From: Paenibacillus hamazuiensis
GTDB taxonomy: Bacteria; Bacillota; Bacilli; Paenibacillales; NBRC-103111
DNA: 64,000 nucleotides
Direction of reading: 5' to 3'
NCBI RefSeq assembly: GCF_023276405.1
Contig: NZ_JALRMO010000001.1
Coordinates: forward strand, 8,595,501-8,659,500
The notes under the pieces were generated by a model. That model had not been told where the DNA came from. It saw only the letters and a list, made by a program, of their open reading frames with translations, and did not search any database. Below are positions 1 to 64,000 of the stretch, one piece after another. A program made the translations under genes and the position numbers. The number at the start of each line of letters is the position of its first letter. Position 1 is the first letter of the stretch.

Positions 1-405
1 GTCGAGGATTCCGCGTTCGCCTTTATCAAAATGGAGGACGGTGCCACCATTTTCCTGGAATGCTCCTGGGCTCTGAACACGACGGATGCGAAAGAAGCCA
101 AAACTTCATTGTTCGGCGTCACAGGCGGGGCCGAAATGAAGTTGGGACCGGACCGGAAAACGGAGCTCGTCTTCAATACGGCCAAGTACGGCAAATTGAT
201 GGAGATGAAGCCGAATTCGCTCTCGAGTGTCGCTTATTTCAGCGGCGCGGATGACAATCCCGGAGTATTGGAGGCGAAGCAATGGCTGGAATCCATTCTC
301 CAGGATACGGAGCCGCTCGTCACTGCAGAACAGGCCTATGTGGTCACCCAAATCTTGGAGGCCGTTTATTTATCGGCCGAGACCGGGAAAGCGGTGGAGT
401 TATGA
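1..405 (+). CDS. Gfo/Idh/MocA family oxidoreductase, C-terminal part
   Basis: The reading frame is open from base 1 and ends at TGA 403-405, so only the last 134 residues of a gene that starts outside the window are present. The visible part (A-F-I-K-M-E-D-G-A-T-I-F-L-E-C-S-W-A) is the beta-sheet substrate/oligomerisation domain of NAD(P)-dependent sugar dehydrogenases of the Gfo/Idh/MocA type; the Rossmann domain is not visible. It overlaps the next gene by ATGA, so the two are translationally coupled and probably act on the same sugar or inositol derivative. The substrate cannot be told from this part. Confidence 0.8.
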   Translation, partial: VEDSAFAFIKMEDGATIFLECSWALNTTDAKEAKTSLFGVTGGAEMKLGPDRKTELVFNTAKYGKLMEMKPNSLSSVAYFSGADDNPGVLEAKQWLESILQDTEPLVTAEQAYVVTQILEAVYLSAETGKAVEL

Positions 406-1517
406 GTAAAGTGAAAGTAGGCGTTATCGGCTGCGGAAATATTAGCTCGATTTATTTTCAAGCCGGGCAAACCTTTGCCAATTTCGAAATCGCCGCTTGT
501 GCCGACTTGAATCTGGAGAGGGCACAGGCGTGCGCGGAGCAGTTTCAAATTCCAAAAGCCTGTACGGTGGAACAGCTTCTGGCCGATCCGGACATTCAGC
601 TCATTATTAACTTGACGATTCCGGCTTCGCATGCCGACATTCATTTGCGTGCTCTGGAGGCGGGAAAACATACCTATGGGGAAAAACCGCTGGCCGTCGA
701 GCTCGAAGACGGACGCCGCATCCTCTCGCTAGCGAAGGAAAAAAATCTGCTCGTCGGCGCCGCTCCCGATACGTTCTTGGGCGGCGGCATCCAAACCTGC
801 CGCAAACTGATCGATGACGGCTGGATTGGTGAGCCCATCGCGGCAACCGCGTTTATGATGTACCACGGCCCGGAGAAATTTCATCCGAATCCGGATTTTC
901 TGTATCAAAAAGGAGCCGGTCCGATGTTTGACATGGGCCCTTATTATCTTACCGCTTTAATCAACCTGATTGGACCTGTATGCCGCGTTACCGGCGCAGC
1001 CCGAACGACGTTTAAAGAACGTATGGTGCGCAATGAAACGAATTACGGCAGGAGGTTTCCGGTGGAAACCCCGACTCATATCGCCGGTATATTGGAATTT
1101 GAAAATGGAGCCGTAGGGACGATCGTCACCAGCTTCGATGTTTGGGGGACGCGCGTTCCGCACATTGAAATTCATGGTACGACGGGATCGCTTATTGTCC
1201 CTGATCCGAACCACTTTGGCGGTCCGATCTATATCAAGAGACAGGATTATACCGAATTCATCGAGGTGCCGTTAACCCACGGCTTTACGACGAACAGCCG
1301 GGGCCTCGGCGTTATGGACATGGCAAACGCAATTCTTCATGGGGGCGGGCATCGTGCAAATGGAGAGCTGGCCTATCATGTACTGGAAATCATGCATGGT
1401 TTCCATTTCGCCGCAAACGAAGGAAAGCATTACGAGATAAAGAGCACCTGCTCGAAACCGGCGCCTTTGAACATGAATTTGCTCAAAAACGGAATGGCGA
1501 ACGGGTATACAATCTAA
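402..1517 (+). CDS. Gfo/Idh/MocA family NAD(P)-dependent oxidoreductase
   Basis: 371 residues, the usual length of the family. The Rossmann nucleotide-binding loop G-V-I-G-C-G-N is at residues 7-13, and the E-K-P-L catalytic lysine motif is near residue 105. The C-terminal half carries the family beta-sheet domain. The start at 402 is chosen because it overlaps the upstream stop as ATGA; an in-frame upstream extension to 282 lies inside the previous gene and is rejected. Family members oxidise or reduce sugars, inositols and sugar acids with NAD(P). It lies in a row with another such enzyme and a TIM-barrel isomerase, a common set for myo-inositol or 3-keto-glycoside metabolism. The substrate is unknown. 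Confidence 0.88.
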   Translation: MSKVKVGVIGCGNISSIYFQAGQTFANFEIAACADLNLERAQACAEQFQIPKACTVEQLLADPDIQLIINLTIPASHADIHLRALEAGKHTYGEKPLAVELEDGRRILSLAKEKNLLVGAAPDTFLGGGIQTCRKLIDDGWIGEPIAATAFMMYHGPEKFHPNPDFLYQKGAGPMFDMGPYYLTALINLIGPVCRVTGAARTTFKERMVRNETNYGRRFPVETPTHIAGILEFENGAVGTIVTSFDVWGTRVPHIEIHGTTGSLIVPDPNHFGGPIYIKRQDYTEFIEVPLTHGFTTNSRGLGVMDMANAILHGGGHRANGELAYHVLEIMHGFHFAANEGKHYEIKSTCSKPAPLNMNLLKNGMANGYTI

Positions 1518-1530
1518 GGGAGAAATCAAA

Positions 1531-2379
1531 ATGAGCTTATCTATCGGACTGCAAGTGTTTTCGATTCGAAAGGAATTGGCCAAAGATTTCTGGGGAACGC
1601 TCGAGAAAGTGGCCGAAATCGGGTATAAACATATTGAGTTTGCGAACCATACGGCCGGCACGGATTATGGCGTAGGTTTTCATATCGATGCCGATACGCT
1701 GAGGCAAGGGTTGGACCGGCTGGGGCTGAAAGCGATATCCGCTCATATTCATCCGATAAGCCTGGACATTATCGATGGTACGATCGATTACCATCAGGCC
1801 ATCGGCAACAACTCTCTAGTGTGCGGTATCGGTTTTTGGAAAAACAAAGATGACGTTTTGGCCTTCAGCAAGAACCTGAATGTGATCGGCGAAAAATGCC
1901 GCAAGCGGGGGATGGACTTTTATTATCACAATCATTTTATGGAATTTCAGGAATTCGACGGACAAACCGTGATGGATCTCATTCTGGAACATACGGACAA
2001 AGATTTCGTGAAAATCGAGCTGGATACGTATTGGACGATTAGGGGCGGGGTGGACCCGGTCGCATACCTTCGCAAACTGGGCGATCGATGCGATCTCATC
2101 CATCAGAAGGATTTAACCGCAGCGGCGAATCCCGCCAATATATTCGAGACCATCGGTCATCACTGTGAAATCAACGTCGACAAATTCCGTGAGTTTTCCA
2201 AGGTGGAATATTTTACGGAAGTGGGAGAAGGGACGATCGACATCCCGGCCATTATTAAAGAAGCCACAAATATCGGGGCCGCCAAATACATCATCGTAGA
2301 ACAGGACCATTCGAGCAGAAATGAGCTCGACAGCATCGCAATGAGTTACCGCAACTTAACGAAGCTCTTGAACGATTAA
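1531..2379 (+). CDS. Sugar phosphate isomerase/epimerase-like TIM barrel (AP endonuclease 2 fold)
   Basis: 282 residues. The protein shows the xylose-isomerase-like TIM-barrel signature: G-L-Q-V-F-S at the N-terminus, a metal-ligand region with H-N-H near residue 133, I-E-L-D-T-Y near 168, a Q-K-D-L segment near 194 and a late Glu in E-V-G-E-G near 231. Enzymes of this fold (IolE, IolI, KguE, 3-keto-glycoside hydratases) bind a divalent metal and isomerise or dehydrate sugars and inosose. It starts 13 bases after the oxidoreductase with a good ribosome binding site (AAGGGAGAAATC), so it is in the same operon. Assignment to one named enzyme is not possible. Confidence 0.85.
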   Translation: MSLSIGLQVFSIRKELAKDFWGTLEKVAEIGYKHIEFANHTAGTDYGVGFHIDADTLRQGLDRLGLKAISAHIHPISLDIIDGTIDYHQAIGNNSLVCGIGFWKNKDDVLAFSKNLNVIGEKCRKRGMDFYYHNHFMEFQEFDGQTVMDLILEHTDKDFVKIELDTYWTIRGGVDPVAYLRKLGDRCDLIHQKDLTAAANPANIFETIGHHCEINVDKFREFSKVEYFTEVGEGTIDIPAIIKEATNIGAAKYIIVEQDHSSRNELDSIAMSYRNLTKLLND

Positions 2380-2400
2380 CCGCTGCAAGGGGGGAACGAC

Positions 2401-3801
2401 GTGATTTCTCTGCAAAGTTTATCTGACATCATCGAACAAAGAAAGAACCGTCTCATTGACATTAACGATAAAATTTGGGGATACTGCGAAACCCGGTATG
2501 AGGAGTATCAGTCTTCCGCCCTGCTTGCCGCTGCACTTGAGGAAGAGGGATTTCAAGTTGCAAAATGTGCCGGAGGCATCGCAACGGCCTTTGTAGGAAG
2601 CTACGGCAGCGGAAAGCCCATTATTGGCATATTGGGAGAATTTGATGCCTTATCGGGACTAAGCCAGAAAGCGGGAGTGAGTGCGAAAGAAGCGCTCGTT
2701 GAGGGCGGTAATGGGCATGGCTGCGGCCATAATGTCCTTGGAACCGGATCTCTTGCCGCAGCAATAGCGATTCGTCACTACATGGAACAAAATCATTTGA
2801 GCGGCACTATCCGCTTTTATGGCTGCCCGGCTGAAGAAGGCGGCAGCGGAAAAGCGCATATGGTCAAAGCCGGTCTGTTCGATGATGTGGATGCTGCTTT
2901 AACCTGGCATCCATGGGATGAAAACCTGGCCTATCATGCCAGGATGCTGGCTACGTGCCAAGTTTATTTCAAGTTTAAGGGTACGAGTACTCATGCTTCT
3001 TTCAGTCCACATTTAGGCCGAAGCGCTTTAGATGCAGTGGAATTAATGAATGTCGGAGCGAATTATCTTCGAGAGCATATCATTCCGGATGCCAGGCTTC
3101 ATTACGCGATTACCAATGCCGGAGGTTTCTCTCCGAATGTGGTTCAAGCGGAGGCGGAAGTGCTTTACAAAATCCGCGCTCCCAAGGTGCAGCAGGTTCG
3201 CGACATTCTTGACAGGGTGTGCGATATTGCCCGCGGAGCGGCATTAATGAGCGGAACGCAAATGGAAATGCAATTTGATTCGGCCTCCGCCGACCTCATT
3301 CCCAATATTACCTTGAGCTCATTAATGCATGAGCAATTTACTAAAGTAGGTGCCGAAACCTATACCCCGGAAGAATTGGATTTCGCCAGAGCGATTCAGG
3401 CGACATACTCGAGTGAGGAAATGAAAAGGGTACACGCGGGCAATGGGAAAGTACTGTCAGACAAGATCAACCCTTATTCGGTCGAACCGGATTTTCTCCA
3501 TGCTTCTACAGATGTCGGGGATGTGAGTTGGATGGTTCCTACCGGCCAAATTTATGTGACCACATGTGCGTATGGAACTCCCGTGCACAGCTGGCAAATG
3601 GTCGCGCAAGGGAAATCCAGTGTCGCCCATAAAGGTTTGCTGCTGGCCGGTAAGGTTATGGCCGCTTCCGCCATAGAAATGATGCAAAATCCGGAGTTGA
3701 TCGAAAAGGCCAAGGCAGAACATAAACAACAGTTGGAAGGGGAGGTTTATGTCTCCTTGCTCCCTGCGGAGGCAAAACCTGCTCCAATACGACGAGCCTG
3801 A
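2401..3801 (+). CDS. M20 family amidohydrolase (AbgB-like)
   Basis: 466 residues with a GTG start 7 bases after AAGGGGGG. M20 dipeptidase/amidohydrolase features are present: the metal-binding G-H-G-C-G-H-N segment near residue 106, E-E-G-G near 144, an internal dimerisation domain with H-A-S-F-S-P-H, and a C-terminal D-V-G-D-V-S-W block near 375. This pattern is closest to AbgB, the p-aminobenzoyl-glutamate hydrolase subunit, and to aminoacylase-like proteins. These cytosolic, metal-dependent enzymes hydrolyse amide bonds of acylated amino acids. The MFS gene follows after 41 bases, so the pair may release and export a hydrolysis product. The substrate is unknown. Confidence 0.85.
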   Translation: MISLQSLSDIIEQRKNRLIDINDKIWGYCETRYEEYQSSALLAAALEEEGFQVAKCAGGIATAFVGSYGSGKPIIGILGEFDALSGLSQKAGVSAKEALVEGGNGHGCGHNVLGTGSLAAAIAIRHYMEQNHLSGTIRFYGCPAEEGGSGKAHMVKAGLFDDVDAALTWHPWDENLAYHARMLATCQVYFKFKGTSTHASFSPHLGRSALDAVELMNVGANYLREHIIPDARLHYAITNAGGFSPNVVQAEAEVLYKIRAPKVQQVRDILDRVCDIARGAALMSGTQMEMQFDSASADLIPNITLSSLMHEQFTKVGAETYTPEELDFARAIQATYSSEEMKRVHAGNGKVLSDKINPYSVEPDFLHASTDVGDVSWMVPTGQIYVTTCAYGTPVHSWQMVAQGKSSVAHKGLLLAGKVMAASAIEMMQNPELIEKAKAEHKQQLEGEVYVSLLPAEAKPAPIRRA

Positions 3802-3842
3802 CGACGTTGCTCGCTTTTGCTTTTGCATGAGAGGGGACCAAG

Positions 3843-5039
3843 ATGATCAATGTGGGGACATCCGGCTTGAAGTCCGTCGATACAAAAACGAATAAGAGGT
3901 TTATTTTATTTTTGCTCGGAATTACCTCGTTAGTAAACGGCTTCGCCCAATTTTTCTATAATCCCATACTGCCTTTGGTTCAGGCTGAGTTCAAAACAAC
4001 CTTATACTGGGTTAATTTTACGGTAACTATGTTTACCGTTTCGATGGCGATTATGCAGGTCGTGTTCGGTTCCATGGCCGATCGCAAAGGCAGGAGGCGG
4101 GCACTGCTTATAGGTGTATTCCTGTTTGTCCTTGGCTCTTTCGGGGCTGCTTTTGCGAAATCCATCCTTGTCTTGTTGATAGCCAGGGTGGTGCAGGGGA
4201 TGGGAGCCGCAGCGGTTCCGGTAGTTGCGGCAGCCGTCATCGGGGATTTATTTGAAGGTCAAGAACGGACTAAGGCCATGGGAACTTATCAGGTTATTAT
4301 GGCCTTAACCCCTGCGATAGGTCCCTTGATTGGCGGAATCGTTGGCGGGAAGTTCGGTGTTTTTGGAGTTTTTCTATTTCTTGCTATAGCAGGCATTATT
4401 ATTTTGATGGCGAACGCACTTTGGTTAGGGGAGAGTAAACCACCCCTGGAGTCAGCCACGGCAAAATTTTCGATCCGCTCATTCACAATATTTTGGGTCC
4501 ATCGTAAAAGTCGGGCAATCATGCTGATCGGATTTGTTCAGGCATTTGCATCGACCATTGTGCTAGTGTTTATACCTAACATTCTCCAGCATTATTTTAA
4601 TGCTTCTCCCGAAATAACCGGGGCTTCATTTTTATTCATGTCGTTATGTTTTATTCTCAGCCTGAAAGTCGGCGAGAGGCTTCAGCTTGCATGGGGCACA
4701 GAGAGAAGCTTTATTCTGGGATGCTGGCTGAACGCAATGTCGCTTGTATTCTTCGGTCTTTTTATTTGGATTTCCATGCCGCTGGCTATTGTGCTCTTTT
4801 GTTGGTTTGGCGCTACATACGGCATATCTTTTCCGCCGCCGCTTACGATGCTGACGGAGTTGTTTGACGAGGAACGGGCCGTTGCGGTCTCGCTGTATAA
4901 CTTGTGCCGGAATGCAGGAGTGGCTGTTGGACCGATTGTAGGGGCGATGCTTTATTCCACTCATTCCGACTTGATATTATTTGGAGCAGCCGCCGCCGTA
5001 TATGGATTGGCTATCGCAATTTCCCGGAACCTTTTATAA
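3843..5039 (+). CDS. MFS transporter (DHA1-like drug/sugar efflux type)
   Basis: 398 residues with about 12 hydrophobic segments. The MFS motif A between TM2 and TM3 is visible (G-S-M-A-D-R-K-G-R-R-R, residues 77-87), as is a motif-C-like stretch in TM5 (A-I-G-P-L-I-G-G). Length and motifs fit the 12-TM DHA1 group of proton-coupled exporters (Bmr/TetA/SetA type). The start at 3843 has GAGGGGACC upstream. It probably belongs to the operon of the M20 amidohydrolase. A terminator follows directly. The substrate is not predictable. Confidence 0.85.
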   Translation: MINVGTSGLKSVDTKTNKRFILFLLGITSLVNGFAQFFYNPILPLVQAEFKTTLYWVNFTVTMFTVSMAIMQVVFGSMADRKGRRRALLIGVFLFVLGSFGAAFAKSILVLLIARVVQGMGAAAVPVVAAAVIGDLFEGQERTKAMGTYQVIMALTPAIGPLIGGIVGGKFGVFGVFLFLAIAGIIILMANALWLGESKPPLESATAKFSIRSFTIFWVHRKSRAIMLIGFVQAFASTIVLVFIPNILQHYFNASPEITGASFLFMSLCFILSLKVGERLQLAWGTERSFILGCWLNAMSLVFFGLFIWISMPLAIVLFCWFGATYGISFPPPLTMLTELFDEERAVAVSLYNLCRNAGVAVGPIVGAMLYSTHSDLILFGAAAAVYGLAIAISRNLL

Positions 5040-5043
5040 AACG

Positions 5044-5077
5044 AAATCCAAGGAAATCTTGGATTTTTCTTTTTTTG
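5044..5077 (+). terminator. Rho-independent terminator after the MFS gene
   Basis: AAATCCAAG (5044-5052) pairs with CTTGGATTT across a short loop and is followed by a T-rich run (TTTTTCTTTTTTT). It lies a few bases after the MFS stop at 5039. Confidence 0.75.
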
Positions 5078-5097
5078 CAAGCGACTTTTTAGTTTAT

Positions 5098-5676
5098 TCA
5101 GTCACCGTCGCCAGAAGCGCGGGACAAGTACCGGTCTACTATGCTCACCGCAACGGGAGCGGTTACGAAGGGCGGGGAGTGGATATGTTTGTCACCAAGG
5201 AAGGATATGTCAACGAATCTTTGGACCCGCTTTATCCTTTCGGTCATGGACTGTCTTATACGCAATTTTCCTACTCGGAGTTGGAATTGTCGAGTACAAA
5301 GGTAAGTCCGGAACAGGTTTTGACGGTTTCGTGTAAGGTTGCAAATTCCGGCTCCAGAGCCGGGGATGAAGTGGTCCAGCTGTATGTGGCTGATTTACTT
5401 GCGTCTGTCGCACGACCTGTCAAAGATCTGGTCGGATTTCGGCGAATACATCTTCAGCCCGGAGAAGAGAAACGTGTCAAGTTCCAAATATCAATAAGCC
5501 AGCTATCTTTCTTGGATCGCAAGATGGAATGGATCGTTGAGCCGGGGATAATGTCTCTCATGATCGGTTCATCCTCAAAAGATGTCCAATTGGAAGATAC
5601 CTTTGAAATCATTGGGAATCGGACGGTTGTTGGGAATAACAGAGAGTTTTTCGCCAAGGTTACGGTCGCGGAATAG
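5098..5676 (+). pseudogene. Truncated GH3 beta-glucosidase, C-terminal fragment
   Basis: About 190 residues match the end of family GH3 glycosidases. A-R-S-A-G-Q-V-P-V-Y-Y and Y-P-F-G-H-G-L-S-Y-T belong to the C-terminal sandwich domain, followed by a fibronectin-III-like domain (S-G-S-R-A-G-D-E-V-V-Q-L-Y, then P-V-K-D-L-V-G-F-R-R). The N-terminal catalytic barrel, about 500 residues in intact family members, is absent: the homologous stretch begins right after the MFS terminator, and there is no ribosome binding site. The reading frame is open upstream to 4981, but that part overlaps the MFS gene in another frame and has no GH3 character. This is a deletion relic, inactive as a glycosidase. 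Confidence 0.85.
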
Positions 5677-5800
5677 CTGCAGGTGGATGAATCAACTGGG
5701 TTAGACGAGCTGTACCAATTCTCCATAAACGTCGAATACCGAACCGTCGAGGAAATATATCCGGAGTCACCGACAACCGGCTTTGCCAGTGTCTGCAAAG

Positions 5801-5832
5801 AGGACCGCCGATTTATTACGGCGGTCCTTTGG
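5801..5832. terminator. Bidirectional terminator between GH3 relic and sensor kinase
   Basis: AGGACCGCCG (5801-5810) pairs perfectly with CGGCGGTCCT (5819-5828) around an 8-base A/T loop. The T-run after it is short on both strands (TTTGGG on plus, CTTTGC on minus). It lies between the convergent GH3 relic and the minus-strand kinase. Confidence 0.65.
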
Positions 5833-5895
5833 GTTCTCACACTTACGCAAATCCATTACCCGATGAATCGCCTTGGCGAATTGGATCATGATTCG

Positions 5896-7236
5896 CTATG
5901 CACAAGGCAGATGCACCGTAAACTCGGTCCCGCGGCCGACCTCGCTTTGTACCGAAATGAAGCCCCGATGCGCCTCGACAAATTCTTTTGCAATGGCAAG
6001 CCCCAGACCCATGCCGCCCGTATGGCGGGAGCGCGATTCTTCAACGCGATAAAAACGGTCGAACAGGTAGGGGAGTTGGTCTGCCGGGATACCGACTCCG
6101 GTGTCCGCAATCGAGACGGAGGCAAGCCGCGCTCCATCATGGAAGCTTTCCGTAATTCGGAGCGAAATCCTTCCACCGGACGAGGTGTACCTCATGGCAT
6201 TGATCAACAAATTATAGAATACTTGCGTAATCCTGTTGGAATCGACGAACACATCCAATTTTTGTGCCGGATACGTACGAACAATGGCGATATGCCGTTC
6301 TTCCGCCTCCGGCTTTAACCTGTCGATGATCCGATCCAAAAGGGGGACAAGATTGGTTTTGGACCGATCCAGCCGCAGTTTGCCTGCTTCGGCCAGTGTC
6401 AACTGGTGGAGATCGTCGACGAGCTTGGACAAACGGATAACTTCATCCTGTATGGGCAATAACGTTTCCGGAGGAATGTCCCGTCCTCCCTCTTGTATGA
6501 CTTCCATATTACATTGAATAATGGAAAGCGGCGTCCTTAACTCATGAGCCACATCGGCTGTCAAATTTTTCCTTACTTCTTCTGCGCGTAATAACTGCTG
6601 AGACATATGATTGAGCGCTTCGGTGACTTTCCCGAATTCGTCGCGTGTTGTCACGGGAATGCGAATGTGAAGCTCTCCGGCTGCTATTTTTTGTATGGCC
6701 GGTATAAGACGGTTCAGGGGTTTCGTTAATTTCCTCGTTAACCACACGCCAAGAAGCAGTGCGACGATCCCGGTTACGATCGGTACTCTGAAGCTCGAGG
6801 TACGCATCGAGTCCAGAATATACTTTTTTAATACATCATCTTCGGGCGATTCCCACCTATCGGCATAGATCATGCCGACCGTCGTTCCGTTTACCGCGAC
6901 TGTATTCAGGTTCCCCTTCCGTACCAACGACCCGGGATCGCCTGACCCTTTATAAAACAGGATGCTGCCTTCAGGAGACAATAAAGCGATCTCGCGTTGA
7001 TCCGGATTTCGCTGCTCCCATTCGTTTGAAATTTTCAATTCCTCTATGCCTGCCCACGAATTGTTATGTTCCTTGTAGTAGCTTTCAAACAACTTCGTCG
7101 TTTTTGCCTTGAAATAATCATCAAAACGGTTCTTTAAATATCCTTGGGTCGCCCCGTAGTAACCGAGCGTGACAAAAAGCACCAAAACCGCCATCGCGCC
7201 ATACAATTTATCCCCGATGCACCACCGTACGTTCAT
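5896..7236 (-). CDS. Membrane sensor histidine kinase (HAMP, HisKA; BaeS/PhoR-like)
   Basis: 446 residues. The order is TM1 (about 10-30), an extracellular domain of about 130 residues, TM2 (about 150-172), HAMP (173-225), HisKA with H-box V-A-H-E-L-R-T-P-L, N-box N-L-L-I-N-A-M-R-Y, then G-boxes D-T-G-V-G-I-P and G-M-G-L-G-L-A-I-A. All catalytic motifs are present. It autophosphorylates on the H-box histidine and passes phosphate to the response regulator encoded immediately upstream, whose stop overlaps this start by four bases. The signal is unknown. Confidence 0.93.
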   Translation of the reverse strand: MNVRWCIGDKLYGAMAVLVLFVTLGYYGATQGYLKNRFDDYFKAKTTKLFESYYKEHNNSWAGIEELKISNEWEQRNPDQREIALLSPEGSILFYKGSGDPGSLVRKGNLNTVAVNGTTVGMIYADRWESPEDDVLKKYILDSMRTSSFRVPIVTGIVALLLGVWLTRKLTKPLNRLIPAIQKIAAGELHIRIPVTTRDEFGKVTEALNHMSQQLLRAEEVRKNLTADVAHELRTPLSIIQCNMEVIQEGGRDIPPETLLPIQDEVIRLSKLVDDLHQLTLAEAGKLRLDRSKTNLVPLLDRIIDRLKPEAEERHIAIVRTYPAQKLDVFVDSNRITQVFYNLLINAMRYTSSGGRISLRITESFHDGARLASVSIADTGVGIPADQLPYLFDRFYRVEESRSRHTGGMGLGLAIAKEFVEAHRGFISVQSEVGRGTEFTVHLPCA

Positions 7237-7919
7237 AACTTGTCACCGAATCGATAACCGAATCCGAACACGGTTTGGATATACTTCGGGCTCGCCGGGT
7301 CGTTCTCGATCTTTTTCCGCAAGTTGCTGATGTGGGAGTCGATCGTGCGCTCGTAGTTGATGAAATCGTCTTCCATGATCTTTTTCATCAGTTGAAGCCG
7401 ACTGAATACAATACCGGGCTTGGCGGCCAAAGTAATCAGCAATTTAAATTCGGTAGGAGTAAGAACGATTTCCGCGCCATCCTTCATCACTTGGCATTTC
7501 GATTCGATAATCGTCAAGTCACCCCTCAGCATCGTCTGAAGTTCTTCGGGTTTGCCCTGAATGCGGCGCAACACGGAGCGTATTCTCGCCGCGAGCTCTC
7601 TCAAGCTGTAAGGCTTGGTCATGAAATCGTCGGCTCCGATTTCCAAACCGATAATTTTATCCGTTTCCTCCGTTTTTGCCGTCAGCATAATGATGCCACA
7701 AGAGCCCATGTTCCGAAGTTCGCGGCAAACTTCAATTCCGCTCATCCCCGGAAGCATCCAATCCAAAACAACCAAAGCCGGACGCTCCGTTTTGGCTGCG
7801 GTCAGCGCATCCTTGCCCGTGGTGGCGGTCACAATCCGAAATCCTTCATTTTGCAAATAGGCAGCCATCGCCTCAAGCATTTTCACTTCATCGTCCACCA
7901 GAAGTAAAGTTGTTTCCAT
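7233..7919 (-). CDS. OmpR-family response regulator
   Basis: 228 residues. The receiver domain has the acidic pair D-D near residue 9, the phosphoacceptor in L-V-V-L-D-W-M-L-P-G, and the conserved Lys in T-K-P-Y-S. The C-terminal winged helix ends in the usual T-I-D-S-H-I-S-N-L-R-K-K-I block and G-F-G-Y-R-F. It is the cognate partner of the downstream kinase. On the minus strand a TATAAT (7952-7957) lies about 30 bases upstream of the start and is a plausible -10 element. The regulated genes are unknown; the divergent VOC and DUF6223-like genes are candidates. Confidence 0.93.
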   Translation of the reverse strand: METTLLLVDDEVKMLEAMAAYLQNEGFRIVTATTGKDALTAAKTERPALVVLDWMLPGMSGIEVCRELRNMGSCGIIMLTAKTEETDKIIGLEIGADDFMTKPYSLRELAARIRSVLRRIQGKPEELQTMLRGDLTIIESKCQVMKDGAEIVLTPTEFKLLITLAAKPGIVFSRLQLMKKIMEDDFINYERTIDSHISNLRKKIENDPASPKYIQTVFGFGYRFGDKL

Positions 7920-8105
7920 CTAAATCCCGCTTCTTTCCACTGTTTTTACTCGTATTATAGCTTAATTTTTAAGCAAAAAAATAATCGCCAAGAAAAAAGG
8001 ATATGTTCTCCACAACTCCTTAACATGGGCCTGATAAGCTGGGTTTGAGCGCGGGTGGCAGCGCATGCGTCTGCGCCGGAAAAGAGAACCCAGGAGGAGA
8101 AAAAA

Positions 8106-8489
8106 ATGGCCCCTATCAGAGTACGTTACATTGTCGACGATGTGGAAGCGACAATCGCCTTCTACACACAGCATCTTGACTTCATTGTCAAAACGCATCC
8201 TGCGCCCGGTTTTGCCGTTTTGCAGCGAGGTGACTTGAATCTTCTTGTGAATGCAAAAAATGATCCGGGCGGAGCCGCTCAAGCCATGCCGGATGGGCGA
8301 AAACCGGAACCCGGCGGCTGGAATCGGATTCAAATCGAGGTCGATGATCTGGGCGGCCTTGTCGAGACCCTGCGTCAAGCAGGCTTGCGCTTCCGCAATG
8401 ATATTATCACAGGTTTTGGCGGTAGGCAGATCTTGGTGGATGACCCATCAGGTAATCCTATCGAACTTTTTGAGCCTCCAGGCAAATGA
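8106..8489 (+). CDS. VOC (glyoxalase/bleomycin-resistance fold) family protein
   Basis: 127 residues, the length of a single VOC unit with two beta-alpha-beta-beta-beta modules: V-R-Y-I-V-D-D-V-E-A-T-I-A-F-Y near the start and I-L-V-D-D-P-S-G-N-P-I-E-L-F near the end, which carries the metal-ligand Glu position. The start at 8106 has AGGAGGAG 7 bases upstream; a longer in-frame form from 8055 has no such site. The family includes glyoxalase I, dioxygenases and antibiotic-binding proteins, so the function stays open. The next gene follows after 45 bases and may be co-transcribed. Confidence 0.85.
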   Translation: MAPIRVRYIVDDVEATIAFYTQHLDFIVKTHPAPGFAVLQRGDLNLLVNAKNDPGGAAQAMPDGRKPEPGGWNRIQIEVDDLGGLVETLRQAGLRFRNDIITGFGGRQILVDDPSGNPIELFEPPGK

Positions 8490-8534
8490 CGGAAAGAACA
8501 TGATCGCAAAAAAGCAAAGAGGAGTAATATACAG

Positions 8535-8939
8535 ATGAAAATGAAGCTGATTTCATTCGTCATACTTTGTGCATGTCTGCTTGTTCCAACGATTGCCTTC
8601 GCTGATGTGCCGAGCGGTAATGTCGGGTACGGGTTGACACCCGGACGACTCAGGGCCATCGTGGCTGCGGTGGTGGGGCTGATCAGCGTGGTCATCGGCG
8701 GGCTGTCTATGGCCCGTTCCGCCGGTCGTTTCGGCACCGGCAGCGGGCGAGCCGGAGCCATCGTGGCCATGGTGCTGGGGCTGATCGGCATTGCCCTCGC
8801 CGTGCTGCATTTGGCGGGCTCCACCGGCGGGTTCGGCACCGGCAACGGGCGGGCCGGGGCCATCGTGGCCATGGTGCTCGGGCTGGCCGGCTTGGTCCTC
8901 GCCGGGCTAACTCTGGCCCGCTCCCGCCGTGCCGGTTGA
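8535..8939 (+). CDS. Small membrane protein with internal repeats (DUF6223-like)
   Basis: 134 residues. A signal-like hydrophobic N-terminus is followed by three hydrophobic segments, each preceded by a similar unit (T-P-G-R-L-R-A-I-V, then G-S-G-R-A-G-A-I-V, then G-N-G-R-A-G-A-I-V). The second and third repeats share most residues (A-G-A-I-V-A-M-V-L-G-L). From memory this matches DUF6223 proteins, which are common in actinomycetes; this was not checked. The DNA from about 8620 to 8940 is much richer in G+C than its surroundings, consistent with origin in a high-GC organism. The start has AAGAGGAG upstream. Function unknown. Confidence 0.7.
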   Translation: MKMKLISFVILCACLLVPTIAFADVPSGNVGYGLTPGRLRAIVAAVVGLISVVIGGLSMARSAGRFGTGSGRAGAIVAMVLGLIGIALAVLHLAGSTGGFGTGNGRAGAIVAMVLGLAGLVLAGLTLARSRRAG

Positions 8940-8970
8940 TCCGTTCTGAAAAAACCATCGATTATTCCTC

Positions 8971-9000
8971 AAAGTCCTTGATCTTCAAGGGCTTTTTCAA
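8971..9000 (+). terminator. Rho-independent terminator after the DUF6223-like gene
   Basis: AAAGTCCTTGA (8971-8981) pairs with TCAAGGGCTTT (8985-8995), with one G-T pair, over a three-base loop, followed by TTTTT. Confidence 0.75.
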
Positions 9001-9052
9001 CTTTAAAGAGAGTTTAAGTTTACCGCTGTAAATGGGAAGCGTTGAAAATAAA

Positions 9053-9085
9053 AAGATGACCCCTGATGAATTCAAGGGTCATCTT
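9053..9085 (-). terminator. Hairpin with T-run on the minus strand
   Basis: AAGATGACCC (9053-9062) pairs with GGGTCATCTT (9076-9085), with a second short pairing in the loop. On the minus strand the stem is followed by TTTTATTTTC, as in a terminator; on the plus strand it has no T-run. No minus-strand gene feeds into it, so it may protect the helD promoter or be a relic. Confidence 0.45.
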
Positions 9086-9113
9086 CCGGCAGCGGAGGGT
9101 AGAAAAAAATAAA

Positions 9114-9150
9114 TTGAATGCAAATAAACGCTATGATATAATCTATAGCG
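9114..9150 (+). promoter_or_regulatory. Promoter of helD with inverted repeat over the -10 box
   Basis: TTGAAT (9114-9119), 17 bases, TATAAT (9137-9142) is a good sigma-A promoter. The inverted repeat CGCTAT (9129-9134) / ATAGCG (9145-9150) brackets the -10 box, where a repressor would block polymerase. Confidence 0.6.
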
Positions 9151-9277
9151 TCATTGACAAATTCAAAAAAAACCGTATATGCATTTTTATCCCTATCTTA
9201 ATTTTACATCTGGAACTTTGATTTGTCAATGCTCTTTTTTATCCCAAAAAAACGGAAAAAGGAGTGTTCATGCAGAG

Positions 9278-11695
9278 ATGGAAGCAAAGGATTGGCGGCA
9301 GGAACAGGAGCGGCTGGAGCGGATCAGAAACAAGCTGCAGACGAGAATCGCTATGCTTGAGCCGGAGGTTGCCGGACTGCGCGGTCAGGCTGCGGACATC
9401 CGCAAGCGGTTTTGGGAAGAAGTTACGATCAACACAAGCACGTACGAAGATTTCGAAGAAAGCTTCTATACGATTAACCAGCAGTCCGCGGTATTGGCCG
9501 AACGGGAGCGAGGCCACAAGCTGCTCGTGCAGCAATGGAAAAGCATGAATCGTCTGCTCCCGTCTCCTTATTTCGGACGCATCGACTTCAAGGAGGATGG
9601 CCTGGATCTCAGCGAACAGATTTATATCGGCGTATCTTCCTTCGTCGACGAAGATGGACTCAGCTTTTTAATTTATGACTGGCGTTCGCCAATCGCGAGC
9701 ATGTACTACGACTGCTCCCCCGGCCCGGCGTCTTATGTCACGCCGGCCGGACGAATCGAAGGGACGATGGAGCTCAAACGTCAGTTTCAGATTCAAAACG
9801 GGCAAATCCGGGGCATGTTTGACGCGAGCGAAACGATCGGAGACGAATTGCTGCAGCAAGTGCTCGGCAAAGGTGCGGACTCGCAGATGAAGAGCATCGT
9901 GGCAACTATCCAAAAGGAACAAAACGCCATCATCCGCGACGACAATAGCCGAATGCTTATTGTACAAGGAGCCGCCGGCAGTGGCAAAACTTCCGCGGCA
10001 TTGCAGCGGGTGGCGTATTTGCTGTACAAACACCGCCAGACGATCAAGGCCGATCAGATCGTTCTTTTCTCGCCGAATCCGATGTTTGCCGGTTATATCT
10101 CCACCGTCCTTCCGGAGCTCGGCGAAGAGAACATGCAGCAGACGACTTTTCAAGAATATCTCGACTATTGGCTCGGTTCCTCGTTACGGCCGGAGGATCC
10201 CTTTGATCAGATCGAATATGTACTGACCGCACAAGAAACGCCGGGGTATGAGGCTCGTCTTCAGGGGATCGAATATAAAGCTTCCGAGGCTTTCCTGCAA
10301 GCCCTGCATAACTATGGAATGTGGTTGGGACAAGAAGGCATGCGGTTTAACGGTATTCGGTTTCGGGATCGCGATTTGATTACAGCGGAGCAAATGAGTG
10401 CGAAATTTTACGGTTATGACCGTTCCCTGCCGCTCTACAACCGCGTCGTTCTCCTGCAGGAATGGCTGTTGAATGAACTGGCATCGCTGGAACGGATGGA
10501 ACGGGACGCGCCTTGGGTGCAGGAAGAGTTGAATTATCTCGACACCGAACAGTATGCGGAAGTGTTCGGAATGCTGCATAAAGAGAAGGAAGTATTCGAC
10601 CTTGCGGAACAATTTGCCGCAGTTCGCGAGAAACTGAACAACAAACGCCGGGAAGATGAAGGCGACTTTGACTTCGCCGAACGGGAGGAGGATCTGCTCC
10701 GCCGAAGGATCGTGAAGGAAATCTTTAAACCACTAAGGAAAAGTGTGAAAAAATTTTCGTTTGTAAATGTCAAAGGCATATATGGCCAATTGTTTGACGA
10801 CGAAGCCGCTTACCGGGAGAAAACGAATGGGGCCGTCATCCCCCCGCTGTGGCCTGAAATATGCAGGCAGACCAAGGAGAAGCTTGGTCGGAACGAGTTG
10901 TTCTACGAGGATGCAACCCCTTATTTGTATGTAAAAGAACTGATCGAAGGCGTCAGGACGAACACGGAAATCCGGTATGTTTTCGTTGATGAGGGCCAGG
11001 ATTATTCGCCGTTTCAATATGAATATTTAAAAAAGCTGTTCCCCCGCGCCCGGATGACGGTGCTCGGCGATTTCGGGCAGGCGATCTTCACGCAGGCTAC
11101 AAGTTTGGACGCACCCGATTCGCCGCTGGTCCGTCTATTTGGCGAAGCCGAAACAAGCCTTGTCCGTCTTGTACGCAGCTATCGCTCAACGAAGGAGATA
11201 GTCGAATTTACGAAATCGATGCTCCCAGGCGGCGAAGAAATCGTACCGTTCGAAAGGAGAGGCCCAAAGCCCCTTCTGACGAGACTGGACGGCGGAGAGA
11301 AGCGTGATGCGCAAATTGCAGCGGATATCGCGGCGCTTAAGAACGAAGGCTTCGATTCCATCGCCGTCATTACGAAGACCGCCGCCGAAAGCCGGAAGGC
11401 CTATGAATCGTTACGGATTCATGGAGGCGAAGCACTGCAGCTCATTACGAAGGAGACGTCAGGCTTTGAAAAAGGGGTGATGGTCATTCCCGTCTACCTC
11501 GCCAAAGGTGTCGAGTTCGATGCAGTCCTGATCTACGATGCTTCGCCAGAAGCTTACGGCCGGGATAACGAACGCAAGCTTCTTTATACGGCGTGTACAC
11601 GCGCCATGCACCGGCTTCAGCTTTACACGACGGGCGATTGGTCGCCGTTCGTGCAGGCATTGCCTGCGAATTTGTACGAGAAAGCAGCTCAATGA
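9278..11695 (+). CDS. helD: HelD-type RNA polymerase recycling ATPase (UvrD/Rep-like helicase)
   Basis: 805 residues from the chosen ATG. The N-terminus is a long charged coiled coil (residues 1-60) that in HelD inserts into the secondary channel of RNA polymerase. Walker A is V-Q-G-A-A-G-S-G-K-T near residue 230, Walker B is V-D-E-G-Q-D-Y near 570, and late SF1 motifs follow (V-R-S-Y-R-S-T, Y-T-A-C-T-R-A-M-H-R). HelD uses ATP to strip stalled RNA polymerase from nucleic acid; some members give rifampicin tolerance. An in-frame ATG at 9178-9180 would add 33 residues but lacks a ribosome binding site; the chosen start has AAAGGAG 13 bases upstream and fits HelD N-termini. A single-gene unit with its own promoter and terminator. 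Confidence 0.9.
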   Translation: MEAKDWRQEQERLERIRNKLQTRIAMLEPEVAGLRGQAADIRKRFWEEVTINTSTYEDFEESFYTINQQSAVLAERERGHKLLVQQWKSMNRLLPSPYFGRIDFKEDGLDLSEQIYIGVSSFVDEDGLSFLIYDWRSPIASMYYDCSPGPASYVTPAGRIEGTMELKRQFQIQNGQIRGMFDASETIGDELLQQVLGKGADSQMKSIVATIQKEQNAIIRDDNSRMLIVQGAAGSGKTSAALQRVAYLLYKHRQTIKADQIVLFSPNPMFAGYISTVLPELGEENMQQTTFQEYLDYWLGSSLRPEDPFDQIEYVLTAQETPGYEARLQGIEYKASEAFLQALHNYGMWLGQEGMRFNGIRFRDRDLITAEQMSAKFYGYDRSLPLYNRVVLLQEWLLNELASLERMERDAPWVQEELNYLDTEQYAEVFGMLHKEKEVFDLAEQFAAVREKLNNKRREDEGDFDFAEREEDLLRRRIVKEIFKPLRKSVKKFSFVNVKGIYGQLFDDEAAYREKTNGAVIPPLWPEICRQTKEKLGRNELFYEDATPYLYVKELIEGVRTNTEIRYVFVDEGQDYSPFQYEYLKKLFPRARMTVLGDFGQAIFTQATSLDAPDSPLVRLFGEAETSLVRLVRSYRSTKEIVEFTKSMLPGGEEIVPFERRGPKPLLTRLDGGEKRDAQIAADIAALKNEGFDSIAVITKTAAESRKAYESLRIHGGEALQLITKETSGFEKGVMVIPVYLAKGVEFDAVLIYDASPEAYGRDNERKLLYTACTRAMHRLQLYTTGDWSPFVQALPANLYEKAAQ

Positions 11696-11801
11696 GCGGC
11701 AAAGCGGCAAGCGGGAGCCTATGTTCGACTCCTGCGCAAGCAAAACGGCGGGGACAATGTCTGTCGTTGATCGCGAATCGGCTCCGATTCGCATGTATGC
11801 A

Positions 11802-11841
11802 AAATCGCCTTGGCTGATAGTTGGCCAAGGCGATTTTTTTT
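11802..11841 (+). terminator. Strong rho-independent terminator after helD
   Basis: AAATCGCCTTGGC (11802-11814) pairs with the complementary arm ending at about 11835 over an 8-base loop, followed by eight T. It lies about 105 bases after the helD stop. Confidence 0.88.
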
Positions 11842-12032
11842 GCGGGTACGACGACCGACTTTTCTTATCACATTCGCCTTTTTGATCAATTAAGACAAAA
11901 ATAAGCGATATTTCATCTTGTTTGTATGCCTGCTCCGGTGTGAGAATACAAGTACTGTTCCGCGGCGGATTACGAAAGCGCTTCACATTTCGTTCCGGCC
12001 TGAAATTCATACAAAAGGAGTGGGAGGACAAT

Positions 12033-13004
12033 ATGGAAACCCCTGTGCAAGGCTCTTTGATGAAAACGCATCATAGAGAGCCTGCAGTGTTCGCGAAAAA
12101 AAACAAGTGGAGCAAGCTGAAACGATACCTGCCGGTTTATGCCCTTTTCGTTCCCGTGCTGGTGTATTATGCGATCTTTCACTATGCTCCGATGGTCGGC
12201 GTGATCATTGCTTTCAAGAAATATACTTTTCTCGACGGGATATTCGGAAGCTCTTGGGTTGGACTTGCCCATTTCAAGCGGTTTATCCAAAACGGCGATT
12301 TTTGGATCGTCTTCCGCAACACGCTTGTGCTGGCTTTCTACCGGATTGCGTTCGGTTTTCCGGCCCCCATTCTGTTTGCGCTGCTGCTTCACGAGATGAG
12401 ATTCGCCAGGTGGCGCCGGCTGTTTCAAACGATCTCTTATTTGCCGCATTTCGTATCCTGGGTCGTCGTTTACGCGCTGATGTACAACTTCTTTTCCGAG
12501 ACGGGGTTTATTAATGCTCATTTGAAAGCCTGGTGGGGTTACACCTTGCCGTTCTTGTCTTCGGCGGATTATTTTCGGACGATGTTCGTTGGCAGCGCCA
12601 TTTGGAAGGAAATGGGCTGGAATGCAATTATTTTTCTCGCCGCGCTGACCCGGGTCGATCCGGACTTGTATGAGGCGGCCTCCATGGATGGAGCCGGCCG
12701 CCTGCAGCGAATGTGGCATATTACATTGCCCGGCATTCGCAGCGTGATCAGCATCATGTTCATTCTGAGCCTCGGCGGGATCCTGAGCGTCAGCTTCGAA
12801 CAAATCCTCGTGATGATCAACCCGCAGGTCGCTTCGGTCGCGGAGGTCATCGACTATTATATTTACCGCGTCGGCTTGCTGAATACGAACAACTACAGCT
12901 ACGCGACGGCGGTAGGCTTATTCCGGTCGGTTATAGCGCTTATGCTTGTGCTCATCGCCAATAGTTTGGCGAAAAAAATCGACGAGGAGGGCGGCATATG
13001 GTGA
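12033..13004 (+). CDS. Sugar ABC transporter permease, LplB type
   Basis: 323 residues with six predicted membrane segments. The EAA loop that contacts the ATPase reads Y-E-A-A-S-M-D-G-A-G (about residue 213). Family members form the inner-membrane channel of oligosaccharide or modified-sugar importers together with a YtcP-type partner, here the next gene, which overlaps by seven bases. The start at 12033 has GGGAGG six bases upstream; an in-frame extension to 11922 lacks a site and would put 37 extra residues ahead of the cytosolic N-terminus. No ATPase gene is nearby, as is typical in Paenibacillus, where a shared MsmX-like ATPase serves many importers. Confidence 0.92.
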   Translation: METPVQGSLMKTHHREPAVFAKKNKWSKLKRYLPVYALFVPVLVYYAIFHYAPMVGVIIAFKKYTFLDGIFGSSWVGLAHFKRFIQNGDFWIVFRNTLVLAFYRIAFGFPAPILFALLLHEMRFARWRRLFQTISYLPHFVSWVVVYALMYNFFSETGFINAHLKAWWGYTLPFLSSADYFRTMFVGSAIWKEMGWNAIIFLAALTRVDPDLYEAASMDGAGRLQRMWHITLPGIRSVISIMFILSLGGILSVSFEQILVMINPQVASVAEVIDYYIYRVGLLNTNNYSYATAVGLFRSVIALMLVLIANSLAKKIDEEGGIW

Positions 13005-13873
13005 CCCGCACATCCGGAAACATCGCGAAGCCGGGATTTACCGACGTCGTCATTTGGTTGATCTTGCTGCTGCTCAGTCTGACAACGCTTTACCCGTTCT
13101 TGAACGTATTGCTTGTCTCCTTTGCCAATATGAAGGATGTCGTGGAACAAGGCGGGACGCTGTTGTTTCCCAAATCGATACATCTGGACAGCTACAAGTA
13201 CGTTCTCCGGTTTTCCGGCCTGCTTGATGCTTATCGCGTCACAATCTTTATCACCGTAGTCGGGACGCTCGTCAACCTGATCATGACTTCGCTTGGCGCC
13301 TACGTACTTTCAAACCGCGAGCTGCCGGGGCGAAATGCGCTGATGATGATCGTGCTTGTCTCCATGCTTTTTAGCGGCGGGCTGATCCCCACGTATTTGG
13401 TCATCCGTTCTCTGCATCTCGTCGATACCGTCTGGGCGCTCATCGTTCCGTTCGCCATCAATTCGTGGCTTCTGATTCTGATGCGCAACTTTTTTCAGGG
13501 CATACCCGCCGGCCTGCGGGAATCCGCAAGAATCGACGGCTGTTCGGAGCTCGGCATTCTCGTTCGGATCATCCTGCCGCTGTCGCTTCCGATTGTTGCG
13601 ACACTGGCCTTGTTTTACGGCGTGGGCCACTGGAACGAATACATCAACGTCGTCATCTACATCAACGATCCGAAGCTTTCCACACTGCAGCTCATATTGC
13701 GAAAAATGTACACCTTCTCGATCGATCAACTCGACGGCGACAGCCTGCCGCCGCCTGTCGAAACGATCCGGGCCGCCACCGTTATGATGTCTACGCTGCC
13801 GATCGTGGCGGTCTATCCGTTCCTGCAGAAATATTTCGTGCAGGGCCTCATGGTCGGCTCCGTCAAAGGGTAG
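12998..13873 (+). CDS. Sugar ABC transporter permease, YtcP/CarbP type
   Basis: 291 residues, six membrane segments, EAA loop R-E-S-A-R-I-D-G-C-S near residue 172, and the usual C-terminus ending in Q-G-L-M-V-G-S-V-K-G. It is the second channel subunit of the importer and starts inside the end of the first permease gene (GAGGAGGG upstream). The lipoprotein gene follows. The sugar is not predictable, but the beta-propeller glycosidase at the operon end suggests a glycoside or oligosaccharide. Confidence 0.93.
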   Translation: MVTRTSGNIAKPGFTDVVIWLILLLLSLTTLYPFLNVLLVSFANMKDVVEQGGTLLFPKSIHLDSYKYVLRFSGLLDAYRVTIFITVVGTLVNLIMTSLGAYVLSNRELPGRNALMMIVLVSMLFSGGLIPTYLVIRSLHLVDTVWALIVPFAINSWLLILMRNFFQGIPAGLRESARIDGCSELGILVRIILPLSLPIVATLALFYGVGHWNEYINVVIYINDPKLSTLQLILRKMYTFSIDQLDGDSLPPPVETIRAATVMMSTLPIVAVYPFLQKYFVQGLMVGSVKG

Positions 13874-13948
13874 TCCAAGGATAGTCCTATGAGTTATGGG
13901 CCATTAAGGCTTATAATAATGATTAGAGAAGAAAGGGAGATCGCAAGT

Positions 13949-15544
13949 ATGCAGAACAAAAAGAAAGTCCGCATCACCGCTTCGCTGTGCGCCGTATGCA
14001 TGACGGCCGCGCTCGCAACCGCCTGCACCGACGGCCGGCCGCAAAGCTCTTCCGCGGATAATGCGAAGGGGCCCGAAGGATCGCCGCAAACAAACGGCGC
14101 CCCGACGGCGATTTCGCTCATCCAGCCGGATCTCGGGCGGGTATGGAAGGAAGATAACCCGGTTACGAAGGAGCTGGAGAAACGGACGAACGTCAAATTG
14201 AAAGTCACGATGTTCCCGAACAACGATTTCAACAACAAATACAACGTGCTGGCTGCCTCCGGCGACCTCCAGGACATCAGCCGGCTCGGCGCGTTCGACT
14301 ATCAGAAATATGTCGATCAAGGGCTGTTTCTCGACTTGACCAAGTATCTGGACGAGTATGGGCCGAACCTGAAGAAAGCGCTGAAGCCGGAGCTGTGGGA
14401 TCTGACGAAGTACAAGGGGAAGCAATTCGTGATTCCGTACGAGAACGCAGCCGGCAAAGAGGTCCCAGTCGTCCGAAGGGATTGGCTCGATGCGCTGAAT
14501 CTGAAGATGCCGGCCAATCTGGACGAATTCGAAGCGATGTTAAAAGCGTTCACATTTGACGATCCGGATAAAAACGGCAAAAACGATACGTTCGGTCTTG
14601 GCGTGACGAATACTTACAGCGAAACGTTCATGCCGATCTTCGGCGCTTTCGGCATTGCGCCCGGGCTCTTCGGCGGGAGCAACCCGATGAACAGCTACCT
14701 GAAAGACAACAAGATGTACCCGATCGCCGTTTCTCCCGAGTATAAAGCAGCGGTCGAATATATCAAAAAGCTGTGGGACGACAAAGTGATCGACCCCGAG
14801 CTGTTTACGATCAAAGCCGACCAAGCTCAGCAAAAAGCGGCTCAAGGCAAAATCGGCTATTTTACGGCATGGTGGTCGATTGCGCCGCAGCAGTTAACGC
14901 AGCAGCTGAAGATGAAAGAAATCGTCCCGAATGCGAAATGGGACCCGATCTACCCCGGCTTGACCGGTCCGAACGGAAAGAGCGGCATGCTCTCCTTCGG
15001 AAACATCGGGGCCACCGTTGCGATTTCCGCAAAAGCCAAAAATCCGGTGGCGGCCATCCGATTCCTTGATTATTTGGCGACGGACGAAGGCTGGGAGTTA
15101 AGTCATTACGGAATAAAAGGCGCACATTATACGTCGGTTACCGAACCGAGAACGCCGGAAGGTCAGAAGGCTTTCGACGAGAAGTGGCTGGATCCGCTTA
15201 GCCAGCTCGTTTCCCGCGGGGATTTGACGAACAAGGCGGCGGCTGCGACCAAGGACCCGGTACAAATCGAGAATAACCGGTTTATCGATGCAGCCGCACA
15301 ATACACCTTGTACCGGGATGCTTTTTATGGTATTCCTCTGACGGACGAACAGCAAACCTACGGACCCGATATCGCAAAGTATGAAGAGGAGATGTTCATC
15401 AAGTTTATCACCGGCGAGGCTTCGCTCTCCAAATGGGACGAATATGTGGAAACGTGGAAGAAAAAAGGCGGGAAACCGGTGCTGGACGCGAAGGTGAAAA
15501 AATATAACGAACTGAAGTCGGGCAATGTGACTTCCGGCATCTAA
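13949..15544 (+). CDS. Extracellular sugar-binding lipoprotein (LipO-like)
   Basis: 531 residues. The signal peptide ends in a lipobox-like A-T-A-C at about residue 26, so the mature protein is lipid-anchored on the outer face of the membrane and delivers sugar to the two permeases. The body has SBP family 1 character: V-V-R-R-D-W-L-D-A-L-N-L-K-M-P after the first lobe and D-P-D-K-N-G-K-N-D-T-F-G-L, a calcium-loop-like acidic stretch common in this family. The start has AAAGGGAGA 8 bases upstream; the in-frame start at 13889 is rejected because it would bury the signal peptide. The regulator gene follows after 19 bases. Confidence 0.9.
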   Translation: MQNKKKVRITASLCAVCMTAALATACTDGRPQSSSADNAKGPEGSPQTNGAPTAISLIQPDLGRVWKEDNPVTKELEKRTNVKLKVTMFPNNDFNNKYNVLAASGDLQDISRLGAFDYQKYVDQGLFLDLTKYLDEYGPNLKKALKPELWDLTKYKGKQFVIPYENAAGKEVPVVRRDWLDALNLKMPANLDEFEAMLKAFTFDDPDKNGKNDTFGLGVTNTYSETFMPIFGAFGIAPGLFGGSNPMNSYLKDNKMYPIAVSPEYKAAVEYIKKLWDDKVIDPELFTIKADQAQQKAAQGKIGYFTAWWSIAPQQLTQQLKMKEIVPNAKWDPIYPGLTGPNGKSGMLSFGNIGATVAISAKAKNPVAAIRFLDYLATDEGWELSHYGIKGAHYTSVTEPRTPEGQKAFDEKWLDPLSQLVSRGDLTNKAAAATKDPVQIENNRFIDAAAQYTLYRDAFYGIPLTDEQQTYGPDIAKYEEEMFIKFITGEASLSKWDEYVETWKKKGGKPVLDAKVKKYNELKSGNVTSGI

Positions 15545-15563
15545 TTTTTCTGGGGGGGAGCTT

Positions 15564-17915
15564 GTGATACGGAAAAAAACATGGCGATTCCTGCAAAGCA
15601 CGTTGTACGAATACTTTTACTATTTTTTGGCCCTTTCTTTGTTTGTAGCTTTTTCGGCGGGCGGGGCGCTCTATTATTCGTCGTCTTCGCTGCTTTGGAA
15701 GGAAGCCGTGCAAAACAGCAGCAATACGCTGCAGCTGCTCAAGAACGGTCAGGAAATCGTATTAGCCGAAGTCAACAAAGCCATGGAAAACGTATTGCTG
15801 GACTCCTCCTTCCTCAACTATACGGACGTTTCCAATCAATCCAGCGTGTACACGAAGCTTCAATTCCAGCAGCGCCTGGATCGTGTCGTGCTTTCAAGCG
15901 ATTATATTCATTCGGTTTACATTTATTATACGGGGCCCCGGTACGTGCTATCGTCCATCGAGGGATCCGTTCCGTTAAGCAGCCTGAAGGATCGGGAGTT
16001 CGTCGAATCGCTTTCGGGCGAAACGGTCGCGAAGTCGATCGTACGCACGCGCCATCTTCCGGGGATATCGTCCGCCGAGGACGAAACGGTCATCACGATG
16101 GTCAAAACGATGCCGATCATCCATTCGGGTACGCCTGCCGCCTATGTGATCGTCAACATTAAAGGCGATTATCTGGTCAAGATCATGAACTCGCTCAATA
16201 CGAACAAAAACGCCCGCTTGTTCATTACGGATCCGCAGGGGAATATTCTTTCGCAAAAAGCCTCGGAAGACGCGTTTTCGTTAAGCGACATGCCGGGAAG
16301 ATTCGATATTTCTCCGTTGAACGGTTCGTCGGGCAGCCTTTTCACCAAAATAGGAGGGGTGGAATCGCTTGTCTGTTACGTGTCGTCCGAGCCCAGCGGC
16401 TGGCTGTACATTTACACCGTTCCGAAAGCCGTCGTTACGCAAAGTCTCCAGCTTTGGAGCAAAGCCGCCATCGCCATCTGCGCACTGGCAGCCCTGCTCA
16501 GCCTGGCGGGCTCGGTTGTGCTTTCGCGGCGGGTATTTCATCCTCTAGGGCGGCTGTTGTCCTTACTCAAGGGGGCGAGCCCAAGCTCCGCCGGTTCGAT
16601 GCCCGAGGACGGCAAGGAAATCGCGCAGATTGAACGGAACGTAGGCCGTCTTATCGACCGCAACCGGGACTTGACCATGCTGCTCAAAGATTATGAAATC
16701 CAAAGCCGGAACAAATTTTTGCTGCGGCTTGCCTGCGGCGTCGAACAAGTCACCGCCCAAACGATGGAGCGGCTGACCTACTATGGTGTGAGTCTCGGGG
16801 AAACCGGCCGATATGTCGTGGCTATCGTGTCCATGGACGACTTCGCCAAATTCAGTCAAGAGACGCACGAATCCGAACGCAACGCTCTTTTGCTGACCTT
16901 GTCCGAACGCATTCGGGTGGAAGCTTTCGTCAACCGGTCGCTGCAAGGGTATTTGATCGAAACGGAATCGAGCGAGATGGTGATTGTTCTTTATCGGGGT
17001 ACGATGGAACCCGGCGAGGAGCTGTGGAGCAGCGAGCTCCATTCGTGGTTCCGATATTTGCATGGCCTGCTGCAGTCGGATACGAATCTTTCTTTCACGC
17101 TCGGCGTGAGCTCGGTACGGGAACGTTTGAACGAACTCGGCGAATGTTACTTCGAAGCGGAATCCGCCGTACGGCAGAAGCTCGTTTACGGCTTTAACAA
17201 CGTCATTTTCTACGAATCCGTTCGGACGGATCGGGGGATGGCTCTTTACCCGCTTGCCATCGAAAGGAATGTGCTGACTCAGCTCAAAACGGGAAACCGG
17301 GAAGGCGTTCTGCACGGTCTCCGCGAATTCGAGTCCTATTTACTGGAACACCATTCCGGCCAAATGGAGCAGGTCCGTCATTATTTTTTACAATTTTTCT
17401 CGTCCTCGCTGCGGTGCATTTATGAAATGGACGCGAATTTCGGCTTCAAGCCGGTGATTCGGCAAATCCTGCATACCGATCTGCTCGGGTTGGAAACGAT
17501 GCAGCAAATGACCTCCTATATGCAAAACCTTTACGAACAGGTGCTCGACCAGCTCGAGCAAAAGCGCAGTTTGAAGAACAAGGAGCTGGCGGGCAGCGTG
17601 AACGCCTATATTGACAAGCATTTCGGCGAGGACCTTTCGATAGAGCAAATTAGCGACATTTTCGCCATCAGCGTTTCACATTTGCGCAAAATTTATAAAG
17701 AAGAGACGGGCATGACGATTCGGGATCGGCTCAGTCAAAAACGGATTGCCAAAGCCAAGGAGCTGCTTGGCGATCCCCGCCAAAAAATTCAGGATATCGC
17801 GAGTCAGGTAGGTTACTCGAACGTTCAATCGTTTACGAAAGCGTTCAAAGCCGAAACGGGTAAGTCGCCGGGGGAATATCGGGATCAGCAGCTTCGCAGC
17901 AATTCGCATGTATAA
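15564..17915 (+). CDS. Membrane-bound AraC-family one-component regulator
   Basis: 783 residues, GTG start after GGGGGGGAG. TM1 lies at about 18-42, a Cache-like extracellular domain at 43-290, TM2 at about 295-315, then a HAMP-like linker, a cytoplasmic middle domain (about 390-560) and a C-terminal AraC double helix-turn-helix (about 680-780) ending with V-G-Y-S-N-V-Q-S-F-T-K-A-F and P-G-E-Y-R. No kinase or receiver domain is present, so sensing and DNA binding sit in one chain. The position after the binding protein suggests control of this importer operon in response to the external sugar or the loaded lipoprotein. Confidence 0.9.
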   Translation: MIRKKTWRFLQSTLYEYFYYFLALSLFVAFSAGGALYYSSSSLLWKEAVQNSSNTLQLLKNGQEIVLAEVNKAMENVLLDSSFLNYTDVSNQSSVYTKLQFQQRLDRVVLSSDYIHSVYIYYTGPRYVLSSIEGSVPLSSLKDREFVESLSGETVAKSIVRTRHLPGISSAEDETVITMVKTMPIIHSGTPAAYVIVNIKGDYLVKIMNSLNTNKNARLFITDPQGNILSQKASEDAFSLSDMPGRFDISPLNGSSGSLFTKIGGVESLVCYVSSEPSGWLYIYTVPKAVVTQSLQLWSKAAIAICALAALLSLAGSVVLSRRVFHPLGRLLSLLKGASPSSAGSMPEDGKEIAQIERNVGRLIDRNRDLTMLLKDYEIQSRNKFLLRLACGVEQVTAQTMERLTYYGVSLGETGRYVVAIVSMDDFAKFSQETHESERNALLLTLSERIRVEAFVNRSLQGYLIETESSEMVIVLYRGTMEPGEELWSSELHSWFRYLHGLLQSDTNLSFTLGVSSVRERLNELGECYFEAESAVRQKLVYGFNNVIFYESVRTDRGMALYPLAIERNVLTQLKTGNREGVLHGLREFESYLLEHHSGQMEQVRHYFLQFFSSSLRCIYEMDANFGFKPVIRQILHTDLLGLETMQQMTSYMQNLYEQVLDQLEQKRSLKNKELAGSVNAYIDKHFGEDLSIEQISDIFAISVSHLRKIYKEETGMTIRDRLSQKRIAKAKELLGDPRQKIQDIASQVGYSNVQSFTKAFKAETGKSPGEYRDQQLRSNSHV

Positions 17916-18051
17916 TCGGAAGGAGGAGCTGCGAGATTTTATAAATGAGGTCAAAGCACAAACCGGCAAGCATATTTTGACCGAAGCGGCCGGATACTTG
18001 CTGCGGGACGCCGCGGTTATTGCGGCAAGCCGGCATATACAGGAGGAATGA
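17908..18051 (+). CDS. Possible small coupled ORF, 47 residues
   Basis: An open frame from ATG 17908 to TGA 18049-18051. It begins inside the last codons of the AraC gene (8-base overlap) and ends with ATGA overlap onto the glycosidase start, so it exactly bridges the two genes. The peptide is charged at the N-terminus (M-Y-N-R-K-E-E-L-R-D) and more hydrophobic later (L-L-R-D-A-A-V-I-A-A). There is no clear ribosome binding site before 17908. It may be translated by coupling only, or may be chance. No family recognised. Confidence 0.35.
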   Translation: MYNRKEELRDFINEVKAQTGKHILTEAAGYLLRDAAVIAASRHIQEE

Positions 18052-19013
18052 ACGTGCCCGGATTCAAACTAAACGATATCCCGTCGCCCATCGTGCTGCA
18101 GGGCAACCGTCGGATCGCGTATCGCGACCCGGCTGTATTATATCACGACGGCATATTCCGGCTTTATTATACATTGGTTGCAACGGAGCCCGACGGCCGG
18201 GTATACCTCTATACGGCGACAAGCGAAAGCCGGGATCTGATCCATTGGAGCGCACCTCGTCGTTTGACGCCGAAGGATGCCAATTTGAATTACTCCAGCC
18301 CGGGAAATATCGTCCGCTTTCGTGATCGATGGATCATGTGCCTTCAAACGTATCCTCGCCCGAACGGTGAAAAATACGCCAACGAAACGGCCCGCATTTA
18401 TACAATGGAGAGTGCCGACCTTATCCACTGGTCGGAGCCGGAGCTGCTTTTGCTGAAAGGGAATGAGGTTGCGCCCGAGCAAATGGGCAGGATGATCGAT
18501 CCTTATTTGATCGAGAGCCGGGAAGAGCCCGGGAAGTGGTGGTGCTTTTACAAGCAGAACGGAGTCAGCATGTCGTTTTCCTATGATTTGAAGCAATGGA
18601 CTTATTACGGCCATGCCAACGCCGGCGAGAATGTATGCGTCGTACCTGTCGGCAATCGCTATGTGATGCTCCACTCGCCGGAGAACGGGATCGGCATCAT
18701 GACTTCGGCGGATCTCAAGAGTTGGACCCCCGAAAATACGCTTCTGACCTTGGGGCAGCAGGATTGGGAATGGGCCCGGGGCAGAATCACGGCCGGCTTC
18801 CTGCTCGATTGCCTGGATGTCGAAGGGATCGGTAAGTATCTGTTGTTTTTTCACGGAACCGGCCCGCAGGGTGAGGACGTTATCTTCGATACCCACGCCT
18901 GCATCGGAATCGCGTGGAGCGAAGATTTGGTCGAATGGCATTGGCCGCAAGCCAACCGGACAACTCGAAGTAACGCGCTCAACTTGCATAAAAAAACCTG
19001 GTTAAAGCAATAA
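18048..19013 (+). CDS. Five-bladed beta-propeller glycosidase (GH43/GH117-like)
   Basis: 321 residues without signal peptide. It shows repeated propeller-blade motifs: A-Y-R-D-P-A-V-L-Y-H-D-G near the start (the Asp in R-D-P is the catalytic base position in this clan), S-R-D-L-I-H-W-S, A-D-L-I-H-W-S-E-P, D-L-K-Q-W-T-Y and D-L-K-S-W-T-P. The D-x-x-x-W repeat is typical of GH43, GH32, GH117 and GH130-like proteins. The start is set by AGGAGGA at 18041. Being cytoplasmic and last in the importer operon, it probably cleaves the imported glycoside. The exact family is uncertain. Confidence 0.8.
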   Translation: MNVPGFKLNDIPSPIVLQGNRRIAYRDPAVLYHDGIFRLYYTLVATEPDGRVYLYTATSESRDLIHWSAPRRLTPKDANLNYSSPGNIVRFRDRWIMCLQTYPRPNGEKYANETARIYTMESADLIHWSEPELLLLKGNEVAPEQMGRMIDPYLIESREEPGKWWCFYKQNGVSMSFSYDLKQWTYYGHANAGENVCVVPVGNRYVMLHSPENGIGIMTSADLKSWTPENTLLTLGQQDWEWARGRITAGFLLDCLDVEGIGKYLLFFHGTGPQGEDVIFDTHACIGIAWSEDLVEWHWPQANRTTRSNALNLHKKTWLKQ

Positions 19014-19113
19014 TACGAAGGTCTTTGCAAATATACAAGATGACAATGCCAAATAGCCGCTTACCGGAAACGAAGCTCTATCGTTGACATAACTTCATGG
19101 AGGAGGATAAGCC

Positions 19114-19257
19114 ATGGAAAAGGAAAACCGTAAAGATTCCGAACTTAATGAAACGGCTTTAGAGGAAAGCAGTTTAAGCGTACCCGAAGGAGTTAAGCCC
19201 TACGTCGATATCATCGGCGAAGAGAGGTTGGATCCTGAAGATTACGTGAGCCGGTAG
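19114..19257 (+). CDS. Small acidic protein, 47 residues, unknown function
   Basis: Translated from ATG 19114 with AGGAGGAT seven bases upstream and closed by TAG 19255-19257; a strong terminator follows 31 bases later. The sequence is rich in Glu/Asp (E-E-S-S-L-S-V-P-E-G-V-K-P-Y-V-D-I-I-G near the middle) and has no membrane segment or Cys. A good ribosome binding site together with its own terminator argues for a real gene. No family recognised. Confidence 0.6.
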   Translation: MEKENRKDSELNETALEESSLSVPEGVKPYVDIIGEERLDPEDYVSR

Positions 19258-19288
19258 AACGGTCATGCGACCGTCGAATCCACGGCTG

Positions 19289-19314
19289 GGCACCTTACGC
19301 GAGGTGCCTTTTTT
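19289..19314 (+). terminator. Rho-independent terminator after the small acidic protein
   Basis: GGCACCT (19289-19295), six-base loop, AGGTGCC (19302-19308), six T. Confidence 0.85.
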
Positions 19315-19449
19315 CATCCCAATGTTCTAAATGCGCCACTCCCCTATGTTCTTATGGAACGAATAATGTTTCCTTACTTAAGATACTTTAAGAAAGTCCA
19401 ACGAAGGGAATATCGCAAATCAAATTGACTTCACGCAGGGGAGTTTTAT

Positions 19450-20613
19450 ATGAAGCTGGATTGCGAAAAGATCCAAATGAACTATTATGAAGAGTCGGAT
19501 TTGGCTATTCGCCACTTTCCGATTGCGTTTCACGAATGGGAGGAAAAAGCCAGACAAAGACTGGCGGCCGGACCGTTCGGTTACGTCCATGGAGGCGCGG
19601 GAAAGGGCGATACCATGCTGGCCAACCGCAGCATATTTGATAAGTACCGGTTATTGCCGCGGATCTGCAGCGATATTTCAGAAAGGGATTTGTCGATTAC
19701 CTTATTGGGTCGCCAACTGCCGTCACCTATTCTGCTTGCCCCCATAGGGGTTAACTCGATTTTTCATCGCGAAGGAGAACTTGCCGTTGCCAAAGCTTGT
19801 GCGGAGACCGGCATTCCGTATATTTTAAGCAACGTATCGTCGCAGCCTATGGAAAAGGTAGCGGAAGTCATGGGCGAGGCCGTTCGCTGGTTTCAATTAT
19901 ACCCGCCCATTGATCCTCACTTATCCCGAAGTTTCCTGGACCGAGCCAAGAAAGCGGGTTACTCCGCTATTGTCGTCACCGTCGACTCCACGATGCTCGG
20001 CTGGCGTGAAACGGACCTGCGTAATGCGTATTTACCTTTCCTGGAAGGCCATGGTATGGGAAATTACTTTACCGATCCCGTCTTTTTGCAAAAACTTGAT
20101 AAGTCCCCGGAGGAAGACAAAATTGCTGCCGTAAAAAAAGCGTTAAAGGAAGGAAATAATACGCAATTTACATGGAATTCTTTTGAAGAAATTCGAAAAA
20201 TGACTGACCTACCTTTGCTTTTAAAAGGTATTACTCATCCGGAAGACGCGAGATTTGCTATAAAACATGGGGCTGACGGTATTATCGTTTCCAATCATGG
20301 GGGACGGCAAATCGATGGCGCGATCGGTACGTTGGAAGCTTTGCCGGGCATTGTGGATGTGGTCCGGGGCGAGGTTCCGATTTTGCTTGACAGCGGAATT
20401 CGCAGAGGAGCAGACGTCATGAAGGCTGTCGCTTTGGGGGCTACCGCCGTGCTGATCGGACGGCCGTATATTTATGCTTTAGCTGTGGCCGGCCGGCAAG
20501 GAGTGATGGCAGTCATTCAAAATATCATCGCGGAAACCGAACTGACCCTGGCCATTTCCGGGCGCAAATCGATGAAAGAAGTGGATTCCACACTGATTGT
20601 CAAAATAACATAG
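19450..20613 (+). CDS. FMN-dependent alpha-hydroxy-acid oxidase (lactate oxidase/2-monooxygenase-like)
   Basis: 387 residues. The FMN-dependent 2-hydroxyacid dehydrogenase family is clear: S-P-I-L-L-A-P-I-G-V-N near residue 95, Q-L-Y near 148, V-T-V-D-S near 176, the catalytic lysine in L-L-L-K-G-I near 258, and the active-site S-N-H-G-G-R-Q near 281, followed by phosphate-binding L-D-S-G-I-R-R-G-A-D. It oxidises an L-2-hydroxyacid such as lactate or glycolate to the 2-oxo acid, using oxygen. Family members also include glycolate oxidase, which is relevant to the glycolate genes at 54-61 kb, but no regulatory site is shared with them. Start supported by AGGGGAG. Confidence 0.9.
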   Translation: MKLDCEKIQMNYYEESDLAIRHFPIAFHEWEEKARQRLAAGPFGYVHGGAGKGDTMLANRSIFDKYRLLPRICSDISERDLSITLLGRQLPSPILLAPIGVNSIFHREGELAVAKACAETGIPYILSNVSSQPMEKVAEVMGEAVRWFQLYPPIDPHLSRSFLDRAKKAGYSAIVVTVDSTMLGWRETDLRNAYLPFLEGHGMGNYFTDPVFLQKLDKSPEEDKIAAVKKALKEGNNTQFTWNSFEEIRKMTDLPLLLKGITHPEDARFAIKHGADGIIVSNHGGRQIDGAIGTLEALPGIVDVVRGEVPILLDSGIRRGADVMKAVALGATAVLIGRPYIYALAVAGRQGVMAVIQNIIAETELTLAISGRKSMKEVDSTLIVKIT

Positions 20614-20680
20614 CGATTGAATGCTGGAGCAGATGGAGTGGGGAAGATGGCCGAAGCAAACGGTTCCGAAGCAAAAATGA

Positions 20681-20845
20681 AATGGTGGCAGCTATCCCTT
20701 GGAAGCCGGTGTTAAAATTACGTTCAGACGGTACCCGGGGATGATTCACGGATTTTACGCCATGACCGATCTGTTCGACGACGGCCATTCAGTCTATGAG
20801 GATATTTCCGCGTTCGTGCATTCGCAAAATCGCAAATCAACGTAG
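20681..20845 (+). pseudogene. Alpha/beta-hydrolase (esterase/lipase) C-terminal relic
   Basis: A 54-codon stretch ending at TAG 20843-20845 matches the end of the alpha/beta-hydrolase-3 family: E-A-G-V-K-I-T-F-R-R-Y-P-G-M-I-H-G-F-Y-A-M, where the His of H-G-F is the catalytic-triad histidine, then V-Y-E-D-I-S-A-F-V. The frame is closed by TGA at 20678. A short ATG-initiated frame at 20647 runs in a different phase and stops. The nucleophile-serine part (G-D-S-A-G-G) is missing. It is a deletion relic. Confidence 0.75.
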
Positions 20846-20950
20846 ATGATGCTTCGCCGATAAGAGTACAAGGCGGATGGTTGGCATAATAAGCTAATCT
20901 CGGATATAATATAGAGTAATTCACTAAGGAGCGATTTTTTTGTCTGGGGC

Positions 20951-21061
20951 CGTTCTTAACTAAGCCAATTCCATAAAAGAGGTTTTCAAACATACGCCAC
21001 CCGTCTGTCCATTTCGGATGATGCGGGTAGGGTTTGAAAGCTTCGGAATTAGTTAAGAACG
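20951..21061. repeat. 111-bp imperfect inverted-repeat element (long hairpin)
   Basis: The outer arm GTTCTTAACTAA (from 20952) and AATTCC pair with GGAATTAGTTAAGAAC (21045-21060), with a GCC bulge on the left arm. Inner arms continue the pairing: TTTTCAAAC with GTTTGAAA, and CCACCCG with CGGGTAG. The whole region can fold into one long stem. It directly follows a promoter-, RBS- and TTG-like sequence (ATATAAT near 20905, AAGGAG near 20928), so it seems inserted into the head of a former gene. It resembles a MITE or an extragenic palindromic repeat. No coding capacity. Confidence 0.6.
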
Positions 21062-21107
21062 ACGGATATAACCAGATCCTTAGGGATACCTGTTATAATG
21101 AGTTCAC

Positions 21108-21130
21108 ATCCGTGCCGGTTCGGCACGGAT
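21108..21130 (+). repeat. Left copy of 23-bp target duplication (terminator hairpin)
   Basis: ATCCGTGCC, five-base loop, GGCACGGAT. Identical to 22677-22699 on the other side of the insertion element. This copy lacks a T-run because the element starts at the next base. Confidence 0.85.
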
Positions 21131-21143
21131 CAGATTGTTGACA

Positions 21144-21170
21144 AAGCCCCGGTTTTTCGGGGCTTTTGTA
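21144..21170. terminator. Terminator inside the left end of the insertion sequence
   Basis: AAAGCCCCG pairs with CGGGGCTTT over a TTTTT loop, followed by TG on the plus strand; on the minus strand the stem is followed by GTC. It is close to the transposase stop at 21214. Confidence 0.6.
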
Positions 21171-21213
21171 GGATCATTTTTTGAATTTAGCCCTAAAAAT
21201 AGAAGATCGCCTC

Positions 21214-22580
21214 TTATCCGGCCCTCTTAGCCAGGATATTGGCGATCTTTTTAATGTTTTGACATAGTGCAGTCAGTAATGCTTGCTGCTGCACTTTGTT
21301 TCGGCCGCGGAATCGGCAGTAGCGAAGCCCATGGAGCTCTTTGGCATCCGCGAAGCTTCGCTCAATCGTCTGGTATCGTAAGCGGTAGAGATATTTGCCG
21401 GACTTGCTTCTACCGTTTTGTTTTACCCACTCTTTACTATCCTGCCACACATGCCTGGTGATGACTTTTTGGTGATTCCGGGACCGGGTACATTCTTTGA
21501 GCATGGGGCAGTTCGCACAATGATTCGGATCCGACTTATACTGTCTGTAGCCTTCGCGATCCGTTGTCGTATATTTCAATTCGTGTTTTTGTGGACATAT
21601 ATACACATTGTTCTCCGCATCATACTTAAATCGCCACTTAGCCATTAATCCTTTAACTGGGGTAAAGGCTCTACCTCCGATGACCGCGTATATTTTCTTG
21701 TCTTGAAGCTTTTTGCAAATGTGCGACGTGAAGTAACCTGCATCCAGTGCGACGGCTTCTAGTGTTTTTTCGAATTTGAACTTCTTGATGATATGTTCCA
21801 AACGCTCTATGTAAGGGACAGAATCGTGAACGTTGCCGGCAGTGACGTGGACATCCATGATGATGTTGTATTTGTGGTCGACGGTCCGATGATCGAGATA
21901 GAAAAAGCCTTCCGGCTTACCGTCCCGTACCATATAACCGCTCTCCGGATCGGTTGTGCTTACCTTCGTTAGTTTGGTTTCTTCCACCTCCTCTCGTGGC
22001 TTTAAAGCTTTTTTCCATGAGCCTCGCGATCGGCACGAATTGCTTCGTCCAGTTCTTCCATGTAGGCCCTCGTACTCTTGGTTACTTCCTCTTGAACAAA
22101 CTTTCGTTTATTCGCATTGGCCTTGAGATGAGTTGAGTCGGTGATGAGTACCCGACCGGCAACGAGACGATGTTGAATAGCAAGCAGAACGACCCGGTCG
22201 AAGATTTGTTGAAGTACATCGCCTTCTTGAAGACGTTCACGAAAGTAGCTGAGGGTGCTATGATCCGGCACGCGATCCTTGAGCCCAAGCCCCAGAAACC
22301 ATCGATAAGCATTATTAGAGAAAACCTCTCTTTCCAACCGCCGTTCGGAGCGAATGCCGTCAAGATACCCGATCAATAGCATCTTGAAAAGCATGATGGG
22401 ATCTGCCGAGGGACGTCCATTATCCTCGCAGTAATAAGGACGGACTAAGTCGAGAATAAAGGAAAAGTCGATATGCTTATGTACTTTACGAAGAGGATGA
22501 TCCGGATGAACCAGTTCCTCGATACACACCAATTCATATTCATTTTGGACATTCGGATTAGAACGAAGCATAAGATCCAC
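21214..22580 (-). CDS. IS1182-family DDE transposase in two frames (likely -1 frameshift)
   Basis: Frame A (22580 down to stop 22002-22004, 192 residues) has the N-terminal domain ([15 protein letters not shown]) and the first catalytic Asp in [11 protein letters not shown]. Frame B (open from about 22014 to 21214) has the second Asp in A-L-D-A-G-Y-F, a Cys-containing insert ([17 protein letters not shown]) and the Glu in [11 protein letters not shown]. The frames differ by -1 and meet at A-AAA-AAG (22014-22008), a classical slippery heptamer, so a full protein of about 455 residues could be made by frameshifting. A one-base loss in the A-run is the alternative. Confidence 0.85.
22008..22014 (-). 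promoter_or_regulatory. Candidate -1 ribosomal frameshift site
   Basis: On the minus strand the in-frame codons read GGA AAA AAG CTT TAA, which contains the heptamer A-AAA-AAG in zero frame. Slipping one base back opens the frame of the transposase C-terminal part. A small palindrome (GCTTTAAAGC) lies immediately downstream. Confidence 0.55.
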
Positions 22581-22676
22581 CGCCTTAAGAGTATATTTAA
22601 ATTATAACATATTAACGCGGTAATTTGTTAAAGATATTGAACGAAAAAGTAGCCTGTTGGGTTTTTCAACAGGCTG

Positions 22677-22699
22677 ATCCGTGCCGGTTCGGCACGGAT
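22677..22699 (+). repeat. Right copy of 23-bp target duplication, with intact T-run
   Basis: Same hairpin as 21108-21130; here it is followed by TTTTTT, so this copy plus T-run is the original rho-independent terminator into which the element inserted. Confidence 0.85.
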
Positions 22700-22727
22700 T
22701 TTTTTGGCTCAAAATAGCGGGTGCTAC

Positions 22728-22764
22728 AAGGGGAGGGATGACGTATGTTCATTCCTCCCCTTTT
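22728..22764 (+). terminator. Hairpin with T-run upstream of the GNAT gene
   Basis: AAGGGGAGG (22728-22736) pairs with CCTCCCCTT (22754-22762), with further pairing in the loop, and is followed by TT. It may be a terminator or part of a leader. Confidence 0.55.
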
Positions 22765-22897
22765 CATATTTTCGGCAAAGGAGGAGGGGAGCGAAACCAT
22801 TTTAATCGCAGTAGCAACCGGATTTTCGGAATGAAAGACCCGCTCTCTATGTCAATAAGAGCGGACAATACTTTAAATTGCAGGAGGAGAACTATCC

Positions 22898-23404
22898 ATG
22901 AAACTTCAAACGAATCGGCTTCTATTAACAACGCTTGATCTGGATTTGATCGAGGCGGCGGCAAGACGCGATACAGCCGCTATAGAGGCTTTGGGTTACA
23001 AAACCAATGGTGAATGGCCGGGGCCGGATTTTTTTGAAGCGTTACCTTACTTTCGCGAGATTCTGATCAAAAATAACGGTACCAGAGGATTTGACTCATG
23101 GATCATTGTGGAAAGAGAAACGAAAGAAATTGTAGGCGGGATAGGTTTTGTAGGAGATCCCGATCAGGACGGCATGATTGAAATCGGTTTTGCAACAAAC
23201 GAAAGCCATCGCCGCAAAGGATATTGCTTTGAAGCCGCTCAAAAATTAATGGAATGGGCATTGGATCACGATGAGGTCCAACTCATAACGGCGAGATGCG
23301 AGCTCGGCAATATCGGCTCTAAGAATGTGCTGCTTAAGTTGGGATTCGAAATGGATCACAAAGACGAAGAGTTGATTTATTGGAAATATCCGAAGATGAA
23401 GTAA
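22898..23404 (+). CDS. GNAT family N-acetyltransferase (RimJ/RimL-like)
   Basis: 168 residues. N-terminal L-Q-T-N-R-L-L-L-T-T and the central I-G-F-V-G-D-P-D-Q-D-G-M-I-E-I-G-F-A block, then N-E-S-H-R-R-K-G-Y, the acetyl-CoA pyrophosphate-binding motif A (R-x-x-G-x variant), and N-I-G-S-K-N-V-L-L-K-L-G-F near the end. This pattern fits the GNAT_3 (ribosomal-protein-alanine acetyltransferase-like) subfamily acting on protein N-termini or small amines. The start at 22898 has AGGAGGAG nine bases upstream. A CCGCTCT/AGAGCGG hairpin (22840-22864) lies in the leader. Confidence 0.88.
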   Translation: MKLQTNRLLLTTLDLDLIEAAARRDTAAIEALGYKTNGEWPGPDFFEALPYFREILIKNNGTRGFDSWIIVERETKEIVGGIGFVGDPDQDGMIEIGFATNESHRRKGYCFEAAQKLMEWALDHDEVQLITARCELGNIGSKNVLLKLGFEMDHKDEELIYWKYPKMK

Positions 23405-23456
23405 GGGAGGCTAAATAAATATGATCGGCAAGATCATTAGATGACGCAGAATTCAC

Positions 23457-23588
23457 TTCTATCTGGCTCAAAAGTTTGGTGTAACGGTGTTCGCCGCCGA
23501 ATTATGAATCAATGCAACCGATAATTATCGAAGATTCAACGAGTTCGATCTGGAACGCCAAATTATTCCGATCCATGCAGATGCCTGC
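23457..23588 (+). pseudogene. SAM-dependent methyltransferase relic with in-frame TGA
   Basis: One continuous frame reads F-Y-L-A-Q-K-F-G-V-T-V-F-A-A-E-L, then TGA (23505-23507), then I-N-A-T-D-N-Y-R-R-F-N-E-F-D-L and R-Q-I-I-P-I-H-A-D-A. This is the region after motif I of class I SAM methyltransferases, where intact relatives have A-A-D-L-W at the stop position. The glycine-rich SAM loop and everything after the A-D-A segment are missing; the frame runs straight into the terminator at 23593. It is a relic reduced to about 44 codons. Confidence 0.7.
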
Positions 23589-23592
23589 AGGG

Positions 23593-23628
23593 AAAAGTAC
23601 CCCGAATTTCTTTTCGGGGTACTTTTGA
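23593..23628. terminator. Bidirectional terminator between GNAT side and secreted protein
   Basis: AAAAGTACCCCGAA (23593-23606) pairs with TTCGGGGTACTTTT (23613-23626) around a six-base loop; A- and T-rich ends make it functional in both directions. It serves the convergent genes on both sides. Confidence 0.88.
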
Positions 23629-23652
23629 ATGCAGTATGTGCAGGATTGTCCA

Positions 23653-25335
23653 CTATTCCGAAAGATCTTCGATATTTAGCGTAACACCGTTATACGTGGC
23701 ATATCCGTAGCTTTTCGGTTTACCGTCTGCATCCATATCAAACAACAGTTTGGCGGGTGCAGCACCGAAAGCTGCCCCGAATGTAGCCCTGAAATTCATT
23801 TCTCCTTGCTTTTTACCGGTCAATTGAATGTTCGCTTCGTAGCGGCTTTCACCTAAATAATTATAATTCGCCTTCTCATATCCGTTATAGAAATTCACGC
23901 CGTCATCACTGAAGTTTACATACTGCGTTTCGGAATATCCTTTGAAATTCGGGGAAATTTGCTTTGTAATAGAAATGTATCCGGAATGTTTCCCGGCGAT
24001 TTTTCCTTCTACATTCGGATCCATGGAATTTAAAACAGTCAGGTCTTTTATGCCGTATGGGATATTATCCGTCGTTTTTTTAATCGGTACGGGTTTCCCC
24101 GGTTTGTAATCCGGCAGGTTCACTTTCTGAAGCCTCATTTGTAACCCGTTGCTGCCTCTGAGACCCTCCGCCCACATGGCGCGTTTTCCGTCCGGATGCC
24201 AGGACATAGGCGAGTAATATACCCAATTTTCATCCGTAGTGAGCTGCACTCCTTGATATCCCGGTTGGTGCATGGAACGGTTAATGTCAATCAATACCGG
24301 ACCGATGTTACCATTCCTGAACTTGCGTACTCCGTCCACTGAATATAAATATAGAATCCCGGTGGGAGCCGCAGAGGTCGTTATGCCGTACGGCCTCGGC
24401 ATGAGTCCGAATATGGCCGGGTCTGTATGTTTTGAAAACCTGGTGCTCATGACGATTCCCAAACGTTCATCCGGGGAAAATATAGTTGTTTCGTCATATC
24501 CGGGTGTACGTGTGATTTGCGTTATATTCTCCGTATTTAAATCTTGCACAACCGAATCGGGAGTACTGTTATCCTTTCCCCCTATAAGAGATATTGCGTT
24601 TCCTCCTTTGACAAATTGTTTAACTTCTCCTCCCCGAGTCGCAAGGGGAATCATATATCCCGGACGATCCGGATCATTTTTAAAGCTCTGTACGGAACTG
24701 ATAATTTGCACTTTCTCGAGAACACAGTTATCTTTTTTACGTTCCAAGACTCCGATAAGTGCAGCAGCGGACCAACCCGAGCGGAGTATCGTCCAACTCA
24801 TATGTTTGTTGTCGGGTGCGATAATAATTTCCGACCAATGATGGGAGGTCTGCGGATCATCCATAATGATCGAAGGGTAAACAATAGGGACCAGGTTTGT
24901 GCTGCTGCATTTGTCAATATTAGGTGTGCACTCGAGCACATAATCGCCCAGCAGCACTCGTTTATTGTCCTGAAACGGCCTGTAACGGATGCCGTTGGCC
25001 GTAGGTTTTGTCGGTATGACACCGGAGAAAATGACTTTGAAATCGGTTCCATCATCGTTAAGAACGGCAATGTTATAAAAATCGGCAGTATGGATATCTT
25101 TCTCTGTTTTATACGAAACAAGCACTTTCCCCGAGTAAGTGTAGGTACCTTTCAGTTGTTTATTTACATAAGGCGGCAATGGGATGGTGCTTATGTTTAC
25201 TCTTCCAATTCCGTTGCTTTTGGATTCCAGGCCGTCATTTACGGAGTCTGAAGATGCATTTGAAGCAAATGCCGGTGTTACCATTGACAATAAAAGACTT
25301 AGCATAGCCAGTACCGAAACTAATCTTTTTTTCAT
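23653..25335 (-). CDS. Secreted beta-propeller-like protein (TolB/PD40-like repeats)
   Basis: 560 residues from the chosen start, which has GGGAGGCG seven bases upstream; a longer frame from 25401 would hide the signal peptide. The N-terminus is a typical Sec signal (K-K-R, a hydrophobic core, A-F-A-S cleavage near residue 24). The body contains S-P-D-E-R-L-G-I-V-M-S and H-P-D-G-K-R-A-M-W-A-E, the S-P-D-G/K-x-A-x-W type repeats of TolB-like propellers. The C-terminal 170 residues differ and may be a lipid- or ligand-binding sandwich. It is probably extracellular; function unknown. A cre-like site lies in its upstream region. Confidence 0.75.
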   Translation of the reverse strand: MKKRLVSVLAMLSLLLSMVTPAFASNASSDSVNDGLESKSNGIGRVNISTIPLPPYVNKQLKGTYTYSGKVLVSYKTEKDIHTADFYNIAVLNDDGTDFKVIFSGVIPTKPTANGIRYRPFQDNKRVLLGDYVLECTPNIDKCSSTNLVPIVYPSIIMDDPQTSHHWSEIIIAPDNKHMSWTILRSGWSAAALIGVLERKKDNCVLEKVQIISSVQSFKNDPDRPGYMIPLATRGGEVKQFVKGGNAISLIGGKDNSTPDSVVQDLNTENITQITRTPGYDETTIFSPDERLGIVMSTRFSKHTDPAIFGLMPRPYGITTSAAPTGILYLYSVDGVRKFRNGNIGPVLIDINRSMHQPGYQGVQLTTDENWVYYSPMSWHPDGKRAMWAEGLRGSNGLQMRLQKVNLPDYKPGKPVPIKKTTDNIPYGIKDLTVLNSMDPNVEGKIAGKHSGYISITKQISPNFKGYSETQYVNFSDDGVNFYNGYEKANYNYLGESRYEANIQLTGKKQGEMNFRATFGAAFGAAPAKLLFDMDADGKPKSYGYATYNGVTLNIEDLSE

Positions 25336-25395
25336 CAAATCGCCTCCCGAATTAGGTTGAAGCAATGAATTATTTGGCCGGTAGAATCCATGGAT

Positions 25396-25410
25396 GTGCA
25401 AACGTTTTCC
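25396..25410. promoter_or_regulatory. cre-like site (CcpA) upstream of the secreted protein
   Basis: GTGCAAACGTTTTCC fits the cre core T-G-N-A-A-N-C-G-N-W-N-N-C, with the two outermost positions off. It lies about 60 bases upstream of the minus-strand start at 25335, a place consistent with carbon catabolite repression. Confidence 0.4.
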
Positions 25411-25917
25411 AAAAGCGCCACAGTCAGCCTATTACATCCTCAGATTGAGCCTCACCCCCGCATCTGTTTTGTATGCGCTTGCAAAATCGAATATAGTATT
25501 TGGAAATTAATAACTCAACAGGTTATTTTTAAGTTTTTTTCATGGTCATTTTTAAGGGCGAGTTCAAAAAGGTACGTCGCTTCGGAGCAGGGGGAATCTC
25601 CCGGTCGCTCCCCTTCCCCACAAAGTGAAGCTAATCTTTGATGCTTATTCCGAATACTTTGCGGGGACCCCAACAAATCGTAAATTTTTGAATATGGCCA
25701 GGTAAAAACTTAAATCTGCCCTTGTTAGCATTTTTTTGACAAGTGATATACTGTAGATTTGAGAGCGCATACAAAAATGCATCCGTCTGAGTAAAAATCC
25801 TGAACATTTTGTCATTCTTACGTGCAAAGGAAGGGATAGCTTCACAAGAGAAGTCGATAAATATTTACAAAAGATGAGTGGTGTGTAACTAATTTATAAA
25901 TGCTAGGGGTTTGCATC
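25411..25917. other. 507-base stretch without a recognised gene
   Basis: Only short, unconvincing frames on either strand. It holds a weak AATAAC/GTTATT hairpin followed by T-runs (25509-25530), and an extended -10-like TGATATACT at about 25744, which could drive the AAA ATPase gene. Confidence 0.5.
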
Positions 25918-26868
25918 GTGCAATGCATGTTCATCTGGATGGAGAAATACCGAAATTTTACCCAGCAAGGGTTCAATTTTGGCGGGCCGTTGAGGTTTCA
26001 ATACGATAAAGACTTGAGAAAACTCGTAGTACAATCCTCACCATTTCATATAGAGGACTTTTTTCTTCCTTCAAGAAGAGAAGAAATGGAGCCGCGCGTT
26101 TCAAAAATAACGAATGTCACCGCAATTGTTGGGGAAAATGGCACGGGTAAATCTAGTCTATTGGAATATATGATCCATCTGCTGAGCCCCGAGACATATT
26201 ATGAGGAATTTGCGCAACTGATAGTTTTTCGCGATAAAATGGATCATTATACCGTCTACCATTCATCGTCCATGGATTTTGAGATTGACAATCGATCAAA
26301 GGCATGGATTTTCAAACAGGAAATGTCTGAGCTCAATCGTGCTCAATTGCCCCTTTCCGTTTATTTCTCGAACATCTTCGATGCCAGACGGATGCCACAA
26401 TACAAGCGGTTAATCGGATATATCAACCAAACACATCCTGAAAAAATCATTATTTTAGTCACGCCAATCGATGAAAATTCGCCGATTGATGGAATGCCGG
26501 CTAGGTTTAGCCATTTCGGGGATCTCATTCAGAGTTGCCGAAACGAATTGACATCCTTTTACGAATCTAATGAAATTCACGAGGCTGAATTTATTCAGGA
26601 TAAGAAAGTCCTGGACACCCTAAATCGCGCTGCCTTGGAGGTTGGTCCAGACTTATCTCGAAGATATCATATGCCGCCTGAAGGACATGCGTTGGTTATC
26701 GCTAAGCTCTCTTTACTGGCTGACCATGCCCAACAGATGTCGAAACCTAGAAATCCCATGACTGCTATGATCCGCAATTATTTTGCCGTCAAACCTATTG
26801 GTTTCATGGAAATTTACTTTCTTCTCAGAACTTTTTGGAACCATTTTTTGCCGCCAGTACCATGTTAG
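25918..26868 (+). CDS. AAA ATPase (SMC/OLD-like), C-terminally truncated
   Basis: 316 residues. The start GTG 25918 has AGGGG eight bases upstream and gives an N-terminus M-Q-C-M-F-I-W-M-E-K-Y-R-N-F, typical of a group of stand-alone AAA ATPases; an ATG at 25900 has no site. Walker A is V-G-E-N-G-T-G-K-S-S near residue 81. The usual second half, with signature, Walker B (D-E-P/D-E-A) and D-loop, is missing: the frame stops at 26868 and no continuation in another frame is evident. Relatives of about 550-650 residues often occur in phage-defence or restriction neighbourhoods. This copy is probably inactive. Confidence 0.65.
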   Translation: MQCMFIWMEKYRNFTQQGFNFGGPLRFQYDKDLRKLVVQSSPFHIEDFFLPSRREEMEPRVSKITNVTAIVGENGTGKSSLLEYMIHLLSPETYYEEFAQLIVFRDKMDHYTVYHSSSMDFEIDNRSKAWIFKQEMSELNRAQLPLSVYFSNIFDARRMPQYKRLIGYINQTHPEKIIILVTPIDENSPIDGMPARFSHFGDLIQSCRNELTSFYESNEIHEAEFIQDKKVLDTLNRAALEVGPDLSRRYHMPPEGHALVIAKLSLLADHAQQMSKPRNPMTAMIRNYFAVKPIGFMEIYFLLRTFWNHFLPPVPC

Positions 26869-26913
26869 AAGCATTTCTTTGCCATCGGTTCCTAAATATA
26901 AAATCCAGACAAA

Positions 26914-27060
26914 CTATCTCTTTTGACGTAAGACCTGGTTGACAGCAAACGTAATGCGGGGAACCACAGTGCGCAGACGAGGCCCGTTGATCACTTCAGA
27001 CAACGGCGGCTGCGCAGTAGGCCTGAATAATACATCATGTCGAGTTTGCAGTACAATCAA
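26914..27060 (-). CDS. Possible small protein, 48 residues, unknown
   Basis: A minus-strand frame with TTG start at 27060, preceded by AAAGGGGG at a good distance (8 bases), and stop at 26914-26916. The peptide (I-V-L-Q-T-R-H-D-V-L-F-R-P-T-A-Q-P-P-L) is of normal composition, with a Pro-rich centre and a basic C-terminus. It runs convergent to the truncated ATPase. No family recognised; it could be the remains of a larger gene. Confidence 0.4.
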   Translation of the reverse strand: MIVLQTRHDVLFRPTAQPPLSEVINGPRLRTVVPRITFAVNQVLRQKR

Positions 27061-27297
27061 TCTGCTGCCCCCTTTAAAAATGAATTCTTGGAATCAACGT
27101 CATTCGTAGCGGGGGATAGGGGTATGTATTTATGCATCTGTCGAATGTCAAGAATATGTGCCGATTTTAACCCATAACTGCGGGTTTTCATTTTGAAGGG
27201 CGGAAAGCCTATTTCTATTTAATGTGAGTGGATGAAAAGGGTGGTCGTTATTTGCGCATTGACACGAATTGAACAAAACTGTAAGATAACATTAAAT

Positions 27298-27317
27298 TCA
27301 TCTAGATGACTAGATGA
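27298..27317. promoter_or_regulatory. Perfect operator palindrome TCATCTAG-N4-CTAGATGA (site 1)
   Basis: Perfect inverted repeat of 8+8 bases, 55 bases before the GntR start. The same half-site occurs at 27343, 28208 and 28255. It is the likely autoregulatory operator of the GntR protein. Confidence 0.75.
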
Positions 27318-27328
27318 AAGCGGTTATT
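27314..27328. promoter_or_regulatory. cre-like site overlapping operator 1
   Basis: ATGAAAGCGGTTATT fits the CcpA cre consensus with one mismatch (T for C at position 14). The homologous site 28225-28239 fits perfectly. Confidence 0.45.
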
Positions 27329-27342
27329 TTTTTGCAATGAGT

Positions 27343-27362
27343 TCATCTAGCCATATAGAAGG
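27343..27362. promoter_or_regulatory. Operator site 2 (imperfect) before gntR
   Basis: TCATCTAG-CCAT-ATAGAAGG, an intact left half-site and a degenerate right half-site that overlaps the ribosome binding site of the GntR gene. Confidence 0.5.
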
Positions 27363-27371
27363 GAGGATTTT

Positions 27372-28097
27372 ATGATTAATGACGAGTTGCCTATTCCCAA
27401 GTATGCTCAGATTGCAGAACATTTAAAGATAAAAGTAGAAGAACTAACCAAAGAGGGAAAAGACAAATTCCTAAGCGATGATGAACTAATAAAAATGTTT
27501 GATGTCTCTAGAATGACTATTCGTCAGGCGGTTCAATTGCTTGTAAAAGAAGGTCTTTTAAAACGCATCCAAGGAAAAGGCACATTTATAGTTCGAAAAG
27601 ACAAATTAAAAACAGATATTGCTAAATTGGATACTTTTTTTCAAGGGTGGTACTTAGAAAAAAACTTTAATGTTAAGTTGTTATATAGGGGATCAGTACC
27701 TTGTCCAGAAGGAATAGATGTAAAATTGGGGGTAAAACTTGGCGAAGAAGTTTATCAAGTAAAACGTTTACGTCTTTCAGAGGGTATCCCAGTTGTTATT
27801 GATAACCGTTATCTTTTAAAGAAGTATGGTGAACAAATTACTGATGAAGAATATGTCAATTATTCTTTCTCTCATTTATTTTTAAATAAATTTAATATGT
27901 CCCTTACCGAAGGTGAAATTGAAATAGAAGCGGTTCTTGCTGGTCAAGAGGTTTCAGAAATTCTTGATATTTCCATAGGTTCTCCAGTTTTATATAGGAC
28001 TGTTGACTTGAAAGTAAAAAAATGTTGTGTTTTAACAGGTGCTTCTTCCTATCGTGGAGATATGTACAAATACAAATCAATATTAAGTTTGGAATAA
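27372..28097 (+). CDS. GntR family (HutC/UTRA) transcriptional regulator
   Basis: 241 residues. The N-terminal winged helix (residues 8-75) has P-I-P-K-Y-A-Q-I-A-E-H-L and F-D-V-S-R-M-T-I-R-Q-A-V, followed by R-I-Q-G-K-G-T-F-I, the GntR hallmark. The C-terminal UTRA ligand-binding domain (about 95-235) has V-K-R-L-R-L-S-E-G-I-P-V-V-I-D-N-R-Y. It is the likely repressor of the permease/amidohydrolase pair downstream, acting through the TCATCTAG palindromes found both before its own gene and before the permease. Base composition is much more AT-rich than most of the window. Confidence 0.92.
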   Translation: MINDELPIPKYAQIAEHLKIKVEELTKEGKDKFLSDDELIKMFDVSRMTIRQAVQLLVKEGLLKRIQGKGTFIVRKDKLKTDIAKLDTFFQGWYLEKNFNVKLLYRGSVPCPEGIDVKLGVKLGEEVYQVKRLRLSEGIPVVIDNRYLLKKYGEQITDEEYVNYSFSHLFLNKFNMSLTEGEIEIEAVLAGQEVSEILDISIGSPVLYRTVDLKVKKCCVLTGASSYRGDMYKYKSILSLE

Positions 28098-28207
28098 GAA
28101 AAATAAATAGATAAAAGGTGGTGGTCATCTCTGAACTAGATTTATGGTTCCTCATCATTTTGTGAATGCTCCCATTTGTGTTTGAACAAAGCTTTAAAAC
28201 ATTGAAT

Positions 28208-28228
28208 TCATCTAGACGAACTATATGA
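28208..28228. promoter_or_regulatory. Operator site 3, before the permease
   Basis: TCATCTAG-N5-CTATATGA; one half-site intact and one with a single change. Confidence 0.5.
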
Positions 28229-28239
28229 AAGCGTTTACT
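28225..28239. promoter_or_regulatory. cre site (CcpA), perfect consensus match
   Basis: ATGAAAGCGTTTACT matches W-T-G-N-A-A-N-C-G-N-W-N-N-C-W at every fixed position. It overlaps operator 3, about 185 bases before the permease start. Confidence 0.65.
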
Positions 28240-28254
28240 TTTTTTTGCGAGAAG

Positions 28255-28274
28255 TCATCTAGACATCTAGATGG
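28255..28274. promoter_or_regulatory. Operator site 4, before the permease
   Basis: TCATCTAG-ACAT-CTAGATGG; near-perfect palindrome with one mismatch at the last base. Confidence 0.65.
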
Positions 28275-28424
28275 GGTGATTTTATGAAAAATGACTAGTT
28301 GTTAGTGCGCCCATTTGTGTTTTATGAACAATAATCTCGGGTATCATGATGGGAGTTCTTGAAATACAGTTACTCTCAGTAAAAAAGTTATTTATATACA
28401 AATGTAGATATTTGAGGAGGAATT

Positions 28425-29726
28425 ATGTTTTATACTATTTTAATAATACTGGCTATTATTATTGCAATTTATCTGGGTGAAAAGTTTGATATTAATACTG
28501 GATTAGTTGCTTTAGCATTCGCTTATTTAATTGGTTGTTTTGTTTTGGGGATGTCCGTTAAAGAATTATTGGCAACATTCCCAACAAAGTTATTCTTAGT
28601 TATTTTCACCTTAACGCTCTTCTTTAATTTTGCAGTGGTGAATGGTACTTTAGAAAAAATTGCTCATTTATTGCTTTATAGATTTCAAAAACACACAAAA
28701 TGGCTGCCTTTAATTTTGTATTTTATTACAGCGTTGGTTTCAGGAATGGGTGCCGGTTTCTTTACCTCTGTGGCAATCATGGGAGCGATTGCAATTACGT
28801 TATGTAAATCATCAGGAATGAATAAATTGCAAGCTTCATTTGCAGTTTCATTAGGTTCGCTTTCCGGTGCAAATTTCATGTATAGTGCGCACGGGGTACT
28901 CTTTAACTCCTTGTTAAGTAAAACAGCTGTTGCTGATCAGGCGAATGTTCTAACAAGGGATATCTTTGTTGTTTCATTGATCTATCCAATATTTGTCATG
29001 TTGATTTTGATGCTTCTTGATAGAAAAAATAGTCAAATCGCTGAATTGAATATTAAAAAACCAGAGGTTTTTTCAAAAAAACAAAAAATAAATATTTCTT
29101 TAATTACTCTTCTTATGGTTATTGTACTAGGAGTGCCGATGCTCGCTAATTTTATGCCAGGGAATGAAACTATTAAGTTTATTAACTCACGTACCGACAT
29201 TACTTTACTCGCAGTTGTATTCGCAATCGCAGCTTACTTATTAAAATTAGCTGAGGACAAACCCAAAGAAGTACTGGCAAGAGTACCTTGGAGTACATTA
29301 TGGCTTGTATCAGGGGTAGGAATGTTAATTGATGTTGCCGTTGAAGCAGGAACAATCGATTTATTAGCTTCTTTGATAAATAACATGCCGTCCTTTATTG
29401 TTCCAATTGCCGTGACAATTATTGCTGGTATTATGTCAATCTTTAGTAGTACTTTGGGTGTTGTTGCACCGCTTATGTTCCCAATGATTGCTGGTATAGT
29501 AGGTCCTACAGGCTACAGTGCTTCGTTAATTGCGGTTGCTATTATCATCGGAGCCCAATCAACAGCTTTAGCGCCATTCTCTACAGGTGGTAGTTTGATA
29601 CTTGGTAACAGTGGTTTAGGCGAAGAAGAATCTAAGAAATTTTATAATGATTTACTTTATAAAGCAACGTTTTTAGGGTTAGGATTTGCTATTGTTGCAA
29701 CTTTGATTTTAATGTTTATATTTTAG
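28425..29726 (+). CDS. Anion/dicarboxylate permease (SLC13/MatC-like, IT superfamily)
   Basis: 433 residues, very hydrophobic, about 11-12 membrane segments. Two internal halves each carry a re-entrant-loop-type stretch: S-G-M-G-A-G-F-F-T-S-V-A-I-M-G near residue 105 and S-S-T-L-G-V-V-A-P-L-M-F-P near 345, followed by S-T-A-L-A-P-F-S-T-G-G-S. This pattern fits the MatC/ArsB/SLC13 (ion transporter) superfamily that takes up di- or monocarboxylates. GAGGAGG precedes the start. It is probably the uptake system for the acid handled by the next gene. AT-rich like its neighbours. Confidence 0.8.
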   Translation: MFYTILIILAIIIAIYLGEKFDINTGLVALAFAYLIGCFVLGMSVKELLATFPTKLFLVIFTLTLFFNFAVVNGTLEKIAHLLLYRFQKHTKWLPLILYFITALVSGMGAGFFTSVAIMGAIAITLCKSSGMNKLQASFAVSLGSLSGANFMYSAHGVLFNSLLSKTAVADQANVLTRDIFVVSLIYPIFVMLILMLLDRKNSQIAELNIKKPEVFSKKQKINISLITLLMVIVLGVPMLANFMPGNETIKFINSRTDITLLAVVFAIAAYLLKLAEDKPKEVLARVPWSTLWLVSGVGMLIDVAVEAGTIDLLASLINNMPSFIVPIAVTIIAGIMSIFSSTLGVVAPLMFPMIAGIVGPTGYSASLIAVAIIIGAQSTALAPFSTGGSLILGNSGLGEEESKKFYNDLLYKATFLGLGFAIVATLILMFIF

Positions 29727-29735
29727 GAGGCAGTT

Positions 29736-30488
29736 GTGCAAAAAATATTTGACTCTCATTTTCATATTATTGATCCAAAGTTTCCATTGACAGGAAACCA
29801 AGGATTTCTACCAGAATATTTCCCTTTTGATGAATATGTAAAACGAGCAATGAAGCTTAATATTACAGGTGGAGCGGTTGTTTCAGCCTCTTATCAAGGA
29901 TACGACAAATCGTATCTAAAGGAAGCTCTCAAACGACTTGGGCCGGGTTTCGTTGGGGTGGTGCAACTACCCTACGAAACAACAGATGAAGAAATAATTG
30001 AGTTATCAGAAGTAGGAGTTAGAGCGGTAAGGTTCAACATCTATAATGGACTCTCACTTTCCCTTGATCGGTTGGCATCCATGGCAAAACGGGTTTATGA
30101 ATTGGCTAGATGGCATGTAGAACTACACGTTGCCTCGTCTGACCTGGAAGAATTGTCACCAATCATTGAATGTCTTCCTGCCGTATCAATAGATCACTTA
30201 GGTTTGCTAGAGGAAGGGTTTCCCAGTTTGCTTAGACTTGTTAGCCAGGGTGTAAAAGTCAAAGCTTCAGGATTTGGAAGAGTCGATTTTGATGTCAAGA
30301 AAGTCCTGCAAAGGATTTATTCCGAAAACCCAGAAGCGCTTATGTTTGGCACTGACCTTCCTTCTACAAGAGCAAAACGCCCATTTGTAGTAGAAGACAT
30401 AGATCTTATAGCTGAAACACTTGGAGAAACAGGTACAAAGAAAGTTCTATATTCAAATGCCATTAAGTGGTATATGGAAAAAAACTAA
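29736..30488 (+). CDS. Amidohydrolase family protein (PDC hydrolase/lactonase-like TIM barrel)
   Basis: 250 residues, GTG start nine bases after the permease stop with GGAGG upstream. It begins F-D-S-H-F-H-I-I-D, the H-x-H metal motif of the amidohydrolase_2 group; further conserved elements are H-V-E-L-H near 128, I-D-H-L-G near 150 and G-T-D-L-P near 205. Members hydrolyse lactones or C-C/amide bonds (2-pyrone-4,6-dicarboxylate hydrolase, L-rhamnono-lactonase). Length is short for the family (270-300) but all motif positions are present. It is likely to act on the acid imported by the adjacent permease. Confidence 0.85.
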   Translation: MQKIFDSHFHIIDPKFPLTGNQGFLPEYFPFDEYVKRAMKLNITGGAVVSASYQGYDKSYLKEALKRLGPGFVGVVQLPYETTDEEIIELSEVGVRAVRFNIYNGLSLSLDRLASMAKRVYELARWHVELHVASSDLEELSPIIECLPAVSIDHLGLLEEGFPSLLRLVSQGVKVKASGFGRVDFDVKKVLQRIYSENPEALMFGTDLPSTRAKRPFVVEDIDLIAETLGETGTKKVLYSNAIKWYMEKN

Positions 30489-30629
30489 CACAATAATGAA
30501 CTTGAACCCGTAAGTGAGTACTTTAAACATGAAAAGGGAATGTGAAAAACTCAATTTTGCGGATAACCGTCGTTCGGACTACGAAATCTTCTCTTGGCGT
30601 GAAGGTTCACTTGAACCTTGCAGGGGGGG

Positions 30630-30652
30630 ATAAGCGTCTAAAGCTTATTTTT
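30630..30652 (+). terminator. Weak terminator
   Basis: ATAAGC (30630-30635) pairs with GCTTAT (30643-30648), followed by TTTT. First terminator-like structure after the amidohydrolase. Confidence 0.45.
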
Positions 30653-30709
30653 CAAAAGCGGGCGTTTTCTCGCCTTCAACGGAATGAACTGGGATGAGGT
30701 GATTCAATG

Positions 30710-30730
30710 GAGGGGGCAACCCCTCTTTTT
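30710..30730 (+). terminator. Rho-independent terminator
   Basis: GAGGGG (30710-30715), GCAA tetraloop, CCCCTC (30720-30725), TTTTT. Likely end of the AT-rich cassette transcript. Confidence 0.7.
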
Positions 30731-30865
30731 GCTTGAGGGTAAAAAAATACAATAAATTTGGGTAATTCCTTCTAATCTATCGGATCTGTTTCCATATTAT
30801 AATAGCAGTACAGATGCTGGTGGTAAGGGGGAAATCTGTTTGGCAGACAGCTATAACGTTTCATT

Positions 30866-31196
30866 ATGACGTCCTTAGACCGGGTTCCTCAAAGTTATGG
30901 GGATCCGGTACCGGAAACAACTTGGCGGCATTGCGCTTGAAATCAATTGGTCCAATCTGGACAATACGCTGAATTTGATGACTCCGGGGAGCGAACAAAC
31001 GGTCATCATCTCCAATCAACAAGGTGAGATCCTGTACTCCCTTGGAGGTCAGCCCGTTTCTGCCGATCAATTGATAAAGCTTCAAAACCACATGCACTCC
31101 GGATCGGGTTATTTTCGAACGAAAGAAGATTATGTGTTTTACGGCACCATACCAACACTCTTCGGTAGCGTCGATACTTCATGGCATGTACAATAG
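30866..31196 (+). pseudogene. Relic of a YesM-like sensor kinase extracellular domain
   Basis: An open frame from 30897 gives about 100 residues: G-I-R-Y-R-K-Q-L-G-G-I-A-L-E-I-N-W, V-I-I-S-N-Q-Q-G-E-I-L-Y-S-L, S-G-Y-F-R-T-K-E-D-Y-V-F-Y and V-D-T-S-W-H-V stop. This is the distal part of a dCache-type sensor domain as seen in Paenibacillus YesM kinases, usually followed by TM2 and HAMP; here everything after D-T-S-W is lost. No start signal is visible. A broken fragment. Confidence 0.6.
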
Positions 31197-31275
31197 GTTA
31201 GAGAAGACGTTTAATAAAGGAAGTGCATGGTGTGGAGCGTACTACCGGTTGGATAGGAAGGGCAGTTTTCATGAC

Positions 31276-31303
31276 GAACAACGGCCGGAGACAAAGTAAA
31301 ATT
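31276..31303 (+). repeat. 28-bp copy of the garR-like 3' end
   Basis: Identical over 28 bases to 53690-53717, which encodes the last residues (E-Q-R-P-E-T-K, stop) of the GarR-like reductase and the first bases after it. Here only the tail remains. Both copies are followed by a GGCCCA/TGGGCC terminator and then by a regulon-2 promoter. Confidence 0.8.
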
Positions 31304-31367
31304 TTATCGTTTTCCTCCTAATCGCCTATAACGAACGGTTAGATTTGACAGTATATTTGAATTTAAT

Positions 31368-31396
31368 GGCCCAGCAATGGGCCTATATTTTTTGTC
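31368..31396 (+). terminator. Rho-independent terminator
   Basis: GGCCCA (31368-31373), loop, TGGGCC (31378-31383), then TATATTTTTT. Sister of the terminator at 53744. Confidence 0.75.
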
Positions 31397-31457
31397 TTTA
31401 GTACCGCACCTCGGCCAACTTATACTATTTGGACTTGTTGATGTAGTTTTGTTGATA

Positions 31458-31527
31458 TTGACACGAGAGAGAACCTATGAGAAAATCTTCTTGAGCCATA
31501 TTATGAACATCGTTCCATATAATGAAC
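31458..31527 (+). promoter_or_regulatory. Regulon-2 promoter and triple half-site operator A (malic enzyme)
   Basis: TTGACA (31458-31463), 17 bases, GAAAAT (31481-31486), 18 bases, then GAAC (31505-31508)-N3-GTTC (31512-31515)-N8-GAAC (31524-31527). Promoters B (53884) and C (58228) have exactly the same distances. The operator lies downstream of the expected transcription start, the place for a repressor. Confidence 0.75.
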
Positions 31528-31566
31528 AATTACAACTGTGAAGATATAACCGTAATAGGGATGATG

Positions 31567-31600
31567 GATAAGGCATGTTGTCGGAGCAACGTGCTTTATC
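31567..31600 (+). promoter_or_regulatory. Long hairpin in the malic enzyme leader
   Basis: GATAAGGCATGTTG (31567-31580) pairs with CAACGTGCTTTATC (31587-31600) with two G-T pairs. It resembles the terminators at 46308 and 61295 but has no T-run, so it may be a stabilising or attenuating leader structure. Confidence 0.5.
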
Positions 31601-31654
31601 CTTTATGAGAGGAAGCGAGATACGGATTCGAAATTGAAAAGGGTGGCGATTGAT

Positions 31655-32875
31655 ATGGAGTTACGCGAGGATGCACTCGAATTGCATCGGCATTTCAAAG
31701 GCAAGCTGGGTATCGTTTCGAAAGTTCCGGTATTAAATTCGAGAGATTTGAGCTTGGCCTACTCTCCGGGGGTAGCCGAGCCTTGCCGAGAGATCCATAA
31801 GCAGAAAGAGTGCGTGTATGATTATACCGGCAAAGGAAACATGGTCGCGGTGGTCACCGACGGTACAGCCGTGTTGGGACTAGGCGCTATAGGACCTCAT
31901 GCGGCATTGCCGGTGATGGAAGGAAAGGCGGTTTTATTTAAACAGTTTGCCGGCGTCGACGCATTTCCGATTTGTATCAATACTTCCGATATCGATAAGC
32001 TGGTGGAGACAGTCAAATTGCTTGAACCCGTTTTCGGTGGCATTAATTTGGAGGATATAGCGGCACCGGCTTGTTTTGAGATTGAAGAACGCCTGAAAAA
32101 GGAACTCGATATCCCTGTCTTTCATGATGACCAGCATGGTACGGCTATAGTTACTTTAGCCGGGTTAATCAATGCCGCGAAAGTGGTAAATAAGAGACTG
32201 GAGGATTTGCATGTCGTCATCAACGGTTCGGGAGCTGCCGGCATCGCGATCGCTAAGCTGCTGCTTCAAATAGGAATGACAAATATTATTGTTTGCGATA
32301 CAAAGGGGGCTATCTACGAAGGACGTACGGAAGGCATGAACGGCATAAAATGCGAGATCGCTCAATCGACGAATCTGCACAAAAAGACTGGATTATTGGA
32401 ACAAGTTATTGCCGGAGCGGACGTCTTTCTGGGTGTATCGGCAGCTGGGGCACTGACGGCGGATATGATACGGTCCATGGCGAAAGACCCTATCATTTTT
32501 GCCATGGCTAATCCCGATCCTGAAATTATGCCGGCGATCGCGCTCGAAGCGGGGGCCAAAGTGGTTGGCACCGGTCGCTCGGATTATCCGAATCAAATTA
32601 ACAATGTGCTTGCTTTTCCCGGAATTTTTCGAGGAGCTCTTGATATAAGGGCCTCCGAAATAAACGATGCAATGAAAATTGCAGCAGCCAGGGTCATAGC
32701 CGAATTAATTAGCGATGAAGAATTGAACGAAAATTATGTCATTCCGCAGCCGTTTGACGCACGTGTCGCTCCCGAGGTGGCCGCCGCTGTCGCCAAGGCA
32801 GCGCAGGAAACGGGCGTTGCCTTAACAGGAACCGGAGAGGTCAGGCCCAACACCAACGGGGAGGACGATTTATGA
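31655..32875 (+). CDS. NAD(P)-dependent malic enzyme, short prokaryotic type
   Basis: 406 residues from ATG 31655 (GGGTGG upstream); a TTG at 31634 would add seven residues. Motifs: Y-S-P-G-V-A-E-P near residue 38, V-V-T-D-G-T-A-V-L-G near 65, F-H-D-D-Q-H-G-T-A near 154 (metal and malate site), and the Rossmann loop G-S-G-A-A-G-I-A near 192. It decarboxylates malate to pyruvate and CO2, making NAD(P)H. It is about half the length of MaeB forms that carry a phosphotransacetylase domain. It is coupled to the SDR gene by ATGA overlap and shares its promoter type with the glycolate oxidase and malate synthase operons, so its role is probably to drain malate made from glyoxylate. Confidence 0.93.
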   Translation: MELREDALELHRHFKGKLGIVSKVPVLNSRDLSLAYSPGVAEPCREIHKQKECVYDYTGKGNMVAVVTDGTAVLGLGAIGPHAALPVMEGKAVLFKQFAGVDAFPICINTSDIDKLVETVKLLEPVFGGINLEDIAAPACFEIEERLKKELDIPVFHDDQHGTAIVTLAGLINAAKVVNKRLEDLHVVINGSGAAGIAIAKLLLQIGMTNIIVCDTKGAIYEGRTEGMNGIKCEIAQSTNLHKKTGLLEQVIAGADVFLGVSAAGALTADMIRSMAKDPIIFAMANPDPEIMPAIALEAGAKVVGTGRSDYPNQINNVLAFPGIFRGALDIRASEINDAMKIAAARVIAELISDEELNENYVIPQPFDARVAPEVAAAVAKAAQETGVALTGTGEVRPNTNGEDDL

Positions 32876-33606
32876 AAGGGAACGCTGCCGTTATTACGGG
32901 TTCCGCTACCGGCATCGGAAAAGCCATCGCCCTTCGTTTAGCCAGAGAAGGAGTTCATATTACCATTAATTACTCCAAATCGGAAAATGAAGCATTGGAA
33001 ACGCAGGAAGAAATTGAAGCTTTGGGAGTTAAATGTCTGCTGGTCAAAGCTGCTGTATCCGATGATTTTCAAGTGCGGCAAATGATTAAAGAAACCGTGG
33101 ATACTTTCGGACGCCTGGATATATTGGTCAATAATGCGGGAGTGACGGATTTTGTAAACCATGACGACCTTGAAGGGTTGAAGGAAGAGCATTGGAATCG
33201 GGTGATGGATGTCAACGTCAAGGGGCTTTTCTTCTGCTGCCGGGCTGCAGCCGCCGAATTAAAAAAGCGGAGAGGCTGTATCGTCAACATTACGTCGGTC
33301 GCAGGATTGACGGGATTGGGCAGCTCGATTGCTTACGCCGCCTCGAAAGCCGCCGCCATCAGCGTAACGAAATCGCTGGCCCGCGTCATGGCCCCCGAAG
33401 TTCGGGTGAACAGCATTGCACCGGGGATTGTTCAAACCCGTTGGGTTGACGGGCAGGAGGAACATATCAAGCGGTTGGCGGAGGGAACTCCACTCGGCAG
33501 AATTGCAACTCCTGAGGATGTGGCGGAAGCAGCGTACTCTTTAATAGCCCATTCGCATTTCGTGACCGGTGAGGTCATCAAAGTGGACGGTGGAATGTTT
33601 ATCTAG
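32872..33606 (+). CDS. Short-chain dehydrogenase/reductase (SDR)
   Basis: 244 residues. Classical SDR: cofactor loop G-S-A-T-G-I-G near residue 8, N-N-A-G near 85, catalytic Ser in I-V-N-I-T-S-V-A near 141, and Y-A-A-S-K near 154; the C-terminus ends in V-D-G-G-M. FabG-like. Because it is co-transcribed with malic enzyme from a regulon-2 promoter, a sugar-acid dehydrogenase role (for example oxidation of a 2-keto-3-deoxy acid) is a reasonable inference; the sequence alone does not decide the substrate. A strong terminator follows. Confidence 0.88.
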   Translation: MKGNAAVITGSATGIGKAIALRLAREGVHITINYSKSENEALETQEEIEALGVKCLLVKAAVSDDFQVRQMIKETVDTFGRLDILVNNAGVTDFVNHDDLEGLKEEHWNRVMDVNVKGLFFCCRAAAAELKKRRGCIVNITSVAGLTGLGSSIAYAASKAAAISVTKSLARVMAPEVRVNSIAPGIVQTRWVDGQEEHIKRLAEGTPLGRIATPEDVAEAAYSLIAHSHFVTGEVIKVDGGMFI

Positions 33607-33676
33607 AATGAAGCGGTGGCGAGTTCCGCCGGATCGGCCTCACAAACCGTGGAAATAAACATACAGAATACACATC

Positions 33677-33705
33677 GAGGCTCTCCCGAGAGCCTCTTCT
33701 TTTTG
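33677..33705 (+). terminator. Rho-independent terminator after malic enzyme-SDR operon
   Basis: GAGGCTCTC and GAGAGCCTC (33677-33696) form the stem, followed by TTCTTTTT. Confidence 0.85.
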
Positions 33706-33824
33706 GGGCGGGTGAACCGATCACTATAGCCAAATGTATTCAGTCTCCAATTGAAATGCCAGGTCATATTAGGTACTATTGGTATTAGCATATTTCGCCT
33801 TGATCGCATATTGTTATGGAAATA

Positions 33825-33840
33825 TTGTAAGCGAATACAA
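33825..33840. promoter_or_regulatory. Regulon-1 operator before yesM-like gene
   Basis: TTGTAAGCGAATACAA, a near-palindrome with a central CG step, as in LacI-family operators. It is 32 bases before the kinase start. It differs by one base from 42764-42779 and by two from the reverse of 42562-42577. Confidence 0.65.
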
Positions 33841-33872
33841 GATTTCAACTTAGAGCTGAGGATGGGTCTGCT

Positions 33873-35690
33873 ATGCCATATATCAAATGGTTCCCCAAAG
33901 CAGTTATGTTTATAAGAAATATGAGGCTGCAAAACAAATTGATGGCAAGTTTTCTGTTTACCTGCGTCGTTCCGCTGTTGGTGGTGAGCACCATTATCTA
34001 CCAACAGTGGGTTACGGGTTTGGAGGAATCCTCTCAAGAATTTGCTGCGCTCTACACTTCTCAGATCGAGGCTTCATTAAACAATTTCATGAAAGAATAT
34101 GAAAAGGTGACCAAGTCGGTATTGGTCGACAACGATGTTATTTTCAAGCTTGGCGAAACGCGAGAGCTGACCATGGACGAGCTGATTACTCAGAAGGTTA
34201 CCGTGCAGAAGTTATTGATGAGGGTTGCTTTATTGAAACCGGAAATTGTCAATTTGATGTTGATAGGCCGCGATAATAGCATTTACCAGTACAGCAATAC
34301 TACCGCTTCGGCAAATTTAAGTACACTCGTTTCTAAGGATTGGTATAAAAAAATTCAAAGCTCAGGCGATACATTTTTTATTACCGGGCTGCACGACCGT
34401 TCATATTACGAGGATAAGGGAGAAGGGGCTCTGATCACCGTCGGTAGGGTGCTTCTGAATTTTGATGGCACTTATGCCGGGCTGCTCCTTATGGACATGG
34501 ATCCGTATACGCTGCTTCAGCTTGACCAGGATTTTCTCAAAGCCCGTGATAAATACGGCATTAAAGTGATCATAAGCGACAGCTCCGGGGAAATCGTTTA
34601 CCATTCCGATGCGGCCAGCGGCAAACAGTCATGGAAGCAAATATTGGAATCCGGCAGGAAGTCCACTACAGATGTGAGTACGGGTGACTTCATTATTCTC
34701 TCAGGCCGAACCGAACTGGGAAATCTAACAATCAATACGGAAATTCCCCGTGATCAGCTGCTGAAGAAAATCAACAACATGAAGCTTGTGACGGTAATGG
34801 TTATTATTTCTGCCGGCCTTATCATGGCAATTATCTCCATCACCTTAAGTTATACTATTACCAAGCCTATTAAAGCACTGCGTCGAAGCATGAAGCAGGC
34901 CGAAACCGGAGAATACAAACCCATTCACAACGAGCCGTCCAATGACGAAATAGGGAGCCTGGTTAACAGCTATAACAAAATGATCGTCACCATTCGAACC
35001 TTGATCGAAGAAGTTTATATAGCCGAGATCAAGCGCCGTCATGCCAAGTTTATTGCGCTTCAGAACCAAATCAATCCTCACATGCTCTATAATACGCTGG
35101 AATCCATCCGGATGAAGGCGCTTGTCAATAAGGATCAAGAGATTGCAGGCATGATCAAGATCTTGGCAAAAATGTTCCGCTTAGCCTTGGGCAAGGAAGG
35201 AAGGCGTCATTCTATTCGGGATGAAGTCGAGTACACGGTTAATTATTTGAAGCTGCAAAATATCCGATTTGGCGACAAGTTTCGCTTGCACGTCCGCATT
35301 CCCGAGGAGATGCAGCGATGCAGCATCATTCCGATTGTTTTTCAACCTATTGTCGAGAACAGCATTAATCATGGGTTTCAGGATTACAACCGGATGCTGA
35401 ATATCGTCATTGAAGGGCTTTGGACAGAGGAGGGATGGATATTGATTCGAATATCGGACGACGGAACAGGCATATCTGCGGAAAAACACAAAGAGCTTGC
35501 CCTTAATCTGGAAGAAGCGGAGCTCGACAAGTACAAGCTGGAGTCGGATGATGATCTGAAGGAAAAAGGGCTGGGCCTGAAAAATATTGCGGAACGCATA
35601 AAAATACATTATGGCGAACGATATTATCTTAAGGTTTTACCTGATTACGGGAATGGCACAACGGTGGAGCTTCTTATTCCAAGGCTCTGA
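33873..35690 (+). CDS. YesM-like membrane sensor histidine kinase
   Basis: 605 residues. TM1 about 25-45, extracellular dCache-like domain 46-305, TM2 about 310-330, HAMP about 330-380 (T-K-P-I-K-A-L-R-R-S-M), the His_kinase domain of LytS/YesM type with A-L-Q-N-Q-I-N-P-H-M-L-Y-N-T-L-E (phospho-His in P-H), and HATPase with I-V-E-N-S-I-N-H-G-F, D-D-G-T-G-I and G-L-G-L-K-N. All key residues are kept. It is paired with the YesN-like regulator 36 bases downstream. It most likely senses the sugar or binding protein of the polysaccharide locus that follows. Confidence 0.92.
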   Translation: MPYIKWFPKAVMFIRNMRLQNKLMASFLFTCVVPLLVVSTIIYQQWVTGLEESSQEFAALYTSQIEASLNNFMKEYEKVTKSVLVDNDVIFKLGETRELTMDELITQKVTVQKLLMRVALLKPEIVNLMLIGRDNSIYQYSNTTASANLSTLVSKDWYKKIQSSGDTFFITGLHDRSYYEDKGEGALITVGRVLLNFDGTYAGLLLMDMDPYTLLQLDQDFLKARDKYGIKVIISDSSGEIVYHSDAASGKQSWKQILESGRKSTTDVSTGDFIILSGRTELGNLTINTEIPRDQLLKKINNMKLVTVMVIISAGLIMAIISITLSYTITKPIKALRRSMKQAETGEYKPIHNEPSNDEIGSLVNSYNKMIVTIRTLIEEVYIAEIKRRHAKFIALQNQINPHMLYNTLESIRMKALVNKDQEIAGMIKILAKMFRLALGKEGRRHSIRDEVEYTVNYLKLQNIRFGDKFRLHVRIPEEMQRCSIIPIVFQPIVENSINHGFQDYNRMLNIVIEGLWTEEGWILIRISDDGTGISAEKHKELALNLEEAELDKYKLESDDDLKEKGLGLKNIAERIKIHYGERYYLKVLPDYGNGTTVELLIPRL

Positions 35691-35726
35691 TTGCCGATTG
35701 AATGGAACGAAAGGGGAGGAAAAAGG

Positions 35727-37310
35727 GTGAAGATAGTCCTGGTAGACGACGAGGCGGGAATCCTGGACGGCCTCCAGATTTTGATAGAATGCTATATTCC
35801 GGCTTGCAAGGTGGTCGGTGCAGCCTACAACGGTATCGAGGGAGTTAAACTGATTCAAGAACAGAAACCCGACATCGTCATAACGGATATCCGAATGCCT
35901 CAGGCGGACGGTCTGGAGATGATCAGGACGCTCAAAGAAGCGGGGTGTCCGGCGAAGTTTATTCTACTCAGCGGTTATGCCGACTTTGAATACGCCAGAC
36001 GGGGCATACAGCTCGGGGTTCAATTTTACCTTAACAAACCGGTGGAGGAAGAAGAGCTGCGCGACTGTATTCATAAGGTTATGGAGGTCATCAAGGCGGA
36101 AAAAGCCAAGCTTCAGGAAGTAGAAGATCTGAAGCAACAGGTCCATAACCGGATGCAGGAAAATTGTTTGAGGGACGTCATTGACGTTGGCAGCGAAAAT
36201 ACCGATTACGTGGAAGAACTGCTGCGGATGGCATCCATCCCTATCGAAGATAATTTTTTTGTTTGTGCCTTGTTGGAATTAGGGAATACCTTTGAAAACT
36301 TCAAGGAATTTGTTCTTGAACCGGTTTTTCGCCAGATCGATCACGCATTTGGGCAGTACCGGAAAGTATACCGATTCCGTTATTCCAGGGGCCAGATCGC
36401 TTTAGTCGTTGCACATGATCGAGATATGGTGTATGAGGATTTGGTCGGCTCCATCCAGCGCCTGAAAGAGTCCCTGTATCGCGAGTTAAAGCTGTCTATG
36501 ACGGTCGGAATCGGAACCGTGCACGAGCGGGCGGCGGGGATTAGCCGATCCTTTGAGGAAGCCCGTTATGCTTTAAGCTATAAGGTTATCAAAGGCGCGG
36601 ATGTGGTGATCCCTTATCCCGAGATCATTAGCCTGCCGGGAATGGCCCATCCTATATCGGAAGATATGATCGTCCAATTGGAATCCGGCTTGGATAACAT
36701 GGACGAAGCGGAGTGCGTTCGCATCATACGTGATATATTCCGGCAGATGGAGTCGGAAAGAGGAATGAGTCCGGTCGACCTCCAATTGCAATGCTTGAAC
36801 ATCCTGTTATCCAGCGTGCGTAAAATGTCTTTCCTTCAGCTGCAGCAAAATAACTTTTTGGGAGGAAAACTATTTTCTCCGGAGGACGCCTCGCGCATTC
36901 GAACGCTGGAGCAATTGGAGCAGTGGATGGTTCAAGTTTTCAGAGGAATTATTTCCTTCAAGCTGGAAAAGAAAATACCTAAGAAAAAGGATATCATTAC
37001 CCAGATCAAAGAATACGTGAAGGACCATTACAACGATCAGATCAGCCTCGCGGATCTGTCCGAGCGCTTTTTCATTAACCCTTATTATTTAAGCCAGTTG
37101 TTTAAACAGAAGACAGGCGATACCTATCTAAACTTTCTTGCTCAGATTCGGATTAACAAATCGAAGGATCTGCTGGAGAAAACCAATTTGAAGGTATACG
37201 AGATCTGCCAAATGGTCGGCTACTCGGATGCTCAGCATTTTGCCCGTTTATTTGAAAAATTGGTAGGGGTTAAGCCCAGCGAATATCGCAAAAACTCGAG
37301 GAAAAAATAG
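35727..37310 (+). CDS. YesN-like response regulator with AraC DNA-binding domain
   Basis: 527 residues. The GTG start at 35727 has AAAGGGGAGG upstream; the frame could be read from 35691 but without a site. The receiver domain has D-D near residue 7, phospho-Asp in D-I-V-I-T-D-I-R-M-P near 55 and K-P in L-N-K-P-V-E. A middle domain of about 250 residues follows, then the AraC double helix-turn-helix (about 430-525) with P-Y-Y-L-S-Q-L-F-K-Q and V-G-Y-S-D-A-Q-H-F-A-R-L-F, ending in P-S-E-Y-R. It is the partner of the upstream kinase and probably activates the transporter and glycosidase genes next door. Confidence 0.93.
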   Translation: MKIVLVDDEAGILDGLQILIECYIPACKVVGAAYNGIEGVKLIQEQKPDIVITDIRMPQADGLEMIRTLKEAGCPAKFILLSGYADFEYARRGIQLGVQFYLNKPVEEEELRDCIHKVMEVIKAEKAKLQEVEDLKQQVHNRMQENCLRDVIDVGSENTDYVEELLRMASIPIEDNFFVCALLELGNTFENFKEFVLEPVFRQIDHAFGQYRKVYRFRYSRGQIALVVAHDRDMVYEDLVGSIQRLKESLYRELKLSMTVGIGTVHERAAGISRSFEEARYALSYKVIKGADVVIPYPEIISLPGMAHPISEDMIVQLESGLDNMDEAECVRIIRDIFRQMESERGMSPVDLQLQCLNILLSSVRKMSFLQLQQNNFLGGKLFSPEDASRIRTLEQLEQWMVQVFRGIISFKLEKKIPKKKDIITQIKEYVKDHYNDQISLADLSERFFINPYYLSQLFKQKTGDTYLNFLAQIRINKSKDLLEKTNLKVYEICQMVGYSDAQHFARLFEKLVGVKPSEYRKNSRKK

Positions 37311-37325
37311 CCCCCCAAAAAAGAA

Positions 37326-37345
37326 GAGGTCCAAATAGGACCCCC
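37326..37345. terminator. Terminator between convergent yesN-like and S-layer genes
   Basis: GGTCC-N5-GGACC stem. On the minus strand it is followed by TCTTCTTTTTT, so it mainly serves the S-layer glycosidase gene. Confidence 0.55.
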
Positions 37346-37364
37346 AGCGTGTTTCTTCATATAT

Positions 37365-40300
37365 TCAATCTATAAATTGGACGGCTTTTAGGAAACGCTT
37401 CAGGATGACAGCGGTTTGTGCGCGAGTGGCCATTCCGTCGGAGCCGAGTATGTCGTCGGTCATGCCGTTCATCAAGTTGGCACTGATTGCGGCAGCGATT
37501 TCTTTGTGCCCCCAGCGGATCTTGCTTGAATCCTTGAATCGGCCAAGAAGCATATCTCGATCCGAAGGGGTGACGCTGCTGCTCTTACCTGCGTAGTTCA
37601 TCGCCCGAACAACCATCGCCGCAAGCTCCTCGCGGGTAATTTGCGCCTCAGGGCGGAACGTGCCGTTTTCGTAACCATGAATGATTCCCGCAGCCGAGGC
37701 TGTAGAGACAGCATCCGAATACCAGGCATCGGCTTTGACGTCCGCAATTGAGGCTGACGACTTCATGGGGCTAAGCCCCAAAGCCCGAACGATCAAAGCT
37801 GCAAATTCCGCTCGGGTGATGCTGCGGTCGGCATCGAATTTATGTTCCGATACCCCATCGATAACAAGCTTATTGGCCAACAGTTCAATATCCGCTCTAG
37901 CCCAATGAACAGCGATGTCATCAAAGCTCTTGTTCAGTTCGACAACCGTGTAGATGCTGCTGCCGTTACGTTTCAAGGTAGCAATCGTTTTGCCATCCTT
38001 GGCTTCGAAAGTGGTGGGCACAAAGGTCAGGCTTTTGTCGGACTCATTGAATAATGCCCCCGTCGTTTTCGCAGGGTCAACGGCTTTCAGTACGTCGAGG
38101 GAGCGGGAAACATAGGTTGCGCCGAAGTCCACGGCAAATGAATTTCCACCTTTGTCCCGAACGGTTACACTGAAGTCAACCGCGTCGGAGAGAGGCGCAG
38201 CATTTGCTTTAGAGACGGCCTCCGCAACCTCTTTGGCGGAATCTCCGGATACTTTCTTTATGGATACGCTTACACTCAGCTCGCTTATATTGGCTCCTAT
38301 GGATTGGGCTAACTCCTCCAGCTTCAGAACAAACAATGGCAGAACAATAGAGCCGTTCGCTGAATTTATCTTCACCGCAGAGCTTAGATTCTTCGAAGCA
38401 TCGATGAGACCTGCAGCCGGCAAACTAACGCTGTCTCCATTCGCCGCAACTTCTACCAGATTCGAAGCGGAAAGGGCCGATTTGAGCGAATCGGAGTCCA
38501 CCATCCCTTCAGCGTCTGCAGTTAAGCCGGCGCTCGAAACGGATTCGCCGGGGGATGGGCCTCCTCCGCTGCTCACGGAACCGCTGGAACCGCCTCTCCG
38601 GGAGGACGTTGTGGACACGTTAAGCGACGGGCCGTCCGTGCTTGCATTGCCGTACGCATCGACTGCCTGAACGGTGAAGGTATAATCCTTGCCGGGGGTC
38701 AAGCCGCCGACGGTTGCGTATGTGGCGCCCACTACCGTAGCAGATAAGGCTGCTCCGTTAAAAATCCGGTAGGCTGCGGCAGTATTGTCTGCTCCGCTCC
38801 ATGCAAGCCCTATGGAGCTTTGGCTGCGGCTGGTAGCGGCCAATGCTTTGCCGCTCGCCCATGACGGCGGGATTATATCGGAAATCGTCACATCATCGAT
38901 ATACAGCACATTCTTATTGGCTTCTCCCGTACGGAAGCTGATCGTATCCAAGCTGGTTACCGGAGCCGATAACGGTAATCCCGATGCCTTCAACGTGTTG
39001 TTAATGTAGATGTCATACTTATCCGTTGCGGGATTTGCCGTCAAACTTACGTCGTACCATGTCCCCGGGTGGATCCCTTGGATAACGGTACCGTTTGCCG
39101 CCAAACGGCCGGCATCATCCGCGTATACGTCTGCGGCTACAGTTGTGCCGCTCTTTAATTGGAACCGGTCGCCCGTGACATTCGAATCCTCCTTAAATCG
39201 CCACTGAACTGTGAGCGTTTCCATATGAGCAGGGAAGGTCTTCGAAATCTGCGCAAAACCTGCGGTGGAATCATCCTTCAGGTATACACTCCGGTTGACC
39301 GTACTGGGCACATTCACGATGGAAACGGCCGTGTAAACCGCTTTGGTTACGGTCCAACCGGGAAATGCTCCCGTAACCTCCTCGTCAAATGTATTGCGCA
39401 GCATTACATTCGTATCTACCGGTTCCAGCACCAAAAGCTGCAAGCAGTTCGGCTCCAGGTAGATGGATGATCTGTATGAGCCGTTATGAGTGACGATCTT
39501 GTCTTCTACCATTTGCAGGTTCGGGTTAACCGGATCTCCGTTATAGTAATTACTCGTAGTATTATTTATTTTATAGGTCTTAATTCTGACGTTTTTACCG
39601 CTGAATACGGGCGGCAGGTTGGATACTTGGACACCTGTATTGAAGTCCGCGGTACCGGTTCCTTGATAGTTCCACACCATAAGGGAAACACCTGTATCAT
39701 CCTTGGCGGCCAACGCATATACACCTTTACCGTTGCTGTCGATACTGTTCGAGGAAGCCGATACTTTTGTCGTTTTCATCATTGACTGCATTTTTCGCAA
39801 ATTTCCGTAAGGAGTAAACTTATCCGAATAAATGGGATCCAGCAGTTTATTATTTCTATCTCTCGTTACTAAAGCATCCTTTCTGCCATTACCGCCATTA
39901 TGGCGCGTATTCCAGCCGAACGGATAGTTTTTACCGCTGCTGTCCGAATACCAATAAGCAAGCGATGCCATACCTGCGGCCTGTCTTAATTGATCTTTAT
40001 CGATATAATCATATTTTGGCGGTTTTCCCGTGGCAAGCGAACCCAAATCAAGATCGTCCCCCAATGGTCCCGGGTACATACCGGTTTCCGTGATGAATGA
40101 CGGTATGTCCGTGCTTATTCCTCTGCTGCTGAGTTCAGTCTCAATCGCGGATCGTTCTTCCGTCGCCAATCTGGGGTTATCCTTATAAAAAAGATTTTTT
40201 CCAGTCGCGGGATCTTTTCTTAAATAACCGTGATAGGATATGAAATCAAGCTTCTTTGTCGGGGAGGTATCGTTCTTATATCCATCCAGAAACCCTCTAA

Positions 40301-42440
40301 ACCAATCTAAATCGAAATTGTATAAAGCAGGTCCTCCCACCTGCAAAGGAACCGCTGGGTTTAATTCCGCATTGACTTCGTATACCGCATCGGAGAACGC
40401 TTTATAATAGCTATATAAATTACCGGGCGAAAGAATATTCGTATTCGTTTGTTTGCCTGTAACCGGGTCAATTCTGTAATAATTGGCATCGCTGTTTGCA
40501 GGAGCGTCCGGTTCGTTTAAAACTTCTATGTACTTGATTTTAGGGAAATTTTGTTTGAGGTGTTTGATATACTCCTTTACGACGGGCTTGATCTGCGCAG
40601 GTGTATACTCCAATTCCTTTACCACTTTCTCCGCTCTTAAATTAATTAACAGTTCATCGGCCATATTGCTTACCTGCGACAAATAGGTGTCGATTTGATC
40701 ATATTTGTTGAATAACCCTGTGGCTTCATCGTAAATTTCCGATTCATTGACCCACGCTCTTTGAATTTTCGTACGAAGACCTTGTTCGCCCAGAAATTGT
40801 ATATCTGCAGCCCTTGAAGCCTGTGCAGCAGGAAAAGTGGATTGCTTGGCAATATTAAAGTACTTTTCGCTTCTAAAAAGTTCGCCTTGTGAAACATTGG
40901 CATCAACGGATACCGCTGCATTTGAGGATTTGCTTACGGGCTCCAGAACCAGCAATTGCAAGCTGTTCGGTTCAAGCTGTACGGAGGCGGTGTAATTCCC
41001 GTTATGGGTCATGATCTTGTCGTCTACCATTTGGAGATTGGCTTTGTCGGGATTTGCATAATAGTTGCTTGTGGTTGCATCGATTTGATACGTTTTCACT
41101 CTGACATTTTTACCGTTGAATATGGACGGCAGGTTGGATACGTTCACTGCGGCATTGTAATCTGTCGTGCCGGTGCCTTGATAGTTCCACACCATGAGGG
41201 AAACGCCCGTATCATCCTTGGCGGCCAAAGCATAGACACCTTTACCGCCCATGATGCTGTCCGAGATAGCCGATACTCTGGTTGTTTTCATCTTGGACAG
41301 CATGACGAGCATATTTCCGTAAGGCGTAAATTTATTTGTAGGTATATCTGGCAGTACAACATTATTTGGATCTCTGGAAACTAAAACATCCTTTCTCGCA
41401 TTATCCGGATGACGCAATTCCCACTGAAACGCGTGGTTTTTGCTGTTATTCATAAACCAATAATGAAGGGAAGCCAATCCTGCCGCCTGTCTCAACTGGT
41501 CCGGCCCAACTCCCCCGCTGCTGTTGGAGACATCTCCCAAGGGTCCCGGGTAAATCCCCGTTTCGGTAATGAATGACGGGATATCCGTGCTGAGGCCTCT
41601 GCTGCTGAGTTCAGCATCGATCTGGCTCCTTTGACTATTCACAAGACTAGGATCTTCCTTAACAAAACCGGTGAAGTTCGGTCCTACAAAGTAACCGTGA
41701 TAGGATATGAAGTCAAGCTGCTTTTTTGGTGATGGATCATTCTTATATCCGTCAAGGAATCCCCGCAACCAGTCAATGTCCAATCTCATGGTAGTAGGTC
41801 CTCCGACCTGCAAAGGGACCGATGGATTTAACTCTGCGTTGACTTCAAATACGGCGTCGGAGAAAGCTTTATAATAGCTGTATACCGTGTCGGGTGTAAC
41901 AACGCCTTTATAGCGATCGGTATGCGTATCATCAGGCTCATTTAAAGCTTCAATATATTTTACTTTCGGATAATTTTGTTTCAGATATTTAATGATATTT
42001 TTTAGGACAGGCTTGACTTTATCAGGCGACTTGTACTCGGGGATCACTTTCTCTGCTTTAATATTAACGAGTAATGCATCCGCCATATTACTTGTATCCG
42101 AGAAGTAATCGTCATATTTACTAAAATGATACGTATCGGTATCCAAATCATAAATATCTTGGTCAACCCAGGTTCTTAAAACTTTACTATGCAGACCCTG
42201 ATCATTGATAAACTGTACGTCTGCGTCTCTTTGGCCCGCATAGGTAAAATATTTGGATATGTTGAAGTACTTCTCGCTTCTGAAAAGCTCGCCTTGCGAG
42301 ACGCTGGCATCTACGGATACCGTGGCAATTGAAGCCGCATTTGCTTCGCTTTGCGGGATGATTGTACTGCTCCCCAGCAACGCTGCAGCGAGGGTTAAAC
42401 TAACAGTTTTTAGCCTAAACAATTGCTTTAATTTTAACAT
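37365..42440 (-). CDS. S-layer-anchored enzyme with two tandem GH-A glycosidase domains
   Basis: 1691 residues. The ATG at 42440 has GGAGGT 10 bases upstream; a TTG six codons earlier overlaps the site. Order: signal peptide (cleavage after A-N-A-A, about 35); domain 1 (about 40-510) and domain 2 (about 515-1035), two closely similar (beta/alpha)8 catalytic units; a LamG/CBM-like sandwich (about 1040-1215); FN3 (about 1220-1310); a Gly/Ser linker; a domain of unknown type; three SLH repeats (about 1500-1690). Each unit keeps an acid/base Glu in L-N-E-P-D and a nucleophile-like Glu in S-F-I-T-E-T-G. It is exported and held to the cell wall polymer by SLH. The substrate is unknown; GH39-type or a related clan-A family is my best guess. 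A regulon-1 operator precedes it. Confidence 0.88.
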   Translation of the reverse strand: MLKLKQLFRLKTVSLTLAAALLGSSTIIPQSEANAASIATVSVDASVSQGELFRSEKYFNISKYFTYAGQRDADVQFINDQGLHSKVLRTWVDQDIYDLDTDTYHFSKYDDYFSDTSNMADALLVNIKAEKVIPEYKSPDKVKPVLKNIIKYLKQNYPKVKYIEALNEPDDTHTDRYKGVVTPDTVYSYYKAFSDAVFEVNAELNPSVPLQVGGPTTMRLDIDWLRGFLDGYKNDPSPKKQLDFISYHGYFVGPNFTGFVKEDPSLVNSQRSQIDAELSSRGLSTDIPSFITETGIYPGPLGDVSNSSGGVGPDQLRQAAGLASLHYWFMNNSKNHAFQWELRHPDNARKDVLVSRDPNNVVLPDIPTNKFTPYGNMLVMLSKMKTTRVSAISDSIMGGKGVYALAAKDDTGVSLMVWNYQGTGTTDYNAAVNVSNLPSIFNGKNVRVKTYQIDATTSNYYANPDKANLQMVDDKIMTHNGNYTASVQLEPNSLQLLVLEPVSKSSNAAVSVDANVSQGELFRSEKYFNIAKQSTFPAAQASRAADIQFLGEQGLRTKIQRAWVNESEIYDEATGLFNKYDQIDTYLSQVSNMADELLINLRAEKVVKELEYTPAQIKPVVKEYIKHLKQNFPKIKYIEVLNEPDAPANSDANYYRIDPVTGKQTNTNILSPGNLYSYYKAFSDAVYEVNAELNPAVPLQVGGPALYNFDLDWFRGFLDGYKNDTSPTKKLDFISYHGYLRKDPATGKNLFYKDNPRLATEERSAIETELSSRGISTDIPSFITETGMYPGPLGDDLDLGSLATGKPPKYDYIDKDQLRQAAGMASLAYWYSDSSGKNYPFGWNTRHNGGNGRKDALVTRDRNNKLLDPIYSDKFTPYGNLRKMQSMMKTTKVSASSNSIDSNGKGVYALAAKDDTGVSLMVWNYQGTGTADFNTGVQVSNLPPVFSGKNVRIKTYKINNTTSNYYNGDPVNPNLQMVEDKIVTHNGSYRSSIYLEPNCLQLLVLEPVDTNVMLRNTFDEEVTGAFPGWTVTKAVYTAVSIVNVPSTVNRSVYLKDDSTAGFAQISKTFPAHMETLTVQWRFKEDSNVTGDRFQLKSGTTVAADVYADDAGRLAANGTVIQGIHPGTWYDVSLTANPATDKYDIYINNTLKASGLPLSAPVTSLDTISFRTGEANKNVLYIDDVTISDIIPPSWASGKALAATSRSQSSIGLAWSGADNTAAAYRIFNGAALSATVVGATYATVGGLTPGKDYTFTVQAVDAYGNASTDGPSLNVSTTSSRRGGSSGSVSSGGGPSPGESVSSAGLTADAEGMVDSDSLKSALSASNLVEVAANGDSVSLPAAGLIDASKNLSSAVKINSANGSIVLPLFVLKLEELAQSIGANISELSVSVSIKKVSGDSAKEVAEAVSKANAAPLSDAVDFSVTVRDKGGNSFAVDFGATYVSRSLDVLKAVDPAKTTGALFNESDKSLTFVPTTFEAKDGKTIATLKRNGSSIYTVVELNKSFDDIAVHWARADIELLANKLVIDGVSEHKFDADRSITRAEFAALIVRALGLSPMKSSASIADVKADAWYSDAVSTASAAGIIHGYENGTFRPEAQITREELAAMVVRAMNYAGKSSSVTPSDRDMLLGRFKDSSKIRWGHKEIAAAISANLMNGMTDDILGSDGMATRAQTAVILKRFLKAVQFID

Positions 42441-42561
42441 TGATAAGTCTACCTCCAAAGAACAGGATGATCTTGGTAATGCAATAGACCGGAACAGGAG
42501 TGTAAACGGAATACCTTATTTACGGGTGGTTCTTAAGTATTCACCGCCTTTCGCCAGCAAT

Positions 42562-42577
42562 TTGTATCCGTTTACAA
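42562..42577. promoter_or_regulatory. Regulon-1 operator before the S-layer enzyme (read on minus)
   Basis: TTGTATCCGTTTACAA; its reverse complement TTGTAAACGGATACAA matches the other two sites. On the minus strand it is preceded by ATAGTATAGT, the same -10-like sequence as at the divergent importer promoter. Confidence 0.65.
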
Positions 42578-42763
42578 AAACTATACTATCTGATTAGCTA
42601 TTCTCCAACAGGGCATTTTTTAGTTCATGACAATGGCATTTTTAAGAAAATAGAGAAAGAAAGCCCTTTCGCTAATCCTGGGGGAAGGAAACATCTAAAA
42701 AATGACGTGGTTAGAAACTTAAAAACGCCTAATTGAGCTAATCCGGACTAAATAGTATAGTGA

Positions 42764-42779
42764 TTGTAAACGAATACAA
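42764..42779. promoter_or_regulatory. Regulon-1 operator before the sugar importer
   Basis: TTGTAAACGAATACAA, preceded by ATAGTATAGTGA. It lies 25 bases before the first permease start, overlapping the probable transcription start. Confidence 0.65.
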
Positions 42780-42786
42780 CAGTGAA

Positions 42787-42888
42787 TTGCAGGGGGGAGT
42801 AAGTTGGAAAAAGCAGCGAATCATCAAATGAAAGTGGTTGCAGGAGGAAAAAAGTTGGAAAAAGTCGCCAATCATCGGATGAAACTGT
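42787..42888 (+). repeat. Tandem duplication of a 51-bp translation start region
   Basis: 42787-42837 and 42838-42888 are two diverged copies, each with TTGCAGG(G/A)GG, AAGTTGGAAAAAG, and AATCATC..ATGAAA. Both copies contain a ribosome binding site and a TTG start in the same frame. Confidence 0.75.
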
Positions 42889-43760
42889 TGTGGCCGTTAT
42901 ATATGATGGCCATTCCGGGCATCTTGTTTCTTATCGCGTTCAAGTATATTCCGTTAATAGGAACTGTAATCGCATTCAAAGATTATTCCGTGTTTAAAGG
43001 GTTTCTTGATAGCCCTTGGGTAGGGCTTCGACACTTTCAAACTCTGGTTCAGCATCCGGATTTTATCCGAATATTCGGCAACACGTTGATGTTGGGTTTT
43101 CTTAAAATCGTGCTTGTGTTTCCCGTACCGGTCATACTGGCGCTCATGATCAACGAAATCCGAAAGTCGGCGCTCAAGAAAGGAATTCAAACGGCACTCT
43201 ACATTCCGCACTTTTTGTCCTGGGTCATCATCGCCGGCATCGTCTTCGATTTCTTCTCTTTAAGCGGATTATTCAATGTGGTGATAGGGTGGTTTGGTTA
43301 CGATCCCGTTCTTGTCATGCAAGAAAGCGATTACTTTCGCATGGTTTATGTCATTACGGCCATTTGGAGGGATGCGGGATGGGGAACTGTCGTTTATATG
43401 GCGGCCATCAGCGCAATCGATCCTCAGCTGTATGAGTCGGCAATGATTGATGGCGCTTCCAAGTTCAAGCAGATCCGTCACATCACTTTTCCGCTCCTCT
43501 TGCCCACGGTATTGGTGCTGTTCTTGCTTGAGATCGGAAACTTCATGGAGCTGGGCTTCGATCACGTATACAATCTGTTGACACCGATGACATATAGTGT
43601 TGGGGACATTCTGGATACGTACGTATTCCGAACCGGAATTCAGCAAGCGCAGTACAGCTTTGCTACGGCGGTCGGCTTGTTCCAGTCGGTCATTGGATTT
43701 ATCCTGGTTTACATTTTCAACAGACTATCAAGAAAAGTGTCCGACGGGGGGCTTTGGTAA
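42804..43760 (+). CDS. Sugar ABC transporter permease, LplB type
   Basis: 318 residues if translation begins at TTG 42804 (AGGGGGGAG upstream); a second TTG at 42855, with AGGAGG upstream, would give 301 residues. The start region is a 51-bp tandem duplication, so the N-terminus repeats K-V/A-A-N-H-x-M-K. Six membrane segments; EAA loop Y-E-S-A-M-I-D-G-A-S near residue 212. First channel subunit of the importer that follows regulon-1 control. No ATPase gene is present. Confidence 0.92.
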   Translation: MEKAANHQMKVVAGGKKLEKVANHRMKLLWPLYMMAIPGILFLIAFKYIPLIGTVIAFKDYSVFKGFLDSPWVGLRHFQTLVQHPDFIRIFGNTLMLGFLKIVLVFPVPVILALMINEIRKSALKKGIQTALYIPHFLSWVIIAGIVFDFFSLSGLFNVVIGWFGYDPVLVMQESDYFRMVYVITAIWRDAGWGTVVYMAAISAIDPQLYESAMIDGASKFKQIRHITFPLLLPTVLVLFLLEIGNFMELGFDHVYNLLTPMTYSVGDILDTYVFRTGIQQAQYSFATAVGLFQSVIGFILVYIFNRLSRKVSDGGLW

Positions 43761-43762
43761 TT

Positions 43763-44632
43763 ATGGCAGAATCCAGAGGAGAAAAGGTATTTGTATCGGC
43801 GATTGCCGTTGTTCTTGTTCTTCTGTCCGTGTTTGCGATCATTCCGCTAATATCCGTCCTTTCCACCTCGTTCAGCTCCAAGAAGGTCGTGGATCTGAAT
43901 CTGGTGACGATCTGGCCCAGGGAATTCACGTTCGACTCCTGGAATTATATCATTTACCGTCCCGATCTGTGGAAAGCATTCTTTCTTACTTTAGGTTCGA
44001 CAGTGATCGGCACGGCATTGGCGCTGCTGATCACCGCCTTGCTCGCTTACCCGCTGTCCAAGTCGGAGTTCCGCTGGGGGCCGGTGCTTATGGTCGGCGT
44101 AGTTATAGCGATGGTGTTTAAAGCGCCACTCGTACCGTATTTCCTGACAGTCCGCGGTATCGGTCTTTATAATAATCCGCTGGTTCTGATCTTGCCCCAT
44201 ATTCTCAATCCGTTTAATCTGATCATCATGAGGACCTTCTTTAAGCAATTTTCAAAAGAGCTGGAAGAGGCGGCTTTCATCGAGGGGTGCGGGTACTTCC
44301 GGATGCTGTTCCAATTCGTGCTTCCGCTGTCCAAGGCGGTGCTGGCCACCCTGGCCTTGTTTTACGGCGTTGTGATTTGGAATCAATTCCAGACTCCTTT
44401 GCTATTTTTGCAAAACCCGGAATTGTTCCCGCTGCAGATCAAAATCCGGCAGTTTATTACCGACGACAGCGTCATTATGGCGCTTGTTCCTTCCAAGCTT
44501 GACGTGAATTATAACGAACGTACATTACGAGCGGCGACCGTCATTTTCGCGATCATTCCCGTCATTGCGGTATATCCTTTCTTGCAGAAGTACTTTGTCA
44601 AGGGAGCCATGGTCGGATCCGTTAAAGGATAA
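43763..44632 (+). CDS. Sugar ABC transporter permease, YtcP type
   Basis: 289 residues from ATG 43763, two bases after the previous stop; an alternative TTG at 43754 lies inside the upstream gene. Six membrane segments, EAA loop E-E-A-A-F-I-E-G-C-G near residue 170, and the C-terminus K-G-A-M-V-G-S-V-K-G. Second channel subunit, partner of the LplB-type permease. Confidence 0.92.
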   Translation: MAESRGEKVFVSAIAVVLVLLSVFAIIPLISVLSTSFSSKKVVDLNLVTIWPREFTFDSWNYIIYRPDLWKAFFLTLGSTVIGTALALLITALLAYPLSKSEFRWGPVLMVGVVIAMVFKAPLVPYFLTVRGIGLYNNPLVLILPHILNPFNLIIMRTFFKQFSKELEEAAFIEGCGYFRMLFQFVLPLSKAVLATLALFYGVVIWNQFQTPLLFLQNPELFPLQIKIRQFITDDSVIMALVPSKLDVNYNERTLRAATVIFAIIPVIAVYPFLQKYFVKGAMVGSVKG

Positions 44633-44698
44633 TATCCTATTGGTTTTATGGCTTAACGCCTGAAACATATTTCTAACGACATTCAAGGGGGAAATGGC

Positions 44699-46276
44699 AT
44701 GAAAGTCAAAAAGCTTGGCGCACTCTCAGTGACGGTATCACTTGCATTTTCGGTCGTTGCCGGCTGTTCCGGCAAAACGGAGCCTCCTGCACCTTCTGCA
44801 GCAACACCCCAGGACTCGGGCTCCACGAACGAAATCGTTGACATTGAAGTATGGAGAGAAAACAACGGCTATTTACCGACCACCAAGGGAAGTAAGTTAT
44901 ATGAATTTTATAAGGAAAAGCTGGGAGTAGGAGTCATTCATCCTTATGTGGAGTGGAACGGTGGCACCAACTACCTGAATCAGCTAAACCTGAAAATCGC
45001 CGCAAACGAAATGCCGGATCTGTTCGCGCCTTATAACGGCATCGAATCGAGCCTCGCCAAGAGCGGCGCCATTGCCGATCTGACGGATTTATTGCCTAAG
45101 TATGCGCCGCATGTATGGGAAGCGATTCCGAAAGACGTATGGGATATCGTTAAGGCCAACGACCCTACCGGCCAAGGCCGGATCTATTATATCCCGGGTG
45201 TGCTGGACTACGGAAGATACGCCGGCTTGATCCGAAAAGATTGGCTCGACAAGCTGGGTCTGCCGATGCCCACAACCCTGGACGAATATGTGAAGGTTTT
45301 GGAGGCGTTCCGGGACAAGGATCCCAACGGCAACGGCCAAAAGGATGAGGTTCCGGCCGGCGGCAGAGAGCAGGCGCGTTGGATGGACCATCTGTTCGCC
45401 ATGTACGGCGTTGCCATGTTCGAAGGAATGCCGGATTGGGATCTGTACGACGGCAAGCTGACTTACTCCGCGGTTACTCCGAATATGAAAGCGGCCTTGG
45501 AATTTATCTCCAAGCTGTACAAAGAAGGTTTATTAGACAAAGAGACGCTTCTGAACAACAAGCAGAAATGGGATGGAAAGGTGGAAGGGAATAAGGCCGG
45601 GAACTATTTTCACTGGGCGGAAACCGTCAATGACCGCCTGGAAAACATGAACAAGAACACAGGAGTTAAGGCCGATTTCTCTGTGCTCCCGATACCCCAA
45701 GTTCCGGGATATAAAGGCTTCTACACATGGAAGAGAATGACTCCCCCGGCCTGGGTTGTCAAGAACAACAAGGATCAGAAGAAGCTGATGGCCACCTTGA
45801 AGCTGCTGAACAACGTGTACGACAAGAAAAATTGGAACGATCTGTATCTGGGAGTGGAGGGAATGCACTACTCCATGCAAAACGGCAAAGCCATCAGACT
45901 TCCGGATGATAAGAGCACCCAGGAGAACATCATTTTCGAGCCGTATAAAAATATGGCCACCCTTGATTTTATGACCTCACTCATCAAGAATACATCGACC
46001 GAAGACAGAAAGTGGGCTACTGACCAGACCGTCCGCGATATGCAGGATGCCCAGAAGTACGCCAAGGTTATAGCCGGGGACGGTTTGCCTGCAAGCATCT
46101 ACGACGGCTTTGCGGATATCAACAACCGTACGCTGTATGTGGAATATGCCTCCAAGATTATAGTCGGTCAATACCCGATCAGTAAATTCGATGAATTTGT
46201 AGACAAATGGTATAAATCGGGTGGAGAAGAGGTCACCAAACGCGCCAGAGACTGGTACGCAAAAGTGAAAAAGTAG
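44699..46276 (+). CDS. Extracellular sugar-binding lipoprotein
   Basis: 525 residues. Signal peptide with lipobox V-V-A-G-C at residues 19-23, then a Ser/Pro-rich linker. SBP family 1 features include Y-A-G-L-I-R-K-D-W-L-D-K-L-G-L-P-M-P and the acidic D-K-D-P-N-G-N-G-Q-K-D-E loop. The lipid-anchored receptor of the importer encoded upstream. The ligand is probably released by the S-layer enzyme, which shares the operator type. Start supported by AAGGGGGAAA. Confidence 0.92.
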   Translation: MKVKKLGALSVTVSLAFSVVAGCSGKTEPPAPSAATPQDSGSTNEIVDIEVWRENNGYLPTTKGSKLYEFYKEKLGVGVIHPYVEWNGGTNYLNQLNLKIAANEMPDLFAPYNGIESSLAKSGAIADLTDLLPKYAPHVWEAIPKDVWDIVKANDPTGQGRIYYIPGVLDYGRYAGLIRKDWLDKLGLPMPTTLDEYVKVLEAFRDKDPNGNGQKDEVPAGGREQARWMDHLFAMYGVAMFEGMPDWDLYDGKLTYSAVTPNMKAALEFISKLYKEGLLDKETLLNNKQKWDGKVEGNKAGNYFHWAETVNDRLENMNKNTGVKADFSVLPIPQVPGYKGFYTWKRMTPPAWVVKNNKDQKKLMATLKLLNNVYDKKNWNDLYLGVEGMHYSMQNGKAIRLPDDKSTQENIIFEPYKNMATLDFMTSLIKNTSTEDRKWATDQTVRDMQDAQKYAKVIAGDGLPASIYDGFADINNRTLYVEYASKIIVGQYPISKFDEFVDKWYKSGGEEVTKRARDWYAKVKK

Positions 46277-46307
46277 CAAAACCGCGGAATCAAGGAATGG
46301 CAGTAAT

Positions 46308-46340
46308 GGCATGTTGCCCAGGCAACGTGCCTGCTTTTTT
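46308..46340 (+). terminator. Rho-independent terminator after the binding protein
   Basis: GGCATGTTGCC (46308-46318), CA loop, GGCAACGTGCC (46321-46331), then TGCTTTTTT. It lies between the importer and the glycosidase gene, so downstream expression may be reduced. Confidence 0.8.
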
Positions 46341-46363
46341 AAACTTCGAAAGGAAGATCATCA

Positions 46364-48451
46364 ATGACGATATCACTAACATTTCCGGATCATTCACCGA
46401 AGCTAATCTTTGCCGTTCGAAGATTGCAAGCAGCAATTACGGATTTGGGAGAAACATGGACGGTTAACGAAACGCAGCGCCCGGATATGGATCATATGAT
46501 TATCCTTTCAGACAATCAGCATGCAGAGGGATCATTCGGAATGACCGCCGATGCGTCGGTCGTGGCGGAAGGCTTTGAAATACGCCGCTCGCTTCACCTC
46601 GGAAATCCGGCGTTGTTCGTTCTTGCCCGCGACGAGTCCGGCGCCATGTACGGCGTGCTGGAGGTCGCGGAGCAGCTCCGGAAACACGGGAATCCGTTAA
46701 GTGTCTCCGAATGCGTCGTGAACCCCGGATTTCCATTCCGTGCCGTGAAGTTCAATCTTCCTTGGTCAAGCTACCGGAGGAACGAATGTTTTGATCTGCA
46801 GAAGGAACCGGTCCGCGACCTCGCCTTCTGGCAAGCTTTTTTGGACATGATGGCGGAAAACCGCTACAATGTGCTGACTTTATGGTGCCTTCATCCGTTC
46901 CCTTATATGATTAAGCCTATGAATTTTCCTAAAGCCACCCCATTTACGGATGAAGAGCTCGCCGATTGGAAACGGTTTTGGACATCCCTGTTCCAAATGG
47001 CCCATGATCGCGGGATTGAAACGTACATGATCAACTGGAACATTTTCGTCTCGGAATCGTTTCGGGAGCATTACGACGCCGATGCCGTCAGCGACGAGAC
47101 ATTCTACCATCATGGAGATTATTATTCCACCGAGCAAATCAAGCAGTATACCCGCGAATGCGTGACGCAGCTGATCGATGAATATCCCGGACTGACCGGA
47201 TTCGGCATTTCCGTAGGGGAAAGAATGAATGGAATGACGCCCGAGGAGCGGCAGGATTGGATCGCCGACGTGTATTTTGAAGGGATGAAAAATGCCGGTC
47301 GGCCTGTGAAATTTATCCACCGGGCCCCATTCTCCGTTGACCCGCACATTACGAGAAACGCGATCGAAAAAAACGAGTTTTTGCCAGAGCCGGTATGGGT
47401 GGAAGTCAAGTTCAATTGGTCCCATGCGTATTCTTCCACGAAACTTCTCATGACGCACGGAGGTTCCGACGGCATGGAAGGATACTGGAATCCGGCGCCG
47501 CAAAATTACAAAATCACGTGGATGGTCCGAAACGAGGATTTTTTCACGCTGCGTTGGGCTCAGCCGGATTTTATAAGAAAACATCTGTCGGATAACGGCC
47601 AAGATTATGTGGGCGGGTATTACATCGGATCCGAATGTTTTATTCCTGCCAACGACTATTCACACGTGCCGGGAAGTCCGCATATCGAGTGGACATACGC
47701 CTTCGAAAAGATTTGGTTGTATTACATGCTGTGGGGAAGGCTGCTGTACGACCCAACGACACCCGACGATGTGTTTGCGGACGCTATTGAAAGACGTTAC
47801 GGCAAGTCTGCAGGTCGCCCGCTGCTTGCGGCGTTTTCGTCGGTATGCAAAATGCCGATGGCGCTCGCATCATTTTATTCTTTCTCATGGGATTTTACTT
47901 TATACGCCGAGGGGTTCCTTGCCACCGACAAATCCGAGTACAATACGGGGAAAGCTTTTATTTCGCTTGAGGATCTGCTGAGCAGCGAGCCGCTGGATCC
48001 CGATTATTTGTCGATCCGCAGCTATGTCGACCATATCATCGATAATCAATCGGTTGAAGGTTATGTGACGCCGCGCCAACTGGCCGATACTTTGGAGCAC
48101 GACGCCCGGCAAGGTTTGGCGGAGCTCGCTTCGATCGGCTGCGGTTCGCCTTCCCTTTGCTGCGAGATGGCGGATGTCGAGGCTTGGGCCCATTTGGGTC
48201 TGTATTTCGCGGCCAAACTGCGAGCCGGGGTTTGCTACGAAGTATACGTCAGAACCGGCGATCAAGCGGAGCGGCAAAAAGCATTGCAATGGCTGGAGCC
48301 GCCAAACGCCGTTCAGCATTGGGATGATCTGGTTCGTGTGACCAATTCCCATTACGTGAAGCAGCCGCTGCTGCATTTAGGCAAAACACCGTTCACGTGG
48401 GAGCTGTTCCGTCCGCAGGTGCTTGAAGATATCGAATTTGTTAGGAAATGA
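46364..48451 (+). CDS. Putative glycosidase, alpha-glucuronidase/GH20-like fold, cytoplasmic
   Basis: 695 residues, no signal peptide. The N-terminal part (1-115) resembles the GH20/GH67 N-terminal alpha-beta domain (A-M-Y-G-V-L-E-V-A-E-Q-L). The TIM-barrel part (about 120-480) starts F-R-A-V-K-F-N-L-P-W and contains N-R-Y-N-V-L-T-L-W, E-T-Y-M-I-N-W-N and a G-F-G-I-S-V-G-E strand. The C-terminal 200 residues are helical. It is probably an intracellular hydrolase for the oligosaccharide imported by the preceding system, possibly removing a uronic acid or hexosamine. Catalytic residues cannot be fixed from sequence alone. Start supported by GAAAGGAAG. Confidence 0.65.
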   Translation: MTISLTFPDHSPKLIFAVRRLQAAITDLGETWTVNETQRPDMDHMIILSDNQHAEGSFGMTADASVVAEGFEIRRSLHLGNPALFVLARDESGAMYGVLEVAEQLRKHGNPLSVSECVVNPGFPFRAVKFNLPWSSYRRNECFDLQKEPVRDLAFWQAFLDMMAENRYNVLTLWCLHPFPYMIKPMNFPKATPFTDEELADWKRFWTSLFQMAHDRGIETYMINWNIFVSESFREHYDADAVSDETFYHHGDYYSTEQIKQYTRECVTQLIDEYPGLTGFGISVGERMNGMTPEERQDWIADVYFEGMKNAGRPVKFIHRAPFSVDPHITRNAIEKNEFLPEPVWVEVKFNWSHAYSSTKLLMTHGGSDGMEGYWNPAPQNYKITWMVRNEDFFTLRWAQPDFIRKHLSDNGQDYVGGYYIGSECFIPANDYSHVPGSPHIEWTYAFEKIWLYYMLWGRLLYDPTTPDDVFADAIERRYGKSAGRPLLAAFSSVCKMPMALASFYSFSWDFTLYAEGFLATDKSEYNTGKAFISLEDLLSSEPLDPDYLSIRSYVDHIIDNQSVEGYVTPRQLADTLEHDARQGLAELASIGCGSPSLCCEMADVEAWAHLGLYFAAKLRAGVCYEVYVRTGDQAERQKALQWLEPPNAVQHWDDLVRVTNSHYVKQPLLHLGKTPFTWELFRPQVLEDIEFVRK

Positions 48452-48488
48452 AACTAACAGCACGTCTTGGCATAATGGGGGATTCGCA

Positions 48489-48887
48489 ATGCGTGGTTTT
48501 GCAATTTTATTGGCTTTTTATTTGGCTGGAATGTCCATTCAAAAAGGGTTGAACGTTCCACTCCCAGGTAACGTGATCGGTCTGGCCTTATTTACGTTAT
48601 TTTTATTTACAGGCTTGATCAAATTGAAATGGGTAGAAAAAACCGCTTCGTTTTTGAACCGGCATATGCTGTTGTTTTTCGCCCCCATTATTGCAGGGAC
48701 GTTATCTATTCTGCCTTTGATCCGGGAACATGCCGCTTCTATTGTTGTCACATTTTTCATAAGCTGGTTGGCTGTACTGCTTGCCACGGGATGGACCGTG
48801 AGGGCGCTGACCGGCAGAAAAAAAGCAAGCTCGAGTCCGAATATTCCCGCATCATGGCGCGACGCAGCAAGGAGGGAACATTCTTGA
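48489..48887 (+). CDS. lrgA: LrgA/CidA-type membrane protein
   Basis: 132 residues with four membrane segments and the family pattern G-x-x-I-Q (here G-M-S-I-Q-K-G), P-L-P-G-N-V-I-G-L-A near residue 27 and F-F-A-P-I near 63. The start at 48489 has GGGGGA seven bases upstream; an upstream in-frame ATG at 48423 lies in the previous gene. Together with LrgB it makes a two-component channel. Bacterial LrgAB/CidAB were first linked to murein hydrolase export and later to pyruvate transport; the plant homologue PLGG1 is a glycolate/glycerate translocator. Neighbouring hydroxyacid and glycolate genes favour the transport role here. Confidence 0.88.
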   Translation: MRGFAILLAFYLAGMSIQKGLNVPLPGNVIGLALFTLFLFTGLIKLKWVEKTASFLNRHMLLFFAPIIAGTLSILPLIREHAASIVVTFFISWLAVLLATGWTVRALTGRKKASSSPNIPASWRDAARREHS

Positions 48888-49576
48888 ACCTGCAACCGTA
48901 TGCACAAAGTCCGATGTTCGGCATTTCCCTGACCGTGTTGGCTTACGTTTGTTCGTTTGGCGTACACCGGTATATCAAATGGCTCCATCCGTTGTTTGTA
49001 TGCTCCGGCCTCATTATTCTTGTGCTGCTTGCAGGCGGGGTACCTTATTCCGATTATAAGGTCGGAGGGAGCCTGATTGAATTTTTCCTCGGACCCGCGA
49101 CCGTAGCTATGGGAGTTCCGCTTTATAAAAACGCACAAAAATTTAAAGAGAAGCTGCGTCCCATTGTAGCGGGAATTTTGGCAGGCTCCCTTACGGGCGT
49201 AGCATGCAGCTCTGCTCTGGTGTGGCTATTGGGCGGTTCCCGGGAAATCATGTTTACGATGATGCCCAAGTCCGTAACTACGCCGATATCGATTGAAATT
49301 ATCCGTTCCATGGGGGGGAATCCCGAGCTCGGCTCCGTTCTCACCGTATTGACGGGGCTGCTTGGCAGCATGATCGGCCCCGAGGTGCTCAGACGGTTTG
49401 GCATGCGGGATGACTTTTCCGTCGGCACCGCGGTGGGGACGTCATCCCATGGGATCGGGACGGGCCGGTTAATTCGCGAATCGGACCTGCTGGGAAGCAT
49501 CAGCGGGTTTTCCATGTGTTTGGCGGGGATGGTCACTTCGGTATTGGTCATACCTGTCTATTGGTTATTCCAATGA
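48884..49576 (+). CDS. lrgB: LrgB/CidB-type membrane protein
   Basis: 230 residues from TTG 48884, preceded by AAGGAGGG and overlapping the lrgA stop by TTGA. Strongly hydrophobic. The family signature is visible: F-L-G-P-A-T-V-A-M-G-V-P-L-Y near residue 68, P-K-S-V-T-T-P-I-S near 127 and T-S-S-H-G-I-G-T-G-R near 187. Partner of LrgA. A longer frame to 48629 lies within lrgA and is rejected. Confidence 0.9.
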   Translation: MNLQPYAQSPMFGISLTVLAYVCSFGVHRYIKWLHPLFVCSGLIILVLLAGGVPYSDYKVGGSLIEFFLGPATVAMGVPLYKNAQKFKEKLRPIVAGILAGSLTGVACSSALVWLLGGSREIMFTMMPKSVTTPISIEIIRSMGGNPELGSVLTVLTGLLGSMIGPEVLRRFGMRDDFSVGTAVGTSSHGIGTGRLIRESDLLGSISGFSMCLAGMVTSVLVIPVYWLFQ

Positions 49577-49659
49577 GAAAGCGGAATACCGAATTAGCCG
49601 ACTGCAGCAAGTGAAGGTGTCCGGATGGACGTATATATCATTTTTGGGAGGAATCGACG

Positions 49660-51684
49660 ATGGGTTGGTGGCAACAGAAGCCGATGCGGCTGATACAGAC
49701 GAATTTAAGAGAGATTGACGCGATGCTGGACATCGACGAGTATATGCGGAGCCTGGAGGAATTCTCGGCAAATGTCCTGCTGTTTAACGTAGGAGGAATA
49801 GTGGCCAACTATCCTTCCGCGCTTGAATTCCATTATGTTAATCCCAATTTGAAGGATGATTTTGCCGGGAAGGTGATTCAGCGCGTTCACGAAAAAGGAA
49901 TGAAGTTCATAGCCCGTTTCGATTTCAGCCGGTTAAACGAAAAATGCGCGTTGCCTAATCCCGACTGGCTGTATCGAAGCGTGGACGGAGAAATCGTCAA
50001 TTACAACGGCCAGGTGCATACTTGCATCAACGGCTACTACCAACAGGAGTATTCGCTTCAAATATTGCGGGAAGTGGCCGAAAGGTATCCTATTGACGGC
50101 ATATTCTTCAATATGCACGGTTACGTGACTCACGACTACAGCTACAATTATTACGGGATTTGCCAATGCGGCAGCTGCCAAAAGCGATTTTTCGAGTACA
50201 CCGGCCATGAACGGCTGCCTCTGAAGGAGGATCCGGACGATCCGATTTTCCGGGATTATGAGAAGTTCCGTGCCGAGACGGTAAGGGAGCTGTTTCTCAA
50301 ACGGGTGGAGGTTGTTAAGCGCATCAATCCACATATCGCCGTATGCAACTATACGCATTCAGGAACAGACATCTTCCGCAAGGAATCCAACACGGGGATC
50401 AACCGGCCTCTGCCGGAATGGAATTACTCGGCTACGGAAAACGTGCGCACCGTTCGGGGCACTTGGGACGGGATGGCCGTAAGCAATTCGGCGGTCCACT
50501 TCGTCGATTATGCCATGCGGCATACGGCGGTTTCTCCTCACTTGACCGGGCTGCGGCTGGCGCAAAATCTGGTGAACGGGGGATGGCTCGATTATTACGT
50601 GATCGGTACGCTCGTTAATCAGGATGACCGGCTTTGCTTCGACCTCGTGAAAGATATTTACCGTTTTCACCGCGATCATGAGGAGTATTATTCGAACCTT
50701 GCATCCTTGGCCGAGATTGGCCTGGTTGTCCCGGAAAGCAGCAGTATATTCGGAAGCAAAAACGAATTAAAGGGAATCATGAGAATTTTGGCCGAAAACC
50801 ACGTGCAATACGATTTGCTGCACGACAGCGCGCTGCAATCGCCGCAAATTGAAGAGAAACTTAAACGTTACAAGCTGCTGATCCTCGCCGACCAGCGAAG
50901 CATGAGCGACAGTGCGGTGGAAGCCGTCGACCGTTTCGTGGAACAGGGGGGAAAACTGCTTGCCACCGGATTTAGCTCTACGTGCGATGAGAAAGGACAT
51001 CCTCTGGGACGCATCCGCCTGCAAAGCATAGGGACGAAGGAGTTTGAGCTTAAACCGAAGGTACAGGGGGCTTATTTCCGAATCCGCGAAGCGGATAAAT
51101 CCACACTTCGGGGTTTCGAACAAATCGACCTTGTGTATTTGTACGGGGAAGCGTTGGAGTGCAAGCTGGAGGAAGGTGCGGAGGGATTTCTCGGGTTGAT
51201 TCCTTCGTGCATGTTCGGACCTCCGGAGAAATGTTATATAACCGAGCAGACGGACACGCCGGGGTTGATCTTTGGCCGATATGGAAAAGGGGAGTCCGCC
51301 TATATTCCGTGGGGGCTTGGAGCGCATTATGAAAAACTGAGCAACCACGGTCATGCCCGCCTCTTGATGGCGGCGCTGCGGGATGTGCTCGGTCACCGGG
51401 AGCCTCTGCAAGCAGATGCTTCACCGCTCGTGGAAGTAACCTTCCACAGAGGGCCCTCGCGGCGCCTGATCAGCGCAGTAAATGGTTCCGGACAACTTGG
51501 AACCGCATTCCATGCGCCTTTGCCGGTTCGGAACATTCGCTTCACCCTGCGGGCGGATGCCAAACCGTCGCGCGTCCATGCGCTGCGCCGTTCCGGCGAT
51601 ATACCTTTTGTTTACCGTGACAATGAGCTTTCATTTAATCTGGATGAGCTTGATTTGTTTGAAACTGTTGTGATCGAGGATTAA
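49660..51684 (+). CDS. Putative glycosyl hydrolase (GHL6-like barrel with GH42-type trimerisation domain)
   Basis: 674 residues, no signal peptide, GGGAGG upstream. The N-terminal TIM barrel (about 1-340) contains L-R-E-I-D-A and F-I-A-R-F-D-F-S-R and, near 150-190, Y-Y-G-I-C-Q-C-G-S-C-Q-K-R-F, a small C-x-C-x-x-C cluster. This resembles Pfam hypothetical glycosyl hydrolase 6 (GHL6). The middle part (about 350-560) looks like the GH42 trimerisation (Rossmann-like) domain: Y-D-L-L-H-D, L-L-I-L-A-D-Q, F-V-E-Q-G-G-K-L-L-A-T-G. Probable intracellular glycosidase of the same polysaccharide pathway. Substrate unknown. Confidence 0.65.
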   Translation: MGWWQQKPMRLIQTNLREIDAMLDIDEYMRSLEEFSANVLLFNVGGIVANYPSALEFHYVNPNLKDDFAGKVIQRVHEKGMKFIARFDFSRLNEKCALPNPDWLYRSVDGEIVNYNGQVHTCINGYYQQEYSLQILREVAERYPIDGIFFNMHGYVTHDYSYNYYGICQCGSCQKRFFEYTGHERLPLKEDPDDPIFRDYEKFRAETVRELFLKRVEVVKRINPHIAVCNYTHSGTDIFRKESNTGINRPLPEWNYSATENVRTVRGTWDGMAVSNSAVHFVDYAMRHTAVSPHLTGLRLAQNLVNGGWLDYYVIGTLVNQDDRLCFDLVKDIYRFHRDHEEYYSNLASLAEIGLVVPESSSIFGSKNELKGIMRILAENHVQYDLLHDSALQSPQIEEKLKRYKLLILADQRSMSDSAVEAVDRFVEQGGKLLATGFSSTCDEKGHPLGRIRLQSIGTKEFELKPKVQGAYFRIREADKSTLRGFEQIDLVYLYGEALECKLEEGAEGFLGLIPSCMFGPPEKCYITEQTDTPGLIFGRYGKGESAYIPWGLGAHYEKLSNHGHARLLMAALRDVLGHREPLQADASPLVEVTFHRGPSRRLISAVNGSGQLGTAFHAPLPVRNIRFTLRADAKPSRVHALRRSGDIPFVYRDNELSFNLDELDLFETVVIED

Positions 51685-51713
51685 AGCTGCCAATAGTCTG
51701 AGGAGGCTGCAAT

Positions 51714-52727
51714 ATGAGGGACATTCGGGTCGTGCTTACTACGGTCGACTATAAAGAGGAACATTATCGGAGGTTGGTCCAAGCCTTTGAACCGGCATCG
51801 CTCATCCGCCTGAGGAGCGACGATCGCGAAGGCATCCGCCAAGCGCTTGAGGTCGCGGATGTAGCTGTGCTTGCAGGCGATATCCTGGATGAACGATTCT
51901 TTCAGGCCCCGCTGCTCCGATGGATTCACTGCGATCATGCCGGATTAAACAAAAGCGCGAGGCCCGAGCTGTTCGAGCGGGGGCTGCTCGTAACGAGTTC
52001 GGCGGGGCGATCGTCACCTGCGCTGGCGGAGCATGCGATCTTTTTTATGCTGGCTCTGGCTTATCAGTTTCCGCGGTTTCTTGACGCCCAGCGGGCGCAT
52101 CAATGGGGAGTGCCCGGCCAGAACGACCTTCGGGGATTGTACGGACGGACGGTCGGCATCGTCGGCATGGGCAATACCGGCGCCGATCTGGCAGTACGGG
52201 CCAAGGCGATGGGCATGCGCGTGCTCGGTTACCGCCGGAGCAGCGCCCCTCCGCCTCCGGGAGTCGACCGGCTCTTCTGCGCCGCCGACGGCGATTCGCT
52301 CGACGAGCTGCTGACCGAAAGCGATTTTATCGTGCTGGCCGTGCCGCTGAGCAATGCGACGCATCATTTGATCGGCCGCCGGGAGCTGGCGCTGATGAAG
52401 CGGTCCGCATGCATAGTCAATATGGCGCGCGGCGCCGTCATTGACGAAGCGGCCTTGGCCGAAGCTCTATATGCGGGACAGATCGGCGGGGCCGGGCTCG
52501 ACACGTTCACCCGGGAGCCTCTGCCTTCGGACAGTCCGCTTTGGGACGCGCCGAACACGCTGATTACACCGCATACAACGCCGCAGGTGCCCGATCGCAC
52601 AGGCCGTTCCATAGACATTATCGCGGAAAATGTCAGACGTTACCGAGCCGGGGAACCGCTGCTCAACGAGTTGCGCCCTGACGATGTGTACACGCCGGAA
52701 TCGCAAGGGAGCCATTACGGGAAATAA
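51714..52727 (+). CDS. D-2-hydroxyacid dehydrogenase (D-isomer specific, NAD-dependent)
   Basis: 337 residues. The NAD-binding loop G-M-G-N-T-G near residue 148, the substrate-binding Arg in N-M-A-R-G-A near 241, the Glu in F-T-R-E-P-L near 270 and the His in I-T-P-H-T near 289 form the standard active site of this family. It interconverts a 2-oxo acid and a D-2-hydroxyacid; glyoxylate/hydroxypyruvate reductases belong here. Its position between glycosidases and a GarR-like enzyme, next to glycolate genes, makes glyoxylate or hydroxypyruvate a possible substrate. AGGAGG precedes the start. Confidence 0.9.
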   Translation: MRDIRVVLTTVDYKEEHYRRLVQAFEPASLIRLRSDDREGIRQALEVADVAVLAGDILDERFFQAPLLRWIHCDHAGLNKSARPELFERGLLVTSSAGRSSPALAEHAIFFMLALAYQFPRFLDAQRAHQWGVPGQNDLRGLYGRTVGIVGMGNTGADLAVRAKAMGMRVLGYRRSSAPPPPGVDRLFCAADGDSLDELLTESDFIVLAVPLSNATHHLIGRRELALMKRSACIVNMARGAVIDEAALAEALYAGQIGGAGLDTFTREPLPSDSPLWDAPNTLITPHTTPQVPDRTGRSIDIIAENVRRYRAGEPLLNELRPDDVYTPESQGSHYGK

Positions 52728-52822
52728 CCTGTATGCAGGACATCGCGGGATATTCCGACCGCAGCTGGAATATGTGCTCCAAAGCGATCGAAATTTTAAA
52801 CTAACCCAAGGAGGAAAAAAAC

Positions 52823-53713
52823 TTGAAGCTCGCATTTATCGGTTTGGGAAATATGGGATTGCCTATGGCGCGGAATCTGGTTAAAGCCGGGTACGAGGTG
52901 TATGGGAAAAACCGGAGCCAAGGCAGAGAAGCGGCATTTGCGGAGTCCGGGGGGAAAATCGGATTGTCCCTGAAAGAACTGGCGCAGCAGGCGGATGTGA
53001 TCATGACGTGCCTGCCGATGCCGGCGGACGTGGAGCAAATGTTCCTCGGTCCCGAAGGAATTGTGGCTAACGGCCGAAAGGGTCTGGTCTTGATCGACTT
53101 CAGCACCGTATCGCCGGATCTTTGTGTCAAAATCGCCTCGGCCGCCGGGCGGGCAGGCATGGAATTTCTGGACGCGCCGGTTAGCGGCGGAACGGTGGGA
53201 GCCGAGCAGGCGACGCTGTCCATTATGGTCGGCGGCGACAAGCCGGTGTTCGATCGGGTGCTTCCCATCCTGGAGAAGGTGGGTAAAAACATCTACCACG
53301 TTGGGGAAGTCGGCAATGGAACCGTCGTCAAGCTGCTGAATCAGCTGATGGTCGGTATCCATACCCAGGCTGCGAGCGAAGCGATGGCGCTGGCCGACAA
53401 AATGAGCCTGCCCAAAGATATGCTGCATCAAATTTTAAGCAACAGCTTCGCTCAGAGCCGGATTTATGACCGGCATTATACCCAGTTTGTCGAAAAGGAA
53501 CAGTTCCAACCGGGCTTCGCTCTTAATCTGCTGCACAAGGATCTGGTGCTGGTGAAAAAAATGGCGGACGATAACGGAGCCGCCCTGCCGATAGGAGCTG
53601 AGGTGGAGCGGCTGCTCCATACCGCAAAAGCCCAAGGATTCGGGGACAAAGACATGTCCGGCATGTATTTGTACATGAAAGAAATGAATGAACAACGGCC
53701 GGAGACAAAGTAA
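52823..53713 (+). CDS. 3-hydroxyisobutyrate dehydrogenase family (tartronate semialdehyde reductase-like)
   Basis: 296 residues, TTG start with AGGAGGAAAAAAAC upstream. The NAD(P) loop G-L-G-N-M-G-L-P-M near residue 8, D-A-P-V-S-G-G near 117 and the catalytic Lys in G-N-G-T-V-V-K-L-L-N-Q near 172 are the GarR/GlxR/MmsB signatures. GarR reduces tartronate semialdehyde to D-glycerate, which would link glyoxylate to glycerate. Substrate choice between GarR and related members is not decided by sequence. Its 3' end is copied at 31276. A terminator follows. Confidence 0.9.
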   Translation: MKLAFIGLGNMGLPMARNLVKAGYEVYGKNRSQGREAAFAESGGKIGLSLKELAQQADVIMTCLPMPADVEQMFLGPEGIVANGRKGLVLIDFSTVSPDLCVKIASAAGRAGMEFLDAPVSGGTVGAEQATLSIMVGGDKPVFDRVLPILEKVGKNIYHVGEVGNGTVVKLLNQLMVGIHTQAASEAMALADKMSLPKDMLHQILSNSFAQSRIYDRHYTQFVEKEQFQPGFALNLLHKDLVLVKKMADDNGAALPIGAEVERLLHTAKAQGFGDKDMSGMYLYMKEMNEQRPETK

Positions 53714-53717
53714 AATT
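53690..53717 (+). repeat. 28-bp repeat, intact copy at the end of the garR-like gene
   Basis: Identical to 31276-31303; here it is part of an intact coding end. Confidence 0.8.
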
Positions 53718-53743
53718 ACAAAACTATAATATTTGGAAATTCC

Positions 53744-53766
53744 GGCCCATCATTGGGCCTTTTTTT
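53744..53766 (+). terminator. Rho-independent terminator after the garR-like gene
   Basis: GGCCCA (53744-53749), TCAT loop, TGGGCC (53754-53759), seven T. Confidence 0.85.
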
Positions 53767-53883
53767 CTCGCGATTATCGATCAAGAATCACTCCCCGACA
53801 CTCATTTTTTGATCTCGAAATTTCCGGGACGATTGAATCATATATTGTCTATAAAGCGCCTGCAAAGATATAGTCCATCGATA

Positions 53884-53953
53884 TTGACACGGCCGGAAAC
53901 CTGTGGGAAAATTGTTATAGATATAATAATGAACAATGTTCAATATATTGAAC
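53884..53953 (+). promoter_or_regulatory. Regulon-2 promoter and triple half-site operator B (glycolate oxidase)
   Basis: TTGACA (53884-53889), 17 bases, GAAAAT (53907-53912), 18 bases, GAAC (53931-53934)-N3-GTTC (53938-53941)-N8-GAAC (53950-53953). Here the right part GTTCAATATATTGAAC is a perfect palindrome. Same geometry as A and C. Confidence 0.78.
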
Positions 53954-54000
53954 AACCGCTATCCAAAGTCATATTTGCCGAATTTTAGCGAGGTGATGAA

Positions 54001-55362
54001 ATGCCTGAAACGGTCAAGCTGACAACCGATGAAATGAAGCGCGATTTGGTCGGCATGGTAGGTCCGGAGAATGTTGCGATTCGCAATGAAGAGGGAGAGC
54101 GTCAATACCGGCTCCATGCTCCCATGGTTGTGTTTCCTTCCGAAGAACGGGAAATTGAGCAAATTTTAAGCTGGGCCGCCAGCAACCATGTACGTGTCGC
54201 CCCTCAGGGGGGAGGTACGAAAGATGCGTACGGACATCCCGGCGACGAAATCGATATCATATTATCGTTGAAAAAAATGTCCGGCATCATCCACCATTCC
54301 GCCGGGGACCTCACCGTCACCGCGCTGCCGGGAACAACGCTGCGCGAGCTTCAGCAAGCTTTAGGCGTGGAAGGGCAGTTTCTGCCGCTTGATCCGGCAT
54401 GGGAGGAGCAAGCGACCTTAGGCGGGATCGTCGCCGCGGGCGCTTCGGGACCCGGAAGAGCGATGTACGGATCGGCGAGAGATTATTTAATCGCGTCCCG
54501 TATTTGTTATCCGGACGGCACGCTGATTCGCACGGGCGCAAAGGTCGTCAAAAATGTGGCCGGTTACGACATGAACAAGCTTTTTATCGGTTCGATGGGC
54601 ACCCTGGGGGTGTTCACCGAGCTCACCTTTAAAATCCGGCCAATCCCGCCCTATGCCGGAGCTTTGGCCATTGGCGACCCGGATCCGCTTAAGCTCCGCA
54701 AGCTGCAGGAAATTTTGCTCGACTCTCAGCTTGAACCATCCGCAGCGGAATGGATAAACGGACGGCTGGGAGCGCGAATATTCGGCAGTTCCGCCGGCGA
54801 TCCGGTGCTGCTAGTGTCGTTCGAGGATGTGGAGCGTTCGGTACGATTTCAATTGAACTGGCTGCAGAACGCTTGTAACAGCTTAGGGGTTACGGTGCTG
54901 GAGCGGATATCGGGGTATAAAGAAACCCGGGCCGTACTCTTCGGATTGCGGGAGCATCTTCCGAATTCGCACGACATTCCGGACGATAAGCTTGTGATCG
55001 GCGTCAAGCTGCTCTCCATGATTGCGGAAGTACCGGCCGTTTACGAAGCCGTGCAGCAGGCAGCGGATGAAAAAGGGCTGCCGCTGGATTTCCATGGGGG
55101 TCTGTATACAGGCATCAGCAGAGCAACGGTTCGGGCGGAATGGGGACAGCAGCAGGCGGTTTTCGAATGGCTTCGCACCGCCGAGTCGTTCCTCGGCAGC
55201 CTGAACGGACGGTCGGTGATCGAAATCGCTCCTCGCAAAATGAGGACAAAGCTGAACGTATGGGGCGCTGAAGCGGAAGATTGGAAATTGATGAAAGGGA
55301 TCAAGGAGAAAATCGATCCGAAGCGCATCTTGAACCCGGGTCGGTTTGTAGGAGGTATTTGA
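54001..55362 (+). CDS. glcE: Glycolate oxidase subunit GlcE-like, FAD-binding
   Basis: 453 residues. FAD_binding_4 domain: V-F-P-S-E-E-R-E-I-E-Q-I-L near residue 43, V-A-P-Q-G-G-G-T-K near 65, and L-G-G-I-V-A-A-G-A-S-G near 141, with N-V-A-G-Y-D-M-N-K near 186. The C-terminal FAD-oxidase domain ends in F-D-P-K-R-I-L-N-P-G style (I-D-P-K-R-I-L-N-P-G-R-F). It is longer than E. coli GlcE (about 350). Three consecutive genes E-F-D form the complex that oxidises glycolate (or D-lactate) to the 2-oxo acid, passing electrons to the membrane. Two bases separate it from glcF. Confidence 0.85.
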   Translation: MPETVKLTTDEMKRDLVGMVGPENVAIRNEEGERQYRLHAPMVVFPSEEREIEQILSWAASNHVRVAPQGGGTKDAYGHPGDEIDIILSLKKMSGIIHHSAGDLTVTALPGTTLRELQQALGVEGQFLPLDPAWEEQATLGGIVAAGASGPGRAMYGSARDYLIASRICYPDGTLIRTGAKVVKNVAGYDMNKLFIGSMGTLGVFTELTFKIRPIPPYAGALAIGDPDPLKLRKLQEILLDSQLEPSAAEWINGRLGARIFGSSAGDPVLLVSFEDVERSVRFQLNWLQNACNSLGVTVLERISGYKETRAVLFGLREHLPNSHDIPDDKLVIGVKLLSMIAEVPAVYEAVQQAADEKGLPLDFHGGLYTGISRATVRAEWGQQQAVFEWLRTAESFLGSLNGRSVIEIAPRKMRTKLNVWGAEAEDWKLMKGIKEKIDPKRILNPGRFVGGI

Positions 55363-55363
55363 G

Positions 55364-56734
55364 ATGGCGCAGCAAGGTGTCAAAAAACCGCAGGCGGCTC
55401 CCCAAGCATGCCACGATATTTCGTTAACGCGTTCCAATTATTTATGGGAGGATGCCCCCGATCCGGAGAAGTTTTCGCAATGCGTGCATTGCGGGATGTG
55501 CCTCGAGGCGTGCCCGACCTACCAGGAAACCGCATTGGAACCGCATTCTCCGCGGGGACGGGTCTATCTGATTAAATCCGTTGCGGAAGGAAAAATGCAG
55601 CTGAACGAGTTTTTCAAAAATCCGGTGTCCACCTGTCTGGACTGCCGGGCCTGCGAAACCGCATGTCCGTCCGGCGTTCAAGTGGGGGCGCTGATCGAAG
55701 AAGCGCGAGGGCAGCTGTACAAGGCCGATCCTCCGAAGGGCTTCTCCGGATTGCTGCACAAGCTGTTTTTGCACGGGCTTTTCCCGTACCCGTCCAGAAT
55801 GCAAATGCTCGGGACGCTGCTGAAGCTGTACCAAAAGTCCGGACTCGCTTTTGCGGCGGATAAATTAGGTGTGATGCGCCTGTTGCCTGCGCATTTGCGC
55901 GAGATGGAGAAAGCGCTGCCCAAGCTGTCAAGGCCGCCGGTGCTGCGTTCCCATCCGGAAACGCTGCCGGCCATCGGCGCCAAACGGGCGAAGGTGGCGG
56001 TGCTTACGGGCTGCGTCATGGATGTCGTGTTCAGCGACGTCAACGAAGCGACAATCCGCGTTTTGCGCCGCAACGGCTGCGAAGTATGGATACCGAAAGC
56101 GCAAAAATGCTGCGGCGCTCTCCACGTTCACGCAGGGGACCGCGATCAAGCGAAGCAATTGGCGCGCCATAATATCGACGTATTTTTATCCGATGACATC
56201 GACGCCATTATCGTAAATGCGGCGGGCTGCGGTTCGACGCTGAAGGAATACGGGGAATTGTTCAAAAATGACGAGCGCTACCACGAGAAGGCGCATTTGT
56301 TCAGCGAAAAAATCATGGACGTCTCGCAGTTTCTCGACCGGCTCGGCCTGATCGCGCCCAAAGGGAAACTCGACATGACGGTCACTTACCATGACGCCTG
56401 CCATTTGGCGCACGCACAAGGTGTACGGGCCGAGCCGCGCCGGCTGCTTGCAGCCATTCCCGGCTTGCAGATTGCCGATTTGCCCGATGCCGATCGCTGC
56501 TGCGGCAGCGCCGGCATATACAACCTGACGCATCCCGAGATGGCCGGGCAGCTTCTGGACCGCAAGATGAACGACATCCCCGGCGGGTGCGATGCGGTGG
56601 CTATGGGCAATCCCGGCTGCATGATGCAGTTTCAGGTCGGCGTCGTGCGCCATAACCGGACGGAACAAATTGTTCACACGATTCAGCTGCTCGATTGGGC
56701 ATACCGTAAGGAGGAGGCATCAGGTCATGAATGA
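55364..56734 (+). CDS. glcF: Glycolate oxidase iron-sulfur subunit GlcF
   Basis: 456 residues. Two 4Fe-4S clusters are visible: C-V-H-C-G-M-C-L-E-A-C-P near residue 38 and C-L-D-C-R-A-C-E-T-A-C-P near 90. The two CCG domains have C-C-G-A-L-H near 249 and C-C-G-S-A-G near 381. It carries electrons from the flavin subunits to the quinone pool. Length slightly above E. coli GlcF (407). GGAGG precedes the start. The end overlaps glcD by eight bases. Confidence 0.93.
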   Translation: MAQQGVKKPQAAPQACHDISLTRSNYLWEDAPDPEKFSQCVHCGMCLEACPTYQETALEPHSPRGRVYLIKSVAEGKMQLNEFFKNPVSTCLDCRACETACPSGVQVGALIEEARGQLYKADPPKGFSGLLHKLFLHGLFPYPSRMQMLGTLLKLYQKSGLAFAADKLGVMRLLPAHLREMEKALPKLSRPPVLRSHPETLPAIGAKRAKVAVLTGCVMDVVFSDVNEATIRVLRRNGCEVWIPKAQKCCGALHVHAGDRDQAKQLARHNIDVFLSDDIDAIIVNAAGCGSTLKEYGELFKNDERYHEKAHLFSEKIMDVSQFLDRLGLIAPKGKLDMTVTYHDACHLAHAQGVRAEPRRLLAAIPGLQIADLPDADRCCGSAGIYNLTHPEMAGQLLDRKMNDIPGGCDAVAMGNPGCMMQFQVGVVRHNRTEQIVHTIQLLDWAYRKEEASGHE

Positions 56735-58208
56735 GGCGATCCATGCCAAGAATTCGGCGTCGAACCGTTTCGTCAGTATCGAGCAGCGCGAGCAATTCGT
56801 CCGGGCGATGGTGCAGATGCTTGGCCCATCCGCCGTTCTGCACCGCTACGAGGATTTGGTGGCGTACGAATGCGACGGATATACGATCGAAAAATCGCTT
56901 CCCGCGGCCGTCGTTTTCCCCAAGTCGACGGAGGAGGTTTCCCGGGTCGTCAAGTATTTGTATGAACGGCAAATTCCTTTTTTGCCCCGGGGAGCGGGGA
57001 CGGGCCTTAGCGGCGGAGCGATAGCGCAAGGCGGGGAAGTGATCGTCAGCCTGGTGCGGATGAATAAATTGCTCAGCATCGATTATTTGAATCGCAGGGC
57101 GGTCGTTCAGCCCGGCTACATCAATCTGAAGCTGTCCAATTCGATTTCGTCGAAAGGATATTATTACGCTCCCGATCCTTCCAGTCAGGCAGCCTGTACG
57201 ATAGGCGGGAACGTCGGGGAAAACGCAGGCGGGGCGCACTGCCTGAAATACGGCGTGACGACCAACCACGTGCTCGGGCTCGAGCTCGTTCTCCCGAACG
57301 GCGATATCGTGAAAACCGGAGGGACGCCGGACAGCCCGGGGTACGATTTGCTCGGCATCCTGACCGGATCGGAAGGCACGATGGGCATCGTGACGGAAAT
57401 TACGGTCCGCATTTTGAAGAAACCGCAGGGAGTCAAGACGGTGCTCGCCTTATATGACGATGTTAACGACGCCAGCGTGGCCGTCTCGGAGATTATTGCT
57501 GCAGGCATCGTTCCGGCGGCTCTGGAAATGATGGACAAAATCGCCATTGAAGGCGTTGAATCGGGCAACTATCCGGTCGGATATCCAAGGGATCTGGGTG
57601 CGGTGCTTATCGTCGAAGTCGACGGAATCGAGGAAGGGCTGCAGGATCAGATCGATCACATCATTGCCGTTTGCCGAAAAAATCGGGTACGGGAGGTGCG
57701 CCAAGCGGCGGATGCCTTGGAACGGGGGCGCTGGTGGGCCAACCGGAAAACCGCATTCGGCGCCATGGGCACTATTTCACCGGATTATCTGGTCCAGGAC
57801 GGGGTGATTCCGCGCAGCAAGCTTCCTGAAGTTTTGGCGAAGGTGGGGGAAATCAGCGCGAAATACAAGCTGCGCATCGCCAATGTGTTTCACGCCGGTG
57901 ACGGCAATCTGCATCCGCTCATTTTATTTGATTCCAGGGTGCCCGGAGAGACGGAAAGAGCGGTGGCCGCGGGCTCCGAGGTGCTGAAGGTTTGCGCGGA
58001 CGTAGGCGGTTCCATTACCGGCGAGCACGGGGTGGGCATCGAGAAGATGGAGGATATGCGGTTTATTTTCAACGAGCGGGAAATTCAGGCGCAAACGGAT
58101 ATTCGCGACGTCTTCAACCCTTTAGGTCTTTGCAATCCGGACAAAATATTCCCGAAACCTGCCCGCTGCGCGGAAGTTAAGAAATATGTCGCCTCGTCCA
58201 AGGAATAA
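56727..58208 (+). CDS. glcD: Glycolate oxidase catalytic subunit GlcD, FAD-linked
   Basis: 493 residues from ATG 56727 with AAGGAGGAGG upstream. FAD-binding P-R-G-A-G-T-G-L-S-G-G-A near residue 91, D-P-S-S-Q-A-A-C-T-I-G-G-N-V-G-E-N near 150, H-A-G-D-G-N-L-H-P near 391 and G-E-H-G-V-G near 444 are the marks of GlcD/D-lactate dehydrogenases. Length matches E. coli GlcD (499). It oxidises glycolate to glyoxylate. The operon order E-F-D differs from the E. coli D-E-F order. Transcription may continue into the next unit, which also has its own promoter. Confidence 0.93.
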   Translation: MNEAIHAKNSASNRFVSIEQREQFVRAMVQMLGPSAVLHRYEDLVAYECDGYTIEKSLPAAVVFPKSTEEVSRVVKYLYERQIPFLPRGAGTGLSGGAIAQGGEVIVSLVRMNKLLSIDYLNRRAVVQPGYINLKLSNSISSKGYYYAPDPSSQAACTIGGNVGENAGGAHCLKYGVTTNHVLGLELVLPNGDIVKTGGTPDSPGYDLLGILTGSEGTMGIVTEITVRILKKPQGVKTVLALYDDVNDASVAVSEIIAAGIVPAALEMMDKIAIEGVESGNYPVGYPRDLGAVLIVEVDGIEEGLQDQIDHIIAVCRKNRVREVRQAADALERGRWWANRKTAFGAMGTISPDYLVQDGVIPRSKLPEVLAKVGEISAKYKLRIANVFHAGDGNLHPLILFDSRVPGETERAVAAGSEVLKVCADVGGSITGEHGVGIEKMEDMRFIFNEREIQAQTDIRDVFNPLGLCNPDKIFPKPARCAEVKKYVASSKE

Positions 58209-58227
58209 TAGGTTTCCAATATTCCCA

Positions 58228-58297
58228 TTGACGTTTAAAGCAATCTATGGGAATATTATTTTAAGTAATATAATGAACGATGTTCACAATGTCGAAC
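58228..58297 (+). promoter_or_regulatory. Regulon-2 promoter and triple half-site operator C (FAH-malate synthase)
   Basis: TTGACG (58228-58233), 17 bases, GAATAT (58251-58256), 18 bases, GAAC (58275-58278)-N3-GTTC (58282-58285)-N8-GAAC (58294-58297). Same geometry as A and B. Confidence 0.75.
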
Positions 58298-58314
58298 GAA
58301 AGGTTGATAAAAAG

Positions 58315-59076
58315 ATGAAGCTGGTTCGATTCACGATTTCCGAAGAACCGGAGATTTTGAGCGGCATTATCGAGGGAAGCACCGTAAAAGAATTTACCGG
58401 AGATTTGTTCGACGCCCGTACATTAACGGGGAGAACGTTTCCGGTGAGCGATATTCGCTTCAAAGCGCCCCTTATTCCAAGGCATATCATAGGCATCGGC
58501 AAAAACTTTGCCGCGGAAGGGGCCGAGAAGCCGCCTGTTCCCGACATGCCGATTTTATTTTTCAAACCGCTGGGAACGGTGGTAGGTCCGGAGGACCCGG
58601 TACTCCTGCCTCGCGGAACGGAAGAGATCAAGTTCGAAGCGGAGCTTGCCGTCGTTATCGGGAAAACCGCGAAAAACCTGGATCCTGCAGAGGCAGACGG
58701 GGTTATTTTCGGATATACGGTAGCGAACGACTTCGGCGCTTTCAATTATTTCCACCCGGAAGGACATTGGACGATCGGCAAAGCGTTTGATACGTTCTGT
58801 CCCCTCGGTCCGGTGCTCGAGACGGAATTCGATTACCGGTCCGCGCGCATGAAAGCGGCAGTTAACGGGATTTTGAAACAAGACAGCACTATGGAGCGCA
58901 TCATTACGCCGATCGACGTCATGATATCGTACATCAGCCGGTTCATGACCCTTATGCCGGGAGACGTCATTTTGACGGGAACCCCGGCGGGATCGGAAGC
59001 CGTCCGCGACGGCGATGTGGTCGATTGTTACATTGAAGGCATAGGACACCTTCGAAATCAAGTGAAAGCTGAGTAA
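58315..59076 (+). CDS. Fumarylacetoacetate hydrolase (FAH) family protein
   Basis: 253 residues from ATG 58315 (GAAAGG 11 bases upstream; the frame could extend to 58186, but that would cover the operator). FAH signatures: F-F-K-P near residue 82, metal-binding E-x-x-F-E-A-E-L-A-V near 105 (first Glu pair), G-Y-T-V-A-N-D-F near 137, K-A-F-D-T-F near 157 and [12 protein letters not shown] near 221. The family cleaves C-C bonds of 2,4-dioxo acids. In non-phosphorylative pentose pathways, members split 2,4-dioxo-3-deoxypentonate to pyruvate and glycolate, which would fit the neighbouring glycolate oxidase and malate synthase. The exact substrate is inference. Confidence 0.88.
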
Positions 59077-59101
59077 AATGATATGGAGGAGGAGATTATC
59101 G

Positions 59102-61276
59102 ATGGAACAATACGTTAAAGTAGGGAATCTGCAGGTTGCTTCTGAGCTGCACCGGTTTATTTGCTCGGAAGCATTGCCCGGAAGCAGGGTGGACGAGGGG
59201 CGGTTCTGGTCCGATTTGGAACGGCTGATCGCCGACTTGGCGCCTAAAAATAAAGCGCTGCTGGCCAAACGGGATGAACTTCAAAATCGGATCAACGAAT
59301 GGCACCGGAAAAACGGGGAGAACTATGATTTTAACGAATATAAGTCGTTTTTAAACGAAATCGGGTATTTGGAGCCGGAAGCGGGAGATGTGCAGATTAC
59401 GACGCAAAATGTGGATGACGAAATCGCGTTTCAAGCCGGCCCGCAGCTCGTCGTGCCGGTCAATAATGCCCGCTACGCGCTTAACGCGGCGAACGCCCGC
59501 TGGGGAAGCCTGTACGACGCCCTGTACGGAACCGATGCGACGGATGACGAGGGCGGAGCCGAGCGAACGGGTGCATACAACCCGATCAGGGGCGGGAAAG
59601 TTATTGCGTATGCGAAAAGCTTTTTGGATCGGGCGGTGCCGCTAACCGAGGGGTCTCATGAGGAAGCCGTTCGTTATTCGATTGAAGAAGGGCAGCTTTC
59701 CGTTTCGCTGAGCAGCGGGAAAAAAGCGGGATTGAAAGAAACCTCCAAGCTTGCAGGTTATCAAGGCAGACCGGAAGAGCCGACATCGATTCTCTTTATA
59801 AACCATGGGCTGCATTTTGAAATCCAAATCGACCGCCGTCATCCGATCGGCCAAACGGACAAGGCGGGCATTAAAGATATTCTGATGGAAGCGGCGCTTA
59901 CCACAATTATGGATTGCGAAGATTCCGTAGCGGCGGTGGATGCCGAAGATAAAGTATCGGTATACCGCAATTGGCTGGGGCTGATGAAAGGAACTTTATC
60001 CGCGACCTTCACGAAAGGCAATCAATCGATAACCCGAACGCTTCATCCGGATCGCCAATATACGTCGCCTTCGGGAGAGGAGTTCAGTTTGCCCGGGCGT
60101 TCGCTGCTGTTTGTTCGCAATGTCGGACATCTGATGACGATCGATGCGGTACTGGACCCGAATGGGCAGGAAATTCCCGAAGGGATTTTGGATGCGGTCG
60201 TGACCAGCCTTATCGCCAAACACGATCTGCTGAAAAATAGTCCGTTCACGAATTCTTCCAAAGGCTCCATCTACATCGTGAAGCCGAAGATGCACGGATC
60301 GCAGGAGGTCGCTTTTGCCGGAGAGCTGTTCGATCGGGTGGAAGACATGCTCGGCTTGGAGCGCAATACGATCAAAATCGGGGTCATGGACGAAGAACGC
60401 CGCACTTCTCTTAATTTGAAAGCCTGCATCCGGGAAGTGAAGGATCGCATCGTGTTTATCAATACCGGTTTCCTGGATCGAACCGGGGACGAGATGCATA
60501 CCTCGATGGAAGCGGGGCCTATGATCCGCAAAAACAATATGAAATCGGCGAAGTGGCTGCAGGGCTACGAGCAATCCAACGTAAGCATCGGGCTGGCTTG
60601 CGGGCTGCAGGGCCGCGCCCAGATCGGCAAAGGGATGTGGGCGATGCCCGATCTTATGAAGGAAATGCTGAAGTTGAAGATCGCTCAGCTTGAAGCCGGC
60701 TGCAATACGGCATGGGTGCCGTCGCCGACGGCGGCCGCGCTGCACGCGCTCCATTATCATCAAATCGATGTAAAGGCGGTGCAAAACCGGTTAAAGCAAA
60801 ACAATCGGGACTACCGCGACGATATTTTGGCCATTCCGGTGGAAAAGAACCGAAATTGGAGTCCCGAAGAGATTGCGCAGGAGCTGGACAACAATGCCCA
60901 AGGCATCCTCGGCTATGTCGTTCGCTGGGTGGAGCAGGGAATCGGCTGCTCGAAGGTACCGGACATTAACAACGTAGGACTGATGGAGGACCGGGCCACC
61001 CTGCGAATTTCCAGCCAGCATATGGCAAACTGGCTGCATCACGGGATTTGTACAAAAGATCAGGTCATGGAAACGATGAAACGCATGGCCAAAGTGGTCG
61101 ACGAGCAGAACGCCGGCGATCCGGCTTATCGGCCGATGGCCGAAGATTACGATCGTTCTGTGGCGTTTCAAGCGGCCTGCGAGCTGGTATTCGAAGGATA
61201 CAATCAGCCGAACGGCTACACGGAGCCTATCCTTCACCGCAGACGCAAGCAATTTAAGGCGATGGTGAAGGCCTAA
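59102..61276 (+). CDS. glcB: Malate synthase G
   Basis: 724 residues, as in E. coli GlcB (723), which sets it apart from the shorter malate synthase A. Start ATG 59102 with GGAGGAGGAG upstream; the longer frame at 59078 overlaps this site. Conserved blocks: T-I-M-D-C-E-D-S near 276, F-V-R-N-V-G-H-L-M near 338 (catalytic Arg position), [13 protein letters not shown] near 501, and [10 protein letters not shown] near 630 (catalytic Asp). It condenses glyoxylate with acetyl-CoA to malate. With the glycolate oxidase operon upstream it completes conversion of glycolate to malate. Confidence 0.95.
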
Positions 61277-61294
61277 ACCGCAAAGGGTATGGAT

Positions 61295-61332
61295 GGAGAA
61301 AGCATGTTGCCTCGGCAGCATGCTTTTTCTCC
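61295..61332 (+). terminator. Rho-independent terminator after malate synthase
   Basis: GGAGAAAGCATG-TTGCC pairs with GGCAGCATGCTTTTTCTCC; the CTTTTT part gives the T-run. Stem related to those at 31567 and 46308. Confidence 0.75.
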
Positions 61333-61471
61333 TATATTCAAGGAAGAACGACCAGCCAGAAAAGCCCTGCCTAACAAGCTGACGCCGGTACTCAAACCGA
61401 GTCAGCTTGTTTCATTTTCTTTACGGGACGGCATTTGTTGTAAAATGCGGACAGTCATACCGGATCGTCCA

Positions 61472-61603
61472 TCACTTTTTTTCTCTTAACCCTTGAATCA
61501 TCAAAAATAAACCGATAATCATTAAACAAACGCCAACTATCGCAATATCGCGAAAATCAGGCAGGTTAAGAAAGTATAATCGCTTTGCAAAACATGATAG
61601 CAG
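61472..61603 (-). CDS. Possible small membrane peptide (43 residues)
   Basis: A minus-strand frame ending at TGA 61474-61472 reads F-L-N-L-P-D-F-R-D-I-A-I-V-G, then a hydrophobic run (C-L-M-I-I-G-L-F-L-M-I) and a basic end (G-L-R-E-K-K). It has the look of a one-pass membrane peptide with N-in/C-out or reverse topology, but the only start-like codon is a CTG at 61603 behind AAGGGG; no ATG/GTG/TTG is available. It might be a fragment. It is the only content I see between the malate synthase terminator and the next permease. Confidence 0.25.
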   Translation of the reverse strand: MLSCFAKRLYFLNLPDFRDIAIVGVCLMIIGLFLMIQGLREKK

Positions 61604-61736
61604 CCTCTGTTTCCCCTTATTCTATAGGCCCCTATGCGTTTGGTTCGATTCGTACTATTGCCGGTAGCGGGTTTGAAAATTTATGATATGAAGCGTGATC
61701 GATCCGCACAGTATGAATTCAGTCAGGGGGACGACG

Positions 61737-62699
61737 ATGAAGGAATCGCAAGTAAACCGGTTGCAATTAAGTCACAATAAGTTCATTCTAAAGAAGTCTT
61801 TGTTCGTTCGGGATGTCATCCGGGATCGCTGGCTGTACGCGATCTTATTACCCGGATTTCTTTATTTTGTCATCTTTAAATATGTACCGATGGCAGGGTT
61901 GGCGATGGCGTTTGAGGACTATAAACCCCATCTCGGTTTTATGGGCAGTCCTTGGGTCGGGTTCAAGCATTTTGAACGTTTCTTCACAGAGCCGCAGTTT
62001 TGGGAGCTTTTTCGCAACACGCTTTTGTTAGCCGTATATAATTTGCTGTTTTTCTTTCCGATTCCTATCGTTTTAGCGCTCATGCTGAATGAAGTCCGGA
62101 ATCAGGTGTTCAAACGGTTTGCGCAGACGCTGCTTTATTTGCCCCATTTTGTTTCCTGGGTCGTTGCGGTAGGCATTTTTTACATTTTATTTACGACCGA
62201 AGGCGGAATTGTAAACGAATACATTCGTCAGTTGGGGCTGGAGAAAATTCCGTTCCTGCTGAGCGAGGACTGGTTCAGACCGATGATTATCGGCCAATCC
62301 ATTTGGAAGGAAGCCGGTTGGGGGACCATTATTTTTCTTGCCGCGCTCTCCGGGGTGGATCTTCAGCTGTATGAAGCGGCCCGCATGGACGGGGCAGGCC
62401 GCTGGCGCCAGCTCTGGCACATTACGCTGCCCGCCATTCGCAGCACGGTCGTTATTTTGTTTATTCTTCGCTTAGGCAGCTTTCTCGATACGGGCTTCGA
62501 GCACATCTTCTTGATGCTGAATTCCATGAACCGGGAAGTCGGGGAAGTGTTCGATACGTATGTTTACACGAAAGGTTTGACACAAGGCCAGTACAGCTAC
62601 AGCGCCGCGGTAGGATTGTTTAAGTCCCTGGTAGGGCTCGTCCTCGTGCTGCTGTCCAATTGGATTGCGAAAAAATTCGGCGAGGAAGGCGTTTATTAA
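61737..62699 (+). CDS. Sugar ABC transporter permease, LplB type
   Basis: 320 residues from ATG 61737 (CAGGGGGA upstream); the frame could be read from a GTG at 61695. Six membrane segments; EAA loop Y-E-A-A-R-M-D-G-A-G near residue 212. First channel subunit of a third importer in this window. There is no regulon-1 or regulon-2 operator in front of it, so its control is separate. Confidence 0.9.
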   Translation: MKESQVNRLQLSHNKFILKKSLFVRDVIRDRWLYAILLPGFLYFVIFKYVPMAGLAMAFEDYKPHLGFMGSPWVGFKHFERFFTEPQFWELFRNTLLLAVYNLLFFFPIPIVLALMLNEVRNQVFKRFAQTLLYLPHFVSWVVAVGIFYILFTTEGGIVNEYIRQLGLEKIPFLLSEDWFRPMIIGQSIWKEAGWGTIIFLAALSGVDLQLYEAARMDGAGRWRQLWHITLPAIRSTVVILFILRLGSFLDTGFEHIFLMLNSMNREVGEVFDTYVYTKGLTQGQYSYSAAVGLFKSLVGLVLVLLSNWIAKKFGEEGVY

Positions 62700-62721
62700 A
62701 GCTTGAAGAGGTGACTCACAC

Positions 62722-63603
62722 ATGCCAACAGAAGACAAAAATTGGAGCAATCGATTGTTTCACACGCTGAATTATTCCGCATTGCTTCTGGTTTCGATTA
62801 TCATGTTTATTCCCTTCCTGTACATCGTCTCCGTGTCGTTTGCCGCGCCGGAGGAAGTTGTCAAGGGCGGTTTGCTGCTCTTCCCGACCCACTTTACGCT
62901 GGGGGCTTATAAATATATTTTTTCAACGGATACGATGGTCCGCAGCATCCTGGTTTCGATATATATTACGGTATTCGGCACGTTCATCAATCTGCTGCTG
63001 ACCTCGCTTACGGCCTATCCGCTGGCAAAAGGGTACTTGCGGGGGCGCCGGACTTTTCTGATTATGGTGTTGATTACGATGCTGTTTAGCGGAGGAATGA
63101 TCCCGACTTATTTTGTCGTCAAGGCCTTCGGGATGATCGACACCTACTGGTCCTTAATGATTCCGGGAGCGATCAGCGCGTTTAATTTGATCGTTCTGAA
63201 AAACTTTTTTCAGCAAATACCCGACGGGTTGGAGGATTCGGCCAAAATCGACGGCTGCCACGACATAGGCATTTTGTTTCGCATCGTCATCCCTTTATCT
63301 ATGCCGGCCATGGCCACCTTCGGACTTTTCTATGCGGTAGGACACTGGAATGCGTTCTTTAATGCGATTATGTATATCAACGATTCCCAGAAGTTCCCCG
63401 TACAGGTCATATTGAGGCAAATTATCATATTGTCGCAGGACCAAATCGGTGATACGGCGTCGCAGCAGGACCCGACCGACTATTTGCCGCAGACGATTCG
63501 TATGGCGTCGATCGTAATTGCGACGATCCCGATTGCGCTGGTGTATCCGTTTTTGCAGAAGCATTTTGCCAAAGGGGTGCTTTTGGGTTCGGTCAAAGGT
63601 TAA
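62722..63603 (+). CDS. Sugar ABC transporter permease, YtcP type
   Basis: 293 residues, six membrane segments, EAA loop E-D-S-A-K-I-D-G-C-H near residue 173, C-terminus G-V-L-L-G-S-V-K-G. Partner of the preceding permease, with 22 bases between the genes (GAAGAGGTG upstream). Confidence 0.92.
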   Translation: MPTEDKNWSNRLFHTLNYSALLLVSIIMFIPFLYIVSVSFAAPEEVVKGGLLLFPTHFTLGAYKYIFSTDTMVRSILVSIYITVFGTFINLLLTSLTAYPLAKGYLRGRRTFLIMVLITMLFSGGMIPTYFVVKAFGMIDTYWSLMIPGAISAFNLIVLKNFFQQIPDGLEDSAKIDGCHDIGILFRIVIPLSMPAMATFGLFYAVGHWNAFFNAIMYINDSQKFPVQVILRQIIILSQDQIGDTASQQDPTDYLPQTIRMASIVIATIPIALVYPFLQKHFAKGVLLGSVKG

Positions 63604-63663
63604 TTTTTCTTCTTTGGCATTCACCGTTTTATATATTATATTGAGTCTTGGAGGGGTACGGAA

Positions 63664-64000
63664 ATGAAAAAACGATTCAGTGTTTTGGCGGTTTCCTTGC
63701 TGACGGCGGCTGCGCAGTTAACGGGCTGCGCAGCCGGGAACGGCACGGCAAATGTGCCGGCGCAGGATGAACAACAGCAGCTCGAGGTGACGATAGCCAC
63801 ACCCCAAATAGGGGAAGCGCCGAAAAAAGGCAATGAAATCGAGCAGGCTATCGAAAAATATACGAATACCAAGCTGAACATTCAATGGATACCGGCCGCC
63901 GCGTTCGAAGATAAGAAAAACATCATGCTGGCATCCAGCGAATTGCCCAAAGCGTTTAAAATTACATGGAATGCCACTACGTTAAACGCCATTCAATCGG
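63664..64000 (+). CDS. Extracellular sugar-binding lipoprotein, partial (cut by window end)
   Basis: The ATG at 63664 has GGAGGGG upstream. The N-terminus is a lipoprotein signal (K-K-R, hydrophobic core, lipobox L-T-G-C at about 20-23), followed by a Gln/Asp-rich linker and the start of an SBP family 1 lobe (E-K-Y-T-N-T-K-L-N-I-Q-W). 112 residues are visible; the rest lies outside. Third gene of the importer operon. Confidence 0.88.
   Translation, partial: MKKRFSVLAVSLLTAAAQLTGCAAGNGTANVPAQDEQQQLEVTIATPQIGEAPKKGNEIEQAIEKYTNTKLNIQWIPAAAFEDKKNIMLASSELPKAFKITWNATTLNAIQS

Follow-up and report, generated by a model that had tools for sequence, protein, structure and literature searches.

An IS1182-family insertion sequence of Paenibacillus hamazuiensis that sits at a terminator hairpin and duplicates the whole hairpin

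The stretch of Paenibacillus hamazuiensis DNA analyzed here (the window, 64,000 nucleotides) carries an insertion sequence of 1546 bp at positions 21131 to 22676, with its transposase encoded on the minus strand and its ends established from the 13 complete, uninterrupted 1546-bp copies in the same genome. On either side lies the same 23-bp perfect hairpin, ATCCGTGCCGGTTCGGCACGGAT, which as single-stranded DNA folds with -11.9 kcal/mol (z = -5.7). The left copy (21108 to 21130) is the target-site duplication and has no T-run, whereas the right copy (22677 to 22699, plus strand) is followed by TTTTTT and forms a complete intrinsic terminator. The termini of the element, CAG...CTG at 21131 and 22676, are imperfect inverted repeats, each of which adjoins one hairpin copy directly. 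The left terminal repeat, CAGATTGTTGACAAAGCC (21131 to 21148, plus strand), is identical throughout the copies of this genome, and the right one, CAGCCTGTTGAAAAACCC on the minus strand (22659 to 22676), emerged from a repeat search and from comparison of the same copies. Each end also contains a terminator-like internal hairpin by sequence and folding: ACAAAGCCCCGGTTTTTCGGGGCTTTTGT at 21141 to 21169 (z = -4.7) on the left, and on the right a minus-strand hairpin at 22651 to 22675 that reads into the element upstream of the transposase gene. A prior sequence-only reading of this DNA had described the matching hairpins, the T-run on the right only, and the ends set directly against the duplications, all of which we located as described. 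The extent that it assigned, 21108 to 22699, fits the element plus both duplications but not the element proper.

The transposase is split between two minus-strand reading frames, identified from the list of open reading frames and from Pfam. ORF A (22002 to 22580) encodes a DUF772 domain and ORF B (21214 to 21987) a DDE domain, with the open frame of ORF B reaching upstream to overlap ORF A. A -1 shift at the heptamer A_AAA_AAG (22014 to 22008, minus strand) joins the two into a 452-aa transposase to which both Pfam domains match. This heptamer is probably a programmed frameshift site and not damage, because the GGAAAAAAG motif keeps its position in relatives from Paenibacillaceae, Brevibacillus, and Niallia. 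The alternative of a broken gene was ruled out by the 12 identical young copies that share the two-frame arrangement, together with the slippery heptamer kept in relatives. Members of the IS1182 family have terminal inverted repeats and a size of about 1.3-2 kb. The window element has the transposase type, DDE triad, inverted repeats, and size of this family, and the earlier label of IS1182-like is borne out by the NCBIfam model of the IS1182 transposase (NF033551, E=1e-142, 476 bits against a cut-off of 270). The triad itself (D145, D250, E404) is invariant in 45/45 aligned relatives. A search by sequence for a relative with a solved structure found none. In an AlphaFold2 model of a relative (mean pLDDT 87.8), the nearest structure was the Tn5 transposase (Z 14.2, 273 residues, 4.8 A), and since this predicted fold is Tn5-like, the enzyme is by its modeled fold an ordinary DDE strand transferase.

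The element lies at the end of a conserved intergenic region (20917 to 21130, plus strand, start approximate) that is probably transcribed into RNA and whose terminator served as the insertion target, as judged from its conservation and from versions with a single hairpin. A promoter-like sequence precedes it at 20881-20910. The region at 20881-21130 is conserved in 38 of 104 genomes of the family Paenibacillaceae, with a second occurrence in the same genome (G000, C1:7202429-7202552), and its features are near-invariant GTTCTTAACTAA/TTAGTTAAGAAC arms, a CGGATAT motif, and the terminator. No Rfam family matched 20881-21130 above the gathering threshold, and the region is possibly an undescribed noncoding RNA, a candidate judged by sequence. 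Two Rfam matches at the left end, RsmY and rimP, score below gathering and span the insertion junction, and they were dismissed as chance. A variant of the region at three loci (L279, L282, and L286) stops just upstream of AGGAGG, which resembles a ribosome-binding site.

Sites without the element establish what the hairpin is. Orthologues of the window site in three genomes (G009, G058, and G060) have a single terminator hairpin, and the alignment to the G009 orthologue (69% identity) spans the insertion point. When the flanks of other copies were joined with one hairpin and used as queries, a site on an IncC plasmid and one on a B. subtilis plasmid were found uninterrupted in other plasmids at 100% identity, and an Acinetobacter site was found uninterrupted on a plasmid at 96.7% identity. 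Since these uninterrupted sites hold one hairpin, the hairpin is target DNA that was duplicated by insertion, as the sequence-only reading had proposed for the terminator in the window.

The genome contains 15 complete copies of the element at 15 different hairpins, unrelated to one another in sequence, and each hairpin is duplicated on both sides, which excludes a chance origin of the flanking hairpins. Thirteen of these copies are uninterrupted; 12 of the 13 share one sequence, from which the window copy departs at 16 bases. The window element is a young, multi-copy member of the IS1182 family, and a search at megablast level gave no match to it in phages. The duplications measure 23, 22, 13, 26, 26, 38, 21, and 26 bp in the first eight copies and 16 (one mismatch), 45, 27, 26, 21, 29 (one mismatch), and 27 bp in the remaining seven. 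An expectation that all copies would lie in hairpins with duplications of 20-25 bp therefore stands for the hairpins (15/15) but not for the lengths, which range from 13 to 45 bp and follow the size of the hairpin. Most of the copies sit just downstream of long open reading frames, and the suggestion that hairpin targeting serves to avoid gene damage is plausible, although any such avoidance is not absolute because one copy (L003) lies inside a 971-aa reading frame, at a hairpin within the gene. In this copy the 13-bp duplication, ACCGTTAACCGGT, forms the core of a longer hairpin, GGCATT-G-ACCGTTAACCGGT-G-AATGCC, and the flanks reveal that the cut fell exactly at the G.G mismatch. Another copy (L014) shares 9 of the 16 differences of the window copy, and because these fall in two blocks, their sequence suggests gene conversion between copies.

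A wider survey tabulated 53 copies, made up of these 15 and 38 others from multi-copy relatives across the class, with entry restricted to copies that showed a duplication no shorter than 7 bp; beside them stand L163, L177, L181, L188, L194, and L200, with ends that could not be resolved. All but one of the tabulated duplications (52/53) fold as hairpins, in 20 distinct lengths. The exception, L168, has an 8-bp duplication that is not a hairpin, TATATCAT, and is the only such copy tabulated in the whole-hairpin clade. The ends of the duplication are symmetric by base pairing in 46/53 copies. Among the seven that are not exactly symmetric is L168, and symmetry in L009 requires one substitution or two extra bases. 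Symmetry by pairing also holds in the bulged hairpins of L005, L007, and L010, where symmetry by distance fails, and a cut at fixed distance therefore cannot yield these cases. At least five T in the eight bases beside the hairpin were found at 43/53 sites, against a background of 9.6%. At the edges of the duplication the first base is A in 40/53 and the last is T in 44/53, and the target sites share no further sequence. Because the table is biased toward copies with duplications, we also took 14 loci from a plasmid collection by transposase similarity alone. They came from the Bacillota (Brevibacillus, Alkalihalophilus with ISBspe1, B. subtilis, and B. pumilus) and from the Alpha- and Gammaproteobacteria (five Rhizobium strains, Sphingobium, Aminobacter, Klebsiella with the IncC plasmid, Acinetobacter, and Salinivibrio). 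In all 14, the whole hairpin is duplicated. A search of E. coli genomes for a close match of a proteobacterial relative found none. The proposal of target choice for stem-loops thus holds in a search that looked for non-palindromic sites in both sets. Five copies (L097, L099, L165, L166, and L193) have discordant flanks and yet a complete hairpin at each end; since the right hairpin of L097 is the left hairpin of L099, recombination between copies probably swapped the flanks.

These elements insert at hairpin feet, and hairpins of any length end up duplicated in full on either side. We consider it probable that terminator hairpins are targeted by structure and not by sequence, through attack on a cruciform followed by gap repair. 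The target would be presented as an extruded pair of hairpins, whose four-way junction would bring the two points of attack together. The Tn5-like DDE transposase would then join each 3' end of the element to one strand, at the 5' foot of the hairpin there, so that the stagger would match the hairpin in length and gap filling would copy it. A folded target accounts better than any linear model for the varying stagger, for symmetry by pairing where hairpins are bulged, and for the position of the cut in L003 at the mismatch. Transcription termination would probably be left intact by insertion, since a hairpin remains on each side and both ends of the element contain terminator-like hairpins of their own.

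The alternative with the most weight retains the folded target and dispenses with the double-stranded cruciform. Extrusion from relaxed DNA is poor for short terminator hairpins, and hairpins form more easily on single-stranded DNA than cruciforms do. The transposase might attack hairpins folded on the lagging-strand template or in a transcription bubble. This route could give the same outcome in sequence. In the copies of this genome, inspected by eye, orientation to the T-run showed no strong bias toward either strand, an observation that is neutral for this route. Joining to the 5' foot on opposite strands would, however, require both strands to be folded, together or sequentially, which a cruciform would supply directly, and we regard the single-stranded route as rather unlikely. 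Models in which the fold has no part fare much worse. An enzyme of fixed stagger with a sequence preference for terminators might only appear to duplicate hairpins if selection retained insertions at harmless sites; terminators are harmless landing places, and A and T are common at the duplication edges. Selection cannot, however, alter the length of a duplication, and the lengths of 13-45 bp track those of the hairpins, which rules out this very improbable model; beyond the A/T edges there is also no common target sequence.

The two remaining alternatives concern the origin of the hairpin copies. IS1272, which also belongs to the IS1182 family, acts by hairpin replacement (PMC4923244, PMC5678879), and the window element might have done so too if recombination later restored the hairpins. 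The same repair would then have had to occur independently at dozens of sites, twelve of which adjoin identical young copies, and these recent copies with perfect duplications rule out so remote a scenario in practice. Least probable of all is that the hairpin forms the outer end of the element itself. It does adjoin the termini on both sides in the window, but its sequence differs in every copy, and the empty sites carry one hairpin without the element, which answers in the negative the earlier question of whether it belongs to the element in all copies.

Within the IS1182 family, the clades of the transposase correspond almost without exception to three outcomes: duplication of the whole hairpin, of the loop only, or of nothing. 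The elements without duplication have long transposases, GAGGCTG-like ends, and neither a duplication nor a flanking hairpin, in line with what is published for IS1272 (PMC4923244, PMC5678879), and proteins like those of ISSep1/ISSau3 are 85% identical to one of them. Empty sites for two such elements, the ISSau3-like L289 and L290 of L. plantarum, were sought and not found; the literature and the absence of duplications here point to hairpin deletion in this clade. The loop set targets terminator hairpins with near-fixed duplications of 5-9 bp and has ends GAGGCCACTGAAAAAG or GAGAGCACTGCAAAAC, and in 14/18 copies with a duplication, its position is the loop of a clear hairpin formed locally. 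On a maximum-likelihood tree, which does not contain IS1272 itself, the set without duplication forms one clade (100/100) with the window element outside, and the loop set falls into a clade of its own (100/100) and a G054/G496 pair (100/99) that is nested within the whole-hairpin elements. The three labels require 3 changes on the tree compared with 15.3 in shuffles; long branches join some of the groups, so the deep branching order is unsure, and L087, L088, and two G496 copies have no certain mode. Three IS1182-type copies of G496 (L197-L199) lie in apparent repeated palindromes (ACTAGCTGTA...), with the mode clear in one copy only. Whole-hairpin enzymes have a spacing of about 105 residues between their first two catalytic aspartates (105 in the window element), most loop enzymes one of 138-146, and enzymes without duplication one of 166-179. 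Spacing is not the sole determinant of outcome, because the nested loop-type G054 also has 105. On balance we lean toward IS1182 as a single transposase scaffold that has evolved different outcomes on a common structured target, in which attack at the 5' feet would give whole-hairpin duplication, attack at the loop would give loop duplication, and attack at the 3' feet would give deletion. The stagger would come from the structure of the target, whereas the outcome would depend on the clade and might be governed by the segment that separates the first two aspartates.

IS1272/TnSha1 resembles the window element in transposase family, in hairpin targets without a sequence consensus, many of them terminators, and in frequent insertion just downstream of genes. 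IS1272 removes the hairpin without duplication (PMC4923244, PMC5678879), however, whereas the window element duplicates it in 15/15 copies of its own genome, and the IS1272-type clade of long transposases (100/100) excludes the window element and has an aspartate spacing of 166-179 against 105, with IS1272 itself outside the tree. Pathways a, b, and c in Figure 13 of Wan 2017 depict the three outcomes, with only a documented; whole-hairpin duplication was the hypothetical pathway b, and loop-only duplication was likewise hypothetical (PMC5678879). A review cited there is quoted as stating, without data, that some IS1182 members target palindromes (PMC5678879). Our literature search found no report of whole-hairpin duplication at scale or of a map of outcomes onto clades. 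Hairpin targeting in IS1182 had thus been noted earlier, and large-scale hairpin duplication and the clade map are apparently new. For the IS1182 family, ISfinder reportedly gives very variable duplications. ISBspe1, an IS1182 member on Alkalihalophilus plasmid pBpOF4-01, has a transposase 60% identical to that of the window element and a 20-bp hairpin duplication with a T-run, in another host and with another sequence, and a literature search found no published account of its target mode. The loop-duplicating members share the family and the target kind but differ in their 5-9 bp loop duplications and their spacing of 138-146 versus about 105. ISPpu9 and other REP-targeting elements also insert at extragenic palindromes (PMC8450116), although their targets, as that source describes them, are repetitive REP sequences, whereas the target hairpins of the window element all differ in sequence.

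Textbook accounts give the target duplications of DDE transposons a fixed length that depends on how far apart the two active sites stand. In the elements described here it is the fold of the target itself that sets the length, 13-45 bp, which makes them natural reporters of open hairpins or cruciforms in living cells. They may also be a starting point for tools that place DNA at the ends of genes and do little harm there. With the clade map, the hypothesis that Wan 2017 drew as pathways a, b, and c becomes a comparison that can be tested on related enzymes.

Bacterial class C group II introns also insert at intrinsic terminators, through RNA-based retrohoming downstream of the hairpin and, unlike the window element, without hairpin duplication. 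Two other copies of the element, L123 (G000:C1:2603000-2609500) and L124/L125 (a contig junction), carry a group II intron with a reverse transcriptase at nucleotide 1517, adjoining the element's own right-end hairpin, the equivalent of 22651 to 22675 in the window. Rfam places its ribozyme core above gathering (RF02001 and RF00029), the reverse transcriptase matches TIGR04416 (E=1.8e-128), and the position beside terminator hairpins fits a class C intron. The two introns are identical, the element lineages that carry them are different, and both composite copies retain hairpin duplications, of 29 and 27 bp. In the left flank of a further copy (L012, G000:C1 about 813474), the same intron has its 5' end directly against the T-run of the terminator that the element duplicated, and the two kinds of element therefore share the terminator niche.
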